Source: an uncultured Flavobacteriaceae bacterium (GTDB lineage Bacteria; Bacteroidota; Bacteroidia; Flavobacteriales; Flavobacteriaceae). From it: DNA of 64,000 nt. Positions 1 to 64,000 of the stretch are shown one piece after another. A model generated the notes under the pieces. The model did not search any database. It was given only the letters and a program-made list of their open reading frames with translations, and was not told where the DNA came from. Made by a program: the position numbers and the translations under genes. Where the stretch lies: the NCBI GenBank assembly GCA_943787365.1, contig CALSMD010000006.1:75984-139983 (forward strand), in the 5' to 3' direction. Numbering within the stretch: the stretch's first letter is position 1; each line of letters begins with the position of its first letter.

Positions 1-19
1 ATTAAAAAAAAATATAATT

Positions 20-799
20 ATGAAAAAATTTAGAATATTAACTGCTCTTTTTGTTTTTGGAAGCTTTATGGCTTGTGAACAATACGATGCGAACATAGAC
101 AATGTTTATGATAACGATGGACAAACTGGGGTTGGATTTACAACAGCTTCTTCCTCAGTTGCTGTGCGACCTGAAGGTGCTACAGCTACTATAGGGGTAC
201 AAGCAACAACAACTTCATCATCGGCAAGAAGCTATGATGTTGTAGTGGATGCATCATCTACAGGGGCTATAGGAGATTACTCAATAGGAACTATTACAAT
301 ACCCGCAGATTCTTACAATGGAACTCTGACTGTGACTTTTGTAGACACCAACCTTGCAGAAAGTGTAGCTTACACATTAGTATTAGAGTTAGTGTTACCT
401 GAAGGAGATGCTGCTGTAGGTTCTAAAACAACGACTATTAACTACAACAAATACTTGATTTGTAATGATTTTGTATTGACTATGAATGAAGACAGTTGGT
501 CTAGCGAAAGAACATGGGAAATTGTAGATGCTACAGGAGACGTTATGTTTGAAGGTGGTACATACGCTAATATTAGTGGTGGTGGTCTTATTTCTGAGCC
601 TTCAACAACCTATGGTATTGATTCAATGTACTTAGATGATGGATGTTATACATTCAACATTTACGATTCATATGGAGATGGTCAATTCGATGGTGTTACT
701 ACCGGAAGCTATTCTTTAGACTGTTCAATTATTAATGTTGCTAATGGCGAAGGAAATTGGGGCTCATCAGAATCAACAGAATTCTGTGTGAACCCATAA
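20..799 (+). CDS. Surface lipoprotein with C-terminal beta-sandwich domain
   Basis: Predicted 259-residue lipoprotein of unknown function. The N-terminus is a short signal peptide ending in a lipobox (FMAC, Cys19), so it should be lipidated and held in the inner or outer membrane. Residues about 35-145 look like a Calx-beta/DUF4843-type beta-sandwich. Residues about 150-257 form a second domain with a W-E pair (TWEIVDATGD) and a DGCYTFNIYDSYGDG motif. That second domain resembles one inside the secreted M43 protease at 50342-52333. It is followed 23 bases later by another lipoprotein gene, and the two probably form one transcript ending at the hairpin near 1771. No enzymatic motif is visible. 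The upstream context lies outside the window. Confidence 0.8.
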   Translation: MKKFRILTALFVFGSFMACEQYDANIDNVYDNDGQTGVGFTTASSSVAVRPEGATATIGVQATTTSSSARSYDVVVDASSTGAIGDYSIGTITIPADSYNGTLTVTFVDTNLAESVAYTLVLELVLPEGDAAVGSKTTTINYNKYLICNDFVLTMNEDSWSSERTWEIVDATGDVMFEGGTYANISGGGLISEPSTTYGIDSMYLDDGCYTFNIYDSYGDGQFDGVTTGSYSLDCSIINVANGEGNWGSSESTEFCVNP

Positions 800-822
800 A
801 TTAACCAAATAAATTAAAAAAT

Positions 823-1734
823 ATGAAAAATATAATAAAATCAATTAGTTTACTACTCGTCCTCACACTGACAATATCTTGTGATAGCGGAAGTGGTGAC
901 GATTTAGGCTACGCAGCTCAAGAAGAAAGAGGTTGGGTTCAGTTTCTGACTACCAATCCTGCTGTAATTGGAGTATTCCAAGGTGCTTTAGGAACAATCG
1001 ACTTGGATGTAAACATCCAAGTACCAACAACCAGTTCTGATTTGACGATCAACTATGCTTTACAAAGTGTATCGGGTGCAGACCCTAACAATGTATTTTC
1101 TAACACAGGAGCTATCGTGGCACCAGCTGGAAAAACAAGCTATGCTGGTCCTGACAACGATACTGGATTTGAATACACATACTTAGCTATGATTTCTTTA
1201 AATCTTACAGATTTAGATGGAACAACTCTGACAGAACCAATGGTTTTTGATGTGGTACTTACCGGTACAAGTTCATCTAGTATTACAGCAGGTTTAGAAG
1301 GCGAAACAAAGCCAGTATCTCAGAGAATTGTGATCAATCCTTCAATCAGTGCATTTGAAGGTGCTTATACGGTAAGTGAAGTGTTTACAAGTGGTACGAA
1401 TGCAGGTTTACAATTAGCAGCTGCCTTTGGAGAAAGCTACCAAGTTGAATTAGCAATGGTAGAAGGAGATTCTACAGCTTCCACTATGTTAGTTACAAAT
1501 TCAGATGGATTTGATACTTATTATCCAGCAGGAACTATAATGACATTTAAACTAAACGGAACTTTAGATGTAGATGACGGAGTTAATTTTGGCATCCCTT
1601 ATCTTGCGGGCTTTAGCTACCACTTTATAGATAGTAGCTCATATGATTATGGTTCAGCAGTCATTGTTTGTAGTGGTGATTTTGGATTTCCAAATAATTT
1701 TGGACCTTATGAAACAACACTTACCAAGCAATAA
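823..1734 (+). CDS. Surface lipoprotein of unknown function
   Basis: 303-residue predicted lipoprotein. The signal peptide MKNIIKSISLLLVLTLTISC ends at a lipobox Cys20, followed by an S/G/D-rich linker (DSGSGDD) of the kind seen in exported Bacteroidota lipoproteins. The rest is rich in Thr, Ser, Gly and Asp with alternating hydrophobic residues, suggesting beta-sandwich domains. I recognise no catalytic or binding motif. It sits in the same orientation 23 bases after another lipoprotein gene and is followed by a strong intrinsic terminator, so it is probably the last gene of that unit. It could belong to a surface binding complex, but no SusC/SusD pair is visible here. Confidence 0.78.
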   Translation: MKNIIKSISLLLVLTLTISCDSGSGDDLGYAAQEERGWVQFLTTNPAVIGVFQGALGTIDLDVNIQVPTTSSDLTINYALQSVSGADPNNVFSNTGAIVAPAGKTSYAGPDNDTGFEYTYLAMISLNLTDLDGTTLTEPMVFDVVLTGTSSSSITAGLEGETKPVSQRIVINPSISAFEGAYTVSEVFTSGTNAGLQLAAAFGESYQVELAMVEGDSTASTMLVTNSDGFDTYYPAGTIMTFKLNGTLDVDDGVNFGIPYLAGFSYHFIDSSSYDYGSAVIVCSGDFGFPNNFGPYETTLTKQ

Positions 1735-1770
1735 TACTGTTAATTTTTATTGTAAAAAATAACATTAACA

Positions 1771-1804
1771 AAAAAAAGCCTGTGAAAATCACAGGCTTTT
1801 TTTT
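1771..1804 (+). terminator. Intrinsic terminator after lipoprotein pair
   Basis: An 8-bp GC-containing stem (1778-1785 pairing with 1789-1796, core gcctgtga/tcacaggc) with an AAA loop is flanked by seven A upstream and eight T downstream. The symmetry means it could work in both directions. It lies between the lipoprotein gene and the protease gene, which therefore probably has its own promoter. Confidence 0.9.
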
Positions 1805-1825
1805 ATATTTCAACAAATTAAATAA

Positions 1826-3778
1826 ATGAAAAAGTATCTTTTAATAATCGTAATTATTGGAGCGGGTTTAAATTTGGGATACGGACAAACCAAATCACAA
1901 AGTGAAACAATTATTAGTGCAAGTTTAAAAGAAAAGAACGCTGCATTAGTTGAAAAGATAAACAAAAATAACAACCAAAAAAAGATTCGGATAGATGCCT
2001 ACTTGAGTCAAAATCCAGGGACACAACGCAACTACTACATTGGAGATAAGAAATATACAATTGTTGATATCATTGATGGAACACCTATAACAATCACAAC
2101 TGATAACGCAAATGCTGCCATTGCAACCAGAGCAGTTATTTTGCATAATGGAGGAGGTGGAGGCCTTGATATTGAAGGGCAAGGAATGGTCGTAGGAGTT
2201 TGGGATGAAGAAAATGTATTAGTTGACCATATAGAGTTTGCAGGACATTTTCCAAACACTTCAGCAATAAGGGTAACCACCCCAGATTACGAGATAAACC
2301 AACTTTATGATGACCATGGAACACATGTTGCAGGTACCATTGCAGCAAAAGGCGTTTGGTCAGAAGCGAAAGGAATGGCACCAAAATCTACAATTGTTTC
2401 TTACACTTGGGATAGTGATGACCTCGAAGTTTTAGATGAAGTAAGTACGAATGGATTGTTGATTTCCAATCATTCTTACGGCGTACCCGCAGTTGACCAA
2501 GATGGGGAAGAATACCTCCCTGAATGGTATATAGGATGCTATATGGGGGATTCAATACTTTGGGACGAAATTCATTTTAATAATCCTTACTATCTACAAG
2601 TAGTATCCGCAGGAAATGATGGAAACAGCACAAATAGTAATGCGAGTACCGATGGCTATGACAAACTCACTGGAGAAAAAAATTCAAAAAATAATTTAGT
2701 CGTTGCCAATGCACAAGATCCTTCTTTCAATGCCAATTACCAACTAACAGCTATCAGTATCAATTCAAGTAGCAGTCAAGGTCCTTCAGATGATGGACGC
2801 ATTAAACCAGACATTACCGGAAATGGAACTGGACTCAAATCTCCAATAAGTTCATCAACAGAAGCGTACGGGAATTTTACTGGAACTTCAATGGCAGCTC
2901 CTAATGTGGCGGGATCTTTAGTGCTATTACAACAGTACTACGCATCACTTAACGGCGGTAATTTTATGAAATCAGCAACTTTAAAAGGATTAGCCTGTCA
3001 TACTGCCGATGATGATTTTGTTAGAAATGGGCCAGATCCCGTCTATGGGTGGGGGCTTTTGAATTGTTTAAACGCAGCTCTTATAATTTCACAAAATTCT
3101 ACTACTGAAGCAAAAATTTTAGAAGGAACTTTAATCAGTGGGGATACCTATACCACAACTTTTGAAGCAGGAAACTCCAGCCCTATCGGTGCAACATTAT
3201 GTTGGACAGATCAAGCAGGTTTTAACCAATCAGGAAATAATAACAGTACAATACCCGCTTTGGTTAACAATCTAGATATAAAAATCACAGCTCCTGATGG
3301 AACAATTTACTATCCTTGGAGATTAAATCCTGTGAGTCCTACAGGAAATGCGCTTCGAAATGATGTAAATAATGTAGATACGGTTGAAAACATTGATATT
3401 GATTCCCCAAGCGCAGGAACCTACACCCTCACTGTAAGTCACCAAGGACTTTTAGCTGGTGGTTCTCAAGATTTTTCTTTAATCATCTCTAGTTCTGATT
3501 TTGTATTGAGTACAAACTCAAACACAGAAAATATATTAAATATCTGGCCAAACCCAGCAAAGGAAATGCTTAACTTTAAATTTGCATCCTCATCAAATGC
3601 CAGTTGTTTGGTGCAACTTGTAGATCTTCAAGGCAGAACTGTATATACAAAAAATATGTTGGGAGGAACTGCTGTAATTAAAGGACAGTTAAACACCAGT
3701 AATTATGCAAAAGGAGTCTATTTTTTATCCTTAAAACAAGGTTCTAAAAACACCTTTAAAAAAGTGATTATTCAATAA
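1826..3778 (+). CDS. Secreted subtilisin-like serine protease (S8) with T9SS sorting domain
   Basis: 650-residue secreted protease. A Sec signal peptide (about residues 1-20, ending GYGQ) is followed by a short pro-region and an S8 catalytic domain. The triad is visible: Asp127 in VGVWDEE, His164 in DDHGTHVAGT and Ser355 in FTGTSMAAPNVAGS, with oxyanion Asn264 in SAGNDGN. Residues about 420-560 form a Kp43-type beta-sandwich (ATLCWTDQAG, NNLDIKITAPDG). The last 80 residues, starting at IWPNPA and ending FKKVIIQ, are a T9SS type A sorting domain, so the protein should cross the outer membrane by T9SS and be released or surface-anchored. Likely role: extracellular protein degradation. Hairpins on both sides make it a single-gene unit. 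Confidence 0.93.
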   Translation: MKKYLLIIVIIGAGLNLGYGQTKSQSETIISASLKEKNAALVEKINKNNNQKKIRIDAYLSQNPGTQRNYYIGDKKYTIVDIIDGTPITITTDNANAAIATRAVILHNGGGGGLDIEGQGMVVGVWDEENVLVDHIEFAGHFPNTSAIRVTTPDYEINQLYDDHGTHVAGTIAAKGVWSEAKGMAPKSTIVSYTWDSDDLEVLDEVSTNGLLISNHSYGVPAVDQDGEEYLPEWYIGCYMGDSILWDEIHFNNPYYLQVVSAGNDGNSTNSNASTDGYDKLTGEKNSKNNLVVANAQDPSFNANYQLTAISINSSSSQGPSDDGRIKPDITGNGTGLKSPISSSTEAYGNFTGTSMAAPNVAGSLVLLQQYYASLNGGNFMKSATLKGLACHTADDDFVRNGPDPVYGWGLLNCLNAALIISQNSTTEAKILEGTLISGDTYTTTFEAGNSSPIGATLCWTDQAGFNQSGNNNSTIPALVNNLDIKITAPDGTIYYPWRLNPVSPTGNALRNDVNNVDTVENIDIDSPSAGTYTLTVSHQGLLAGGSQDFSLIISSSDFVLSTNSNTENILNIWPNPAKEMLNFKFASSSNASCLVQLVDLQGRTVYTKNMLGGTAVIKGQLNTSNYAKGVYFLSLKQGSKNTFKKVIIQ

Positions 3779-3803
3779 ACACTCCTTATTTATAAGTACA
3801 TTT

Positions 3804-3834
3804 AAAAGCGAATTCTAAAAAAATTCGCTTTTTT
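3804..3834 (+). terminator. Intrinsic terminator after S8 protease gene
   Basis: An 11-bp stem aaaagcgaatt (3804-3814) pairs with aattcgctttt (3822-3832) around a 7-base loop and runs into a T-tract. It lies 26 bases after the protease stop codon and just before the promoter of the next gene. Confidence 0.85.
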
Positions 3835-3866
3835 AGTTTAATACTTTAAAATTGATGTGTAATGTG

Positions 3867-3874
3867 TACTTTTG
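3867..3874 (+). promoter_or_regulatory. Bacteroidota -7 box TACTTTTG upstream of rlmB
   Basis: Exact match to TAnnTTTG, the -7 element read by the Bacteroidota housekeeping sigma factor. Its final G is followed by four bases and then the ATG chosen for rlmB. Transcription would start at about the start codon, giving a leaderless or nearly leaderless mRNA. The site also argues against the longer reading frame from a TTG at 3852 or ATG at 3855, because those codons would lie upstream of the transcription start. Confidence 0.7.
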
Positions 3875-3878
3875 CGAC

Positions 3879-4613
3879 ATGAAGAAAGAAACCAAAATAT
3901 ACGGCCTTCGTGCCATCATTGAAGCTGTGGAAGCTGAAAATACCATAGACAAGGTTTTTTTACAAAAAGGACTGAGTGGCGAATTATACACGGAGTTAGA
4001 AAAACTATTAAAAAAACAAAATATCAACGTTTCATATGTGCCTGTTGAAAAACTAAACCGATTGACTCCACACAACCATCAAGGGGCAGTGGCCAATATG
4101 TCGCCAATTGCATTTTATAATTTGGAAGAATTGATAACCACAGTCAAAGAAACCAAAGAAAATCCATTGTTTCTCCTCCTAGACCAACTCAGTGATGTAC
4201 GTAATTTTGGAGCCATTATCAGAACCGCCGAATGTACTGGCGTGGATGGAATTATCATTCAAAAAAGTGGCGCCGCTCCCATAAATGGAGATACCGTAAA
4301 AACAAGTGCAGGTGCCGTATTTAACATTCCCATCTGTAAAGTAGATCATATTAAAGATGCCATGTTTTATTTACAAGCCTCTGATATAAAAGTCATTGCC
4401 GCCACAGAAAAAACAGAAAATACTATTTTTGACATCGATTTTAAACACGGATGTGCCATAATTATGGGGTCTGAAGATCGTGGCATCAACCCTTCTATTT
4501 TGAAATTAGTGGACGACAAAGCAAAACTCCCCATGTACGGCAGTATTGCCTCTTTGAATGTTTCTGTAGCATGTGGTGCTTTTCTTTATGAAGTCGTCAG
4601 ACAACGCCTCTAA
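3879..4613 (+). CDS. rlmB: 23S rRNA (guanosine-2'-O-)-methyltransferase RlmB
   Basis: 244-residue SPOUT-superfamily methyltransferase of the TrmH/RlmB type, which methylates the ribose of a guanosine in 23S rRNA using S-adenosylmethionine. The N-terminal substrate-binding domain covers residues 1-85 (IYGLRAIIEAVE at the start). The knotted catalytic domain shows the three SPOUT motifs: VRNFGAIIRTAECTGVDG with its Asn/Arg pair, IMGSEDRGI, and SLNVSVACGAFLYEVVRQR. The start at 3879 is preferred over in-frame upstream codons because a -7 box lies directly in front of it and homologues begin at MKKE-type sequence. Its last four bases overlap the 3' end of the convergent rhomboid gene. The exact target nucleotide cannot be told from sequence. 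Confidence 0.9.
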   Translation: MKKETKIYGLRAIIEAVEAENTIDKVFLQKGLSGELYTELEKLLKKQNINVSYVPVEKLNRLTPHNHQGAVANMSPIAFYNLEELITTVKETKENPLFLLLDQLSDVRNFGAIIRTAECTGVDGIIIQKSGAAPINGDTVKTSAGAVFNIPICKVDHIKDAMFYLQASDIKVIAATEKTENTIFDIDFKHGCAIIMGSEDRGINPSILKLVDDKAKLPMYGSIASLNVSVACGAFLYEVVRQRL

Positions 4614-5341
4614 ACATCCTTCTCTTTGAAATTATAACGCACTTCTAAAGAACTATCTGTCGTGTGATTTTCTTCTTCTAAAATTTCTATAAAATTACCC
4701 TCCGCATCAAACTGTTGTAAAAAAGGATCTTCTGATTCATCATAATGTTCCTGTTCCCAAACATATTTGGGAGGTTTGGCAATAGACGTCTTGAAAACCA
4801 AGGCAAATGTAAACCCCACTAATAATCCTGATAAATGTCCTTCCCAAGACATGTTTTCTTTAATTGGAAAAACATACCACAACATACTACCATATAAAAA
4901 AATAACTAAAAATGAAAGAGCCGTCAGGCGGTAATGTTTAGAGAAAATCCCTTTAAAAAGCATAAAACTCATTAGTACATAGATTAGACCACTGGCACCA
5001 ATATGGTAACCAGGACTTCCTATAACCCAGGTGAAAAGTCCTGAAAATAAAATTCCAAATAAAATAATCTTCCACGCAATTGGGCGGTAAAAATAAAAAA
5101 GAGCTGTTGACAACACCAATAAGGGAGTAGAATTATGGTATAAATGCTCTAAACTCCCATGAATAAAAGGACTGAAAATAACACCCCTCAAACCTGATAT
5201 TGTTCTTGGAAATACACCCAAGGTATTCAAACGATATCCAAACCGAACTTCAATCCAAAATACAATCCAAATCAACAATACAAACGCTATTGGATAGCCA
5301 ATGACGCCTGTAGAAAATCGAAAGGGTTGTTGTGGATTCAT
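4610..5341 (-). CDS. Rhomboid family intramembrane serine protease
   Basis: 243-residue multi-pass membrane protein, about six helices, with the rhomboid catalytic dyad: Ser117 in HIGASG on one helix and His169 in WEGHLSG on another. The conserved HN pair (His69-Asn70 in LEHLYHNSTP) lies in an earlier helix. It should cleave transmembrane substrates inside the membrane. A hydrophilic acidic tail (residues about 190-243) faces the cytoplasm or periplasm. The start at 5341 (MNPQQPF) is chosen over one 39 bases upstream because the extra residues (MAGYLLVFSKFIT) are not typical of the family. Substrate is unknown. The gene is convergent with rlmB and overlaps it by 4 bases. Confidence 0.88.
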   Translation of the reverse strand: MNPQQPFRFSTGVIGYPIAFVLLIWIVFWIEVRFGYRLNTLGVFPRTISGLRGVIFSPFIHGSLEHLYHNSTPLLVLSTALFYFYRPIAWKIILFGILFSGLFTWVIGSPGYHIGASGLIYVLMSFMLFKGIFSKHYRLTALSFLVIFLYGSMLWYVFPIKENMSWEGHLSGLLVGFTFALVFKTSIAKPPKYVWEQEHYDESEDPFLQQFDAEGNFIEILEEENHTTDSSLEVRYNFKEKDV

Positions 5342-5426
5342 GGTTATAAATTTACTAAACACTAGCAAATAACCCGCCAAAAAATGGCAATATGTTAGAA
5401 TGTCAGATTTATATAAAAAAAAACTT

Positions 5427-5434
5427 TAGTTTTG
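5427..5434 (+). promoter_or_regulatory. Bacteroidota -7 box TAGTTTTG upstream of rarA
   Basis: Exact TAnnTTTG match. Exactly four bases separate its final G from the rarA ATG, the same spacing as at rlmB, predicting a leaderless or near-leaderless transcript. Confidence 0.7.
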
Positions 5435-5438
5435 TAGG

Positions 5439-6716
5439 ATGAATGCACCCTTAGCAGAACGCTTACGTCCAAAAAAACTGGCCGATTACATCAGTCAATC
5501 ACACCTTATTGGATCCAACGGAGCATTAACACAAGCATTAAAACAAGGATTAATTCCCTCCATGATTTTTTGGGGCCCTCCTGGCATCGGAAAAACCACC
5601 CTTGCCACCATCATTGCTACCGAGTCCGAACGCCCTTTCTATACCTTAAGCGCTATTAGTTCTGGTGTAAAAGACGTGCGTGAAGTCATTGAAAAAGCCA
5701 AAACTGGTGGTGGTTTATTTACGACCAAAAACCCTATTTTATTTATTGATGAAATTCATCGTTTTAGCAAATCACAACAAGATTCACTCTTGCAAGCCGT
5801 GGAAAAAGGATGGGTCACACTGATTGGAGCCACTACTGAAAATCCAAGTTTTGAAGTCATCTCCGCCCTCCTCTCGCGTTGTCAGGTTTATACCTTAAAA
5901 CCGTTTGACACCAGTGATTTAGAGGTGCTGCTAAAACGGGCTATAGAAACAGATGAACTCCTTTCAAAAAAGAAAATAAAACTCCTAGAAACCGAAGCCT
6001 TGCTGCGACTGTCAGGTGGCGATGCTCGGAAATTATTAAATATTTTTGAATTAATTGTCAATTCAGACAGTGCCACAAACGTAACCATTACAAATCAATT
6101 GGTGTTAGATAAGGTTCAAAACAGTACGGTTTTATATGACAAAACAGGCGATCAGCATTACGATATTATATCGGCCTTTATTAAATCCATTCGTGGGAGC
6201 GATCCAAATGGTGCCGTCTATTGGTTGGCACGGATGCTAGAAGGTGGCGAGGACGTGAAGTTTATTGCACGACGCATGCTTATCCTTGCGAGTGAAGATA
6301 TTGGAAACGCCAACCCAACGGCTTTGGTATTAGCCAATAGCACCTTTCAGTCGGTCGCAGCAATAGGCATGCCCGAAAGTCGGATTATCTTAAGCCAATG
6401 TGCGACCTATTTGGCCTGCTCGCCAAAGAGTAATGCAGCTTATGCGGCAATCAATCAAGCAATTGATGTTGTGAAAAACACAGGGAATCTTGCTGTACCC
6501 CTAGATATTCGGAACGCACCAACTAAATTGATGAAAGATTTAGGCTATGGCGAATCGTATAAATACGCTCATAATTACGACCTGAATTTTGTGGCTCAAG
6601 AATTTTTACCAGAAGGAATCGAAAACACACAGTTTTACAAACCTGGGAACAACACCCGTGAAAATGCCCAGCAAGAATTTTTGAAACAACGTTGGAAAGA
6701 CAAGTACAGTTCTTAG
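5439..6716 (+). CDS. rarA: Replication-associated recombination protein RarA (MgsA)
   Basis: 425-residue AAA+ ATPase related to clamp loaders, acting at stalled or gapped replication forks. Walker A is GPPGIGKTT (residues 46-54), Walker B is LFIDEIHRF (Asp104, Glu105), and sensor 1 lies in [13 protein letters not shown]. The C-terminal tetramerisation region ([20 protein letters not shown], then [10 protein letters not shown]) is complete, and the length is normal for the family. The start codon follows a -7 box by four bases. The last 4 bases overlap the end of the convergent gene at 6713. Confidence 0.95.
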
Positions 6717-7504
6717 CGTTGAATGTTCAAAGCTTCAATCGTAGTTTTTCCATTTTCAATAGATTCACGAACCCAACTTTGTCCGCGTTTATAAATAATT
6801 CCTTCCTCCCCATCAATAATATAAACATACTCAAACAATGTTGCGTGTACGGAGTATTTAATAGTTTTAGAACGACTGTCTATAAAATTGTAGCCCGTGT
6901 TGGTTTGCTGAATAATCAATCCCGAAGCCACCTCAACGACTGGAACTGATGGAACTTCAGCAACTGATGGAGCTTCTGGTTCTTCAGAAACAATTTCAGA
7001 TGTGGGTTCAATAGGTGTTACTTTTGGTGTTTTAGGCGGGGTTGGTGTAGGCAAAACAATCGTACGATCTGCCCCCACATAAGCATAATTAAATTCACTT
7101 AAAGTAAAAACATCTCGGAGTGCTTCATGATACGCTTTCTGATAATCCTTTAGTTTCGATTTTCCAATTTCGGAAGAAAAAACAACCGTATTTTTACAAT
7201 TGGTCAGCAGCAGTTGTAGTTTTGTTGTTAATAACCCTTTAATCTTAACCACATTTGCGTTGAGTAGTAAACAATTGTTTTGAGCTAAATCCATTGGGTA
7301 GTTATCCGATTTATTCAGCACTGTAAATCCATTCTTTTTTAACAAGAACTTGGTTAAAGAACTCAATTGATATTGATCGTTTGATTTTAAAAAATCAAAT
7401 TTATCTGGAACTGAAACGTATTTATAATCATTGATACTCAATTGAGCCCATAAACTCGTAGTGGTGCTCAATATTAAAAGAAAAACACAAATTTTAGTTT
7501 TCAT
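6713..7504 (-). CDS. Exported protein of unknown function with Pro-rich linker
   Basis: 263 residues with a signal peptide ending SLWAQ (about residue 21). Two parts are visible. Residues 22-150 form an alpha/beta domain (KYVSVPDKFDFLKSNDQYQL, then a KNGFTVLNKSD stretch). Residues about 150-190 are a Pro/Glu/Val linker rich in PTP and EEPEAPSV. A short C-terminal beta domain (residues 195-263) follows. It resembles conserved flavobacterial envelope proteins without assigned function. Its 5' end overlaps the upstream barrel gene by 11 bases, so the pair is probably translationally coupled and may act together at the outer membrane. Confidence 0.75.
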   Translation of the reverse strand: MKTKICVFLLILSTTTSLWAQLSINDYKYVSVPDKFDFLKSNDQYQLSSLTKFLLKKNGFTVLNKSDNYPMDLAQNNCLLLNANVVKIKGLLTTKLQLLLTNCKNTVVFSSEIGKSKLKDYQKAYHEALRDVFTLSEFNYAYVGADRTIVLPTPTPPKTPKVTPIEPTSEIVSEEPEAPSVAEVPSVPVVEVASGLIIQQTNTGYNFIDSRSKTIKYSVHATLFEYVYIIDGEEGIIYKRGQSWVRESIENGKTTIEALNIQR

Positions 7505-8897
7505 TATTTTTAAATATATAGTTAAAGCCTAGTTGTAAAGATACGCTTTGTGATTTAGCTAAGTTTTGATATTCCAATAAATTATCTGCCATAATATAAA
7601 ACTGCACAGGTCCTAGAGCGGCAGACATGCCTAGTCCAACATTAGTAAATGAAAACGCATCGACGGTATAGGTCGTTTTTATTTGAAGGTTTTTATAAAA
7701 TTTTCTAAAATAAAATAGCGATAAAGCCCATTGTAAATGATTGGGACGTTTCATTGCAAACAGATGTGCTCCCACTCTATTTTGAAACGTTGGATCTAAT
7801 TTATCAAGGCAATTACATTCTTTATTTATTTTTCTTCCAAAGTTATAACTCACCGAGCTATTGAGTTTTATGGGTCGCCATTTTGTGTACGATGTTGTGG
7901 TACTATCAATTTCAACTAATTCTTCAAAATCACTACTAACCTCATCCCAATAGTCTTGAGCCGTTTGTCCCGATGTAACTTGTGGAAATACTGATTGAAC
8001 CCCATCATACTCTAGATACTTATCTAAAATAAAATTTTTAACATCCTTAGAATAGTTGATAAAACCAATGTCTTGAAGACTAGCATCTATTGTCCATTCT
8101 GGTGCAGGCTGATGGGTAAATCCAAGATCGATTCCAACACCAAGGTTTCCGCCAAATAATAAGCGTTTTTTTAGAACCTCTAATTCATCATTAACGTCGG
8201 GTTCTCTTAGAAATGAAATTCCAGATGTTTGTAATTTCATGTCTAGATCAAAGATGTGATTCAAATTATTATTAGCAGTCGGAACCGTTATAAAAGAACC
8301 TTGATTTTTTGTTGAGGACAGCTGTGCAATGCTAGAATAGATTTTACCCCTGATTCCTAAGGTCCATTTAGAATTAATTTTTTTATTCACTCCTATATGA
8401 AATACAGATAACACTTCAGCACTCACGCTCAACTGACCAAAATCGAAACGCCTGTTTAAATTATTGTAATTGCCTTCATTAGCTAGGATTGCATAATCTT
8501 TTGGGAAATAGGTAAATATATCGGATTCTTGATACATTCCAAAGGAAATAAATAACTTGTCTTCTAAAGATGTGTTTACAGAAAATCCTGCTGAAAAAAT
8601 ATCTAATTGTTGTTTAAACCCAACAAAGTCCTTTGAATCCATACTATATGCAACCTCTCTAAGTTTTTGATTAAAATCTCTTCCATCATCAGCAAAAATA
8701 TCAAATGCAGAAAATCCAGTGATGCCAGCATTAAAATGTATATGAGACAGTATCGGAACTCCGATATATCCACGGTAATCGACTTGGCCTCCAGGATTTA
8801 AAAGAAGCTGTTGCGGCACTTCTTTAAACCCGTATAAAAGCTGCTTGTTTTGTGAATGTAGAGACACAAAAACCCCTAAAAAGAAAAGCCATTTCAT
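7494..8897 (-). CDS. Outer-membrane beta-barrel protein, DUF5723-like
   Basis: 467-residue protein with a short signal peptide (MKWLFFLGVFVSLHSQ) and then a long series of amphipathic beta strands ending in aromatic residues, typical of Bacteroidota outer-membrane barrels. The opening LYGFKEVPQQLLLNPGG resembles the DUF5723 family, whose members start with a similar 'LNPA' segment. Specific role unknown; transport or envelope assembly are both possible. It overlaps the upstream lipoprotein gene by 4 bases and the downstream exported-protein gene by 11, marking a tightly coupled three-gene operon. Confidence 0.78.
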   Translation of the reverse strand: MKWLFFLGVFVSLHSQNKQLLYGFKEVPQQLLLNPGGQVDYRGYIGVPILSHIHFNAGITGFSAFDIFADDGRDFNQKLREVAYSMDSKDFVGFKQQLDIFSAGFSVNTSLEDKLFISFGMYQESDIFTYFPKDYAILANEGNYNNLNRRFDFGQLSVSAEVLSVFHIGVNKKINSKWTLGIRGKIYSSIAQLSSTKNQGSFITVPTANNNLNHIFDLDMKLQTSGISFLREPDVNDELEVLKKRLLFGGNLGVGIDLGFTHQPAPEWTIDASLQDIGFINYSKDVKNFILDKYLEYDGVQSVFPQVTSGQTAQDYWDEVSSDFEELVEIDSTTTSYTKWRPIKLNSSVSYNFGRKINKECNCLDKLDPTFQNRVGAHLFAMKRPNHLQWALSLFYFRKFYKNLQIKTTYTVDAFSFTNVGLGMSAALGPVQFYIMADNLLEYQNLAKSQSVSLQLGFNYIFKNNEN

Positions 8898-9466
8898 GAG
8901 GATATTTTTAAATAGAACACTCCTTTTGACACCAACAAAATACTCCCTTCAGAATCAGGAGTTAAAATGACACTCGTAGGATTTGAAATCATGGTGATTG
9001 TAATCTCTAATTTATGAGTAGATTTTAGAGCTAATAAATTCATATTTTCAAAAACTTCTATGTGTTCAGTAAACAGGAGGGTATTTGTAGGAGAATTGTC
9101 AATATCTATCGAAAATGTATGTTGAAGCGCGTCTGCACTATCATAAAAATCCATCTTAATCTGAAAAGCCTTGTTAATACTATTCGTAATTCCAAAAACC
9201 AATTCGGCTTTTATAAGGTTGTCAACACTAAAATCTGAGTTGAAAACATCAAAAATAACCTGATCAGAAATGGATGGCAATTCTGCCCCTGAGGAATCAA
9301 CAAAGGATGCAGCCGGTTCTTGAGCATTTACTAAATTAGCTTCCACGATAGGATATATAATAAGCGTATCATATTGTTCAAAATCTGTATCCTTGATACA
9401 TGAGAAACAAGTTCCTAACACAAAAAGTAAGGATATGTATTTTATAAAGAAAGATTGTGTTTTCAT
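8894..9466 (-). CDS. Small lipoprotein, first gene of an envelope operon
   Basis: 190-residue predicted lipoprotein. The signal sequence ends at lipobox LGTCFSC, where Cys23 would carry the lipid. The mature part contains beta-rich sequence resembling an immunoglobulin-like fold, with no recognised motif. It is the 5' gene of the operon with the barrel (overlap of 4 bases) and the Pro-rich exported protein, so the three products probably form or service one outer-membrane assembly. I see no exact -7 box in front of it. Confidence 0.75.
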   Translation of the reverse strand: MKTQSFFIKYISLLFVLGTCFSCIKDTDFEQYDTLIIYPIVEANLVNAQEPAASFVDSSGAELPSISDQVIFDVFNSDFSVDNLIKAELVFGITNSINKAFQIKMDFYDSADALQHTFSIDIDNSPTNTLLFTEHIEVFENMNLLALKSTHKLEITITMISNPTSVILTPDSEGSILLVSKGVFYLKISS

Positions 9467-9519
9467 AATAAATTAGGGTTATAGTATCCTATTAAACGAA
9501 AAAATTACAATTTTATGCT

Positions 9520-10209
9520 TTAAATATACTTTTTTAATTCTAATAAATGATCCACACCAATAATATCCGCTGCTAGAGTTTCTTTGTGATAATTAAAACA
9601 AATCGCTTTCATTCCAAAATTAAGTGCACCCATAACATCCGCCTCAAGATTATCTCCTATCATCAAACTTTCTTCTGCCGTTGCTTTAGCCATTTGAAGT
9701 GCATGGTTAAAAATCTTAGGGTTTGGTTTCTTGACGCCCACCATTTCAGAGTTGGTGACTGTATGAAAAAAATGATCAATATTCGATTGGTTTAATTTTC
9801 CATGCTGAACCTCTTTGAACCCATTAGTGATGATGTGAAGTCTATAGTTTGGTTGCAAGTATTCTAAAAGTTCAATCGTTCCTGGGAATAAGTGATTAAA
9901 CGTTGACAAGTGCAAAATATAATCATCTGACAATTTATGGATAACTCTTGTTGACACCTCCATATCTAATGTTTTAAAGGCATCATTGAGACGGGCAAAT
10001 TTCAAGCTCTTTTTATCAATCTTCTCTTCTCGATACAGCTTCCAGTACTGCAGATTGATAGGCACATAAACCTCCAAAAAAGAATTCAAATCAATATCTA
10101 AATTATTTAATTTAAATATTTTATCAAAAGTCAATGCGGAGTTTTTATCAAAATCCCAAAGGGTATGATCAAGATCGAAAAAAATATGTTTTTTATGATG
10201 AAATGTCAT
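9520..10209 (-). CDS. YjjG-family HAD nucleotidase
   Basis: 229-residue haloacid dehalogenase-type phosphatase. Motif I is FFDLDHTLWDFD (nucleophile Asp12, acid/base Asp14), motif II is the HIITNGF region, and motif IV is MIGDNLEADVMGA. The 'DHTLWDFD' signature and length fit the YjjG group, which removes phosphate from non-canonical pyrimidine nucleotides such as dUMP or 5-halo-dUMP. Substrate is inferred from family only. The start overlaps the end of the upstream deacetylase-like gene by 17 bases, so it is the last gene of the long minus-strand run from adk. Confidence 0.88.
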   Translation of the reverse strand: MTFHHKKHIFFDLDHTLWDFDKNSALTFDKIFKLNNLDIDLNSFLEVYVPINLQYWKLYREEKIDKKSLKFARLNDAFKTLDMEVSTRVIHKLSDDYILHLSTFNHLFPGTIELLEYLQPNYRLHIITNGFKEVQHGKLNQSNIDHFFHTVTNSEMVGVKKPNPKIFNHALQMAKATAEESLMIGDNLEADVMGALNFGMKAICFNYHKETLAADIIGVDHLLELKKYI

Positions 10210-11500
10210 TTGAGCTGTCTAATATTATATTAAATAAGGATTTGAAATCGGACCAACGCTTAAAGGAGCTAAACGCATAATTATGAAAAATAAATGTAAA
10301 CCTTCCATTAACCTTCTTAACTTCTGAAATGGCTTTTAGCAAGGTTTCTTTTTTGTCTAAAAATGAAGCGTGTTTAAGCAGTACAAAATCCATCAATTGA
10401 AAGGGGTGAATCATCAGGGGTGTTTGGATTTCATAATCTAAATCATAAAACAAAAACGGGGTGCAAGTACCCGCTCTAAATCCAATCGAATCTGGATACC
10501 CCATTGTATAATCTGCATTAATCTCAAGATCAATAAAATTTCGATACGTCGTTGGTAAATTCACTTTAGAAAACGATGAACGTGCCGAGGTGGTCACGAA
10601 GTTTACAATTGCATCCATTTGTCGTTTTTCTGATTTCATGACCTCAATAGAATCCAATGCCATATAAGAGGCTTTGATCCCTACATTACAATAATCAGCC
10701 AACGATTTAATCAAAGAAACAAACTCCTTTTTATTGATGCTGTTATTTTTATCATAAGTCGTTAATTTTCCAATTAGAAAAAATATATTGAACTTGTTTT
10801 GTGTTGTTTTTTGACGGTTTATAATCCATTTAAAATTGTCATAGGGATCTTTTTTAAATCCAAACAACACTGGAAAACGCTCGAACAATAACTTAAACCG
10901 AAACCGATATAAATCAGATCCAATTCCTCCTAAGGTTCTTAAAAATCCTTTATTTTTAAAATAATACGCGACAGGTACATCAATCACGGGATTAATTGAA
11001 AACTTACGAGAATCGAACTCGTAGTTTGGATACTGTACTTGTAGAGCTTCTTTAAATTTATATGCCCATATGTCAATCACAGGTTGGTGTAAAAACCCCG
11101 ATTTAAAGGCTAAACTTTCTTCTTTGGTAAAACGTCCATAGCTATCTTTAACATGCGGTAAATACTCTTCATATCGACTTAACAAATAAAAGGCTGCAGA
11201 GAAAATATCAAATGGAATGTGACTTTTTTCTCCACTAGCAAAAAAGCATTTTGTATCCTCCCAAATCTGAACATTAAGTTCTAAATCCGACAAACCTTGT
11301 TCTAACAACAGGCCATTGCTTCTGACAAAAAACTCACTTCCTAAGGGCTGAGCTCCATATGACATTTTAAGACCATCATGGGCAATAAACTCTTCAATTA
11401 CATTTGTGAAAGAAACAGGGATGTAGAGAATTCTTGTACAGATTTGTTTAAAAACAAATTTGAGTCTAGGAGTAATCTTAGAAGTATATATTAACAGCAT
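10193..11500 (-). CDS. Polysaccharide deacetylase-like protein, probably catalytically degenerate
   Basis: 435 residues. The overall pattern (SRYEEYLPHVKDSYGRF, FLHQPVIDIWAYKFKEAL, ending with FHNYAFSSFKRWSDF) matches a conserved Bacteroidota family annotated as polysaccharide deacetylase. However, several expected metal or catalytic positions appear changed. The DxDNA motif that usually begins the NodB-like domain reads VIDVPVAYYFKNKG, the GIHPS motif reads GIKASY, and the later RQHFLKL motif reads ARSSFSKVNLP. The final His (FHNYAF) remains. Comparison is from memory of the family, not a search. Overlaps radC by 1 base upstream and the HAD gene by 17 downstream, consistent with a co-transcribed gene that is still maintained. 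Confidence 0.7.
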   Translation of the reverse strand: MLLIYTSKITPRLKFVFKQICTRILYIPVSFTNVIEEFIAHDGLKMSYGAQPLGSEFFVRSNGLLLEQGLSDLELNVQIWEDTKCFFASGEKSHIPFDIFSAAFYLLSRYEEYLPHVKDSYGRFTKEESLAFKSGFLHQPVIDIWAYKFKEALQVQYPNYEFDSRKFSINPVIDVPVAYYFKNKGFLRTLGGIGSDLYRFRFKLLFERFPVLFGFKKDPYDNFKWIINRQKTTQNKFNIFFLIGKLTTYDKNNSINKKEFVSLIKSLADYCNVGIKASYMALDSIEVMKSEKRQMDAIVNFVTTSARSSFSKVNLPTTYRNFIDLEINADYTMGYPDSIGFRAGTCTPFLFYDLDYEIQTPLMIHPFQLMDFVLLKHASFLDKKETLLKAISEVKKVNGRFTFIFHNYAFSSFKRWSDFKSLFNIILDSSNDISS

Positions 11501-12198
11501 TATATTAAGCGTTCATCGGCAAAACTAAAATAGGTCTTTTCTGCGACAATTATATGATCTAAGACTTTAATATCTAAACTTTCTGCTGCCAATTTGAATT
11601 TTTCCGTTAATTGGGTATCCGATTTACTTGGTATGAGTGACCCAGAGGGATGGTTGTGTACCAAAATAATAGCTATAGCAGAATGCTCTAGTGCTTGCTT
11701 CATAACAATACGAACGTCCACAATAGTGCTTGTCATCCCTCCTTTACTCAATTGTGTTTTCGCTAAAATCTTATTGGAGTTATTGAGAAACAAAACCCAA
11801 AATTCTTCATGAGAAAGATGCCCTAAAAGCGGATTCATAATCTCAAAAACCGATTTGCTTGATTTGATTTTATCTAATTGCTTTTGATCCGTTTCGCGAC
11901 GACGACAGCTTAGTTCCATGGCAGCCGCAATTTTAATAGCTTTTGCCTCCCCTATTCCTTTGAACTTCATTAATTGAGTGGTTGACAATTTACCTACGTT
12001 TTGCAAATCGTGATCGACACTTGCTAAGATTCGTTTGGATAAATCTACTGCCGTTTCATGTACCGATCCAGAGCCAATTAAAATCGCTATTAATTCTGCA
12101 TTGCTTAAAGAACGAGGGCCTTTATCTCTTAATTTTTCACGGGGACGGTCGTCATGAGACCAATTTTTTATGGAGAATGATTTGGGGGACATTGTCAT
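11500..12198 (-). CDS. radC: RadC family JAMM-domain protein
   Basis: 232 residues. The N-terminal half carries a helix-hairpin-helix (LMKFKGIGEAKAIKI), and the C-terminal half has the JAB1/MPN metalloprotease-like motif HNHPSGSLIPSKSD (His181, His183, Asp194), the zinc ligands of the family. RadC is named for DNA repair, but its biochemical role is unsettled. This is the full-length housekeeping form, not the short mobile-element variant. Start could be Met1 or Met3. It shares one base with the downstream gene, so translation is probably coupled. Confidence 0.93.
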   Translation of the reverse strand: MTMSPKSFSIKNWSHDDRPREKLRDKGPRSLSNAELIAILIGSGSVHETAVDLSKRILASVDHDLQNVGKLSTTQLMKFKGIGEAKAIKIAAAMELSCRRRETDQKQLDKIKSSKSVFEIMNPLLGHLSHEEFWVLFLNNSNKILAKTQLSKGGMTSTIVDVRIVMKQALEHSAIAIILVHNHPSGSLIPSKSDTQLTEKFKLAAESLDIKVLDHIIVAEKTYFSFADERLI

Positions 12199-12229
12199 AA
12201 ATTTTGAAGTTATTTTTTTATTTAAGAGA

Positions 12230-13594
12230 TCAACTTAAGTCAGAAACCTTCGTTTTAAGAGTTTCAAAATCCAAGTTACCATAACTTCCAGAGCTCATAA
12301 GTAACACTGTTTTTTGAGCAAACTCCAAGGAAGTTATATAGTTTTTAAAACGTGTAGGATCTGTAAAAACAATCAAGTCCTCACGCTCAAAAGCAGTTTC
12401 TATTTGAGTTTCGCTTACCGAATCTAATTTTTTTATTTCAACGGCCTGTGGCGAATAAAACACCACTGCTGTATCTGCAGCATCTAAAGTTCCCTTATAC
12501 TGTTCTAGAAAGGTAGTATTTAAACTACTATAGGTATGTAATTCTAAACAAGCAACAAGAGGGCGGTTTGGATATTGGGATTTAACAGCTTCTGTAGTCG
12601 CTTTAACCTTACTTGGAGAGTGTGCAAAATCTTTATACACCACACAACTCGTATTTTCTGCTACTTTTTCTAAGCGTTTACTCGCCCCTGAAAAACTAGA
12701 AATTGCTTCGTAAAAATCATCCTGATCAACCCCCATTTGTTGGCAAATCCACTTTGAACCTGCAAGATTATTTAAGTTATGGGCTCCAAAAACTTCGAGC
12801 GGAAGAGGACCTTCTTTTGTGTCTAAATAGGTGACCCCTTCTTCAATGGTATACTCAGGAGTTTGATACGGAAATTTACGAATTTGATTCTCGCTGTCTT
12901 CAACAATTGATTTCACATGAGGATCCTCGGTATTGTAAGAAATACTCCCTCCAACTGTGATACTATCTACAAAAATTTTAAACTGATCTAGGTAATTTTC
13001 AAAAGTTGGAAACACGTTGATATGATCCCATGCAATGCCACTTAAGAGTGCGATATTCGGTTGGTATAAATGAAATTTTGGGCGGCGATCAATTGGAGAA
13101 CTTAAATATTCATCGCCCTCAAGAACCATAAAATCGGCATCATCGGTAAGTTTTACCATCACATCAAACCCTTCCAACTGCGCACCTACCATATAATCAA
13201 CTTCGATATCATGGTAATTTAAAACGTGTAATATCATCGCTGTGATGGTTGTTTTTCCATGACTTCCGCCTATCACCACGCGTGTTTTATGTTTCGATTG
13301 TTCGTATAAAAACTCAGGATATGAATATATTTTCAGTCCTAATTCTTGTGCTTTCAAGAGTTCAGGATTGTCCTGCTTAGCATGCATTCCAAGGACCACT
13401 GCATCTAAATTTTTAGTAATTTTTTCAGAGAACCATCCAAAACTAGTTGGGAACAGTCCAGCAGCGTTTAATCGCGATTTAGAAGGCTCAAAAATAGTGT
13501 CATCACTTCCTGTAACTTGCATTCCTTTATGGTGAAGTGCCAACGCTAAATTATGCATCGCAGCACCTCCAATTGCAATAAAATGTACATTCAT
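12230..13594 (-). CDS. mpl: UDP-N-acetylmuramate:L-Ala-gamma-D-Glu-meso-DAP ligase Mpl
   Basis: 454-residue Mur-ligase family enzyme of peptidoglycan recycling, which joins the recovered tripeptide L-Ala-D-Glu-mDAP to UDP-MurNAc in the cytoplasm. The N-terminal nucleotide-binding domain starts IAIGGAAMHNLAL, the ATP P-loop is GSHGKTT (residues 110-116), and the central domain shows LEGDEYLSSPIDRRPKF, LSGIAWDHINVFP and FGAHNLNNLAG. The IGGAAM (instead of MurC's IGGIGMS) and the DEYDT-like DEYLS motif separate Mpl from MurC. It also implies a meso-DAP type peptidoglycan. Part of the adk-to-HAD minus-strand run. Confidence 0.93.
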   Translation of the reverse strand: MNVHFIAIGGAAMHNLALALHHKGMQVTGSDDTIFEPSKSRLNAAGLFPTSFGWFSEKITKNLDAVVLGMHAKQDNPELLKAQELGLKIYSYPEFLYEQSKHKTRVVIGGSHGKTTITAMILHVLNYHDIEVDYMVGAQLEGFDVMVKLTDDADFMVLEGDEYLSSPIDRRPKFHLYQPNIALLSGIAWDHINVFPTFENYLDQFKIFVDSITVGGSISYNTEDPHVKSIVEDSENQIRKFPYQTPEYTIEEGVTYLDTKEGPLPLEVFGAHNLNNLAGSKWICQQMGVDQDDFYEAISSFSGASKRLEKVAENTSCVVYKDFAHSPSKVKATTEAVKSQYPNRPLVACLELHTYSSLNTTFLEQYKGTLDAADTAVVFYSPQAVEIKKLDSVSETQIETAFEREDLIVFTDPTRFKNYITSLEFAQKTVLLMSSGSYGNLDFETLKTKVSDLS

Positions 13595-13641
13595 AGTATA
13601 AGTTTATGAGAGGTAAATATACGTAATGAGCTTAGATTTCT

Positions 13642-14556
13642 TTAAGGCTTTAACAATAAAATTAATTGCTTTTCTTCCAATGCAGATTTGAAATCAGGTT
13701 TGATTGAAAGTGCTTTTTCAATGGAGTTAAGTGCCTCGGGGGGATTTTTTTGAAGTTTAAATAACTGGGCTTGAAGCACATATGCAACCTCTAAAGGTTC
13801 GTTATCTTTAGAGGAAAAATCATCTATATAAACTTGGAGATAATGGTGTCCTAAAGAAAGTTGTGTGTTATGAACAACACAGGCTTTAGCAACAAGAAAA
13901 TGCAGCGAATTATAGTGTGTATTTATATACGTTTCCTTTGATCCATCCGATTGAAAAAAAGCTAATTCCTCTAGGCTTTCCAACCCTTTTTTATAATACG
14001 TTTTTGCTAAATCCTCTTGGTTTGAGTTTTCATAAATATATGCTTTGGCAAAATATCCATTAAGCTTGGAAAACTGTTCTAATTCACTGGCATAAACTAA
14101 TGCCTTGTTGTAACTCCCTCCTAAAAACCCAGGTAATTGAGTGTATAATTCTACCATTGCCCAGCGAACCTCCATGTGAGTGGGATCTAATTCTGCCGCT
14201 TTAAAAAATGACATTTTTACTTTAGAGATTAATCCGACTGCCTTTAATTTTGAGCCCTCTTTTGCTAGTTTCCCCAAAACGCCTCCGTACTTATAATTAT
14301 ATGTAGCATTCTCAGGAGCTAAATCGCAAAGCTGTTCGTAATACGCAGCTGCTTTGTCCCAATTGCTTTGAAAACCATAGGCATCTCCCATCAATTCTAA
14401 CAGTAGCAAATCTTGAGGAGATTTAGATAAATAAACCTCTAACTTTTGAACCGCTTGGGTGTAGTTTTTAGCTTCAAATAAGGGGTCAATTTCTTTGGTA
14501 TAGTTTTGACCTATTAAGAAATATGGGCATAACAAAATTAGTAAGAGTTTTTGCAT
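13642..14556 (-). CDS. Exported tetratricopeptide-repeat protein
   Basis: 304 residues with a signal peptide (about residues 1-16, ending LIGQ) followed by TPR-like helices: AKNYTQAVQKLEVYL, LLELMGDAYGFQSNWDKAAAYYEQL, and a C-terminal pair ending ALNSIEKALSIKPDFKSALEE. It resembles conserved flavobacterial periplasmic TPR proteins encoded next to obgE. TPRs serve protein-protein binding; no partner is identifiable. Only 12 bases separate it from obgE upstream. Confidence 0.82.
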   Translation of the reverse strand: MQKLLLILLCPYFLIGQNYTKEIDPLFEAKNYTQAVQKLEVYLSKSPQDLLLLELMGDAYGFQSNWDKAAAYYEQLCDLAPENATYNYKYGGVLGKLAKEGSKLKAVGLISKVKMSFFKAAELDPTHMEVRWAMVELYTQLPGFLGGSYNKALVYASELEQFSKLNGYFAKAYIYENSNQEDLAKTYYKKGLESLEELAFFQSDGSKETYINTHYNSLHFLVAKACVVHNTQLSLGHHYLQVYIDDFSSKDNEPLEVAYVLQAQLFKLQKNPPEALNSIEKALSIKPDFKSALEEKQLILLLKP

Positions 14557-14568
14557 GCCTTTAGTCTT

Positions 14569-15567
14569 TTAACGGTTTAACATCGCCCACAAACTATCTT
14601 TGAGTTGAATAATTCCTGTTTGGGCTACCGATGAAATAAACAAATAATCGATGGGCAATTCAGCATCCAGCTCTTGGGTAAGTTCCGTCTTTAGTTCTTC
14701 ATCCAGCATATCACTTTTAGAGATAGCAATCAGACGATCCTTGTCGAGCATCTCTGGATTATAACGACGCAATTCATCCAGTAAAATATCATATTGTTTT
14801 CTGATATCGTCCGCATCTGCAGGAATCAAAAACAATAAAATAGAGTTTCTTTCGATATGACGTAAAAAATAATGTCCCAAACCTTTTCCTTCTGCAGCAC
14901 CTTCAATAATTCCTGGGATATCAGCCATCACAAAGGATTGGTAATCGCGGTATTCTACAATCCCTAAATTTGGTTTTAAAGTCGTAAACTCATAATCGGC
15001 AATCTTTGGTTTTGCAGATGTAACTACGGAAAGCAATGTTGATTTACCTGCATTTGGAAATCCAACCAACCCAACATCTGCTAAGATTTTGAGTTCGAGA
15101 GTCACATATTTTTCTTCCATTGGAAGTCCAGGTTGTGCATAGCGTGGAGTTTGGTTTGTTGAAGATCTAAAATGCCAATTTCCTAAACCGCCTTTACCTC
15201 CTTCACAAAGAATAACTTCTTCATGGTTTTCAGTAATTTCAAAAAGAATTTCATTCGTATCTGTATCTCTAAGAACCGTTCCTAAAGGCACATCAATATA
15301 CACATCTTCTCCGTCTGCTCCCGTACTACGACTTTTACTACCGCTACCTCCGTGACCAGCCCTAAAGTGGCGTTTAAATTTCAAGTGGTGTAAGGTCCAA
15401 AGATGTTCATTTCCACGAACAATCACATGGCCTCCACGACCCCCATCACCCCCATCGGGACCTCCTTTTGTGATGAATTTCTCACGATGAAGGTGTACAG
15501 ATCCCTTTCCTCCGTTTCCAGAGCAGGCAAACATTTTTACATAATCTACAAAATTACCTTCAGTCAT
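14569..15567 (-). CDS. obgE: Obg-family GTPase ObgE/CgtA
   Basis: 332-residue ribosome-associated GTPase involved in 50S maturation and stress response. The Gly-rich Obg fold is residues 1-158 ([22 protein letters not shown]). The GTPase domain follows with G1 GFPNAGKS (169-176), G2 [13 protein letters not shown]3 [10 protein letters not shown] and G4 AISKSD. The acidic C-terminal extension of E. coli ObgE is absent, as usual in Bacteroidota. It follows adk by 15 bases. Confidence 0.96.
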
Positions 15568-15582
15568 CTAATGAGTTTTATG

Positions 15583-16155
15583 TTACAGCGTATTAATTAC
15601 TGTATTCAATCGGACCGTAATATCTTCTACTGATCCAACGCCATCCACACCAAAATACTTATTCTTTGCCGCATAATACGACTTTAATATAGCGGTTTCA
15701 GCGTAATATATTTTTATTCTATTTCTAACGACCGTTTCATTAGCATCATCTGGTCTTCCGCTAGTTTCACCCCTTTTAAGAAGGCGTTCAACCAAAACCT
15801 CATCGTCCACTTCCAAAGCAATCATAGCACTGATTTCAGTATTATAAGAACTTAAAAGCCTGTCTAAAGCTTCAGCCTGTAATACATTTCTGGGAAATCC
15901 ATCAAAAATAAATCCTTTTGAATCTAAATTTTTAGCGACTTCTGCACTTAGCATATCAATCGTAACTTGATCTGGAACCAACTCGCCTTTATCCATAAAA
16001 GACTTGGCTAATGTTCCTAATTCGGTTTCATTTTTAATATTAAAACGAAACACATCTCCAGTTGAGATATGGATCAAACCATAGGTCTCTTTTAAAAAAG
16101 CGGCTTGTGTTCCTTTACCAGCGCCCGGAGGGCCAAATAATACTAGATTTTTCAT
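15583..16155 (-). CDS. adk: Adenylate kinase
   Basis: 190-residue adenylate kinase converting ATP + AMP to 2 ADP. The P-loop GPPGAGKGT (residues 8-16), AMP-binding STGDVFR and FDGFPRN, and the Arg-rich LID segment LLKRGETSGRPDDANETVVRNR are intact. It has the short LID form, without the zinc-finger insertion. First gene of the run adk-obgE-TPR-mpl and onward. A minus-strand -7 box lies 66 bases upstream, divergent from purK. Confidence 0.96.
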   Translation of the reverse strand: MKNLVLFGPPGAGKGTQAAFLKETYGLIHISTGDVFRFNIKNETELGTLAKSFMDKGELVPDQVTIDMLSAEVAKNLDSKGFIFDGFPRNVLQAEALDRLLSSYNTEISAMIALEVDDEVLVERLLKRGETSGRPDDANETVVRNRIKIYYAETAILKSYYAAKNKYFGVDGVGSVEDITVRLNTVINTL

Positions 16156-16221
16156 TTTTATTCAATCTTTTAAAATACGGACTACAAAATTGGGTCATTC
16201 TTTGTAACTAAAATCAAGCTA

Positions 16222-16229
16222 CAAAGATA
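16222..16229 (-). promoter_or_regulatory. -7 box (TATCTTTG on minus strand) upstream of adk
   Basis: The plus-strand sequence CAAAGATA is an exact TAnnTTTG match on the minus strand, 66 bases before the adk start and inside the adk/purK divergent spacer. It would drive the adk-obgE run with a leader of about 60 bases. Confidence 0.55.
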
Positions 16230-16294
16230 ATCAATTGTTAAGGTTTTGATTCGTTTTGATGCCCGATTTTAGTGTTCGATTTCATTTTTAAGTG

Positions 16295-16302
16295 TATTTT
16301 TG
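16295..16302 (+). promoter_or_regulatory. -7 box TATTTTTG upstream of purK
   Basis: Exact TAnnTTTG match ending 36 bases before the purK ATG. Together with the oppositely oriented box at 16222 it makes a divergent promoter pair in the 183-base spacer. No purine riboswitch or PurR-like palindrome was seen. Confidence 0.55.
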
Positions 16303-16338
16303 TAATGTATTTATAAATTCATTCAAGAAAATCTTAAA

Positions 16339-17493
16339 ATGGAGTATTTCTCGTCAAACTTCAAACTTGGTATTTTAGGTGGAGGTCAGCTCGGAAAAAT
16401 GTTACTTTACACAACCCGAAAATTTGACATTTATACCTGTGTTTTAGACCCCAGTCCAGAAGCTCCTAGCAAACTTGCCTGTAATGAATTCTTTGAAGGA
16501 GATTTAATGGATTATGACACCGTTTATAATTTCGGAAAAAAAGTAAATACCCTCACCATTGAAATTGAAAATGTCAATGTCAATGCCCTCAAAGCACTCG
16601 AAAAAGAAGGCATAACTGTATTTCCTTCTTCAAAGACGTTAGAAACCATCCAAAATAAAGCAAAACAAAAATTGTTTTATGTCGATCATAATTTACCCAC
16701 AGCAGCTTTCAATAGGTTTTCCTACACCAATGAAATTTACACCGCCATTGAGCACAGCAGTATTGCGTTTCCGTTTGTATGGAAAAGCGCTCAGTTTGGT
16801 TATGACGGCACGGGCGTGAAAATCGTACGCACCATTACAGATTTAAAAGACTTGCCAAATGTGGAGTGCATTACCGAAGATCTTGTACCTTTTAAAAGTG
16901 AATTGGCAGTGATTGTCGCGAGGAATGAAAAAGGAGATGTAAAAGTGTATCCTGTTGTAGAAATGGAGTTTCATCCAGAGGCAAATCAAGTCGAATATGT
17001 ATTATGCCCCGCAAGAATCTCAAAAGACATTGCAAAGAAAGCAGAATTAATTGCACTAAAAACATCCGCTGCATTTGAACACGTGGGACTTTTAGCCGTT
17101 GAACTGTTTCTTACACAAGACGATGAAATCCTAATCAACGAAGTTGCTCCTAGACCTCATAATTCAGGACACCAAACCATAGAAGCAAGTTATACCTCCC
17201 AATTCGAACAACACATCAGAGCGATTTTGGGCTTACCAATGGGCAGTACCGAAAACAAACTAAGTGGCGTAATGGTTAATTTAGTAGGCGCTGAAAATAA
17301 CACAGGTGAAGTCATTTATAAAAACATAGAAAAATTAATGGAGATGGAGGGTGTGACGCCACACATCTATGGAAAGAAACAAACACGTCCCTTTCGCAAA
17401 ATGGGACATGTAACCATCGTTAATTCTAATATCGATACTGCACGTACAATCGCCCAAAAAGTAAAACAAACAATCAAAGTAATAAGTAAATAA
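16339..17493 (+). CDS. purK: 5-(carboxyamino)imidazole ribonucleotide synthase PurK
   Basis: 384-residue ATP-grasp enzyme of purine synthesis, which makes N5-CAIR from AIR, bicarbonate and ATP. The N-terminal KLGILGGGQLGKML is the PurK signature, and the ATP-grasp core shows FPFVWKSAQFGYDGTGVKIV and the metal/ATP site NEVAPRPHNSGHQTIEA. Full length. purE follows after one base, so the two sequential enzymes are made together. Confidence 0.96.
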   Translation: MEYFSSNFKLGILGGGQLGKMLLYTTRKFDIYTCVLDPSPEAPSKLACNEFFEGDLMDYDTVYNFGKKVNTLTIEIENVNVNALKALEKEGITVFPSSKTLETIQNKAKQKLFYVDHNLPTAAFNRFSYTNEIYTAIEHSSIAFPFVWKSAQFGYDGTGVKIVRTITDLKDLPNVECITEDLVPFKSELAVIVARNEKGDVKVYPVVEMEFHPEANQVEYVLCPARISKDIAKKAELIALKTSAAFEHVGLLAVELFLTQDDEILINEVAPRPHNSGHQTIEASYTSQFEQHIRAILGLPMGSTENKLSGVMVNLVGAENNTGEVIYKNIEKLMEMEGVTPHIYGKKQTRPFRKMGHVTIVNSNIDTARTIAQKVKQTIKVISK

Positions 17494-17494
17494 T

Positions 17495-17980
17495 ATGGCA
17501 CAAGTAGGAATCATTATGGGAAGCGACAGCGACATGCCTGTCATGAAAGAAGCAATTTCAATTCTAGAAGGATTTGACATCCAATTCGAAGTGGATATCG
17601 TATCTGCACACCGAACCCCTGAAAAGTTATTTGAATATGGATCAAAAGCACATCAACGTGGATTGAAAGTCATCATTGCCGGAGCAGGAGGTGCTGCACA
17701 TTTACCTGGAATGATTGCCTCTTTAAGTCCTTTACCAGTTATTGGAGTCCCTGTAAAATCTAGCAACTCTATTGACGGATGGGACTCTATATTATCCATC
17801 TTACAAATGCCTGGAGGGGTTCCTGTGGCGACCGTTGCTTTAAATGGTGCTAAAAATGCAGGCATCTTAGCAGCACAAATTATTGGTGCTTCTGACAGCT
17901 GTGTTTTAGATAAAATATTGGTTTATAAAGAAGGAATGAAAGCTAAAGTCATGGAGGCATCTAAAAATATTAACCCCTAA
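17495..17980 (+). CDS. purE: N5-carboxyaminoimidazole ribonucleotide mutase PurE
   Basis: 161-residue class I PurE, converting N5-CAIR (the PurK product) to CAIR. Motifs: IIMGSDSDMPVMKEA at the N-terminus, VSAHRTPEKLFEY with the catalytic His, and AGAGGAAHLPGM. Only one base separates it from purK. Complete and typical. Confidence 0.97.
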   Translation: MAQVGIIMGSDSDMPVMKEAISILEGFDIQFEVDIVSAHRTPEKLFEYGSKAHQRGLKVIIAGAGGAAHLPGMIASLSPLPVIGVPVKSSNSIDGWDSILSILQMPGGVPVATVALNGAKNAGILAAQIIGASDSCVLDKILVYKEGMKAKVMEASKNINP

Positions 17981-18000
17981 GTTTTCCCTAAATAACCCCT

Positions 18001-20031
18001 ATGAACGTACTCGATACGCGTTTTGAAACGCCTTACAATACCGCACCTTTTTCAAAAATTAAAACAGAGACCTTTTTACCTGCATTTGTAAAAGCGATTG
18101 AAAGTGCCAAAATTGAAATTAGTCAGATTGTTGAAAATAAAGCAACCCCTTCATTTGAAAATACAATTGAAGCCTTAGAATATACAGCAGAGCAACTCGA
18201 TCGTATTTCTAGTATTTTCTTTAATTTGAATGCCGCAGAAACCAATGAAGAAATTCAAAAAATAGCGCAGGAAGTATCCCCGTTGCTAACTGAATTTTCA
18301 AATGATGTGGCTTTAAACACAGCGCTTTTTGAACGCGTTAAATCCGTTTACAACAACAAAGAATCACTTTCATTAACAGAAGAACAAAAAACACTTTTAG
18401 ATAAAAAATATAAAGGATTTTCTAGAAATGGTGCCAACCTCAACTCCAAACAAAAAGAGCTATTACGTGCTATTGACAAAGAGCAAAGCCAACTGAAACT
18501 TACCTTCGGAGAAAACATTTTAGCTGAAACGAACCGGTATGAACTTCTCATTTCCAAACAGTCAGATTTAGATGGACTGCCAGAAGGTGCCATTGAAGCT
18601 GCCAAACAACTTGCGGATGAAAAGAACAAAAAAGGCTGGTTGATTACTCTTGACTATCCGAGCTATATACCGTTTATGACTTATGCAAAAAATAGAGCCT
18701 TACGAAAAAAACTTGCCCTGGCATTTGGACAAAAAGGGTTTCAAAATGATGCTTTAGACAATCAAGCCATTGTATTAAAAATTGCGCAGTTACGTTACAA
18801 AAGAGCACAACTTCTTGGTTACCAAACACATTCTCATTTTGTATTGGAAGAACGAATGGCTAAAACACCTGAAACCGTACGCACTTTTTTAGAAGACCTC
18901 TTGGAAAAAGCACTGCCAGCTGCCAAAAAAGAATTTGATGAACTGGAGCGTTTTGCCAAAAAACTAGACGGTATTGAGCGTTTGGAAAAATGGGACAGTG
19001 CTTATTATTCTGAAAAGCTAAAACAGCAACGCTTCAATTTTGATGACGAACAATTAAAACCTTACTTTAAATTAGAAAATGTCATTGAAGGTGCTTTTGT
19101 GGTTGCCAAAAAATTATTTGGATTACAGTTTATTCAAACAGATGTAATTGACACCTATCACAACGAGGTAATGACCTACAAAGTTGAGGACTCAGAACAT
19201 AACTTAGTAGCCATTTTTTACGCAGATTTTTTTCCGAGAGCTGGCAAACGCAATGGTGCTTGGATGACCTCATTCAAATCTCAATATGTAAAAAACACAG
19301 TAAACGAAAGACCACACGTATCCATCGTTTGTAATTTCACAAAACCGACTGCGACAAAACCCTCTTTATTAACGTTTAACGAAGTGACCACACTTTTTCA
19401 CGAGTTTGGACATGCCCTTCATGGAATGCTAGCAAACACCGTATATCCGAGTTTGTCGGGAACAAGTGTGGCATGGGACTTTGTAGAACTTCCAAGTCAA
19501 ATTATGGAAAATTGGTGTTATGAGAAAGAAGCGTTAGCACTCTTTGCAAAGCATTACGAAACGGGTGAAATCATCCCTATGGTTCTTATTGACAAAATAA
19601 AAGCAGCTTCTACTTTTCAACAAGGAATGCAAACACTTAGACAATTGAGTTTTGGATTATTGGACATGAGTTGGCACGGTATTAACCCAACTGAAATAAC
19701 TGATGTAAAGCAGCATGAAACCGCTGCATTCCTAGAAACACAATTGTTTCCAGATGTCCCACAAAACTGTATGTCAACAGCATTTGCACACATATTTCAA
19801 GGGGGCTATTCATCAGGATATTACAGCTACAAATGGGCTGAGGTTTTGGATGCGGATGCGTTTGAGTATTTTAAAGAAAATAATCTTTTTGACCCACAAA
19901 TTGCTACGGCTTTCAAAACACATATTTTAAGTAAAGGAGGCACACAAGACCCCTTAGAATTATATGTTAAATTTCGAGGGCAAAAACCAAAATCAGAAGC
20001 CTTATTAAAAAGATCCGGTCTTTTGAACTAG
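18001..20031 (+). CDS. M3 family zinc metallopeptidase (Dcp/oligopeptidase A-like)
   Basis: 676-residue thimet-type oligopeptidase that cleaves short peptides, probably in the cytoplasm because no signal peptide is visible. The zinc motif is HEFGH (His467, Glu468, His471), followed by the downstream glutamate in WDFVELPSQIMENW. The conserved SGYYSYKWAEVLDADAFEYF motif near the C-terminus is complete. Choice between dipeptidyl carboxypeptidase (Dcp) and oligopeptidase A is not safe from sequence alone. Follows purE by 20 bases. The last 27 bases overlap the convergent membrane-protein gene at 20005. Confidence 0.92.
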   Translation: MNVLDTRFETPYNTAPFSKIKTETFLPAFVKAIESAKIEISQIVENKATPSFENTIEALEYTAEQLDRISSIFFNLNAAETNEEIQKIAQEVSPLLTEFSNDVALNTALFERVKSVYNNKESLSLTEEQKTLLDKKYKGFSRNGANLNSKQKELLRAIDKEQSQLKLTFGENILAETNRYELLISKQSDLDGLPEGAIEAAKQLADEKNKKGWLITLDYPSYIPFMTYAKNRALRKKLALAFGQKGFQNDALDNQAIVLKIAQLRYKRAQLLGYQTHSHFVLEERMAKTPETVRTFLEDLLEKALPAAKKEFDELERFAKKLDGIERLEKWDSAYYSEKLKQQRFNFDDEQLKPYFKLENVIEGAFVVAKKLFGLQFIQTDVIDTYHNEVMTYKVEDSEHNLVAIFYADFFPRAGKRNGAWMTSFKSQYVKNTVNERPHVSIVCNFTKPTATKPSLLTFNEVTTLFHEFGHALHGMLANTVYPSLSGTSVAWDFVELPSQIMENWCYEKEALALFAKHYETGEIIPMVLIDKIKAASTFQQGMQTLRQLSFGLLDMSWHGINPTEITDVKQHETAAFLETQLFPDVPQNCMSTAFAHIFQGGYSSGYYSYKWAEVLDADAFEYFKENNLFDPQIATAFKTHILSKGGTQDPLELYVKFRGQKPKSEALLKRSGLLN

Positions 20032-20847
20032 AGTCAAAATAACCACAAAAAGGAGAGCGAAAACAGGGATGGATTCTACCCAAAAAGAAGCGTAATATCG
20101 CCCCTGTTGTTTCTGGCTTTTAGCCAAAAGCACTGCCGATAGGACTCCAATAAAGCAGGCTGTTAAAAAGATATTATGACTGAATTTATGTTTAAAAAAT
20201 TCTAACAAAATAGAATCCCCTAACAAAGCAAATCCTATAATCCTAGTGTTTTTAATTCCAATTTTTTGTGGAATGGTTGAAAGGTGAACTTGATCTTCGT
20301 CTAAATCGCGAATTTCAAAAGGAAGCATTAAAACAATAACGATAAATGTACGTTGTACCACTAAAATCCAATGATTCATATTGAGTGCTAGTTTAGATTC
20401 TAAAACAGGTAATACCACCGTTGTCATCGCCCAAACAACTGCAATAATATAAATTTTAACACCCCCTATTGACCTTAAGTTTTTCGGAGTCTTAACTCCC
20501 ATAGGAATTGCATAGAAAAAAGTGATCAATCCTAAAAACACAAAGAGAATTTGACTGTTTAGCTGCAGTTGAAAAAATACAGACACAAACCCTATCAAAC
20601 TCAAAACAGACACCAATTGAATGTATTTTAATCGAGTTGTAAGAGAGCGGTAATAAAACTTGGTAAAACCAAAATACTTGACAAAATTATAGCCAGCAAC
20701 TGACGCACAAAAAGCAGCCGCATAAAAAATTATTGGAATATTTAATTCGAATTCATAAGCTGTTAAAACACAAAAAGAAAGCACTGCAAATGCAACATGC
20801 ATACTACTATTTATATAAAAATCAAGGAAGCTCTTAAAACGAATCAT
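20005..20847 (-). CDS. UbiA-like integral membrane protein lacking the first Asp-rich motif
   Basis: 280 residues, about eight or nine hydrophobic helices. A motif LPFEIRDLDEDQ matches the second Asp-rich loop (DxxD) of UbiA prenyltransferases. The position of the first motif, normally NDxxD, reads GYNFVKYFGF and has no Asp pair. It may be a divergent relative that has lost prenyltransferase activity. The start at 20847 lies four bases after a minus-strand -7 box, so the mRNA is probably leaderless. The 3' end overlaps the M3 peptidase gene by 27 bases in convergent orientation. Confidence 0.72.
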   Translation of the reverse strand: MIRFKSFLDFYINSSMHVAFAVLSFCVLTAYEFELNIPIIFYAAAFCASVAGYNFVKYFGFTKFYYRSLTTRLKYIQLVSVLSLIGFVSVFFQLQLNSQILFVFLGLITFFYAIPMGVKTPKNLRSIGGVKIYIIAVVWAMTTVVLPVLESKLALNMNHWILVVQRTFIVIVLMLPFEIRDLDEDQVHLSTIPQKIGIKNTRIIGFALLGDSILLEFFKHKFSHNIFLTACFIGVLSAVLLAKSQKQQGRYYASFWVESIPVFALLFVVILTLVQKTGSF

Positions 20848-20851
20848 AAAA

Positions 20852-20859
20852 CAAAAATA
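20852..20859 (-). promoter_or_regulatory. -7 box (TATTTTTG on minus strand) upstream of UbiA-like gene
   Basis: Plus-strand CAAAAATA is an exact minus-strand TAnnTTTG match. Its final G is exactly four bases from the start codon, the same spacing as at rlmB and rarA. Confidence 0.65.
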
Positions 20860-20933
20860 AGTAAACTGTTAATAACCCTTTTATTTGTTTGATAACTTTA
20901 ATTTTTAGAAAATTAAATCTTTATTAAATTCCT

Positions 20934-20941
20934 TAATTTTG
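20934..20941 (+). promoter_or_regulatory. -7 box TAATTTTG upstream of gcvP
   Basis: Exact TAnnTTTG match ending 24 bases before the ATG at 20966. It overlaps an in-frame TTG at 20939, so that codon cannot be the start of this transcript's reading frame. No glycine riboswitch-like structure fits in the short leader. Confidence 0.6.
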
Positions 20942-20965
20942 CTATCTATTTATGAATCTTTCACG

Positions 20966-23818
20966 ATGAAAACAGATGTATTTGCCGCAAGGCATATCGG
21001 ACCAAAAGAAGCACACTGCAATGAGATGTTAAAGCTTGTTGGGTCAAATTCTATCGAAGAATTAATCAGTGAAACCGTTCCCGATAACATTCGACTCCAA
21101 TCTCCCTTAAACTTAGAAGCGCCTTTAAGTGAGCAAGAATATATTGAACACATTCACCAGCTCGCCTCAAAAAACAAGGTCTATAAATCTTTTATTGGAA
21201 TGGGCTACCACCCTTCCAATCTTCCAGCGGTTATTCAAAGAAATATTCTAGAAAATCCGGGATGGTACACGGCTTATACACCCTACCAAGCTGAGATTGC
21301 TCAAGGACGTTTAGAAGCATTGCTCAATTATCAAACCATGATTTCTGACTTGACAGGAATGGAGCTTGCCAATGCCTCATTATTAGACGAAAGTACGGCT
21401 GCTGCTGAAGCAATGGCACTCTTATTTGCAGTCCGTCCAAAAACGCAAGTAAAAGCGGGCACTGTAAAGTTTTTTGTTTCGGATGAAGTGCTGCCACAAA
21501 CACTTTCTGTCTTAAAAACACGTGCAACTCCGATTGGGATTGAACTTGTAGTAGGAGCTGTTAACAATTTCGATTTTTCAACAGATTTTTTTGGCGCACT
21601 TCTTCAATATCCAGGAAAATCGGGGCTGATTATGGATTTGAATAACTTTATTTCTAAGTCGAACCAAAACGATATTAAAGTAGCGGTTGCTGCTGATATT
21701 CTTAGTTTAGTTGTTTTAGAAGCTCCCGGTAAAATGGGTGCAGATGTCGTAGTAGGCACTACCCAACGTTTTGGAATTCCGATGGGTTATGGTGGGCCGC
21801 ATGCTGCCTATTTTGCAACAAAAGAACTCTACAAACGATTTATTCCCGGTAGAATTATTGGAGTCACTAAGGACATGGATGGCAATCGTGCTTTGCGAAT
21901 GGCACTCCAAACACGCGAACAACATATCAAAAGAGATCGGGCAACTTCCAATATTTGTACTGCACAAGTATTATTGGCGGTAATGGCAGGAATGTATGCC
22001 GTATATCACGGGCCAAAAGGTCTGAAATATATTGCTAATAAAGTTCATTATACCGCCGTTGCTTTAGCGGAAGCTTTAGAAGGTTTAGGTTTTAAATTAG
22101 TACATCAGTCCTTTTTTGACACCATTCAAGTTCGTGTAACAGAGAATTCTAATCTCAAAACTAACGCAGAACAAAAAGAAGTTAATTTTTATTATCCAGA
22201 TGCAACAACCGTTTCTATATCGATAAATGAAACAACAACGCTCTCGGATCTTAATTTGATTGTTTCCATTTTTACGGAGGTTTATAGCAAAAAGACAACA
22301 CAGCTTCAAGTCGTGAGTTCCAACATAAGAATCCCAGAAACCACACAACGTCAATCTGATTTCATGACCAATGTAATTTTTAACAGTCACCACTCAGAAA
22401 CGGAACTGATGCGTTACATAAAGCGTTTGGAACGCAAAGATTTGTCCTTAAACTTTTCGATGATTTCATTGGGATCTTGTACGATGAAACTCAATGCTGC
22501 GGTAGAAATGCTGCCACTAAGCTGGCCAAACTGGGGTAATATTCACCCGTTCGCTCCCCTAGATCAAGTGGAAGGCTACCGAACGGTCCTCACTAAACTC
22601 GAAGCACAACTCACAGAAATCACCGGGTTTGCAGGAACCTCCCTACAACCAAACTCAGGAGCACAAGGAGAATTTGCTGGATTGATGGTCATAAGAGCCT
22701 ATCATGAATCTAGAGGCGATCAGCACCGCAAAATCTGTATCATTCCATCCTCTGCACACGGAACCAACCCCGCAAGTGCCGTAATGGCTGGCATGAAAGT
22801 GGTGGTGACAAAATCATCTGAAAACGGAAATATTGATGTTGAGGATTTAAGAGAAAAAGCAACACTCCATAAGGATAATTTAGCAGCCTTAATGGTAACT
22901 TATCCCTCCACACACGGAGTATATGAATCTGCAATTAAAGAAATTACTCAAATCATTCATGACAATGGTGGACAGGTTTATATGGATGGCGCAAACATGA
23001 ATGCACAAGTAGGTCTTACAAATCCTGGAAATATTGGTGCCGATGTATGTCACTTGAACCTTCACAAAACATTTGCAATTCCACATGGTGGAGGAGGTCC
23101 GGGCGTTGGCCCTATCTGTGTTGCAAAACAATTAACCCCCTTTTTACCAGGAAACCCCCTAATTGAAACAGGAGGATCAGCAGCCATTAATTCCATTTCT
23201 GGCGCACCCTTTGGATCTTCCTTAGCTTGTTTGATCTCTTACGGCTATATCAAAATGCTTGGAGCTGAAGGATTGACAAACTCAACAAAAATTGCGATCC
23301 TTAATGCCAACTATATCAAAGAACGCCTTCAAGGGCATTACAACACATTATACTCTGGAGAACAAGGACGTGCAGCTCATGAAATGATTATCGATTGTCG
23401 CAGTTTTAAAACAAATGGCATTGAAGTAGTGGACATTGCAAAACGATTGATGGACTTTGGGTTTCATGCACCTACAGTTTCCTTTCCTGTTGCTGGCACT
23501 ATGATGATTGAACCCACAGAAAGTGAAGGAAAAGCAGAAATGGATCGTTTTTGTGATGCTATGATTGCAATTCGAAAAGAAATAGAAACCGCCACCAAAG
23601 ACCAACCTAACAACCCCCTAAAAAATGCTCCCCATACTCAAGAAATGCTCACCAAAGATGTATGGGAATTTCCTTACAGTAGAGCCGTCGCTGCATTTCC
23701 ATTAGATTATATAAAAGAAGATAAATTTTGGCCGTCTGTCCGTCGAGTCGATGACGCGTATGGCGATCGAAATTTAATATGTACATGTGCACCAATAGAA
23801 GCATATGAAGAAGCTTAA
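20966..23818 (+). CDS. gcvP: Glycine dehydrogenase (aminomethyl-transferring), GcvP
   Basis: 950-residue P-protein of the glycine cleavage system, which decarboxylates glycine and passes the aminomethyl group to the H-protein lipoyl arm. It is the long single-chain form with both halves fused. The PLP lysine is Lys701 in NLHKTFAIPHGGGGPG, and the N-terminal half keeps IGMGYHPSNLP and RTREQH-type motifs. The start MKTDVFAARHIGP is taken because the family usually begins this way and the upstream TTG lies in the promoter. gcvT and gcvH are not in the window. Confidence 0.97.
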   Translation: MKTDVFAARHIGPKEAHCNEMLKLVGSNSIEELISETVPDNIRLQSPLNLEAPLSEQEYIEHIHQLASKNKVYKSFIGMGYHPSNLPAVIQRNILENPGWYTAYTPYQAEIAQGRLEALLNYQTMISDLTGMELANASLLDESTAAAEAMALLFAVRPKTQVKAGTVKFFVSDEVLPQTLSVLKTRATPIGIELVVGAVNNFDFSTDFFGALLQYPGKSGLIMDLNNFISKSNQNDIKVAVAADILSLVVLEAPGKMGADVVVGTTQRFGIPMGYGGPHAAYFATKELYKRFIPGRIIGVTKDMDGNRALRMALQTREQHIKRDRATSNICTAQVLLAVMAGMYAVYHGPKGLKYIANKVHYTAVALAEALEGLGFKLVHQSFFDTIQVRVTENSNLKTNAEQKEVNFYYPDATTVSISINETTTLSDLNLIVSIFTEVYSKKTTQLQVVSSNIRIPETTQRQSDFMTNVIFNSHHSETELMRYIKRLERKDLSLNFSMISLGSCTMKLNAAVEMLPLSWPNWGNIHPFAPLDQVEGYRTVLTKLEAQLTEITGFAGTSLQPNSGAQGEFAGLMVIRAYHESRGDQHRKICIIPSSAHGTNPASAVMAGMKVVVTKSSENGNIDVEDLREKATLHKDNLAALMVTYPSTHGVYESAIKEITQIIHDNGGQVYMDGANMNAQVGLTNPGNIGADVCHLNLHKTFAIPHGGGGPGVGPICVAKQLTPFLPGNPLIETGGSAAINSISGAPFGSSLACLISYGYIKMLGAEGLTNSTKIAILNANYIKERLQGHYNTLYSGEQGRAAHEMIIDCRSFKTNGIEVVDIAKRLMDFGFHAPTVSFPVAGTMMIEPTESEGKAEMDRFCDAMIAIRKEIETATKDQPNNPLKNAPHTQEMLTKDVWEFPYSRAVAAFPLDYIKEDKFWPSVRRVDDAYGDRNLICTCAPIEAYEEA

Positions 23819-23828
23819 TACACATACT

Positions 23829-24887
23829 ATGAATATCAAAATTACAGGAGTCGGGAGTTACATTCCAAAACTAGTACAGAAAAATGAAGCCTTTCAACAA
23901 CATTCATTTTTAAACATTGATGGATCTGAAATCCCATCCTCTAATGAGGTAATCGTAAAAAAATTTAAAGCCATAACTGGCATTTCCGAACGCCGCTACG
24001 CAGAAGACCATCTAACGGCTTCTGATTTAGGGGCATTGGCCGCTGAAAAAGCCATAACCGATGCAGGGATCGATCCTGAAACTTTAGACTATATCATTCT
24101 TGCACATAACTTTGGAGATGTCAAATCGGGTTCTATTCAAAGTGATATTTTACCTTGTTTAGCTGCGCGTGTCAAAAACAGTTTAAAAATAAAAAATCCA
24201 AAATGTGTGGCCTATGACATTCTTTTTGGATGCCCAGGTTGGGTTGAAGGGGTCATTCAAGCACAAGCTTTTATTAAAGCAGGGATGGCAAAAAGATGTT
24301 TAGTCATCGGAGCCGAAACACTCTCAAGAGTGGTCGATCCACACGACAGAGACTCCATGATTTATTCAGATGGAGCTGGTGCTACCATTATTGAAACAAC
24401 AGAAGAAGATGGTGGAATATTATCACACGAATCTGCTTCTTACACACTTGACGAGGTTTATCATTTGTTTTTTGGATGTTCAAACAACAAATCTTTTGAG
24501 GAAGATACACGTTTCATTAAAATGTATGGACGTAAAATATATGAGTTCGCTTTATCAAATGTACCTGCAGCCATGAAAACATGTTTGGACAATAGCGGTA
24601 TGGACATTAAGGACGTGAAAAAAATATTGATTCATCAAGCCAATGAAAAAATGGACGAGGCCATTGTAAATCGATTCTACAGACTTTACAAAACACCTGT
24701 CCCTGAAAGTGTTATGCCGATGAGTATCCACAAATTAGGAAACAGTTCCGTCGCAACTGTACCAACCTTGCTAGACCTCATCAAAAATGGTCATATGAAA
24801 GACCATGAACTTCATAAAGGAGATCTTGTTATATTTGCTAGTGTCGGTGCAGGAATGCACATCAACGCTATCACCTATAAATACTAA
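23829..24887 (+). CDS. 3-oxoacyl-ACP synthase III family protein (FabH-like)
   Basis: 352-residue thiolase-fold condensing enzyme. The Cys-His-Asn triad is intact: Cys135 in LFGCPGWVEG, His269 in ILIHQANEKM and Asn305 in LGNSSVATVP. The sequence differs from canonical FabH, which has a GACAG-like active site, so it may condense a different starter or act in specialised lipid synthesis. The start at 23829 (MNIKITGVGSYIP) avoids overlap with gcvP. It is followed after one base by a methyltransferase gene and then by a glycosyltransferase, suggesting a shared pathway. Confidence 0.88.
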   Translation: MNIKITGVGSYIPKLVQKNEAFQQHSFLNIDGSEIPSSNEVIVKKFKAITGISERRYAEDHLTASDLGALAAEKAITDAGIDPETLDYIILAHNFGDVKSGSIQSDILPCLAARVKNSLKIKNPKCVAYDILFGCPGWVEGVIQAQAFIKAGMAKRCLVIGAETLSRVVDPHDRDSMIYSDGAGATIIETTEEDGGILSHESASYTLDEVYHLFFGCSNNKSFEEDTRFIKMYGRKIYEFALSNVPAAMKTCLDNSGMDIKDVKKILIHQANEKMDEAIVNRFYRLYKTPVPESVMPMSIHKLGNSSVATVPTLLDLIKNGHMKDHELHKGDLVIFASVGAGMHINAITYKY

Positions 24888-24888
24888 T

Positions 24889-25410
24889 ATGTACGCCACT
24901 AATTTTCCTAAGAAACGTTACAAGCACACACTGGAATTTCTCAAGCAACACATTGTGCCAACAGAAACTATTTTGGATTTAGGGGTTGAAAATCCGTTTT
25001 CTGAAATTCTAAAAACAGAAGGCTATACTGTAAGCAATACTTTGGGAGAAGATTTGGATGTTGATACGACCACTATTGGAACGCACTCTTCTGATGTTGT
25101 GACCGCTTTTGAAATTTTTGAACATTTGCTCTCCCCTTTTACGGTTTTAAAAAATATCAAATCCAAAAAACTTGTAGCCAGCATCCCTCTCAGATTGTGG
25201 TTTGCTTCTGCTTACCGAAGTAAAACAGACCCTAGAGATCGCCATTTTCATGAGTTTGAATCTTGGCAATTTGATTGGTTATTAGAAAAAGCAGGATGGA
25301 AAATTATTGCTACTAAAAAATGGACGAATCCTACCAATAAAATTGGGTTCAGACCTTTGCTCCGTTGGTTTACGCCGAGGTATTATATTGTTTATGCCGA
25401 AAGAATTTGA
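24889..25410 (+). CDS. SAM-dependent methyltransferase, class I-like
   Basis: 173 residues. A compact Rossmann-type methyltransferase: motif I ETILDLGVENPFSEIL, then DVVTAFEIFEHLLSP, which matches the methyltransferase type 11/12 pattern. Start at ATG 24889, one base after the preceding stop. The alternative start 84 bases upstream would lie deep inside the ketoacyl synthase gene. Substrate unknown. The stop codon TGA overlaps the TTG start of the glycosyltransferase. Confidence 0.82.
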   Translation: MYATNFPKKRYKHTLEFLKQHIVPTETILDLGVENPFSEILKTEGYTVSNTLGEDLDVDTTTIGTHSSDVVTAFEIFEHLLSPFTVLKNIKSKKLVASIPLRLWFASAYRSKTDPRDRHFHEFESWQFDWLLEKAGWKIIATKKWTNPTNKIGFRPLLRWFTPRYYIVYAERI

Positions 25411-26264
25411 GATTTTATATTGTCATACCGGCCCATAATGAAGCTGATTTTATTGGCAGCACACTCCATTCACTCATAAGTCAAAGTTTACGCCCTACCA
25501 AAATTGTGGTAGTGGACGACCATTCATCTGATGCAACAGCATCCATTGTTACAGATTTATCTAAACAATACCCCTGGATTTCATTGGTTTCAAATTCCTC
25601 AACAGATGCACACTTGCCTGGCGGAAAAATTATCAATGCTTTTTACAAAGGCTATGAATCCTTAGATTCGGAATATGATGTTATTTGTAAATTTGATGCA
25701 GATGTAATATTCCCAGAAAATTATTTAGAAACTCTTGTTCAGCACTTTTCCAACAACACAAAACTTGGAATGGTTGCAGGGCATTGTTATATAGAACAAA
25801 ATGGAAGCTGGGTGTTAGAAAACCTAACCTCCAAGAACCACATTCGAGGGGGATTGAAAGCATACAAAAAAGCGTGTTTTTCGGATATTGGAGGGCTCAA
25901 AAAATCGATGGGATGGGATACTATTGACGAATTATTGGCACTTTATCACGGCTGGGAATTTGAAACGGACGCGGCTTTGCATGTCAAACATCTGAAACCA
26001 ACAGGCGCAAATTATAATAAGAGTGCCAAATATTTGCAGGGAACTGCCCTCTATAAAATGCGCTACGGCTTTGTTTTAGCCTTTTTATCCGCCTTAAAAT
26101 TAGCTTACAAAAAACGTCGAATCACTCTTTTATGGGATTATATCTTAGGCTATATAAAAGCATCCAAGAAGAATGAACCCTTTTTAATTAATGAAGATCA
26201 GGGAGCGTTTGTAAGAACGTATCGTTGGAAAAATATCAAGCGTAAATTTAGACTTCTACGCTAA
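25407..26264 (+). CDS. Family 2 glycosyltransferase, TTG start
   Basis: About 285 residues. GT-A fold with FYIVIPAHNEADFIGSTL at the N-terminus, VVDDHSSDAT, and a DAD metal motif in CKFDADVIFPENYL. It probably transfers a sugar from a nucleotide sugar to a lipid or other acceptor; no multi-pass membrane domain is seen. No ATG fits the expected N-terminus. The TTG at 25407 begins MRFYIVIPAHNE and overlaps the upstream TGA as TTGA, a coupling arrangement. The 3' end overlaps convergent ilvE by 17 bases. Confidence 0.85.
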   Translation: MRFYIVIPAHNEADFIGSTLHSLISQSLRPTKIVVVDDHSSDATASIVTDLSKQYPWISLVSNSSTDAHLPGGKIINAFYKGYESLDSEYDVICKFDADVIFPENYLETLVQHFSNNTKLGMVAGHCYIEQNGSWVLENLTSKNHIRGGLKAYKKACFSDIGGLKKSMGWDTIDELLALYHGWEFETDAALHVKHLKPTGANYNKSAKYLQGTALYKMRYGFVLAFLSALKLAYKKRRITLLWDYILGYIKASKKNEPFLINEDQGAFVRTYRWKNIKRKFRLLR

Positions 26265-27306
26265 CCATCCAATTCAATTCGTCAGGAAGTGTTCCAATTC
26301 TAACGCCGTTGATGGTGTCCAAAACCAATTGCCCCACAGGACTTGAATCCGAGACGTGAATGAGCGAATCTTTATATCCAATCTCCTGAATCATTGCAAT
26401 ACCCACGGCAGTACCTGTTCCAAATGCTTCTTCTAATTGACCGTTATTTGAGGCTTCAACAACCTCATCAATTGTGATGGGTCGCTCTACGACTTCATAG
26501 CCTTTGTGACGTAAAAGATCAATCACACTCATTCGTGTAATTCCTGCTAAAATTGAACCATCCAAAGAAGGGGTGACAAATCCGCCATTAATCTTAAAAA
26601 AGATATTCATGGTGCCTACTTCTTGGATGTACTTAAATTCATTGGCATCTAACCAAAGTACTTGATCAAACCCTTTGGATTTAGCAATTTCGGTTGGAAG
26701 TACAGCAGCGGCATAATTTCCTGCGGCTTTAGCTTCTCCTGTGCCGCCGTGTGCTGCACGAATAAAAGTGGTCTCGGCATACAAACGAACACGGTTGGTA
26801 TAAATCGGTTTTGAGGGCGAGGCCATTACAATAAATTTATATGAGTTTGCGGCACGCATTCCAATAAAGGCTTCATCAGCAAACATAAAAGGACGTAAAT
26901 ACAGTGCACTTCCTTCATGTGGAGGAATCCATTTTTGATCCAAATGCACCAATTGTTTCAGGGCATCTACAAAGAGGGTTTCAGAAAACTCAGGCATCCC
27001 CAAACGACGGGCACTAAAATTAAGACGTTCTGCATTTTTTTCGGGGCGGAATAATAAAGGGGTTCCTGTTGCACTGAGGGTTGCTTTCATCCCTTCAAAC
27101 AAGGCTTGTCCATAATGCAAGGCCATACAGGCTGGGTGCATTGGAATCGTTCCCATAGGGGTTATTCTGGGATTTTTCCATTGCCCATCTTCATAATCAC
27201 ACACAAACATATGATCTGTAAACGTGCGTCCTAAGGCAATCGTATCAAAATCAAGTGTGTCAACTTTTGACTCCTTAACTGTGGTTATTGAAATTGAGTT
27301 TGACAT
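26248..27306 (-). CDS. ilvE: Branched-chain amino acid aminotransferase IlvE
   Basis: 352-residue class IV PLP aminotransferase that makes or degrades valine, leucine and isoleucine. Key segments: YGQALFEGMKA, LYLRPFMFA, the PLP lysine in TGEAKAAGNYAAAVLPT, and EVGTMNIFF. Length and sequence fit the BCAT group rather than D-amino acid transaminases. Fourth in a minus-strand series after alaS, GSCFA and enoyl-CoA hydratase, though 46 bases separate it from its upstream neighbour. Confidence 0.95.
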   Translation of the reverse strand: MSNSISITTVKESKVDTLDFDTIALGRTFTDHMFVCDYEDGQWKNPRITPMGTIPMHPACMALHYGQALFEGMKATLSATGTPLLFRPEKNAERLNFSARRLGMPEFSETLFVDALKQLVHLDQKWIPPHEGSALYLRPFMFADEAFIGMRAANSYKFIVMASPSKPIYTNRVRLYAETTFIRAAHGGTGEAKAAGNYAAAVLPTEIAKSKGFDQVLWLDANEFKYIQEVGTMNIFFKINGGFVTPSLDGSILAGITRMSVIDLLRHKGYEVVERPITIDEVVEASNNGQLEEAFGTGTAVGIAMIQEIGYKDSLIHVSDSSPVGQLVLDTINGVRIGTLPDELNWMVSVEV

Positions 27307-27352
27307 CGGTTTTGAAGCGTTTTAAAATGAGGTTAAGAGATTAAAGGGTCGT

Positions 27353-28105
27353 TTATTTATACTTTTTTAATTGTGTTTTAGTGACATCACTAAGAACCAA
27401 ACGACCGCTAATTGCGGCACGTTCGCTTAATAATTCACTCCAATCATCGGTATCTTTCCAAAAGATTTCTTTAAGCTTTTGAAGGGCCTCAGGATTGTAT
27501 TTACACAATTGTTCTGCAAGTTGCTTTACTTCAGAATCTAAGCTTTCTATTGACGGACAAAGTTTCATGAACAACCCTTTTTCTTGAGCCCATTGCGGCG
27601 AGAAGAATTGAGTTGCTTCCAAACTTAATTGAGACATAGCGCTTAATCCTATTTTACGGGTCACTGCGGGTTCAATTACAAAAGGACCAATTCCAATAGT
27701 AAGTTCACTTAGTTTTATTTCTGAATGGGTTGTTGCTATACAATAATCGGTCGCAGCCGCTAATCCAACACCCCCTCCAACTGCCTTTCCTTGTACACGA
27801 CCAATAGTAATTTTAGGACAGTTGCGAAGTGCGTTGATCACATTTGCAAAGCCTTCAAAAAACGCAGTGCCTTCTTTCGGGTTTGAAATTGCCATCAATT
27901 CGTCGAAACTTGCACCTGCACAGAACGTACGGTCGCCTCCACTTTTTAAGACAATAACCGCAATAGAAGGATCTGAACCTGCAGTTTCAATTAATTCCGT
28001 GAGCGTTGCTAACATCGCAGCTGGCAATGCGTTGTGAGGCGGGTTATAAAATTCAATATAACCGACTTTATTTTCGACATTTAAGTGTACGTAAGAAGCT
28101 GACAT
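27353..28105 (-). CDS. Enoyl-CoA hydratase/isomerase family protein
   Basis: 250 residues with the crotonase fold: oxyanion-hole segments RTFCAGASFDELM and GRVQGKAVGGGVGLAAATDYCIA. The second catalytic position (usually Glu in the ELxIGLxP region) reads LSELTIGIGPFVIEP. It is likely to act on acyl-CoA in fatty acid or branched-chain amino acid breakdown, which would suit the neighbouring ilvE. Exact substrate unknown. Confidence 0.87.
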   Translation of the reverse strand: MSASYVHLNVENKVGYIEFYNPPHNALPAAMLATLTELIETAGSDPSIAVIVLKSGGDRTFCAGASFDELMAISNPKEGTAFFEGFANVINALRNCPKITIGRVQGKAVGGGVGLAAATDYCIATTHSEIKLSELTIGIGPFVIEPAVTRKIGLSAMSQLSLEATQFFSPQWAQEKGLFMKLCPSIESLDSEVKQLAEQLCKYNPEALQKLKEIFWKDTDDWSELLSERAAISGRLVLSDVTKTQLKKYK

Positions 28106-28161
28106 ATTACATGAATTTGTTTAGGCTAATATACTAGAATTTTAGGGTTTTAGCTATCTCC

Positions 28162-29109
28162 CTAAAACTTCATAAACGGAAACTGAGTTTCCAAGGCTTG
28201 CGCCTTCTTAGCTAAAGTTGATAAAAATGTAGCATGCTCTGGAGTCAATGGATTAAACGGTTTGTGAGCAAAGCCTTTTTGTAGTTGACTCACTTCTTGC
28301 ATAATGGGGTTTGCATCCGTATGAATCCAAATGGATTTAAATTTTTCCCAAATATAATCGATCGCAATAGGATTCGGGTGTACCATGTCTTCTTTATAAA
28401 AGCGGTAATCTCGAAGCTCATCCATCAACAACTCATAGGAAGGAAAGTAGTGTGTGTTTTCAGTTATGTTTATTACTGAATGAAGTGCTGCTATAAGATG
28501 GGCTTTACTTTGGTTATTTTCAACAAAACCATCTTTAAGGTGTCGTACAGGTGAAATTGAAAATATGACTGATACGTTAGGATTAAACGCTTTTAAAATT
28601 GAAAGAATGGCATTAAAGCTTTCTTGTAATTGTTGGATGCTCAAAATAGATTTTTCAAATTCTTTTTGGGGCTGTTTATGGCAGTTTGCAACAATGGTTT
28701 TTGACTCAATATGTTTATAAACCCAGGACGTTCCAAATGTTAAAATGACATGCGATGCAGTCTTTAGTTGATTTTGAGTTGATTTCAAAGCCGTGTTCAA
28801 ATCCTTCAAAATTTCGGACTGTGATGTCGAATTCAGTCGCGAGTGGGCTTGGAAACTTTGCCAACAACCATTACTAAAAAATACATCCTTTTCAGTGTAT
28901 GGAGTGTTGTGATGTGCTCTTGTGAGTAATTCTAAAATCGCAATAGGATGAAACAACACACCCAAGGGATTTACCTTGTTTTGAAATTTATAATATGAAA
29001 ATTTCTCCGCAATATTTTCAGCAAAACAAGAGCCTAACAACACTAATTTTGAATGGTAGTTAATGGCGGGTACTTGATTTTCTAAAGGGAGTTGTGTTTG
29101 AAGTTTCAC
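28162..29109 (-). CDS. GSCFA domain protein
   Basis: 315 residues. The name-giving motif occurs as LVLLGSCFAENIAEKF (residues about 22-37), followed by the family's conserved LTFGTSWVY and the FSISPVRHLKDG segments. The family is related to SGNH/GDSL hydrolases, with Ser27 as the likely nucleophile, but its substrate is not established. No signal peptide is visible. Common in Bacteroidota, and placed 9 bases after alaS here. Confidence 0.85.
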   Translation of the reverse strand: MKLQTQLPLENQVPAINYHSKLVLLGSCFAENIAEKFSYYKFQNKVNPLGVLFHPIAILELLTRAHHNTPYTEKDVFFSNGCWQSFQAHSRLNSTSQSEILKDLNTALKSTQNQLKTASHVILTFGTSWVYKHIESKTIVANCHKQPQKEFEKSILSIQQLQESFNAILSILKAFNPNVSVIFSISPVRHLKDGFVENNQSKAHLIAALHSVINITENTHYFPSYELLMDELRDYRFYKEDMVHPNPIAIDYIWEKFKSIWIHTDANPIMQEVSQLQKGFAHKPFNPLTPEHATFLSTLAKKAQALETQFPFMKF

Positions 29110-29118
29110 CTGTTTAGA

Positions 29119-31731
29119 TTATACGATATAGGATTTGGCTTTTTCTAAAGCTTCTTGCAATCCTGCTGGATTTTTTCCACCTGCAGTGGCATAAAACGGT
29201 TGTCCACCACCACCACCTTGAATATAACTTCCAAGTTCACGAACAATAGTTCCTGCATTTAACCCTTTGGAGGCTACTAATCCTTTGGATACGTAACAGG
29301 ACAACAATGCTTTCCCTTGGTGTTCTGCACCAAATAGCAGTACTGAATTATCAAACTCTTGGCCTATTTCAAAAGATAAATCTTTAATGCCTGTAGCGTC
29401 CAAATCGACTAACTTTGCTAGAAATTGAATTCCATTAATAGTTTCAATTTCTTGTTTTAAATTTCCTTTCATGGACGCTGCTTTGTCTTTTAGAAGGGCT
29501 TCAATTTGTTTTTTGAGTTTTGAATTTTCAGATTTAAGATCATTCAACGATTTGACAGGGTCACTCGAGTTATTGAGAGCCAATTTAATTTGGTCAAAAC
29601 TCGCATTATTTTGAACATAAAATTCTTTTGCCGCATCATTTGTAATGGCCTCTATACGGCGAATTCCTGATGCTACAGCACCTTCCGACTTGATTTTAAA
29701 ATGCCAAATGTCGGCGGTATTCTTAACATGGGTTCCTCCACAGAGTTCGATTGAATTCCCAAAACGAACGGTGCGAACTACATCGCCATATTTTTCGCCA
29801 AAAAGTGCTATTGCTCCTTCCGAAACGGCTTGTTCCATTGGCACAGCAGGTTGCACTACTCTATCTAGTTTGCCTTCAATCCGCGCATTTACAAAATTTT
29901 CAATTTGTTTTAATTCATCAGAGCTGACTTTTGCGAAATGAGAAAAATCAAAGCGTAAATATTTCGAATGTACTGCTGAACCTTTTTGTTCTACATGAGT
30001 GCCTAAAACCTCTCTCAAAGCCTGATGCAACAAATGGGTAGCGGTATGATTACATTCGGTACGGAATCGTTGATTTACATCGACTACTGCCGTAAACGTA
30101 TCTGTGAGGTTTTTAGGCAGATTTTTTGCAATATGAACCGCTACATTATTTTCTCTTTTCGTGTCAAGAATATAAACGATATCTCCGTTCGCAGCCTCTA
30201 AATAGCCTTTATCCCCTACCTGACCACCACTTTCTGAGTAGAATGGTGTGAGATTAAACACCAGTTGATATTGCTCACCGTATTTTGCGGAAGTAAATTT
30301 TCTATATCTTGTAAGTTTAACGGGAGATTTTAACATCCTATATCCTACGAATTCTTGTACATCATCATCTAATATAACAGTCCAATCATCGGTTGAGACT
30401 TCACTTGCTGCTCTAGAACGGGTTTTTTGTTTTTGGAGTTCTTCTTCAAAACCAACCGTATCTAGAGTCATGTTTTTTTCACCTAGAATTAGTGCGGTTA
30501 AATCTACAGGAAACCCATAGGTGTCGTACAATTCAAAGGCTTTATCGCCAGAAACTTGTACGCCTTTGGTTGTATCGATAATACGATCTAACAACACCAA
30601 CCCTTGATCGAGGGTTCTTAAAAAGGACGTTTCTTCTTCTTTAATTACATTTTGGATTAATTGTTTTTGTGCCAGAAGTTCAGGGAAAACAGTTCCCATT
30701 TGTTTGGTTAGTACAGACACCAATCGGTACATAAATGGTTGTTTTAAATCCAAAAATGTAAATCCATAACGTACGGCACGCCTCAAAATTCTACGGATCA
30801 CATAACCCGCCCCCGTGTTACTAGGTAATTGTCCATCTGCAATAGAAAATGCTACTGCTCTAACGTGATCGGAGATCACACGAATGGCAATATCTTGTTT
30901 TAGTTGCTCCCCGTAATCCACTCCCGAAATGGTTTCAATTTCTCGAATAATAGGAGTAAAAACATCGGTATCGTAATTTGAGGTTACATTTTGAAGCACC
31001 ATACAAAGGCGTTCAAATCCCATACCTGTATCAATATGTTTATTTGGCAAAGGTTCTAAACTTCCATTAGCCTTGCGGTTAAACTCCATAAAGACCAAAT
31101 TCCAAATCTCAACGACTTGAGGATGGTCTTTATTGATCAGTTCTTGTCCCGCTACTTTATCTTTTTCTTCTTTAGAACGAATGTCCACATGAATTTCGCT
31201 GCAAGGTCCACAAGGTCCTTGTTCTCCCATTTCCCAAAAATTATCATTTTTGTTTCCCATCAAAATACGGTCTTCAGGAATCAACGCTTTCCAGAACTCA
31301 TAGGCTTCGGAATCCATTGAGGTGCCATCCTCTTTACTTCCTTCAAAAACGGTTACATATAGAATTTCTTTGTCTATTTTATAAACTTCTGTCAATAATT
31401 CCCAAGCCCATTCAATAGCTTCTTTTTTGAAGTAATCTCCAAAACTCCAATTTCCTAACATTTCAAATAGCGTGTGATGATAGGTATCATAGCCTACTTC
31501 TTCCAAGTCATTGTGTTTGCCCGAAACTCTTAAACATTTTTGAGTATCGGTGATCCTATTATTTGGAGGCGTGTCTTGACCAAGAAAAAATGCTTTGAAA
31601 GGTGCCATTCCAGAGTTGACAAACAACAGAGAAGGATCGTCCTTAACAACCATTGGAGCCGATTGTAAAACTTGGTGTTTTTTGGATTCAAAAAAGGTTA
31701 AAAATTGAGATCTTATATCTTTAGATTTCAT
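29119..31731 (-). CDS. alaS: Alanine-tRNA ligase
   Basis: 870-residue AlaRS. The catalytic domain includes [12 protein letters not shown] and [10 protein letters not shown]. The editing domain has the zinc ligands [11 protein letters not shown] and CGGTHV. The C-terminal C-Ala domain ends [14 protein letters not shown]. Full length. The divergent gene on the other side is an M23 peptidase. No exact -7 box was found for alaS; the nearest candidate, CATTTTTG, has one mismatch. Confidence 0.97.
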
Positions 31732-31783
31732 GCAAAAATGTTAAGCTTAGCGTAATAATTTGTTTTTAATTCGAAACAATTTA

Positions 31784-31791
31784 TATATTTG
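31784..31791 (+). promoter_or_regulatory. -7 box TATATTTG upstream of M23 peptidase gene
   Basis: Exact TAnnTTTG match 63 bases before the M23 start, in the alaS/M23 divergent spacer. The leader contains a small imperfect hairpin-like stretch (ggtctcc ... gaggatc). Confidence 0.5.
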
Positions 31792-31854
31792 TTCAAAAGG
31801 TCTCCTTTATTTATAGAGGATCTTATTTCCAACAAAAATAGAACTTTTTAGGCA

Positions 31855-32826
31855 ATGTCTAATGTAAAATATTATTACGATCCCGAAACGCTTACGTATC
31901 GTCAGATAATTCGGAAAAAAAGAACCACTTTTAAGCACACGTTGGTTTTCTTATTAGCTGCGGGTATCTTTGGTTTTTTATTTGTTTTAATTGGGGGCCA
32001 GTATTTTGAATCTCCGAGAGAAAAGGCATTAAACCGTGAATTGCAAAATTTGGAACTTCACTTTAACCTTCTAAATAAAAAGATGGAAGAAGTGGAAACT
32101 GTTTTAACAAATATTGAAGATCGAGATAATGCGATTTACCGTCTTTATTTTGAGGTCAACCCAATTCCAGAAGCGCAACGTAAACAAGGGCTTGGTGGTG
32201 TTAACCGCTACAAAAAATACGATGGGTTTAATAATTCGGAATTAATCATTGATGCCAATAAACGTATCGACATTCTTCAAAAACGCATTACCGTTCAGTC
32301 TAAATCCCTTGATGAGATTACAGAACTGGCAAAAGATAAAGAGAATTTCTTGGCTAGGATTCCTGCCATTCAACCTATCAAAAATGATGATTTGACCCGT
32401 ATGGCATCTGGATATGGATACCGAAGTGATCCTTTTACAAAGGTTCGTAAATTTCATTACGGAATGGATTTTACCGCTCCTCGTGGTACGCCAATCTATG
32501 CGACTGGTGATGGCGTAATTAAACGTGCAGACGGTCGTTCATCTGGCTATGGACGCCACATCCGAATTGATCATGGCTATGGCTATATCAGTTTGTATGC
32601 ACATCTCTACAAGTATAATGTCCGAAGAGGGCAAAAAGTAAAACGAGGTGACCTTATTGGTTATGTAGGAAGCTCAGGACGCTCCCAAGCACCCCACTTG
32701 CATTATGAAGTTTGGAAAGACAAAAAACGAATTAACCCTGTTAATTTTTATTACGGAAATCTGAGCCCCGAAGAATTTAATACATTATTAGCGATTGCTT
32801 CACTTGAAAATCAATCCTTAGATTAA
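31855..32826 (+). CDS. M23 family peptidase, membrane-anchored
   Basis: 323 residues. One N-terminal transmembrane helix (about 29-48) anchors the protein, a coiled-coil-like region (about 55-165) follows, and the LytM domain carries intact zinc ligands: His201 and Asp205 in HYGMDF, His250 in SLYAHL and His281/His283 in APHLHYEVW. It should cut peptidoglycan cross-bridges in the periplasm or activate other hydrolases. The stop overlaps the start of the MerR gene by one base (TAATG), so the two are co-translated. Confidence 0.93.
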   Translation: MSNVKYYYDPETLTYRQIIRKKRTTFKHTLVFLLAAGIFGFLFVLIGGQYFESPREKALNRELQNLELHFNLLNKKMEEVETVLTNIEDRDNAIYRLYFEVNPIPEAQRKQGLGGVNRYKKYDGFNNSELIIDANKRIDILQKRITVQSKSLDEITELAKDKENFLARIPAIQPIKNDDLTRMASGYGYRSDPFTKVRKFHYGMDFTAPRGTPIYATGDGVIKRADGRSSGYGRHIRIDHGYGYISLYAHLYKYNVRRGQKVKRGDLIGYVGSSGRSQAPHLHYEVWKDKKRINPVNFYYGNLSPEEFNTLLAIASLENQSLD

Positions 32827-33155
32827 TGCATTTAGATCTTCCTATAAAACGCTATTATCGTATCGGAGAAATCGCAAAAGCATTTAATGTTAATGCTTCT
32901 TTGATTCGTTTTTGGGACAAAGAGTTTGAGGCACTTAAACCTAAAAAAAATGCCAAAGGTAACCGCCGCTTTACACCCGAAGATGTTCAAAATTTGAAGT
33001 TAATATATAACTTGGTAAAAGAGCGAGGCTATACGTTGGAAGGTGCTAAAACATATCTAAAAGAACAAGATCAAAAATCGCTTGATAATTTTAAAATCAT
33101 CACAAAACTAGAAGGGGTGAAAAATGAGTTGATGAAAATTAAAAATCAACTTTAA
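32826..33155 (+). CDS. MerR family transcriptional regulator
   Basis: 109 residues. A winged helix-turn-helix at the N-terminus (YYRIGEIAKAFNVNASLIRFWDKEF, then NRRFTPEDVQNLKLI) is followed by a short coiled coil for dimerisation. No metal-binding cysteines, so it is not a metal sensor. Coupled to the M23 peptidase gene, it probably regulates envelope or cell-division genes. Both genes are usual neighbours in Flavobacteriaceae. Confidence 0.9.
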   Translation: MHLDLPIKRYYRIGEIAKAFNVNASLIRFWDKEFEALKPKKNAKGNRRFTPEDVQNLKLIYNLVKERGYTLEGAKTYLKEQDQKSLDNFKIITKLEGVKNELMKIKNQL

Positions 33156-33184
33156 AATCAAGCAGTTGTAAAGAAATAGTACGT

Positions 33185-34489
33185 CTATTTCTTTCGCATA
33201 TAAACTGTTATCGGTACGCCCTGAAAATCATACAGATCTCTTAGTTTATTTTCTAAAAAACGTTTGTAAGGTTCCTTAACATATTGTGGTAAATTACAGA
33301 AAAATGCGAATTGTGGTTGGGGTGTTGGCAATTGCATAATGTATTTTATTTTAACAAACTTACCTTTCAATGCTGGCGGTGGATAGTTTTCAATAATAGG
33401 TAATAAATCATCATTTAATACACTTGTTTTAATACGCTTGGATCGGTTTTTATACACTTCCAATGCGGTTTCCATAGCTTTATAAATGCGTTGTTTTGAG
33501 AGTGCTGATATGAATACAATAGGCACATCTGTAAAAGGTTGTATTTGTTCTCGAATATGTGTTTCAAATGCTTTGGTAGTTTTGGTATCTTTTTCAATCA
33601 AATCCCATTTATTCACCAAAATCACAATCCCTTTGTGGTTGCGTTGTGCCAACCAAAATATATTTTGAACTTGACCATCAAATCCACGTTGAGCATCACA
33701 GACCAATAAACACACATCGGCATGCTCTATGGCACGAACAGAACGCATGACAGAATAAAATTCTAAATCTTCTTTTACTTTTGCTTTTCGTCGAATTCCA
33801 GCGGTATCTACTAAATTAAATTCAAAACCAAATCGGTTATATTTTGTATCAATTGAATCACGAGTGGTACCTGCTATATCGGTTACAATGTAGCGGTCTT
33901 CGCCAATTAATGCATTTATAAAAGAGGATTTACCTGCATTGGGACGTCCTACCACTGCAAAACGTGGCAAGGTCACTTCTTCTACTTCTTCCACTTCAGG
34001 CAATGCTTCCACTAAGGCGTCTAGCAAATCGCCCGTACCGCTTCCATTGATACTTGCAATGGTGAAATATTCTCCTAATCCTAAGGCATAAAACTCAACT
34101 GCATCTTGCTCACGCTTGGAGTTATCTACCTTATTAATGACTAAAAAAACTGGTTTTTGAACCTTTCTAAGCAACTTCGCAACATCTTCGTCCATGCCTG
34201 TAACACCCGATTCTACATCGACCATAAAAATAATGGCATCAGCTTCTTCAATCGCCAACTCAACTTGTTTGTCGATTTCGGCTTCAAATACATCGTCACT
34301 TCCTAGCACGTATCCGCCCGTATCAATTAACGAAAATTCTTTGCCATTCCAATCACTCTTACCATAGTGACGATCACGGGTAACTCCACTGACAGCATCA
34401 ACAATGGCTTCACGCCTTTGAATCAACCGATTAAAAAAAGTCGATTTCCCTACATTTGGACGACCTACTATCGCTACAATATTGCTCAT
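33185..34489 (-). CDS. der: Ribosome-assembly GTPase Der (EngA)
   Basis: 434-residue protein with two tandem GTPase domains and a C-terminal KH-like domain, needed for 50S subunit assembly. First P-loop GRPNVGKST near residue 9, second GRPNAGKSS in the middle. NKXD motifs are NKVD and NKWD. The start [14 protein letters not shown] at 34489 is preferred over an upstream Met at 34510 because the latter would lie inside the -7 box at 34508. Confidence 0.96.
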
Positions 34490-34507
34490 ATACTTATAAA
34501 ATTGTTG

Positions 34508-34515
34508 CAAAAATA
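34508..34515 (-). promoter_or_regulatory. -7 box (TATTTTTG on minus strand) upstream of der
   Basis: Plus-strand CAAAAATA is an exact TAnnTTTG match on the minus strand, 18 bases before the chosen der start. It overlaps the alternative upstream Met, which helps to fix the start codon. Confidence 0.55.
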
Positions 34516-34774
34516 GGAAATATCCTTTTGGTAAACTCTTTTTTATGGAAGTTTAAAAATTGTATGATTTTATGTATGGTATTTTGAAAACACTTTAAAA
34601 ACCTCTATATTGACGCTTGGTTTAGCCTCAAATCTAAATCTTCACAACCAATTGAACCTTTAGTGTAAGTTGTTATATGTTACAAATAACATTGGATTTT
34701 TGATGGATCCTCTTCTCCTTTATTGGAAAACATCTATCATTTACTTCCGATATAACCGTTCATATAAAATTAAA

Positions 34775-35236
34775 ATGACAACACAATTATTAGAAAACAA
34801 AATTAGCTTTATAGCAATTAGCTTAGGCTTTATTAGCTCCATTGGAGCGTTTTATTTGTTAATTCAAACAGCAACCTCCAAAAAAGGAAATCTATTTAAT
34901 CTGAAAGCCAAAGAAGGGTGTTCTGAAATCATCAATTCATTGAAAAAGGGTCGTGATAGTACTACCCTTGGAATGGAAGAACTTGCTAAATATTATACGG
35001 AAATTACCCGCAAAACAAAAATTAGCTTTTGGTTTAGTTGGGTTTTTGCCCTATTTGGATTAAGTATTTTACTCATTATAACCTATTCAGATATGGAATT
35101 AAATTTTGGTAAAATTATTGTTTCGTTTATTTCTATTACAATAATTGAAGCTGTTTCTTTATTATTCATTTTAAAATCAAACAAATCTCAGAAAGAAATC
35201 GAGCAATTTGTCGAAAACTTAGGAGAAGACAACTAA
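34775..35236 (+). CDS. Three-helix membrane protein, possible TRADD-N-associated TM domain
   Basis: 153 residues, no signal peptide. Helix 1 lies at about residues 10-30. A cytoplasmic stretch with EELAKYYTEITRKTKISF leads into two closely spaced helices (about 84-102 and 112-130), ending in a charged tail. The pattern YYTEITRKTKISFWFSWVFALFG resembles the two-helix domain known next to TRADD-N modules in bacterial conflict systems. This is a memory-based resemblance and not certain. It is a lone plus-strand gene between the minus-strand GTPase genes der and era. The start at 34775 (MTTQLLENK) is chosen; an in-frame Met lies 105 bases upstream, and its extra residues look unlike a real N-terminus. 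Confidence 0.55.
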   Translation: MTTQLLENKISFIAISLGFISSIGAFYLLIQTATSKKGNLFNLKAKEGCSEIINSLKKGRDSTTLGMEELAKYYTEITRKTKISFWFSWVFALFGLSILLIITYSDMELNFGKIIVSFISITIIEAVSLLFILKSNKSQKEIEQFVENLGEDN

Positions 35237-35296
35237 ACAAAATACTACTGAATCTATTGCGAGAAGCACTATGTTTCCCTCTTGAGAAAAGAATCT

Positions 35297-36178
35297 TTAA
35301 GAGTTATTATATCCAAAACGCTTGAGTTGGTTTTGGTTAGATCGCCAATTTTTATTCACTTTTACATACAATTCTAAGTGTACTTGTTTGCCAAAAAATT
35401 TCTCTAAATCTTTTCGTGCCTCTACACCTACTCTTTTAAGGGCTGTTCCTTTATGACCAATAATAATTCCTTTTTGTGTTTCGCGCTCCACCATAATCAC
35501 AGAACGCATTCGGATAATGTCTTCTTCTTCGAAAAACTCTTCGGTAGTAACCTCCACTGCATATGGAATTTCTTTCTTATAATGAATCAATATCTTTTCA
35601 CGGATTTTTTCATTTACAAAAAATCGTTCAGGTTTATCTGTCAATTGATCTTTGGGGTAATAGGCAGGCGATTCTGGTAATAACTCCAAAATACGATCAA
35701 AAACATTTTTTACATTAAACCCTTCCAATGCCGAAATAGCAATAAATTCTGCATTCGGAACTTTTTGTTGCCAGAGTTGAGCTTGAACTTCTAATTGTTC
35801 TTGGTTTGAAGTGTCAATTTTATTTAACAGCAATAAAATAGGTTTTTTAGAGGCCGTAATCTTATTGAAAAAAGCTTCATCTTTCAACTCTTTTTCGCCA
35901 ATCTCGACCATATAAATTAAAATATCAGCATCCTCAAAAGCCGATTTTACAAAGTCCATCATAGAACTTTGTAATTCGTATGCGGGCTTAATAATCCCTG
36001 GGGTGTCCGAAAGAATCACCTGAAAATCATCACCGTTAACAATCCCTAAAATTCGATGGCGTGTGGTCTGTGCTTTCGACGTAATAATGGATAATTTTTC
36101 ACCAACAAAGGCATTCATCAAGGTTGATTTTCCAACATTTGGATTTCCGATGATATTAACAAAACCTGCTTTGTGCAT
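35297..36178 (-). CDS. era: GTPase Era
   Basis: 293-residue GTPase that binds the 3' end of 16S rRNA and helps 30S assembly. The GTPase domain shows G1 GNPNVGKST, G2 TTRHRI, G3 DTPGI and G4 NKID; the KH domain contains the GHKGTALKRVGVEARKDLEKF signature. Full length. A minus-strand -7 box is 17 bases upstream. Confidence 0.96.
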   Translation of the reverse strand: MHKAGFVNIIGNPNVGKSTLMNAFVGEKLSIITSKAQTTRHRILGIVNGDDFQVILSDTPGIIKPAYELQSSMMDFVKSAFEDADILIYMVEIGEKELKDEAFFNKITASKKPILLLLNKIDTSNQEQLEVQAQLWQQKVPNAEFIAISALEGFNVKNVFDRILELLPESPAYYPKDQLTDKPERFFVNEKIREKILIHYKKEIPYAVEVTTEEFFEEEDIIRMRSVIMVERETQKGIIIGHKGTALKRVGVEARKDLEKFFGKQVHLELYVKVNKNWRSNQNQLKRFGYNNS

Positions 36179-36195
36179 TTAATTTTAAATTTTCA

Positions 36196-36203
36196 CAAAG
36201 TTA
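36196..36203 (-). promoter_or_regulatory. -7 box (TAACTTTG on minus strand) upstream of era
   Basis: Plus-strand CAAAGTTA is an exact minus-strand TAnnTTTG match, with 17 bases between it and the era start codon. The spacing is close to those at der and serS (18 bases each). Confidence 0.55.
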
Positions 36204-36238
36204 CAACCTTCCTTTTAGACTATCTAAAAATTAAATAC

Positions 36239-37252
36239 TTAAGAATTTTGGGAGTCACGCATAAATTCTTCCACTTTGTTCACCATAGCACGACTGCCAC
36301 AAACAAAAGGCACGCGTTGGTGCAACTCTGTTGGACTGATATCCATAATCCTAGAAAACCCATCACTCGCTTTTCCATTGGCTTGCTCAGCAAGGAATGC
36401 CATTGGATTACACTCATAAAGCAAGCGTAATTTTCCATTTGGGTTTTTAGAGCTTGTGGGATATAAATAAATTCCGCCCTTTATCATATTTCGATGAAAA
36501 TCAGAGACCAACGACCCTATATAGCGCGATGTATATGGGCGGTCTCCTTCTTCCAATTGACAATATTTAATATAATTTTTGATGCCTTGTGGGAAATGAA
36601 TGTAATTTCCTTCATTCACGGAGTAAATCCTGCCATGCTCTGGAAATTGCATTTGAGGATGTGACAAATAAAACGTACCAATTGCTGGGTTTAAAGTAAA
36701 TCCATTCACACCATCGCCAGTGGTATAGACCAACATAGTAGAAGTCCCATAAATAATATAACCCGCCGCAACTTGTTTGCTTCCTTTCTGTAAAAAATCC
36801 TTCTCTGTGACAGGAGTTCCCACAGGGGTCACACGTCGGTAAATAGAAAAAATAGTTCCAACGGAGACGTTCACATCAATATTGGATGAGCCATCTAAAG
36901 GATCCATTAATACAACATACTTATTTTGATGGTTCTGGTCGTTGCTATTAATGGCGATAAAACTGTCTTCCTCTTCACTTGCAATGCCACATACAATATT
37001 ACGATTGACTAGGGTTTGAATAAATTTTTCATTGGCATACACATCCAATTTTTTTTGATCCTCTCCCTGAATATTAGTATCACCAACAGTCCCCAAAATA
37101 TCAACCAAACCGGCTTTATTTACTTCATAATTGACCACTTTAGCAGCCAGACGAATGGAGTTGATTAGTCGTGATAATTCCCCTGAAGTATATTTGAAAG
37201 AGGATTGGTGTTCAATGATAAATTCTCCTAGTGTTTGATGTTTTTGGGGCAT
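36239..37252 (-). CDS. fbp: Fructose-1,6-bisphosphatase class 1
   Basis: 337-residue gluconeogenic enzyme removing the 1-phosphate from fructose-1,6-bisphosphate. Metal and substrate motifs are intact: [11 protein letters not shown], the [19 protein letters not shown] signature, and [22 protein letters not shown]. Single gene with its own spacer. I found no perfect -7 box. Confidence 0.96.
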
Positions 37253-37344
37253 TATGAGTTCAATTTTTTACAAATATCTAAATTTTTAGACAACTACAAC
37301 GTTTTCGTAACTATTTTATTAGATAATTTTAAAAGGCTTTTAAG

Positions 37345-37352
37345 TATCTTTG
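37345..37352 (+). promoter_or_regulatory. -7 box TATCTTTG upstream of GNAT-aspartate kinase pair
   Basis: Exact TAnnTTTG match, 18 bases before the GNAT start codon. It probably drives the GNAT gene and the overlapping aspartate kinase gene. Confidence 0.6.
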
Positions 37353-37370
37353 AATCCGCAAACATAGACA

Positions 37371-37853
37371 ATGAATTATCACATTAGAAAAGCAGTGCCC
37401 AGCGATATGCAGCAAGTTTTAAACTTGATTACAGAACTCGCAATTTTTGAAAAAGAACCAAATGCTGTTGAGGTCACAGAAGCGGACTTAATAGCCAAAG
37501 GCTTTGGGGATACCCCCGAATTTGATTGTTTTGTAGCAGAATCTGATCAAAAAGTGATTGGTATTGCTTTGGTTTACACTCGGTTTTCTACCTGGAAAGG
37601 AACTGTCTTACATTTAGAAGATTTGATTGTTTCTGAAAGTGTACGTGGACATGGCGTTGGATCAGCACTCTTAGATCAAGTTATTATTTACGGAGATAAA
37701 AAAGGTGTCAAACGTGTTTGCTGGGAAGTTATTGACTGGAACACCCCGGCTATTGATTTTTACGAACATAAAGGGGCTCGGGTGATGCGGGACTGGAATG
37801 TTGTCCAGTTAGACGAACAAGGAATACAAAATTACATCTCAAATCTGAACTGA
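37371..37853 (+). CDS. GNAT family N-acetyltransferase
   Basis: 160 residues. Acetyl-CoA binding motif A is seen at LHLEDLIVSESVRGHGVGSALL (the RGHGVG loop), followed by WEVIDWNTPAIDFYEHKGA. The sequence resembles the diamine/thialysine acetyltransferase branch of GNAT proteins. Substrate is not certain. It overlaps the aspartate kinase gene by one base (TGATG), pointing to a common transcript. Confidence 0.9.
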   Translation: MNYHIRKAVPSDMQQVLNLITELAIFEKEPNAVEVTEADLIAKGFGDTPEFDCFVAESDQKVIGIALVYTRFSTWKGTVLHLEDLIVSESVRGHGVGSALLDQVIIYGDKKGVKRVCWEVIDWNTPAIDFYEHKGARVMRDWNVVQLDEQGIQNYISNLN

Positions 37854-39103
37854 TGCAAATTTTTAAATTTGGCGGTGCTTCTGTTAAGGATGCCCAAGGC
37901 GTAAAAAATTTAGCCCATGTATTGAAAACCGTTGGCTATAGCAACACACTCATTGTTGTATCGGCTATGGGAAAAACAACGAATGCGATGGAAACGGTAA
38001 TTGCAAATTATTTTGAGGCGAAACACAAGCTTCAAAGTTCATTGCAAGAAGTTAAAAAGTTTCATAACAACATTCTACTGGATTTATTTGATAATGAAAC
38101 ACATCCCGTATTTGGAACAATTGATAAATTGTTTCAAGAAATCGTCCTCTTTTTTGAACATAACAAATCGCCGAATTACAACTTTGTATATGACCAAGTT
38201 ATTGGATTTGGAGAGTTAATTTCTACCACAATTATTAGTCATTATTTAAATGAAATTGGCATCACAAACACTTGGTTGGATGTTAGAACGTTTATAAAAA
38301 CGGATGATTATTATCGAAATTCAAAAGTGAATTGGAACCAAACTCAAGAGTTGATTTCAACACATGTGGATGCTTCAAAATTAAACATAACTCAAGGGTT
38401 TTTAGGAAGTAATTCCAACAACTTTACAACCACTCTAGGGCGAGAAGGGAGTGACTATACGGCAGCAATTTTTGCCTATTGTTTAAACGCAAATAGTGTG
38501 ACCATCTGGAAAGATGTTCCTGGAGTTCTCAACGCAGATCCTCGCTATTTTGAAAATGCAGAGTTATTACATGAAATGTCTTATAGAGAAGCTATTGAGC
38601 TTTCATATTATGGGGCGTCTGTAATTCATCCAAAAACGCTTCAGCCCTTACAACGCAAAGAAATTCCATTGTATGTTAAATCCTTTTTAAACCCAAAAAA
38701 CAACGGAACGAAAGTTGGAAAAGATTTAGACTTAAACCCAAAAACCCCTTGTTATATTTTAAAACAAAATCAAGTTTTAATCTCACTTTCATCACTTGAC
38801 TTCTCATATATTGTTGAGGATAACATCAGTCATATTTTTAGTTTGCTACACGATTATAAAATAAAAGTCAGTATGATTCAAAATTCTGCCATTAGCTTTT
38901 CTGTCTGTATCGAAAATAACTATGACAATCTAGAGCGTTTATTGTTACATTTAAAAGCAAAGTATAAAGTTTGGTCGCAAGAAGCGGTTAAGTTATATAC
39001 CATTAGACATTATAATCCACAAGCGATCCAAGACTTAGAAGCAGAAAAAGAAATTCTTTTAAAACAAATCACGCCAGAAATCGTTCAGATTATAACTAAG
39101 TAA
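37853..39103 (+). CDS. Aspartate kinase
   Basis: 416-residue amino acid kinase, first step of the aspartate family pathway (Lys, Met, Thr, and meso-DAP for the wall). Catalytic domain with KFGGASVKDAQGV at the N-terminus, TTLGREGSDYTAAIFA and VTIWKDVPGVLNADPR. A C-terminal regulatory region (about 310-416, SVCIENNYDNL) is consistent with ACT domains. It is monofunctional, without a homoserine dehydrogenase half. Confidence 0.93.
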   Translation: MQIFKFGGASVKDAQGVKNLAHVLKTVGYSNTLIVVSAMGKTTNAMETVIANYFEAKHKLQSSLQEVKKFHNNILLDLFDNETHPVFGTIDKLFQEIVLFFEHNKSPNYNFVYDQVIGFGELISTTIISHYLNEIGITNTWLDVRTFIKTDDYYRNSKVNWNQTQELISTHVDASKLNITQGFLGSNSNNFTTTLGREGSDYTAAIFAYCLNANSVTIWKDVPGVLNADPRYFENAELLHEMSYREAIELSYYGASVIHPKTLQPLQRKEIPLYVKSFLNPKNNGTKVGKDLDLNPKTPCYILKQNQVLISLSSLDFSYIVEDNISHIFSLLHDYKIKVSMIQNSAISFSVCIENNYDNLERLLLHLKAKYKVWSQEAVKLYTIRHYNPQAIQDLEAEKEILLKQITPEIVQIITK

Positions 39104-39126
39104 GAACTCCTTTAATTCAAAATGAC

Positions 39127-39134
39127 TAGGTTTG
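39127..39134 (+). promoter_or_regulatory. -7 box TAGGTTTG upstream of OlsF-like gene
   Basis: Exact TAnnTTTG match with 17 bases between it and the ATG at 39152, so the acyltransferase gene can be transcribed apart from the aspartate kinase gene upstream. Confidence 0.55.
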
Positions 39135-39151
39135 TATAAGACCCTAAAAGT

Positions 39152-40963
39152 ATGAGTATCGTAACTTCCAAAGAAATTGCAAAAGCTATTAAAGTTGATA
39201 CGTATGGATTTATCGGCACTTTTTTCGGCTGGATACTAATGAAAGTTTTAAAGATTTCTACAATCAATAGGATCTACAATAAGAATAAACACAAAAGTGA
39301 TCTTGATTTTCTAAATGGACTTTTAACTGATTTTCAAATTCGATTTGAAATCCCTGAAGAAGATTTAAAACGACTCCCAAAAGACGGCGCATATATTACG
39401 GTTTCTAACCATCCCTTAGGCGGAATAGACGGAATTTTATTGTTAAAATTAATGCTCGAGCAACGCAGTGACTTCAAAATTATAGCGAATTTTTTATTGC
39501 ATCGCATCAAACCATTAGTGCCCTACATCATGCCTGTAAATCCGTTTGAAGATCACAAAGATGCAAAATCGAGTATCGTAGGATTTAAAAACTCATTGTT
39601 ACATTTACAAAACGGGCACCCTCTAGGTATCTTTCCAGCTGGAGAGGTCTCTACCTATAAAGATGGTAAATTGATGGTCGATAAACCCTGGGAACCTGCT
39701 GCTATGAAACTGATGCAACGTGCCGAAGTTCCCATTGTACCTATTTATTTTCATGCAAAAAACAGTCGTTTGTTTTATCGCCTCTCAAAATTGAGTGATG
39801 ACCTACGAACAGCGAAACTCCCTTCTGAATTATTAACTCAGAAAAAACGTGTAATTAAGGTAAGAATTGGGAAGCCAATTAGTCTAAAAGATCAAAAAGA
39901 ACACCCTACTTTAGAGGGGTTTTCTGATTTTGTGAGACGAAAAACCTATATGCTTTCAAATACGTTTGAAACCCCTAAAATCTTAACAAATCTTTCGTCT
40001 AGTTTAAAGGTAACCAAGTCCCCAAAAAAAATTGTAACACCAGCTCCTAAAGACGTTATGTGTGCAGAAGTTGCCAACTTAAAAGCCGACAATCATCGTC
40101 TATTAAAAAGCAAAAACTACGAGGTTTATTTGGCAGCAGCAGCTAAAATACCAACCATTTTGCACGAAATTGGACGCTTGCGTGAAATTACGTTTAGAGA
40201 AATTGGAGAAGGTACCAATAAGGCAATTGACTTGGATGTTTTTGATGGCTATTACCACCATATGTTTTTGTGGGATGTAGAAGCCAAGTGTCTTGCGGGA
40301 GCCTACCGAATGGGTTTAGGAAATGATATTTTTAAAGCCAAAGGAATTGATGGGTTTTACTTGCATGATTTATTTCGTTTCGAACCCGAACTTCATTCCA
40401 TGATGAGTCAGTCTATTGAGCTAGGCCGTGCTTTTATCATTAAAAGCTATCAACAAAAACCCATGCCACTGTTTCTATTGTGGAAAGGTATTGTGCATAC
40501 GACGCTGCGTTTTCCGGAGCACAAATACCTTATTGGCGGGGTGAGTATTAGTAATCAATTTTCAAATTTCTCTAAATCCTTGATGATTGAATTTATGAAA
40601 TCGCATTACTACGACCCCTATTTGGCACAATACATTCAACCAAAGAAAGAATTTAAAGTGAAGCTCAAAGATGGCGATAAGGACTTTGTGTTTGATGCCA
40701 CAAAGGCCGATTTAAATAAGTTCGATAAAATTATTGATGAAATTGAACCTGGTGCCTTACGACTGCCTGTGCTGCTCAAAAAATACATCAAACAAAATGC
40801 ACGTCTCATCGCCTTTAATGTGGACCCCCTTTTTAATAATGCGGTCGATGGTCTAATGTACATCCGTATTGCTGACCTTCCTGATAGTACCGTACGTCCT
40901 GTCATGGAAGAGTTTCAAGCGGAACTGGAACGAAAATATGGGCCTTCTCAAGAAGAAAAATAA
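39152..40963 (+). CDS. olsF: Bifunctional aminolipid acyltransferase, OlsF-like
   Basis: 603 residues in two domains. Residues about 1-260 are a PlsC-like O-acyltransferase with an SNHPLGGIDG active-site segment (His87, Asp93; spacing H-x5-D instead of the usual H-x4-D) and FPAGEVSTYKDG. Residues about 320-595 resemble the OlsB/hemolysin-like GNAT N-acyltransferase (LREITFREIGEGT, AGAYRMGLG, ELGRAFIIKSY). OlsF proteins make ornithine or related aminolipids: the C-terminal half adds the 3-hydroxyacyl amide and the N-terminal half the ester-linked chain. This gives phosphorus-free membrane lipids. Lipid head group (ornithine or glycine) cannot be told from sequence. Confidence 0.85.
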   Translation: MSIVTSKEIAKAIKVDTYGFIGTFFGWILMKVLKISTINRIYNKNKHKSDLDFLNGLLTDFQIRFEIPEEDLKRLPKDGAYITVSNHPLGGIDGILLLKLMLEQRSDFKIIANFLLHRIKPLVPYIMPVNPFEDHKDAKSSIVGFKNSLLHLQNGHPLGIFPAGEVSTYKDGKLMVDKPWEPAAMKLMQRAEVPIVPIYFHAKNSRLFYRLSKLSDDLRTAKLPSELLTQKKRVIKVRIGKPISLKDQKEHPTLEGFSDFVRRKTYMLSNTFETPKILTNLSSSLKVTKSPKKIVTPAPKDVMCAEVANLKADNHRLLKSKNYEVYLAAAAKIPTILHEIGRLREITFREIGEGTNKAIDLDVFDGYYHHMFLWDVEAKCLAGAYRMGLGNDIFKAKGIDGFYLHDLFRFEPELHSMMSQSIELGRAFIIKSYQQKPMPLFLLWKGIVHTTLRFPEHKYLIGGVSISNQFSNFSKSLMIEFMKSHYYDPYLAQYIQPKKEFKVKLKDGDKDFVFDATKADLNKFDKIIDEIEPGALRLPVLLKKYIKQNARLIAFNVDPLFNNAVDGLMYIRIADLPDSTVRPVMEEFQAELERKYGPSQEEK

Positions 40964-41030
40964 GAGTTTTCTTGGGATTTTAAGTGTTTTGTGTTAGTTT
41001 TATGATTCCTTAAACACTTAACCTAGAATT

Positions 41031-41138
41031 ATGAAAAAAAAGAAATTAAATCTATTATTTCTCATTGTCATCACTTTTGTCTTCTTCAGCTATTTTTTCT
41101 CTCATTGGGACTGTTTCAAAGAGGGATTAGGAATTTAA
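41031..41138 (+). CDS. 35-residue single-pass membrane miniprotein
   Basis: An ATG-initiated frame beginning MKKKKLNLLFLIVITF encodes a basic N-terminus, one hydrophobic helix (about residues 6-24) and a short tail ending HWDCFKEGLGI. Small proteins with a Lys-rich start, one helix and a W-D/E-x-F-K-x-G tail are familiar in Flavobacteriaceae, which supports a real gene. An imperfect -7 box (TAGTTTTA, 40995-41002) and an inverted repeat (40981-40989 with 41012-41020) precede it. Function unknown; it may be a membrane-complex subunit or regulator. Confidence 0.6.
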   Translation: MKKKKLNLLFLIVITFVFFSYFFSHWDCFKEGLGI

Positions 41139-41225
41139 ACCCACAGACCTGTACAAGCAAAAAGGACGGTGTTATTAAATGTGGCAGGCGCAACAAGTTG
41201 TTTTCGAAGACTCGTTTTAAAGAAC

Positions 41226-41642
41226 CTAAAACCGCTCGTTCACAAACGCTTTCATGTACTCCTTAATTTCGGTACGTGCTTTTAGAAATGCAGCGTGTTT
41301 TTCTTCGTCCGTTCCAACCAGTTTAGACGGGTCATAGAAGTTATGATGCAAACGCACCGCATTGGTACTTGGAATAAACGGACAGTTTTCATTGGCATGG
41401 TCGCAAACGGTGATGATATAATCAAAATCAACATCTGCATATTCATCCACATGATTAGAAGTATGTTCAGAGATATCAATTCCATCTTCTTTCATGATCG
41501 CAGCCGCACCTGGATTAATTCCATGCGTTTCAATCCCAGCACTGTAAATAGTGGCTTGATTGGCTGCAAATTGGTTTAAATAGCCGTGTGCCATTTGGCT
41601 CCGACACGAGTTTCCTGTACAAAGGACTAATATGTTTTTCAT
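41226..41642 (-). CDS. arsC: Arsenate reductase, thioredoxin-coupled type (ArsC)
   Basis: 138 residues with the low-molecular-weight tyrosine phosphatase fold. The P-loop is CTGNSCR (Cys8 to Arg14), and the redox pair of thioredoxin-linked ArsC is Cys80 and Cys87 in VCDHANENCPF. It should reduce arsenate to arsenite for export. No arsenite pump or ArsR lies beside it, so it might also act as a general protein phosphatase-like protein. The start at 41642 is chosen; an in-frame Met 24 bases upstream would add MKNNKYKY. Confidence 0.87.
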   Translation of the reverse strand: MKNILVLCTGNSCRSQMAHGYLNQFAANQATIYSAGIETHGINPGAAAIMKEDGIDISEHTSNHVDEYADVDFDYIITVCDHANENCPFIPSTNAVRLHHNFYDPSKLVGTDEEKHAAFLKARTEIKEYMKAFVNERF

Positions 41643-41732
41643 GTATTTATATTTATTGTTTTTCAAAGGTCACATGCTACATCCATGTAATCATTTTTTG
41701 GGTATTACGTTTTGGTTGTGGATGTTTCATAA

Positions 41733-42122
41733 TTATTTTTTAAAAGCACTATCGATGGGTTCCCAAAGCTCAATTTTATTCCCATCAGGGTCTAAAATCC
41801 AAGCAAACTTCCCATAATCAAACGTTTGTATATCGCCTACAATAGTAACACCTTCTGACCTAAGAATCGTTATCAAATCGTTAAGATTCTCTACCCTATA
41901 ATTAATCATAAAAGGTTGTTTGCTTGGCTCAAAATAAGAGGTGTCTTCCTTAAAAGGAGACCACTGTGTAGAAGCGTCCTTACCGTTTTGATCGGTCCAC
42001 CAAAAGGTACAGCCATACTCATCAACGGGCAATCCGAGGTGTTTGCCATACCATGCTTTTGTAGCTTTTGAATCTTTGGTTTTAAAAAAAATACCTCCGA
42101 GACCTGTGACACGTTTTTTCAT
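41733..42122 (-). CDS. VOC superfamily (glyoxalase/dioxygenase-like) protein
   Basis: 129 residues with the beta-alpha-beta-beta-beta fold of the VOC family: GLGGIFFKTKDSKATKAWYGKHLGL, then the terminal DPDGNKIELWEP, whose Glu is a usual metal ligand. Substrate unknown; members include glyoxalase I, antibiotic-resistance and dioxygenase enzymes. It follows the DUF1801 gene by four bases. Confidence 0.85.
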   Translation of the reverse strand: MKKRVTGLGGIFFKTKDSKATKAWYGKHLGLPVDEYGCTFWWTDQNGKDASTQWSPFKEDTSYFEPSKQPFMINYRVENLNDLITILRSEGVTIVGDIQTFDYGKFAWILDPDGNKIELWEPIDSAFKK

Positions 42123-42126
42123 CTGT

Positions 42127-42585
42127 TTAAAATTTTTTGATTTGAGATTCATAAATAGCAATCCATTCCTCTACAGAAAGTTTTGCTGCGAGTTGTCCTA
42201 TAAGCGCATAAGGAATGGCATCCATTTTTTTGAAGCGAATACAGCTTTTTCCCATGTCTAGTTTTGCCGTAGTGTGCTTCGGATATTCTGTAACAAACCA
42301 ATCGTAAATTTCTTTTTTGGCATACATACCCATGTGGTACACCGCAATAAAGTTTTTTTGTGATGCTAAGTTCATAAACGGTAATGGCAGCTTTGGATTG
42401 CAGTGATATCCATCGGGATAAATCGTAAATGGCACTACATAACCAAGCATCCCGTAGTTCATACATTCCTGAAATTTTGAATCTATATGATCCAAAATCG
42501 TTTGTCTTAATTTTTGAACCACATCTTTTCGATCCTCAGGCAATTGAGTCATGTATTCAGATGGTGTAAGGGCTTTGGAGTTCAT
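42127..42585 (-). CDS. DUF1801 family protein
   Basis: 152 residues. The sequence (TPSEYMTQLPEDRKDVVQKLRQTI, then PLPFMNLASQKNFIAVYHMGMY and a C-terminal Lys-rich MGKSCIRFKKMDAIP) fits DUF1801, which has a fold related to YdhG/frataxin-like proteins. No enzymatic residues can be named. Probably in one transcript with the VOC gene (4-base gap) downstream. Confidence 0.82.
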   Translation of the reverse strand: MNSKALTPSEYMTQLPEDRKDVVQKLRQTILDHIDSKFQECMNYGMLGYVVPFTIYPDGYHCNPKLPLPFMNLASQKNFIAVYHMGMYAKKEIYDWFVTEYPKHTTAKLDMGKSCIRFKKMDAIPYALIGQLAAKLSVEEWIAIYESQIKKF

Positions 42586-42612
42586 AATTTAGAATGTTAG
42601 AGAACTCTAAAA

Positions 42613-43548
42613 TTAATGAAAATAATCGACAATTTTATCAACGATCGTTTGTGCCAGTTTTTGATGACTTTCAACCGTCCAGCCAGCCACGTGAGGGGAT
42701 ACAATTACATTATCCGCTTTTAGCAAAAAATCCAAAGCGGGAGGAGGTGTGTCAGAAAATAAGGATTCAAATGAAGATTTTTCATATTCCAACACATCTA
42801 ATCCTGCGCCTAAAATAGTCTTAGACTTAAGCGCTGCTACCAAGTCTGCGGTTACTATACAACTGCCTCGAGCTGTGTTGAGAAGCCAAAAGGCGTGTTT
42901 AAACTGACTGATGAAATTTGCATCGATCATTTGAAACGTCAACTCAGTATGTGGAACATGGAGACTTAATATTTGGGCTTTTTTTTGCAATGTTTTTAGA
43001 GAAACTTGTTGTGCATTTTCATCGCCAACATTGGATTTGATATCATAACAAAGCACCTCAACATCGAAACCTCGTAGTTTTTTTGCAAATGCTTTTCCCA
43101 TATGCCCATAGCCAATAATACCAACGGTTTTGCCATCGAGTTCAAGTCCACGATTGGCCTCGCGTTGCCATGAACCTCCGCGTACGTCTCGATCTGCAGT
43201 ATGCAGTTTATTAAACAAGGCTAACAACATCCCAAGGGCGTGTTCTCCCACGGCATTTTGGTTGCCTTCAGGAGCCGCTATGAGTTGAATTCCTTTGGCA
43301 TGGGCGTAAGCGGTATTGATATTTTCCAGACCAGCACCAACCCGACCTATAAATTTAAGATTGGTAGCTTTGTCTAAAAAATTGGCATCAATGCGAAACC
43401 GACTTCTAATAATCAGTCCATCATAGGAATGAATTTTAGCTTCAATCACTTCTTTTGAGTTGGAATAATCTTCGTGATTTGAATGTCCTAATGCTGCTAA
43501 TTGTTTAATTAATAGCGGATGATTGGAGTCAACATGTAAAATGTTCAT
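42613..43548 (-). CDS. D-2-hydroxyacid dehydrogenase (phosphoglycerate dehydrogenase-like)
   Basis: 311 residues. The NAD-binding motif is GIIGYGHMGKAF (Gly146, Gly148, Gly151), the catalytic Arg sits in NTARGSCIV, and the catalytic His in VIVSPHVAGWT. RVGAGLENINTAYAHAKGI matches the family signature. It resembles SerA but has no ACT domain. Substrate could be 3-phosphoglycerate, glycerate or another 2-hydroxyacid. Upstream mgtE ends one base away. Confidence 0.88.
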   Translation of the reverse strand: MNILHVDSNHPLLIKQLAALGHSNHEDYSNSKEVIEAKIHSYDGLIIRSRFRIDANFLDKATNLKFIGRVGAGLENINTAYAHAKGIQLIAAPEGNQNAVGEHALGMLLALFNKLHTADRDVRGGSWQREANRGLELDGKTVGIIGYGHMGKAFAKKLRGFDVEVLCYDIKSNVGDENAQQVSLKTLQKKAQILSLHVPHTELTFQMIDANFISQFKHAFWLLNTARGSCIVTADLVAALKSKTILGAGLDVLEYEKSSFESLFSDTPPPALDFLLKADNVIVSPHVAGWTVESHQKLAQTIVDKIVDYFH

Positions 43549-43549
43549 C

Positions 43550-44920
43550 TTAAATGTTTAGGATAAGTTTAGCAATCGAGAAGTAAATCAATATTCCAAA
43601 AATATCATTACTTGTAGTGATAAAAGGACCTGTTGCAATGGCAGGGTCAATTCCTTTTTTGTGAAGAAATAACGGGATGAAGGTTCCTATAATTCCCGCA
43701 ACAACAATCACAACAACTAAAGAGGATGATATTGCTAAGGCAGTGCGCACATCTTGTTTCCAAATCCACACAAAGACAAATAAAAACAAGGCTAAAATAA
43801 TCCCATTTAAAGTGGCTAAAAACATTTCTTTTATAAGCCGGTTGTTGACACTTCCTCTTACCTCATCATTCGCCAAACCTTGAACAATAATTGCTGAAGA
43901 TTGAACACCAACATTTCCTGCCATGGCGGCAATTAACGGGGTAAATAATAAGATCAAAGGGAAGTCATCAATGATGGTTTCAAATCCACCCATTATAATG
44001 GCGGCTCCTACGCCCCCCAAAAGGCCTAAAAATAACCAGGGCAATCGTGCACGGGTGAGTGCAAGAATGCTATCTTCTGCATCAACATCTTGTGTAATCC
44101 CCGCAGCAAGTTGGTAGTCTTTTTCTGCTTCTTCAATAATCACATCCACAATATCATCAATGGTAATACGCCCTAAAAGAACCTTATCATCGTTGACAAC
44201 AGGAATGGCCTCCAAATCATATTTGGCCATTAATTTTGCGACTTCTTCAGCATCTTCATCCACGTGGACGGAGTCCACTTTTGGAATGTAAATAGCTTTT
44301 ATTTTTGTTTCGTTATCGGCAATCAAAAGATCTTTTAGCGATAAACGTCCTATCAATTTTTCTTCTTTATTCACGACATAAATTGAATGTACGCGCTTGA
44401 CATCTTTGGCTTGAGCTCTAATTTTTCGTAAACAGCCTGCAACGGTCCAAGTTTCATATACTTTAACAAGTTCTTTGGCCATTAATCCACCTGCAGTGTC
44501 CTCGGAATAGGATAACAGTTCTTGAATATCTGCAACCAATTCCTTGTCATCTATCTGAGCGATGACCTTTTGCTTTCGTTCTGGGGATAGATCGGCTAAT
44601 ACATCGGTTGCATCATCCGAATCGAGTTCTTGAATTTCTTCTGCGATTTCTTTTACAGATAGATTTTTCAATACTTTTTCGCGTACATCGTCTTCTAATT
44701 CCGCTAAAATATCAGAAGTTGTTTCGCTGTCCAAAAGTTTAATGACGTAGGTGGCTTGATGAAGGTTTAAGTCATCCAGAATTTCGGCAATATCCGCATA
44801 ATGCACATCTTTTAATTGCTCCAAAACGGCCTTATCGTCCTTAGAATCTATGAACCCGTTAAGTTCCTCGATTAAGGTCTCGGTAATTTCAAAAGGGATA
44901 TGTTCCTTAGTTTCTTCCAA
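43550..44920 (-). CDS. mgtE: Magnesium transporter MgtE
   Basis: 456 residues. Domains in order: N-terminal superhelical Mg-sensing domain (about 1-130), tandem CBS domains (about 130-255, GRLSLKDLL and GRITIDDIVDVI), and a five-helix membrane pore (about 285-456, with AAMAGNVGVQSSAIIVQGLA, the selectivity region, and FIPLFLHKKGIDPAIATGPFIT). Complete. Located 11 bases after rsmA. Confidence 0.95.
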   Translation of the reverse strand: MEETKEHIPFEITETLIEELNGFIDSKDDKAVLEQLKDVHYADIAEILDDLNLHQATYVIKLLDSETTSDILAELEDDVREKVLKNLSVKEIAEEIQELDSDDATDVLADLSPERKQKVIAQIDDKELVADIQELLSYSEDTAGGLMAKELVKVYETWTVAGCLRKIRAQAKDVKRVHSIYVVNKEEKLIGRLSLKDLLIADNETKIKAIYIPKVDSVHVDEDAEEVAKLMAKYDLEAIPVVNDDKVLLGRITIDDIVDVIIEEAEKDYQLAAGITQDVDAEDSILALTRARLPWLFLGLLGGVGAAIIMGGFETIIDDFPLILLFTPLIAAMAGNVGVQSSAIIVQGLANDEVRGSVNNRLIKEMFLATLNGIILALFLFVFVWIWKQDVRTALAISSSLVVVIVVAGIIGTFIPLFLHKKGIDPAIATGPFITTSNDIFGILIYFSIAKLILNI

Positions 44921-44931
44921 AATTAAATTGG

Positions 44932-45705
44932 TTATTGATCCGTTTCTATTGTTGCTGTCAAATCTATAAACGCTTGCACACTCAGTTGTTCTGGGCGTTT
45001 GTCAAAGATAGTATTTGCTTTTAAATTATCCGATAAATTATAGGTTTTTAAACTATTTCTCAATGTTTTTCGACGTTGCTGAAATGCAGATTTTACGACT
45101 CTAAAAAATAATTTCTCATCACAAGGCAAAGAATAATCGGCTTTTCTAGTAAGTCGCAACACTCCAGACTCTACTTTTGGAGGTGGTATAAATACCGATG
45201 GAGGAACAGTAAATAAATAGTCTGCTTCGTAAAATGCTTGAACCAAAACTGATAATATGCCATATATTTTACTGCCTTTTGTTTCGCAAATACGCTGTGC
45301 CACTTCTTTTTGAAACATGCCCGCAAACTCAGGAATTTGGTCTCTATTCTCTAAAGCTTTAAACACAATTTGAGTTGAAATATTATAAGGAAAGTTTCCA
45401 ATAATCGCAAAGGGACGTGTTCCAAATGCACTGCTAAAATCGTACTTCAATACATTTTCTTGAATGATTCTGGGGGCCAAATTCAAAAAATTTGCTTGTA
45501 GATATTCTACAGACTCTGGGTCAATTTCAATCATATAGGTTGTAATGGGTTTCTCTAAAATATACTTGGTCAAAACACCCATTCCAGGTCCAATTTCTAA
45601 AACATCGGCATACCCTTCCAGCGTCAAAGCATCGGCAATTTTCTTTGCAATCATTTCATCATTAAGAAAATGTTGTCCTAAGTATTTTTTTGGTTTTACG
45701 TTCAT
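44932..45705 (-). CDS. rsmA: 16S rRNA (adenine1518/1519-N6) dimethyltransferase RsmA (KsgA)
   Basis: 257 residues. SAM motif [16 protein letters not shown], and the catalytic motif IV reads IGNFPYNIS. Methylates two adjacent adenines at the 16S 3' end late in 30S assembly. Its start abuts the DUF4286 gene end (no gap). Confidence 0.96.
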
Positions 45706-46029
45706 TTAGTGCGTACTTACCTTATATTCATCAATCCATTCCAATTCTGTTCTGAAGGCTAGCATTTTATCTCCAAACTTTTGCAGTCCTTCTGCTTGAA
45801 TCTCGGCTGCATGCAGTTTGTGGTAAGATTCTAAGGCTTCTTTTGACTGGGCTAAATACTGAATTGAGTAGGTCAATCCTTCAATAGATTCTTCGACCAA
45901 AACTTTTGTAAAGGTGGCTTTTAAAAAGAGTCCTGTTGCCAGTACTTTTGGAATGTGTTGTTTGATCCATACCAACCATTCGTCATGAATACTATTTTCA
46001 ATATTTAGGGTTACGTTGTAAATTATCAT
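45706..46029 (-). CDS. DUF4286 family protein
   Basis: 107 residues, cytoplasmic. The pattern MIIYNVTLNIENSIHDEWLVWIKQHIP and a YSIQYLAQSKEALESY core is the small alpha/beta DUF4286 family, common in Bacteroidota. Function unknown. The stop codon adjoins the rsmA start, so both are translated from one message; a ribosome-related role is possible but unproved. Confidence 0.82.
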   Translation of the reverse strand: MIIYNVTLNIENSIHDEWLVWIKQHIPKVLATGLFLKATFTKVLVEESIEGLTYSIQYLAQSKEALESYHKLHAAEIQAEGLQKFGDKMLAFRTELEWIDEYKVSTH

Positions 46030-46037
46030 TGGTTCAT

Positions 46038-47822
46038 CTAATTAATTGAATCTCCTCTTAATATGCGGTATTGTTTTCGAGCTTCTACAAAATGAATACT
46101 ATCTTCGTGGTTAAAGATAATGGTTTCATAATTAAGTTTTGCTTTCTCTATTTGCAGGAGTTTTGTTCTGTATATTTCTGCTAGATAAAAATAGGCATCA
46201 TCTACCAAAATATCATCTTTATAGTCCGTTATAATTCGTAAGTAATTCGCTTCTGCTTTTAAAAACTCCTTTTGAGACGCATATAATTGTGCTTGCAACA
46301 ATAACGTTTGATCGATGATCGGATCTGTTTTGTGGTTTTTAAGAATGGTGTCTAAAACACTGAGGGCTTCTGTTGTTTTTTTTTGAATCTTCAATAATTC
46401 TGCTTTGGCGTATAACTTTAATGCGGTATGAAGCGAATCGCTCCCTTTGTGATCCGAAATCAAAAGTTGTAATTCCAAAGCATCGTTTGCAGTCAATTGA
46501 GAAGTGGAGGACTTTAGAACTTTGAGCTGTGTTTCTGCCCACTCAAAGTCGCCTTTGTAATAGCTTGTTTTAGCAGCTTTAAAACGGGCTTCTTGAGACA
46601 GTGTGCTATTTTTAACACGCATCTGAATCTGCGTGTAATAAATCAGTGCTTGATTGAACTTATTTTGAGTCACTAAAATATCGGCGAGTTTCATTTTTAG
46701 TTCTGAAGATGCCAAATCTGTTAAATTTGCTTTTAAAGCGGTTTTTAAAAACGCGATAGCTGCCTCAGCATTTTGATCATAATAGGCTAAAAACTGTGCA
46801 TATGACAACTGCAACACCACCGTTTCAACACCTAACTTATAGGTTTCCAATAGGGCTTCATAACGCTTTTTTATCTCTTGATAACTACTAGGGTCAGACC
46901 GTTCTAATTGAAGCTCTAATCGACTGCAATTGGCCTGAATACGCAAACGTGTTTCTTTAGCATTTTGAATGATAAAGTCAAAAACAGAGAGAGTTGTGTC
47001 ATAAGGCTGTGCTTCTTGTGCCAAAAGTGCCAAATTAATCAACCCTTGAAAAGATTCTGGGGTACGTCTATACACTGCCTTTTCTTGTATAAATGCTTTT
47101 TTAAAATCGTTTTGTTGCACATAAAGCCAACTTAACCACTGATTCCAAAGCGGGTTGGGTTTGATTTGTAATTTTTTTAATAATACATTTTTGAATAGCT
47201 GATTGTAGGGCTGATTGGCATCTTCAGATATATATTCAGAGAGCACACGCATGACTTGATTTATATAGGGAGGGTTTGTTTCGACATAGTCAAGATAATA
47301 CTCCATCATTTTTTCGATATTTTGTTGGGTCGCATACAATCCCGCCAATTGGTAATAGAAAGCTGCATTGGGTTCTTTTTTCAAACCGATTTCATACGCC
47401 TGAATTGCATAATCGATCAATGAATGGATTTCAAAACGTTGTGCGACCGCATAGACATAATTGGATTGAATTTCAATACTTTGTATTGCTTTTTTATAAT
47501 ACAAATCCGCTTGTGTTAATTGATTTTGAAGTTGATAATTATAACCCAATTCTACCAAATATTGTGGATTTTTAAAGCGTTTCATTTGAGCTTCAATTTC
47601 TTTTTGAGCGGTTTTATACTGACTGAGTTGTTGATGGCATTCAATCACTTTAAGGAAATAATAGGAATTAGAACGTTGATTATTTCGTAGTTTTTGATAC
47701 AAGGTTAATGCTTTTTCAAAGGCCCCTTCTTCAAAGTAATCTTTGGCCAATCCTGGATCGACCTGAGCCGAGGTAAGGAAGCAAAACATGCTAAAAAAAA
47801 GACAAACGATGGATTTCATCAT
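46038..47822 (-). CDS. Exported TPR-repeat protein
   Basis: About 594 residues. A signal peptide MMKSIVCLFFSMFCFLTSAQ (Met at 47822 or 47819) is followed by repeated TPR helices across the whole length, for example AYEIGLKKEPNAAFYYQLAGLY, YDQNAEAAIAFLKTALKA and FLKAEANYLRIITDY. Likely a periplasmic scaffold. The longer start at 47879 is rejected because it lacks a signal peptide at the N-terminus and would overlap serS. Confidence 0.85.
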   Translation of the reverse strand: MMKSIVCLFFSMFCFLTSAQVDPGLAKDYFEEGAFEKALTLYQKLRNNQRSNSYYFLKVIECHQQLSQYKTAQKEIEAQMKRFKNPQYLVELGYNYQLQNQLTQADLYYKKAIQSIEIQSNYVYAVAQRFEIHSLIDYAIQAYEIGLKKEPNAAFYYQLAGLYATQQNIEKMMEYYLDYVETNPPYINQVMRVLSEYISEDANQPYNQLFKNVLLKKLQIKPNPLWNQWLSWLYVQQNDFKKAFIQEKAVYRRTPESFQGLINLALLAQEAQPYDTTLSVFDFIIQNAKETRLRIQANCSRLELQLERSDPSSYQEIKKRYEALLETYKLGVETVVLQLSYAQFLAYYDQNAEAAIAFLKTALKANLTDLASSELKMKLADILVTQNKFNQALIYYTQIQMRVKNSTLSQEARFKAAKTSYYKGDFEWAETQLKVLKSSTSQLTANDALELQLLISDHKGSDSLHTALKLYAKAELLKIQKKTTEALSVLDTILKNHKTDPIIDQTLLLQAQLYASQKEFLKAEANYLRIITDYKDDILVDDAYFYLAEIYRTKLLQIEKAKLNYETIIFNHEDSIHFVEARKQYRILRGDSIN

Positions 47823-47871
47823 GGTGTATTTGTAACTATTATAAATGCCCAGAAATCTTTCGAGACAATCA

Positions 47872-49143
47872 CTAATCAATCATCGAAAAACCAGTGTATG
47901 GTACTAAAACCTCGGGGATTTGAATGCCTGCATCAGTCTGATAATTTTCTAATATCCCTGCTAACACTCGTGGCAATGCCAACGAGCTTCCGTTAAGTGT
48001 ATGCGCAAGTTCTGATTTGCCTTCGCTATTTTTAAAACGTAATTTTAAGCGATTGGCTTGAAAGGTTTCAAAATTAGAGACCGAAGAAATTTCTAACCAA
48101 CGCTCTTGAGCAGTTGAAAAGACTTCAAAATCATAGGTTAATGCAGATGTGAATCCTAAATCTCCTGAACAGAGTTTTAAGATCCGGTAAGGCAATTTAA
48201 GGTCGTCCAAAATTGACTTAACGTGTTCTACCATCCCATCAAGGGCTTCATAGGATTTGGACGGGTGTTCGACACGTAGAATTTCTACCTTATCAAATTG
48301 ATGCAACCGATTCAACCCTCGAACGTGTGCGCCATAACTTCCTGCTTCTCTTCGAAAACAAGGCGTATAAGCGGTTAATGTTTTTGGGAGGTCGTTTTCT
48401 TGTAATAACACATCTCTAAAAATATTGGTTGCTGGCACTTCTGCTGTTGGGATCAAATATAAATCATCGTTAGTCACATGGTACATTTGACCTTCTTTGT
48501 CAGGCAATTGACCGGTTCCAAAACCCGAAGCTTCATTAACCAAATGTGGTACTTGAATTTCACTGTAACCAGCAGCGGTATTTTTATCTAGAAAATAATT
48601 AATTAATGCGCGTTGTAATCGAGCGCCTTTGCCTTTATAAACAGGAAAGCCTGCTCCCGTAATTTTATTCCCCAATTCAAAATCAATAATATCATATTTT
48701 TTGGCCAACTCCCAATGGGGCACTGCATTTTCAGAGAGGGTTGGAATGGTTCCTGCTCTAAAAACTTCTTCGTTATCCTCTTCAGTGGTTCCAACAGGAA
48801 CTATTGAATTTGGAAGATTGGGTATTTTGTACAATAAGGTTTGGAGTGCTTCTGTTGCTACATTTAACTCCTCTGAAAGCACAGTTTTAGAGGCTTTTAG
48901 TTCCGCAGTTTTTTGTTTGAATTCATTGGCCTTTTGGGCTTGTCCAGATTTAAACAACTCCCCTATTTCTTTTGAAATAGCATTCAACTCCGAAGAAATC
49001 GTATCCACTTGTGTTTGTAGTCCTCTACGAGATTCGTCCAGTTTTATCACGGCATCAATGAGCGACTTGGCTTCGTTTGTGCGTTTGCTTAAACGTGCTA
49101 GGACTTCCGCTTGGTGCTCTCTTATGTAGGATACTTGTAACAT
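47872..49143 (-). CDS. serS: Serine-tRNA ligase
   Basis: About 423 residues. The N-terminal coiled-coil arm that binds the tRNA (residues about 30-100), then class II catalytic motifs: motif 2 TPCFRREAGSYG and motif 3 LNGSSLALPRVLAGILENYQ. Start at 49143 (MLQVSYIREHQAEV) matches the family; an upstream Met 21 bases away would lie inside or at the promoter region. Confidence 0.97.
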   Translation of the reverse strand: MLQVSYIREHQAEVLARLSKRTNEAKSLIDAVIKLDESRRGLQTQVDTISSELNAISKEIGELFKSGQAQKANEFKQKTAELKASKTVLSEELNVATEALQTLLYKIPNLPNSIVPVGTTEEDNEEVFRAGTIPTLSENAVPHWELAKKYDIIDFELGNKITGAGFPVYKGKGARLQRALINYFLDKNTAAGYSEIQVPHLVNEASGFGTGQLPDKEGQMYHVTNDDLYLIPTAEVPATNIFRDVLLQENDLPKTLTAYTPCFRREAGSYGAHVRGLNRLHQFDKVEILRVEHPSKSYEALDGMVEHVKSILDDLKLPYRILKLCSGDLGFTSALTYDFEVFSTAQERWLEISSVSNFETFQANRLKLRFKNSEGKSELAHTLNGSSLALPRVLAGILENYQTDAGIQIPEVLVPYTGFSMID

Positions 49144-49161
49144 AGCTCTTATTTTAAGAAG

Positions 49162-49169
49162 CAAATTTA
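49162..49169 (-). promoter_or_regulatory. -7 box (TAAATTTG on minus strand) upstream of serS
   Basis: Plus-strand CAAATTTA is an exact minus-strand TAnnTTTG match, 18 bases before the chosen serS start, the same distance as at der. It overlaps the alternative upstream Met (49164). Confidence 0.6.
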
Positions 49170-49213
49170 ATCAATTAGAATAAAACAAGAATTGGTTTTA
49201 CGTCTAAATTGAG

Positions 49214-50152
49214 TTAGTTTTTTGTAAGCAGAGCTATTTTGGCAAAAGCAGCCTGTTGATCAAGCTCCAATTGTGATTTTAAACCCTCTAGCCCCGAAAA
49301 CTTAATTTCATCTCTAATCCGATCTAAAAATTGAATCGTAAGAACCTCCCCATAAAGTGATTGATCAAAATCAAAAAAGAAGACTTCTACAGATAGTTCA
49401 TTGGCATCACTAACAGTGGGATTGGTTCCAATGTTTAGCATTCCATACACCAATTTGTTGTTAATTATAGACTGCACCAGATAGACTCCATTTTTAGGAA
49501 TGAGTTTATACGGTTCTTCTATTTTTAAATTGGCGGTCGGAAATTGAATGGTTTTCCCAAGACCTTTTCCTTTAACAACTGTTCCATTGATCATGAAATT
49601 ATAGCCCAAAAAATCATTGGCTATTTTGATGGAACCTTCTCCTAACGCGGTTCTAATTTTGGTGGAACTCACTGCGACATCTCCTACTTCTTGTGCACTG
49701 ATTTCGGTGACTTTAAATCCATAAAAGGCACCAAACTCTTTGAGATCTTTGATATTGGCGGTACGGTTTCTCCCAAAGTGATGGTCGTAGCCCACGATAA
49801 TATGTTTTACATGTAACTTATTGACCAGCACATCGCGAACATACTCAAGGGAGCTTAATCTTGAAAAATCTTGTGTAAAGGCTTTGACAACTAAATGATC
49901 GACTCCTAAGTCCTGAATTAAATCTGCTTTCTCATCAATGGTATTGATGAGTTTTATGGAGGTATCTTTTTGAACCACCATTCGAGGGTGCGGAAAAAAG
50001 GTCAATACCAGCGCTTGAAGCTGTTCGGTTTGGGCAATATCTACAAGACGATTGATTATTTTTTGATGCCCCCTATGAACGCCATCAAATGTGCCTATGG
50101 TGACAACAGAGTCTTTTATTTGATCGTAATCGGCGGCAGATTTAATTTTCAA
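49214..50152 (-). CDS. ribF: Bifunctional riboflavin kinase/FAD synthetase RibF
   Basis: About 313 residues. N-terminal FAD synthetase half with GTFDGVHRGHQ and IVGYDHHFGRNR; C-terminal flavokinase with KGKGLGKTIQFPTANL. Makes FMN then FAD from riboflavin. The usual start of the family, MKIKSAADYDQI here, has no ATG; a TTG at 50152 begins exactly there. A 66-base longer frame from an ATG at 50218 adds a hydrophobic stretch (MLLKCIPFFIFVLYI) that homologues lack, so TTG is preferred but not proved. Confidence 0.9.
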   Translation of the reverse strand: MKIKSAADYDQIKDSVVTIGTFDGVHRGHQKIINRLVDIAQTEQLQALVLTFFPHPRMVVQKDTSIKLINTIDEKADLIQDLGVDHLVVKAFTQDFSRLSSLEYVRDVLVNKLHVKHIIVGYDHHFGRNRTANIKDLKEFGAFYGFKVTEISAQEVGDVAVSSTKIRTALGEGSIKIANDFLGYNFMINGTVVKGKGLGKTIQFPTANLKIEEPYKLIPKNGVYLVQSIINNKLVYGMLNIGTNPTVSDANELSVEVFFFDFDQSLYGEVLTIQFLDRIRDEIKFSGLEGLKSQLELDQQAAFAKIALLTKN

Positions 50153-50294
50153 TAGCTCGTTTTTGGAATTTGAAATATAAAGCACGAAGATAAAAAAAGG
50201 GATGCATTTTAAGAGCATTCACTTTTACTTTTTTTACTTATAAATTCTTTAAAGTGTTTCTAATGCCTGTTAATTATTGAAATCTATTTAACAT

Positions 50295-50322
50295 AAAAAA
50301 GGAGCCGAATGGCTCCTTTTTT
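50295..50322 (-). terminator. Intrinsic terminator, bidirectional, after M43 protease gene
   Basis: Six A, then ggagcc (50301-50306), loop gaat, ggctcc (50311-50316) and six T. The symmetry allows termination in both directions. It lies 20 bases beyond the M43 stop. Confidence 0.92.
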
Positions 50323-50341
50323 ATGTTATAAATTGAATGGT

Positions 50342-52333
50342 TTATTTCTTAACAAACGGCAGAGACATCGAAGCGTTGTCTGTTGCTATTTTTATGAAAT
50401 ACATGCCTTTACTTAGGCTGGAAGTATTCACACTTAAATCGTTTGGTGTTACAACAGATTTCTGACGAACGACTTGACCTAACATATTATAAATCGTGTA
50501 GTTATCAGGCAAGTTGTTTGATGTCCCAAGCTTGATGTTAAGCACATTTGTAGTTGGATTTGGATAGAGCGTAATTTCACGGTCTAAAAAGTAACTCGCG
50601 GCTCCCAAAGTGGTTGTAGTCATGGAAACTGTTTCTTGAGAATTAAATTCTCCACCGTCTGCTATCACATTTGAATTACTGTCTGTTAATGTATAGTTTC
50701 CTATTCCATAACCACAACAAATACCATCACTTTCAGTATCATAAATCGTAAAAGAGTAACAGCCCCCTGCAGTGACATCAAAGGATTCATTAACTGTGAT
50801 GTTATTTGCATATCCAGTTCCTGAGTACAAAATAGCATCATTGCCGTCTTTAAACTCCCAAGAGGTTTCTGACCCATAATCATCGGTCAGTAATGTAAGA
50901 TTCACGGTGTTTGTATCAAAGAAGACTGCAAAGGCACTCGACATCGCTGTATTGTCCACTGTATTTTGATCTGCATTCCCATTTGGATTTAATAATTCCA
51001 CTGTAAACGTATGACTTCCACCCGAAATATTTAGTGTAGGAAGCGTCACGGTTTCACTTGAACCCGAAAATAAAAAGCCACTCCATGACTGCGTGGTAGG
51101 CGTATCACTATCTATTTGATAACTGATTACTGCAGAAGATAAAGTAGTATTTCCATTGTTGGTAACAATTACTGTGGGCGTAAATGTTGTACCACATTCC
51201 TCAAGATTTAAACCGTCAAGTTCTATGCCTCCATCATAATCATAGGTAATTGCTGGCGCACAAACTGTGGAAGTACCGAGTTCCATTCGTCTTGGCGAAT
51301 TTGCCAATACGGCTTGAATTCTTGTTTTTTGATCGGCTGTAAAAGTGTTCAGACAAGCATCGTTAGAGTAATCCATAAAATTTTCAACCATGTCAGCTCC
51401 CAAACCATCTGATGGACAACTGTCAACTGTTGGACATCCTCCATTAGAATTTGTAGCATCGGGTGTATCCGCACAATAGTCGTCATTTCCACAGGATCCC
51501 GTATCGCCCCAAATATGTCTTAATCCAAGCCAGTGTCCTACTTCATGTGTTAAGGTTCTTCCTAAGTTATAAGGACCTCCAGAACTTGGATTCGCAACAG
51601 AACCTACTGAAGAGGAAGTGACGACAACCCCATCAGTGTTTGCATTACCACCATTGGTGTTTAGACCAGGCAACCCTGAACTGGAAGGAAATTGTGCATA
51701 GCCTAAAAGACCACCTCCTAAATCAGCCAGCCAAATATTAAAATAGCGAGTTGGATCCCATTGTGTTTGGGGTTTTATAGAATTATCGAAATCTGACATT
51801 GAGAAAGGTCCATCACCAAAATCGGTGATTCTATTAATTCCTGGCTCAATGAGAGTTGATCCGATCTCATTTTGTGTTGCTAAACAAAACTGCACTTCCG
51901 TATCTGCAGCCACCGAATAGGGACTCCCTGCATTATTGCTGAAATCTATGTTTAATTGGTCATTTTGAGCTTGAATAACCGCCTCAGACAAATTATCAGA
52001 TCCAAATCCATCTGTTATTACATGGTAAATCACTGGTAATGTCACCAGAATAGAAGTCCTATTAGATCTTTGCGCTTTAATCTCTTCGATTTTGGGCGCT
52101 AACCAAGATTCAAATTCTTCTTTAGTGGCTCTTTTTGGATCTACCGACTTAAGATATTGTTCGTACTCAACACTCCCACATCGAATCACATCTGATTCCT
52201 CAAGACTTTCAATATTGGCATCGGTAAGTTCCTGACCAAATAATGTTTGATTAACCGAGTTTGTTTGAGAAAAAGAAAGTGTAGTTGTAAAAAATAAAGC
52301 CATGAAAATAGCTTTCAAAGTAATTTTTTTCAT
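50342..52333 (-). CDS. Secreted M43 family zinc metalloprotease with T9SS sorting domain
   Basis: 663 residues. Signal peptide to about residue 22 (LSFSQ), pro-region, then a metzincin catalytic domain: HEVGHWLGLRH (zinc ligands His263, His267, His273; Glu264) and the Met-turn NFMDYS (Met320), matching pappalysin-type M43 proteases. Residues about 365-465 resemble a CARDB-like domain, about 475-575 a small beta-sandwich (SWEFKDGNDAILYSG, GGCYSFTIYDTESDG) also seen in the lipoprotein at 20-799, and the last 80 (YPNPTTNVLNI onward) a T9SS type A sorting domain. Extracellular protein degradation is likely. Confidence 0.94.
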   Translation of the reverse strand: MKKITLKAIFMALFFTTTLSFSQTNSVNQTLFGQELTDANIESLEESDVIRCGSVEYEQYLKSVDPKRATKEEFESWLAPKIEEIKAQRSNRTSILVTLPVIYHVITDGFGSDNLSEAVIQAQNDQLNIDFSNNAGSPYSVAADTEVQFCLATQNEIGSTLIEPGINRITDFGDGPFSMSDFDNSIKPQTQWDPTRYFNIWLADLGGGLLGYAQFPSSSGLPGLNTNGGNANTDGVVVTSSSVGSVANPSSGGPYNLGRTLTHEVGHWLGLRHIWGDTGSCGNDDYCADTPDATNSNGGCPTVDSCPSDGLGADMVENFMDYSNDACLNTFTADQKTRIQAVLANSPRRMELGTSTVCAPAITYDYDGGIELDGLNLEECGTTFTPTVIVTNNGNTTLSSAVISYQIDSDTPTTQSWSGFLFSGSSETVTLPTLNISGGSHTFTVELLNPNGNADQNTVDNTAMSSAFAVFFDTNTVNLTLLTDDYGSETSWEFKDGNDAILYSGTGYANNITVNESFDVTAGGCYSFTIYDTESDGICCGYGIGNYTLTDSNSNVIADGGEFNSQETVSMTTTTLGAASYFLDREITLYPNPTTNVLNIKLGTSNNLPDNYTIYNMLGQVVRQKSVVTPNDLSVNTSSLSKGMYFIKIATDNASMSLPFVKK

Positions 52334-52477
52334 TTTTAATTTAGTTAAATTGGTACTTGTAAAATTACAAAAAACAATTGATATAAATTAAAATAAAAAG
52401 TAGATAAACGATAATTGATGCCTTTACTCCCTGATTTTGACAGACTTACGGAGGGCTACGCTCAAAACCCTAGAAAG

Positions 52478-53098
52478 TTAGGTGCCGTTAAATGTATTCA
52501 TTGTATTTTGAATCCCAGCCATCACATAGCTTTTGATAAATTCGCTGCAATGCTCTAAACGTTCTTTGAGTTTTTCGGTCTCATCATCCGTCCAATTTCC
52601 AAGTACATAATCTACTTGTTTTCCTTTTGCAAATTCATCACTGATGCCAAAACGGAGTCTGTTGTACTGCGATGTATTCAGCCTATCTTGTATATCTTTT
52701 AGGCCATTATGCCCACCTGCACTGCCTTTTGTTTTTAGGCGAAGGGTTCCAAATGGTAAATTTAAATCGTCTGTAATTATCAAAAGGTTTTCGAGTGGAA
52801 TGGATTCTTTTTCTAACCAGTACTTAACGGCTTTGCCGCTTAGATTCATATAAGTATTTGGTTTTAAAAGCAAAAAGGTGCGCCCTTTAAATTTAAAGCT
52901 TGCCAAGTCTCCTAATTTTTTGGTTTCAAAAACAGCTGCATTTAGCTGCGCAAAATTCTCTACGACCTTAAAGCCGACGTTATGACGAGTGTTAACGTAG
53001 TCGGCACCATGATTTCCCAATCCAACAATCAAGTATTTTTTAGACATCTCTTCGGTGGTGTTATTGTTGCTTTTATTTTTAAATAACCAATGATACAT
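52478..53098 (-). CDS. pth: Peptidyl-tRNA hydrolase
   Basis: About 206 residues. Core motif YLIVGLGNHGADYVNTRHNVGF (catalytic His in TRHN), then LLKPNTYMNLSGKAV and GSAGGHNGLKDI. Releases peptidyl-tRNA stalled on ribosomes. The start is set at the Met at 53098 (MYHWLFKNK...), a short basic extension common in flavobacterial homologues; the compact alternative is the Met at 53047 (MSKKYLIVG). A further upstream Met at 53122 lies within the terminator stem of rplY, so it is unlikely. Confidence 0.93.
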   Translation of the reverse strand: MYHWLFKNKSNNNTTEEMSKKYLIVGLGNHGADYVNTRHNVGFKVVENFAQLNAAVFETKKLGDLASFKFKGRTFLLLKPNTYMNLSGKAVKYWLEKESIPLENLLIITDDLNLPFGTLRLKTKGSAGGHNGLKDIQDRLNTSQYNRLRFGISDEFAKGKQVDYVLGNWTDDETEKLKERLEHCSEFIKSYVMAGIQNTMNTFNGT

Positions 53099-53111
53099 AT
53101 TCCGTAAAAAT

Positions 53112-53144
53112 AAAAAAAGCATTCTGAATAACAGAATGCTTTTA
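53112..53144 (-). terminator. Intrinsic terminator/attenuator between rplY and pth
   Basis: Stem gcattctg (53119-53126) pairs with cagaatgc (53132-53139), loop of five bases; on the minus strand it is followed by a seven-T run. It sits between rplY and pth, which run in the same direction, so it terminates or attenuates the prs-rplY message. Confidence 0.85.
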
Positions 53145-53167
53145 TAATAATGATTTTAAAAGATGGT

Positions 53168-53824
53168 TTAAGCATCTGCCGGAGCAGCACCTTCAGCCGG
53201 AGCAGCACCCTCCGCTGGAGCAGCACCCTCCGCACCTTCAGCTCCTTCTTCTTCTTCTTCTTCTTCAAAGTCGTCGATAGAAACTCTAGAACGTTTCACT
53301 TGACACACAACCGTGTTATCTGGGTGTAAAAACTTATAAGCATCGTTTGCTAATTGATTAACTGTAAGTTTATTTCCAATTTTGAGTGGCGTAATATCCG
53401 CTTCAATAAAATCGGGTAAGTTAACCGGTAGAGCTTTTACTCTCAATTTACGTTTGTTTCTTCGTAAAGATCCTCCATTAGCAACTCCTAACGATTTTCC
53501 TATGAGATGAACTGGAATGTCCATAGCAATTTCTTTATCGTCAAATAGTTGATAAAAGTCGATGTGTAAAATGCGGTCTGTTACAGGGTGAAATTGAATA
53601 TCCTGTAGAACTGCATGAAACGATTCACTACCTAAAGCAATCACAACTGTATGTGCGTTTGGTGTGTATACTAGTTTAGAGAATGCCAATTCTTCTGCTG
53701 AGAAATGCACTGGCTTGTCTCCTCCGTATAATACGCAAGGCACCTGTCCAGCATTACGTAAGGCTTTAGTTGCTTTCTTGCCCACGCTTTCTCTTTTCGA
53801 TCCGTTAATTGTAATTGATTTCAT
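53168..53824 (-). CDS. rplY: Ribosomal protein bL25, CTC type, with Ala/Pro/Glu tail
   Basis: 218 residues. The N-terminal 5S rRNA-binding domain begins [20 protein letters not shown] and includes [14 protein letters not shown]; the second domain (about 90-190) is the CTC extension. The tail after residue 190 is an acidic run (EEEEEE) followed by repeats of GAAPAE encoded by three near-identical 18-bp units. The tail is probably disordered. prs lies 28 bases upstream in the same direction. Confidence 0.96.
53181..53234 (-). repeat. Three 18-bp tandem repeats in the rplY tail
   Basis: Units at 53181-53198, 53199-53216 and 53217-53234, each starting ggagcagcacc, encode the Ala-Pro-rich tail. 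In-frame period, so copy-number changes keep the frame. Confidence 0.85.
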
Positions 53825-53852
53825 GTATTTATATTTATTGATTTTAATTGTT

Positions 53853-54794
53853 TTACATTATGAATTTAGAACTAATTGATTCGTTTTGATGCACTTTGGT
53901 CATCACATCGGCAAATAAATCCGCACAGCTTAAGACCCTAATTTTTGGGCTTTCTTGCGAAACCGGAATAGAATCTGTTACGATAAGTTCTTCTAATTTT
54001 GAATTTTCGAGGCGTTCGTAAGCATTTCCCGATAAAATAGGGTGGGTACAAATGGCTCTTACACTTAAGGCTCCACGTTCCATCAATAGATCGGCTGCTT
54101 TTGTTAAGGTACCAGCAGTGTCCACCATATCATCGACCAATACTACATTTTTTCCAGTTACATGACCAATCAATTCCATATGAGAAATTACATTGGCTTT
54201 AGCACGTTGCTTGTAACAAATAACCACATCACTTTCGAGAGCTTTTGAATAGGCGTAAGCACGTTTAGATCCTCCCATATCTGGGGAAGCTATGGTAAGA
54301 TTGTCTAAGTTTAAACTCTTTAAGTAAGGTAAAAAGATGGTGGATGCAAACATGTGATCAACTGGTTTTTCAAAAAACCCTTGAATTTGATCGGCATGTA
54401 AGTCCATTGTTATGATACGAGTGGCACCCGCTGTTTCCAGCATTTTAGCCACTAATTTAGCAGCAATAGGGACTCTTGGTTTGTCTTTACGATCTTGTCG
54501 TGCCCATCCAAAGTACGGAATCACGGCTGTAATATGTCTAGCAGATGCACGTTTTGCAGCGTCTAGCATCAACAATAATTCCATTAAATTTTCTGGACCT
54601 GGATTGGTAGAACCGATTAAAAATACGCGTGTTCCACGAATCGATTCTTCAAAAGAAGGTTGAAATTCACCATCGCTGTAGGTCGATGTAATTACATTTC
54701 CCAGAGGGATTCCGTAAGAAGCCGCAATTTTTTTACCGAGTACCATGGAGTTGGTACATGTGAATATTTTTGGCTCTGGAATTACATTAGACAT
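53853..54794 (-). CDS. prs: Ribose-phosphate pyrophosphokinase (PRPP synthase)
   Basis: 313 residues. Motifs: [24 protein letters not shown], the [11 protein letters not shown] segment, and the PRPP loop [14 protein letters not shown]. Makes PRPP from ribose 5-phosphate and ATP for purine, pyrimidine, His, Trp and NAD synthesis. First gene of a prs-rplY operon, as in many bacteria. Confidence 0.97.
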
Positions 54795-54843
54795 GATAGC
54801 GTTCTGTTTTTGAGTGCTTTAAACTGGTTTTTTTATCGAGGTG

Positions 54844-54851
54844 CAAATTTA
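54844..54851 (-). promoter_or_regulatory. -7 box (TAAATTTG on minus strand) upstream of prs
   Basis: Plus-strand CAAATTTA is an exact minus-strand TAnnTTTG match, 49 bases before the prs start, in the divergent prs/tRNA-Leu spacer. Confidence 0.55.
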
Positions 54852-54917
54852 GAAATTTATTTGAACTCTTAAAGGATAATAGCGACTAATTTTAATATGA
54901 TTAAAGAAATAATTTTA

Positions 54918-54925
54918 TAGTTTTG
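54918..54925 (+). promoter_or_regulatory. -7 box TAGTTTTG upstream of tRNA-Leu
   Basis: Exact TAnnTTTG match, 12 bases before the mature tRNA 5' end. With no long leader needed for a tRNA, this is a convincing promoter. Confidence 0.7.
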
Positions 54926-54937
54926 CAATCTACTTAA

Positions 54938-55019
54938 GCTCAAGTGGCGGAATTGGTAGACGCGCTGGATTCAAAATCCAGTGACTTCGGTCGTGTGGGT
55001 TCGATTCCCACCTTGAGTA
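54938..55019 (+). tRNA. tRNA-Leu (anticodon CAA)
   Basis: 82-base class II tRNA. The acceptor stem pairs gctcaag with cttgagt (first pair G-T). D-loop ggcggaattggtaga, anticodon stem ctgga/tccag with the seven-base loop TTCAAAA (anticodon CAA), short variable arm and T-arm gtgggttcgattcccac are all present. CCA is not encoded. It reads UUG codons. Its 3' end borders the accessory-looking region. Confidence 0.97.
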
Positions 55020-55026
55020 CATATTT

Positions 55027-55069
55027 AACCGCATCTCCTTCTTAATAAAAGGTTTTGCGGTTCTTTTTT
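55027..55069 (+). terminator. Possible terminator after tRNA-Leu
   Basis: aaccgca (55027-55033) can pair with tgcggtt (55056-55062), a 7-bp stem with a long 22-base loop, followed by tcttttttg. Reasonable but loose. Confidence 0.6.
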
Positions 55070-55090
55070 GTACGGTAATTGTACGGTAAA
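55069..55090. repeat. Two 11-bp direct repeats just past tRNA-Leu
   Basis: tgtacggtaat (55069-55079) is followed directly by tgtacggtaaa (55080-55090). Their place just after a tRNA gene and its terminator would suit integrase arm or core sites. No integrase gene is visible in the window, so this is only a possibility. The remaining 120 bases to the next gene hold nothing I recognise. Confidence 0.4.
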
Positions 55091-55209
55091 TTAGAATAAA
55101 ACGCCAAAAAATCCAGCCTAAGCACACAAAACTACACCCCCACTATTACTTTTAAAGTCGGTTTCTTTTTTGAGGTTTGGCTGTGGAATGTATATGTAAC
55201 CCTAGTGAT

Positions 55210-56442
55210 CTAAGTATTCAACCCAAAATAATTCTTACAATATGATTCATTAAAAAAGGGATAACCAATTTTCTGGCTTAACATATTGTAGGTATTTAAT
55301 TTCTTTTCTTTAGAGCTGTGGTAGTCCATAACACTAATAAATATATCTATGAAATCTTGATGACTATTTCTAAAAAATGTATTTGTTTTTAATTCTTTTA
55401 TTTCTTTTTCAATTTTCTCTCCTCTACTGAGTTTTAAAATAGCCCGTACCAAATAAATAATATTGTAATGATACTCTTGATAAAAAGCCCCAGAACTTTT
55501 GACGATATTTTTAACTTTCTCTAAGTAAGATAATAGCTTGGCATCACCAGATAAAAGACAAGCAAAAATAAATTCATAGAGATAATCTATCTTTTGATCG
55601 GAATTTTGAATATAATCGATAAAGCTACTAATTGATTTTCTATTTTTTTCTGTCAAACCATCAAACACATTTAACCCAACATATCTACCGTAAAGGATAG
55701 GGTGAATTTCAGTAATTGGTAAATTATTTTTCACCTCAATTAATTTTTTTTCATTAAGAAAGTTTTTAAGAAATAGAATACAATCAGTAAAAAGTTTTTG
55801 TTCTAGGTTTTTGGTTGTAGAGTTGACAGCTTTAGTAAAAGCCCCATAATTACCATTTAAACTTGAAATATCAATAAATGAATTATAAACCATACTAGTA
55901 AAATACTTTGTTTGTTTAAGTTCTATAATTTTTAGTTGAGTTTTTTTTAACAATGGACCAACACAATTTCCGAAATAAAGAATTTGTGAATAATTATATT
56001 TCTCAGGGTTCAGTATTTCAGAGCAAAATGTAGCTTTTAAAACAATCATATTATCTAAAATAATTAACCCTCCAACAAATGATATAATTAGTTCTAAATC
56101 AAAATTTTCGCTATAGTGAAGCTCCATAAATTTCAAAGCATCAATAGGATTTGAAGCTACATGTGAGTATACTTTTTGATTTAAATCCCAGTTCATCTTT
56201 TTTGGATATTTAGAGCAAAAGGTGTCATAGTTTTTGTAGCCTAAGTACTGAGATAGAATATTCAATGTGCTTTTGGAGGGATTCGTCTTTTTTACTAGGC
56301 CAAAAAGACGTCTCAATGTATTGTAACTAATATCATTTCCAGTTTCCATGAAAATCAACATGGATAGGCTTTCACAATTGCTTAATTGTTTTATTTCAAA
56401 ACCACACTTATCCTCAATTTTGAGTTTCAAATTATTTATCAT
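55210..56442 (-). CDS. Putative regulatory protein, divergent to the fibre locus
   Basis: 410 residues of unknown family. The first about 80 residues look like a helix-turn-helix-like domain (SCESLSMLIFMETGNDISYNTLRR style, ending LNILSQYLGYKNYDTFCSKY), in which STLNILSQYLGYKNYDTF is a pattern I know from Bacteroidota proteins. The remaining 330 residues look like alpha-helical TPR-like repeats, perhaps a sensor. Very AT-rich coding sequence. It starts ten bases or less from a set of 11-bp iterons and is divergent from the collagen-like locus, so it may regulate that locus. Function unproved. Confidence 0.55.
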   Translation of the reverse strand: MINNLKLKIEDKCGFEIKQLSNCESLSMLIFMETGNDISYNTLRRLFGLVKKTNPSKSTLNILSQYLGYKNYDTFCSKYPKKMNWDLNQKVYSHVASNPIDALKFMELHYSENFDLELIISFVGGLIILDNMIVLKATFCSEILNPEKYNYSQILYFGNCVGPLLKKTQLKIIELKQTKYFTSMVYNSFIDISSLNGNYGAFTKAVNSTTKNLEQKLFTDCILFLKNFLNEKKLIEVKNNLPITEIHPILYGRYVGLNVFDGLTEKNRKSISSFIDYIQNSDQKIDYLYEFIFACLLSGDAKLLSYLEKVKNIVKSSGAFYQEYHYNIIYLVRAILKLSRGEKIEKEIKELKTNTFFRNSHQDFIDIFISVMDYHSSKEKKLNTYNMLSQKIGYPFFNESYCKNYFGLNT

Positions 56443-56449
56443 AAGGTCA

Positions 56450-56493
56450 TAAATATACTTAATATGTACTTAATATGTACTTAATATGTACTT
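56450..56493. repeat. 11-bp iterons, probable operator
   Basis: Three perfect tandem copies of aatatgtactt at 56461-56471, 56472-56482 and 56483-56493, preceded by an 8/11 match (taaatatactt, 56450-56460). The period is one DNA helical turn, so a protein could bind all copies on one face. They sit between the divergent putative regulator and the first gene of the fibre locus, just upstream of a -7 box. Confidence 0.75.
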
Positions 56494-56513
56494 AAAAATT
56501 AAATTTTAATTTT

Positions 56514-56521
56514 TAATTTTG
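56514..56521 (+). promoter_or_regulatory. -7 box TAATTTTG for the fibre locus
   Basis: Exact TAnnTTTG match 26 bases before the start at 56548. The iterons end 20 bases upstream, near the -33 region, a position that suits activation or repression of this promoter. Confidence 0.6.
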
Positions 56522-56547
56522 AAGCTAAAACCAATTTATACTCCAAA

Positions 56548-57012
56548 ATGAAAAAATTGTTTCCATTGTTAGCTCTACTAATCTTTGCTTGTAGTAGTGA
56601 TGATGACATCAATTTAACTGCCCAATTATTTCTACAGAAATATGATGGTGTAGTGTGGAACGAAGACCTGTATAATTCTAATCCTGATTATTCATACAAG
56701 ATAGTATTCACAAAAACTCCGCCGACCGTTACATTTAATGAAACTTACATGAATGACATGAATTGTTATGTTGTGCCAATTGGTTCTTCCTACACTGATG
56801 AAAATGGAACAATAACAACCTCAGTTGTAGAATCGACAGAAGACACTATCGTTTTGGACTTCGAGGAGGATTATATTGGAGAGATAGACTTGTACAGAAC
56901 AACCTTTTATGTTCAAAACAATGGAAATTCAATGGTAGTAGAAATCTCTGAAGGTGATGAGCCCGCAACAGAATATTACTCTAAAACAAACTTAAATAAA
57001 CCTTGCAATTAA
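56548..57012 (+). CDS. Small lipoprotein, first gene of the fibre locus
   Basis: 154 residues. Signal peptide with lipobox IFACSSDDD; the SDDD after the Cys is a typical outer-surface export signal for Bacteroidota lipoproteins. The mature part (TAQLFLQKYDGVVW..., two cysteines at about residues 73 and 153) has no recognised domain. It shares the transcript with genes at 57014, 57487 and onward with only 1-base gaps or overlaps. Confidence 0.75.
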   Translation: MKKLFPLLALLIFACSSDDDINLTAQLFLQKYDGVVWNEDLYNSNPDYSYKIVFTKTPPTVTFNETYMNDMNCYVVPIGSSYTDENGTITTSVVESTEDTIVLDFEEDYIGEIDLYRTTFYVQNNGNSMVVEISEGDEPATEYYSKTNLNKPCN

Positions 57013-57013
57013 T

Positions 57014-57490
57014 ATGAAATACACACTAACATTAATACTAAGTTTCTTTCTTTGGAATGCTTCTGCGCAGTTGCATCATCAGATGCTCTCCAGCCAAGGC
57101 AGTACTTCCAAAACCGAAAAAGGAATCATCGTAACGCAAACTGTTGGACAACAATCCGTAAACGGTAATTATACATCAAGAGGCTTTAATGTAGGACAAG
57201 GCTTTCAGCAAGCCAATTGGGCTAGGATTATTGTGGAGGGAATCACACCAGAGTTTGAGGTGTCGATGTATCCAAATCCGTTTAGCGGAATTGTAAATAT
57301 TCAACACAACTCAACGGAGGATATCAACATCAATGTCTTTGATCCTGCTGGTAAACTGGTATTTAAAAACTTATTAAAGGTCTCGGCACCCAGCCAGGCC
57401 ATCAATCTTCAAGAGTTACCCACAGGGATATATCTTGTACACTTACAGTCCAATCAACTTAATTATTTTACTAAACTCATCAAAAAATGA
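57014..57490 (+). CDS. Small exported protein with T9SS type A sorting domain
   Basis: 158 residues. Signal peptide to about residue 19 (NASAQ), then a short domain HHQMLSSQGSTSKTEKGIIV...TVGQQSVNGNYTSRGFNVGQGFQQA which is a common Bacteroidota surface-protein segment, followed by a T9SS sorting domain (SMYPNPFSGIVNIQ ... LPTGIYLVHLQSNQLNYFTKLIKK). It should be carried to the cell surface. It overlaps the next gene by 4 bases (ATGA). Confidence 0.82.
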   Translation: MKYTLTLILSFFLWNASAQLHHQMLSSQGSTSKTEKGIIVTQTVGQQSVNGNYTSRGFNVGQGFQQANWARIIVEGITPEFEVSMYPNPFSGIVNIQHNSTEDININVFDPAGKLVFKNLLKVSAPSQAINLQELPTGIYLVHLQSNQLNYFTKLIKK

Positions 57491-58101
57491 AACAACTATT
57501 ATCCATTACACTAATTGTTTTTGCGCTTAATTTTTCATCGGCCCAAGAGGTCTATTTGAATGTAGGACGCAACTTTACAACCTATGATTACACAAACTCT
57601 CAGGGAGAAGAAAACCCTAACATCGAATCCAGCAGTGGAGCTTCATACGAGGTGGGTTACATCTTCCCAATGGGCGATAAATTTGGAATTGCAGCTGGTT
57701 TTACCTTAGACCAATACAATGCAACTGGTGGCAACCTTGTCAACAATTACTCTTGGGACACCAATTATTTAGGGCTGCAAGGAATGGCTAGGTACACTGT
57801 ACTTGGTGCAGACATAGCGCCATTTGCGGTAATCCTTAAGGCAGGGGTCAATTTTAACCATATCATCAGTGGAGAGCAAAAGATCAACGGACAAACGTTT
57901 AAGCTTACTGGTGAGGATGAGTTTAAGGGATTATTCATCAAACCTGTCTTTGGGTTGGATGTACAGTACTTCCTTTTGGATGATATTGCTATTAGTATGG
58001 GTTATAACTTCTCCAAAAACTTTGGCCTAAGCAGTGGAGATCAAAAACTTAATTTTAACAACAATCAACTACAGTTTGGTATTATAATGTCATTAAACTA
58101 G
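57487..58101 (+). CDS. Outer-membrane beta-barrel protein
   Basis: 204 residues with a signal peptide (NFSSAQ, about residue 20). The body alternates polar and hydrophobic residues and ends with strand NNQLQFGIIMSLN, typical of small eight-stranded OmpW/OprG- or PorT-like barrels. It may anchor or export fibre components to the surface. Overlaps the upstream gene by 4 bases; downstream gene follows after 1 base. Confidence 0.8.
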   Translation: MKQLLSITLIVFALNFSSAQEVYLNVGRNFTTYDYTNSQGEENPNIESSSGASYEVGYIFPMGDKFGIAAGFTLDQYNATGGNLVNNYSWDTNYLGLQGMARYTVLGADIAPFAVILKAGVNFNHIISGEQKINGQTFKLTGEDEFKGLFIKPVFGLDVQYFLLDDIAISMGYNFSKNFGLSSGDQKLNFNNNQLQFGIIMSLN

Positions 58102-58102
58102 T

Positions 58103-58864
58103 ATGAAACGATTAACTTATTTATTAATTTTTGTAGCCAGCTTGGGCTATTCGCAGAGTAACTTAGTTTTTAATAGGGTTTTAAATTTTAAACTTACTTC
58201 TAGCCAAACTGCTACAGTTCCTGCAGGTAAAGTATGGAAGGTTGAAAACTTCACAAATCAAAGTGGAACTGTGGCGGACTATTTTTATCTTGACACTTCA
58301 GATGCTGATTATGGTTCACTCTCGATTACAAATGGATTTATCGATACTACCGAAGGAGGAGTTGTTTGGCTTAAGGAAGGGTCAGATATAAGAGGATACG
58401 CATCTAGTGGGACTTTATTTTCAATTCTAGAATTCGATGTAGTTCCTGTTTCAACTACTAGTACTAGCTCAGGAGGATTAAGTTCTGAAGGACTGGAATT
58501 CAATCAAGTAATTAATTATAGTAACAATGTTATAGTTGGTGGTTATGGAGAAATTATTGATGTTTTAGAAGTTCCACAAGGTAAAGTTTGGAAAATTACA
58601 AGAGTTACGATACTTGGTCGAAGTGGTGGAACTTCACCTGGAGTTCAGTATCGCCCTAATGATGTAGACCAAATTAGTGTTGAATTGGGAGGTATAAATT
58701 TATTTTATAGACCTAATAATAGTGGCTATTCAAATTCAAGTTTTGAGAATTATCCCGTTTGGATAAATTCTGGCACAAAAGATTTAGTAGTTGGGCAGTA
58801 TGCTGATGGTTCAAGTTCATTTAGAATTACCTTGTCAGCAATAGAATATAACATACCTCAATAA
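58103..58864 (+). CDS. Exported two-module 'VPxGKVWK' protein, copy 1
   Basis: 253 residues, signal peptide to about 18 (GYSQS). The rest consists of two similar modules. Module A (about 20-120) holds [12 protein letters not shown] and ends ILEFDVVP; module B (about 128-253) starts [10 protein letters not shown], holds VPQGKVWKI and ends AIEYNIPQ. Each module begins with a F-N-x-V strand, contains VPxGKVWK and ends [LI]E[FY][DN]xP. No family known to me; probably a beta-sandwich. Paralogue at 60131-60871. The collagen-like gene begins two bases after its stop. Confidence 0.75.
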
Positions 58865-58866
58865 TC

Positions 58867-60126
58867 ATGAAAAAAATACTATACACTATATTATTATTCA
58901 GCTCCCTTGCTTTCTCTCAAAGCAGTGGAATTACATACCAGGCTGTTATTTATAATCCTAATGGAGAGGAGCTTCCAGGTGTCGACAACCCCTATGCACC
59001 TCTTGTAAACCAAGACATTTGTCTGCAGTTCGGTATTGTAGATGCTGATGGGAACCTAGAATACCAGGAGCAAGTGCAGGTTACTACTGATGCATTCGGG
59101 ATGGTCAATCTTTTAATAGGAACTAATACGCAAACTGGAGGGTATGCCTCTGATTTTGTAGGTGTTCAATGGACAGCTGATGCAAAGTTTTTAGTCGTGG
59201 ACCTTGACATTAAAGGTGCCTGTTCTGACTTTGAAGAGCTTTCTAATCAACCGTTTACTTATGTGCCGTTTGCTTATTACTCCCCTGCATCCGATGTACC
59301 TGGACCAGAAGGCCCACAGGGCCCTCCAGGACCAGCAGGAGTACAAGGACCTCAAGGTGAACCAGGACCAGCTGGAGCAGATGGTCAAGACGGAGCAGTT
59401 GGAGCAATAGGGCCCACTGGCCAACAAGGACCACAAGGCCCCCAAGGTATTGCAGGTGTTGACGGTCAAGACGGAGCTATTGGAGCCACAGGACCGCAAG
59501 GACTAGCAGGACCTCAGGGACCTCAGGGACCACAAGGTATTCAAGGACCAGCTGGAGCTAACGGGCAAGACGGTGCAGTTGGAGCTACAGGACCGCAAGG
59601 ACTAGCAGGATCTCAGGGACCACAAGGTATTCAAGGACCAGCTGGAGCTGACGGGCAAGACGGTGCAGTTGGAGCTACAGGACCAAGCGGACCCGCAGGA
59701 CCTGCAGGGCCTCAAGGTGTTGCTGGTGCAGATGGACAAGACGGTATGTTAACTGATGGGACTAATGTTGGTGATACGGCATATTGGGATGGAACTGAGT
59801 GGGTTGTGAGCAGCAACCATTTATATAATGACGGCAGTAATGTGATGATTGGAACAGATCAGGTGGACAACTCTTCTGCGCTTACAGTGGCTGCATCGGA
59901 CAAAGGAATTCTGATACCAAAGCTTACACAAGCTCAAAGGGATGCTATAGCCAGTCCTTCAACAGCACTACTTATATTTCAGACGGATCAAACTCCAGGA
60001 TTCTATTACTTTGATGGCGTAGAATGGGTAGGGCTTATCAATACAAACTCAACAACAAATAATAACAGCGGTAGTAGCGGAGGAAACCAAAGCGACACCC
60101 TAATATATACTGTAGATGGATTTTAA
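58867..60126 (+). CDS. Collagen-like fibre protein, copy 1
   Basis: 419 residues. Signal peptide (to about residue 17, LAFSQ); a constant head domain (about 19-143, starting [18 protein letters not shown], and closing [10 protein letters not shown]); a Gly-X-Y stalk of about 150 residues rich in GPQG, GATG and GADGQDG; and a C-terminal region with [14 protein letters not shown], then [24 protein letters not shown], a motif common in tail-fibre-like Bacteroidota proteins. The stalk should form a collagen-like triple helix. The gene starts two bases after the preceding module gene. Confidence 0.85.
59299..59745 (+). repeat. Gly-X-Y encoding repeat, copy 1
   Basis: About 149 codons with Gly at nearly every third position. 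Related units of 27-60 bases (for example ggagctacaggaccgcaagg) recur three times or more, giving long near-identical stretches that could recombine with each other and with the matching stretches at 61306 and 63356. Confidence 0.85.
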
Positions 60127-60130
60127 GATT

Positions 60131-60871
60131 ATGAAAAAAATAGTTTTTGGATTATTAATGACAATGGGTATGCTAAATGCCCAAAACAATTTAGTTTTTA
60201 ATCAGGTATTAATTTTAGATTTCACAAATAACGGCGCTGAACCATATATTGTACCAGAAGGGAAAGTATGGAAAGTAGAATCAGCAACATTAGGTTCAAC
60301 ATTTAAAGTTGATGGTAATACTTGGACTATGGGGGATCTAGGATCATATAGAATGGGGCCTATTTGGATCCCAGAAAATTCTGCATTAAGTGGAGGCTCA
60401 TCAGACGCTGATTTTATAAGTGTTTTAGAATTTGATGTTGTCCCAACATCAACAGGGATAGGTTCAGGTACTGGTGGAGGTGGTGTAAGTAGTGACGGGC
60501 TAGTGTTTTCTGAAGTAATTAATCAATTTATCCCAACTTCAAGTGTTACAGGTGCATTTGGAACAGTAGCTGGGTCCTTTATTGTGCCCGAAGGAAAGAT
60601 ATGGAAGATACATAAAATGACTCATAACAAAATTTCCTCTTCTACTGGAGGCTTTATTTCATTAAATGGAAGTTTATATGTTTCAATGGATGGAATTCCT
60701 ATATATGGGATTAGCACGATTAATAATATAATTTCTAATACTACAGCTAATACCATTCTTACACCAGGTACTTATGAATTAAAATGGTATCAAGGATCAG
60801 GTGCTGGTGGCCCTTTTTATAGTGGCACAATAACTCATTTAGTAGCAATAGAATATAATATACCTCAATAA
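60131..60871 (+). CDS. Exported two-module 'VPxGKVWK' protein, copy 2
   Basis: About 246 residues (start at ATG 60131, [14 protein letters not shown]..., after the upstream stop; a frame extending to 60116 would overlap the fibre gene). Signal peptide to about residue 17. Two modules as in 58103-58864: module A has [12 protein letters not shown] and ends VLEFDVVP; module B has [12 protein letters not shown] and ends AIEYNIPQ. A Gly/Ser-rich linker ([10 protein letters not shown]) joins the halves. The collagen-like gene follows after two bases, the same order and spacing as in the first pair. Confidence 0.78.
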
Positions 60872-60873
60872 TT

Positions 60874-62403
60874 ATGAAAAAAATACTATACACTTTATTA
60901 ATATTTAGTTCCATAGCTTTCTCACAAAGCAGTGGAATTACATATCAAGCTGTTATTTATAATCCTAATGGTGAGGAACTCCCTGGCGTAGACAATCCTT
61001 ATGCACCTCTTGTAAACCAAGACATTTGTCTGCAGTTTGGCATTGTCGATGCTGATGGGAACTTGGAATACCAAGAGCAAGTTCAGGTAACAACTGATCC
61101 TTTTGGCATGGTAAATTTACTCATAGGAACAAACAATCAAACAGACGGATATGCCTCTGATTTTGGAGGTGTTCAGTGGACAGCTGACGCTAAATTTTTA
61201 GTGGTTGACCTAGATATAAAAGGGACTTGTACTGACTTTGAAGAATTATCCAACCAACCGTTTACTTATGTGCCATTCGCATACTACTCTCCAGCATCCG
61301 ATGTACCAGGACCAGAAGGCCCACAAGGCCCTCCAGGACCTGCAGGTATACAAGGACCTCAAGGCGAAACAGGACCAGCTGGAGCCGATGGTCAAGACGG
61401 AGCGGTTGGTGCTACAGGACCCACTGGCCCACAAGGACCAGCAGGACCTCAGGGACCTCAGGGTATCCAAGGACCCGCAGGAGCAGATGGTGACACAGCT
61501 ATCAAGACGCTTATCAATACAACTGATGAAGCTCCTGGAACAAATTGTGCAAATGGAGGTATTAAAATTGAAGTCGGTGATGATACTAATGGTGATGGAA
61601 TATTGGACGCAACCGAGATAGATGACTCTCTAACTCGTTATGTATGTAATGGTGATGATGGACAAGACGGCGCTGATGGCGTTGGAGGTGGTGGGTCACC
61701 ATATTTTTTCACAAGTATTGAAGATGTTGAGACTTATACTATTTTAACAAGCTGCGAAACAGATGATAATAATCCTTACGGATATATTGCACCTATTGGA
61801 AGTGGATGGACAACAAATGCTGCAATCGGCTTTAAGTCTTGTTATCGCAGCCCTAATCAAAGATGCTGGGATGGTTGTGGTTCTCAAGGAACATGGCCCA
61901 ACTGTCCTGAAATATGCAGAATTGATTTAAGTAGTCCAATTCCAAGTCAATTAGAACATATTTATGAGAACATTAATGCAAGGAAACTAGAAATCATTCC
62001 GCCAAGAGGATATCAATGCTTTGAAACAACTATTAAAGTAGAATTTTATGACGTTGCGGGCCAATTGATACCTAGTTTTGCAGAACATTGCTATGTAACA
62101 TCATCTTCAAGTTATTTACAAACAGAGTATTTTTCAGCATCAAATTCTCAAATTTTTAATCTCAATTTGATTAACCCATATAACTCTAACCACTTGATGA
62201 ATAAGCTGGTCTTTAATTTGCCAAACAACGCAACAAACTTGAAAATTACATTTGAAGCATTAGAGCCTGATAGTTTTTTAGGTTGCTCAGAAAGTTCTTA
62301 CATTAATGTTGTTCCAGCTTCATACAATAATGGTTTTGGAGGTACACCCAGCTATAATTACTTGCATAGAAATATTGGTTATCAAGTTACACGATGGGAG
62401 TAA
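60874..62403 (+). CDS. Collagen-like fibre protein, copy 2, with large Cys-rich tail
   Basis: 509 residues. Signal peptide and head domain nearly identical to the copy at 58867 (about 17-143), then a shorter Gly-X-Y stalk (about 145-207), a Ca-binding-like segment ([20 protein letters not shown], ending [12 protein letters not shown]) that resembles a domain known in secreted proteins, and a unique C-terminal domain of about 240 residues with ten or more Cys (for example [17 protein letters not shown]). The tail has no homologue I recognise; it is probably the binding or enzymatic tip. Confidence 0.83.
61306..61492 (+). repeat. Gly-X-Y encoding repeat, copy 2
   Basis: About 62 codons of Gly-X-Y, much shorter than in copies 1 and 3 but starting with the same bases (ccaggaccagaaggcccaca), so length varies between paralogues. 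Confidence 0.85.
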
Positions 62404-62547
62404 AATAAAATTAATTATGTATTAGTTATTTTAGTACGAACACGCCATCCTTGAGAAAAGTGAATATTGAAAATAAAACAATAGCTGTGGTTATTAAAGA
62501 AAATGGTAATACTCACATCAAAATAAAGCAATTTTGAATATAAACCA

Positions 62548-62919
62548 ATGAAAGAAGAAATATTACGCTACTTGACTTTTGATCAACAGTTTATTAAAAA
62601 AATGAACTCTTCAACTTATTTAAAGTCAAAGGATGAGCTATACAGCATCTTAAATTGGTGGAACAAACTTTCTAAGTCTGAAACTATTGGAGATTTGGGT
62701 CAAATGAATGGCAATACCCCTTTAATCATTATTAAATTAGGTAGTAGTTCGTACTACATCAATGCAGACACTAACAGAGCAGGTGTTGAAGCATTCCTAA
62801 AAAACAAAACAAATCCATGGAACTTAATAAGTAACAGGGATGCAAAGAAAAATAAAATTACAAACGACTCTAACCATGATCCAATTGAAGGGTTTTACAT
62901 GTATAAAAAATTGAATTAA
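62548..62919 (+). CDS. Small cytoplasmic protein inside the fibre locus
   Basis: 123 residues without a signal peptide or membrane helix, unlike every other gene in this locus. Contains [22 protein letters not shown] and [13 protein letters not shown]; no known family. Could be an immunity-type or regulatory protein, but that is guesswork. One base separates its stop from the next collagen-like gene. The 144-base gap before it holds only a weak 28-codon frame (TTG at 62451 to TGA at 62537) that I do not call. Confidence 0.55.
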
Positions 62920-62920
62920 T

Positions 62921-64000
62921 ATGGTCAAAAACATACTATACACTTTATTTCTATTTGGTTCACTAGCTTTTGCACAAAGCAGTGGAATCACTTATCAAGC
63001 GGTTATTTATAATCCAGCAGGCGAAGAGCTTCCTGGCGTAGACAATCCATATGCACCACTAACTAACCAAGACGTATGCTTACAGTTTGGTATTGTAGAT
63101 TCAGATGGCAACCTAGAATACCAAGAGCAAGTGCAGGTGACTACCGATCCTTTCGGTATGGTGAACCTGTTAATTGGCACCAACACACAAACAGGTGGTT
63201 ATGCTGCTGATTTCGCTAACGTACAATGGACAGCTGATGCCAAGTTCTTAGTCGTGGATCTTGATATTAAAGGTACTTGTAATGATTTTGAAGAATTGTC
63301 TAATCAACCGTTTACCTATGTACCGTTCGCATACTACTCCCCTGCATCCGATATACCGGGACCAGAAGGCCCTCCAGGACCAGCAGGTGCACAAGGACCT
63401 CAGGGCGAACCAGGACCCGCAGGAGCTGATGGACAAGACGGCGCAGTTGGAGCTACAGGACCAAGTGGACCAGCAGGGCCCGCAGGCCCACAAGGTATTG
63501 CTGGTGCAGATGGACAAGACGGAGCGGTTGGCGCAACAGGACCACAAGGTCCCCAGGGTGTAGCAGGGACAGATGGTATAGACGGTCAAGACGGTGCTAC
63601 AGGACCCGCAGGACCTCAAGGGATTGCTGGTGCAGATGGACAAGATGGCAATAACGGACAATCCGCATATGAAATATGGCTCGATCTAGGAAATACTGGG
63701 ACAGAACAAGATTTTATTGATTCATTAGTTGGGCCTGAGGGACCTCAGGGAGCTGATGGGTCGAATTCGACTTCATCAAATGGAACAGATCTAAATAACA
63801 TTGAGGGGGGCTTAAAGTTTAAAAGAATAGAGACCTACACAGAGTTCGATATTACAGTGCCTAGTGGTGAACTTTATTTACTCAAGTCAATTTACAGAGT
63901 TTCTTCAAACTCTAATAATCCAGCTTTTCGTGTTGACATTAACGGAAATTCTTTATTGCATTCAGCAAAATATGATAAATTCAATGGTAACACATCATCT
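62921..64000 (+). CDS. Collagen-like fibre protein, copy 3 (runs off the window)
   Basis: 360 codons are visible, with no stop before the window ends. Begins [20 protein letters not shown], then the same head domain as copies 1 and 2 ([18 protein letters not shown]). The stalk is broken into two blocks, and the segment [20 protein letters not shown], known from other Bacteroidota fibre proteins, separates them. After the second block the sequence [28 protein letters not shown] begins what looks like one of the VPxGKVWK modules fused to the fibre. The rest of the tail lies outside the window. Confidence 0.85.
63356..63661 (+). repeat. Gly-X-Y encoding repeat, copy 3
   Basis: About 102 codons of Gly-X-Y with GADGQDG and GPQG motifs shared with copies 1 and 2; a short second Gly block ([10 protein letters not shown]) follows at about 63734-63763 after a non-repetitive segment. 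Confidence 0.85.

Follow-up and report, generated by a model that had tools for sequence, protein, structure and literature searches.

Collagen-like fibres with a distantly MAT-related head and putative exchangeable tip proteins in an uncultured Flavobacteriaceae bacterium

In the long tail fibre of T-even phages, gp37 bears a separate tip protein, gp38. Among bacterial fibres, the MAT fibre of Bdellovibrio bacteriovorus is described as having a signal peptide, a conserved head of ~130 amino acids, a stalk and a variable C-terminal tip, and MAT fibres come in S74 and non-S74 forms (PMC10769870). The Legionella protein Lcl consists of an N-terminal region, a collagen stalk and an adhesive C-terminal domain (PMC11162425). 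The window analyzed here, i.e., the whole stretch of 64,000 nucleotides from an uncultured Flavobacteriaceae bacterium (contig CALSMD010000006.1, positions 75,984 to 139,983), harbors near its end collagen-like fibre genes (F1–F3) together with genes of two-domain secreted proteins (M1 and M2). The original prediction was aware of no described system with this gene pairing, which proved incomplete, as the fibre head is distantly related to that of the Bdellovibrio MAT fibre.

Comparison of the heads of F1–F3 and of F4, a fourth fibre just outside the window, with the NCBIfam model Bdello_MAT_N (NF053851) gave weak matches with E values of 0.0004 to 0.019 (F1 head, 0.0038). The model was matched at E ≤ 0.01 by 24 of 25 aligned heads, three of them from the window, with a best value of 4.1e-12; no head of the bacterium's own genome exceeded the curated cut-off of 60 bits, the best reaching 30.6 bits, and the heads are hence regarded as relatives and not filed as MAT members. 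A scan of 14 control genomes with this model also gave a weak match in one, an archaeon. The relationship to the Bdellovibrio MAT head is thus a distant one at the profile level, and the fibres are not assigned to MAT proper. As in MAT fibres, the homologous head comes after a signal peptide and is followed by a stalk and a variable tip, and chimeric tips are carried on a shared head, the heads being 89–98% identical and the tails unrelated (PMC10769870). All three array-side fibres in which Peptidase_S74 was sought contain it, similar to the S74 forms (PMC10769870). In contrast to MAT, the stalk is collagen-like here, the word "collagen" being absent from the main text of the MAT report, and the putative tips are in part encoded by genes of their own, the fibre bearing a C-terminal peptide (PMC10769870). 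By analogy, these fibres probably work like MAT fibres. The proposed tip resembles that of T-even gp37/gp38 in being a separate receptor-binding protein (PMC12892980), but differs in that no sequence relation was found, the proteins are bacterial and secreted, and there are many tip genes per fibre. F3 shares with Lcl a collagen stalk and a weak Lcl_C match in its tail (15.6 bits, below the cut-off of 34.9), but its N-terminal region is different, and no M protein or docking peptide is mentioned for Lcl in the available text of that source (PMC11162425). In a genome of the same order (G209, 1.9 Mb), 32 MAT-like head matches and no M match were observed.

Organization of the fibre cluster

The cluster consists of mostly tightly packed plus-strand genes starting at 56548, in the order small secreted protein, Por_Secre_tail protein, outer-membrane beta-barrel-like protein, M1, F1, M2, F2, a 123-aa ORF and F3. 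The beta-barrel-like protein (57487..58101) lies directly upstream of M1 (58103..58864), a secreted protein with two tandem M domains (aa 18–115 and 129–252). M1 precedes F1 (58867..60126), which comprises a MAT-like head (~aa 19–143), a collagen-like stalk (aa 146–295) and a tail ending in the peptide TLIYTVDGF (60097..60123), conserved in carriers adjoining M arrays; F1 is the peptide-bearing fibre of the cluster. The two-domain protein M2 (60131..60871; longest ORF start at 60116) directly follows F1. F2 (60874..62403) combines the same head as F1 with a short collagen stalk and DUF7151; its tail is unrelated and devoid of the peptide. The 123-aa ORF (62548..62919) showed no family match in Pfam and NCBIfam scans. 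F3 begins at 62921 with a head, collagen and its own tail, and continues past the window end at 64000; the full-length gene codes for 710 aa (L003:5905-8037). Outside the window lies the gene of F4 (585 aa), and behind it that of a PKD protein of 782 aa that bears a T9SS type B sorting domain. F3 and F4 are not paired with any M gene.

The predicted arrangement, an M gene followed by a collagen-like fibre gene twice at the same 2-base gap (M1–F1 and M2–F2) with a third fibre thereafter, agreed with these coordinates. The gap itself was discarded as a special mark, most neighbours here being 1–4 bases apart or overlapping. The prediction of a near-constant head with differing stalk lengths and tails was also borne out. 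The head of ~125 aa in F2, F3 and F4 is 94, 89 and 98% identical to that of F1, respectively, the collagen runs (Pfam Collagen) differ in length, and comparison of the four tails revealed no meaningful similarity (best E 0.05). The heads of F1 and F4 share an identical run of 389 nt, a sign of recent duplication or conversion at the sequence level; their tails are unrelated. A BLAST-type search of the own genome with M1 retrieved only M1 and M2. The head was found at seven places, four in the cluster and three distant, and a later head profile search added a weak eighth inside a very large frame. Matches of the fibres to PHROGs fell mostly within or across the collagen repeats.

The M domain family

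Each M protein of the window consists of two copies of one domain, with a Ser/Gly/Thr-rich linker between the two full domains. The halves of M1 match each other (E 4e-4), and an M profile in which the M genes of the window are included matched M1 at E 7e-22 and 8e-20 and M2 at E 2.5e-19 and 2e-14. The conserved core reads NLQFNQV...VPAGKVWK...WLPAG...IEF, with strong conservation at both ends of the domain and a middle segment of variable length. Searches of Pfam, NCBIfam, PHROGs and PDB sequences yielded no convincing relative, the scattered matches being at chance level; in PHROGs, 82 M members gave two single-member matches (E 0.0015 and 0.0032). A phage origin of M was rejected, as none of five pattern matches in viral contigs was a relative. 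In the open-licence PMC literature, as far as its available text extends, no paper was recognized as describing M arrays or the peptide TLIYTxDGF.

A motif-based scan of genome contigs, with M1 and M2 as basis, located 58 M loci outside the own genome; almost all of the records are titled Bacteroidota, and one is titled only uncultured bacterium. Two or more tandem M genes, up to 18, were present in 43 of these loci, seven of which hold just two (some being cut), and the other 15 carry a single M gene. Two loci (L068 and L075) overlap on one contig, so that the 58 loci represent 57 places and the 43 array loci 42; L035 matches a part of L027 almost exactly. The maps of the 58 loci show 344 M genes, including 339 complete ORFs with a median of 131 aa, and a 4-base overlap was observed in 138 of 271 neighbouring same-strand M pairs. 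By a crude test, 257 of the 339 complete M ORFs possess a hydrophobic leader vs 217 of 450 other genes, and secretion is therefore likely for the family as a whole and putative for the individual member. At E ≤ 1e-6, M was found in 22 of 395 Bacteroidia genomes (own included) under 13 family labels. It was rare close to home, with 2 of 199 genomes in the own family (two-row profile) and 1 of 395 genomes drawn in the own order (larger profile).

The M core also occurs in other protein contexts. One protein of L106, from the same genome (G572) as the array L027, has the architecture head-collagen-M-M (E 1e-18), L122 harbors a head-M fusion (E 3e-6), and L077 a weaker head-M case (6603-7478; E 1e-4). 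F3 was rejected as a clear cis carrier of M because the M-like stretch in its tail is non-significant (E 0.017). Split, permuted cores, with the two halves of M in reverse order, occur in L070, L076, L195 and L203; eight such ORFs were flagged, one incomplete, and L201 looks permuted too but was not flagged. In the complete permuted ORFs, a further body follows, with Gly_rich_2 found in the L203 protein scanned. These permuted forms with other bodies suggest, by their sequence, that the conserved core may serve as a constant base and the middle segment as a variable face. Several arrays are followed by a protein of 100–113 aa that is M-like by eye and lacks the N-terminal motif of M (L022:8736-9035, L041:9372-9683, L028:9176-9514, L044:8707-9012 and L045:8732-9052); the two scanned showed no Pfam match.

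Gene order and the C-terminal peptide

Among the 43 multi-M loci, a head/collagen gene was directly adjacent to M in 28 and within five genes in 2; 10 others showed no fibre gene but reached the end of the fetched locus, and 3 had none (L043, L069 and L070). The 15 single-M loci presented a different picture, with a fibre adjacent in 1, none in 10 and none up to a nearby locus end in 4. The proposed unit of an M gene and a fibre gene thus stood in so far as the genes travel together in arrays, and the pairing recurs among the loci of other genomes; 14 of the 15 single-M loci had no fibre in view. Nine of these (L046, L047, L049–L052, L054, L061 and L066) apparently share one conserved neighbourhood, and their M genes perhaps have a different role. 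The proposed order did not stand. For 57 same-strand runs of at least two M genes, the direct upstream neighbour was a fibre or peptide carrier on the same strand (26 runs) or in divergent orientation (15), some other gene (9) or the locus end (7); the direct downstream neighbour was a fibre for 1 run, some other gene for 47 and the end for 9. The expectation that M nearly always precedes a collagen-like gene was therefore not supported, and the order that is conserved places the fibre before M rather than after it. Owing to this order in the relatives, F1 and M2 are more likely the functional pair in the window. Some carriers adjoining arrays have neither head nor collagen, and the collagen stalk is accordingly not essential. 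A PKD protein resembling that after F4 (~35–43% identity) follows the arrays in L023, L026, L027 and L041. Arrays of close relatives consist mostly of orthologous M genes in the same order, but individual genes may be gained, missing or exchanged (best match 40–49%) next to clear orthologues; in L027 vs L023 and L026, this concerns the M gene nearest the carrier.

A regular expression for the peptide, written after seeing these loci, was applied to the 840 ORFs on the maps of 60 loci that have a complete 3' end; 28 matched, F1 included, and 21 of these 28 have the head. A same-strand M gene lies directly after 27 of the 28; in the exception, L059, an antisense ORF intervenes. Heads devoid of the peptide in the same loci were directly followed by M in 0 of 14 cases. 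The codons of the peptide vary where the residues are kept (Y in 28/28, encoded by TAT in 16 and TAC in 12), for which reason a DNA-level element was rejected. Headless peptide carriers were seen in L053, L065, L068 (complete in L185), L043, L069 and L070. The last was added by a relaxed expression (29 of 840 ORFs), and thereby all three loci without a fibre neighbour have a headless peptide carrier.

In the controls, regions were picked from match lists and represent mostly higher-scoring heads away from arrays, not a random draw. The peptide was found on 0 of 45 complete heads (3 from the own genome) in 40 of 42 regions elsewhere in M-bearing genomes, and on 0 of 37 heads in 37 of 40 regions of 13 genomes without M, in which the M profile, which does find the M genes of the window, gave no match at E ≤ 0.001. 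In the first control, M lay close behind a head two genes on in L100 and L103, L122 1-810 was directly followed by the head-M fusion, and cis copies of M are present in L106 and L122. Fisher's test of 21/0 vs 0/96 gave 1e-23, but related loci were treated as independent, the expression was made on the same loci, and 14 of the 96 heads had been sorted by the peptide itself; a fair comparison is that with the 82 controls.

A peptide carrier was visible in 27 of the 43 array loci. The remaining 16 comprise 13 that are cut by a contig end, L064 and L075, which stop at the limit of the fetched flank, and L076, an uncut array without the peptide. Extended stretches of L064 and L075 do show it (L186 and L185, respectively; L075 is the same place as L068). 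Among 20 regions obtained later, L184–L186 repeat earlier places; in the 17 others, the expression matched in L188 and L202 (the M match of L202 coming from the Bacteroidia profile survey), and variants missed by it were read by eye in the carriers of L187, L190 and L203. No peptide carrier was found in the small arrays L197–L200 (L200 starts at a contig end), the single-M loci L189, L191, L192 and L196, or the permuted-type L195 and L201; L193 and L194 start at contig ends. In L100 (2392-3294), L103 (1884-2828) and L076 (6109-7020), related proteins of 301–315 aa, presumably SIR2-like, sit between a peptide-less fibre and an M gene.

Candidate docking of M proteins and alternative readings

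As facts of sequence, the association of M with fibre genes and the link between peptide and M are strong. They are best accommodated, with somewhat better than even confidence, by a model in which the cluster encodes MAT-like chimeric surface fibres, each with a head domain, a collagen stalk and a variable tail, some tips being separate, exchangeable secreted proteins docked via a C-terminal peptide. One fibre, here F1, would end in a linker and the conserved TLIYTxDGF, on which M proteins would dock through their conserved core, and the length-variable middle segment would be displayed as a binding surface. In the relatives, a whole choice of tips would be provided simultaneously by translationally coupled arrays; in the window, this role would fall to the two-domain M1 and M2, with F2–F4 carrying other tails in cis. 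Physical docking, trimer formation, surface location and ligand binding are all predicted from sequence. The model is favoured by the gene association and order, the peptide–M linkage with its controls, the cis fusions and permuted cores, the head homology, the turnover of single M genes and the identical head stretch of F1 and F4. Against it speak the single-M loci with no fibre in view, the loci without a peptide carrier (among them the uncut array L076), the peptide-less control heads with M close behind, the position of M1 ahead of the peptide-bearing fibre, the peptide variants missed by the expression, the heads' scores below the MAT cut-off and the non-significant M match of F3. The stalk-and-exchangeable-tip system of the original prediction fits this model.

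It is also conceivable, though unlikely, that each M protein is a secreted binder in its own right, co-transcribed with the fibre, the peptide being an export or sorting signal for another machine. M genes do occur alone, without a peptide carrier, and Pfam and NCBIfam scans found no T9SS C-terminal domain in M1, M2 or F1, leaving the route to the surface unexplained. However, none of the control heads carries the peptide, although they too need export and show signal peptides on visual inspection, and cis fusions join M to fibres of this same type. A mixed filament polymerized from M proteins, with the peptide-bearing fibre protein as its base or first subunit, is improbable. The long tandem arrays, the frequent 4-base overlaps and the strong conservation of both M ends would suit such a filament, but some array loci hold two M genes alone, M cores also end fibres or join other bodies, and in M1 and M2, a Ser/Gly/Thr-rich linker separates the two domains. 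An accidental pairing is very improbable in spite of the rarity of M in the own family and order, as the same association recurs in many loci and, from 114 head matches in ~69 Mb (24 whole genomes), chance adjacency is estimated at <1%.

Returning to the docked-tip model, a broader proposal may be put forward tentatively, at somewhat less than even confidence, viz., a previously undescribed plug-and-socket display of Bacteroidota. In this proposal, the peptide, on diverse carriers with or without a MAT-type head and collagen stalk, would be the common socket for M, a new domain family, the variable segment of M would be the binding face, and one fibre type could present many co-expressed tips. 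M constitutes a domain family named by none of the libraries searched. Through the head homology, fibres first met in a predator are connected with a wide range of Bacteroidota from the environment, and the nine-residue peptide offers a directly testable candidate dock for exchangeable tips.
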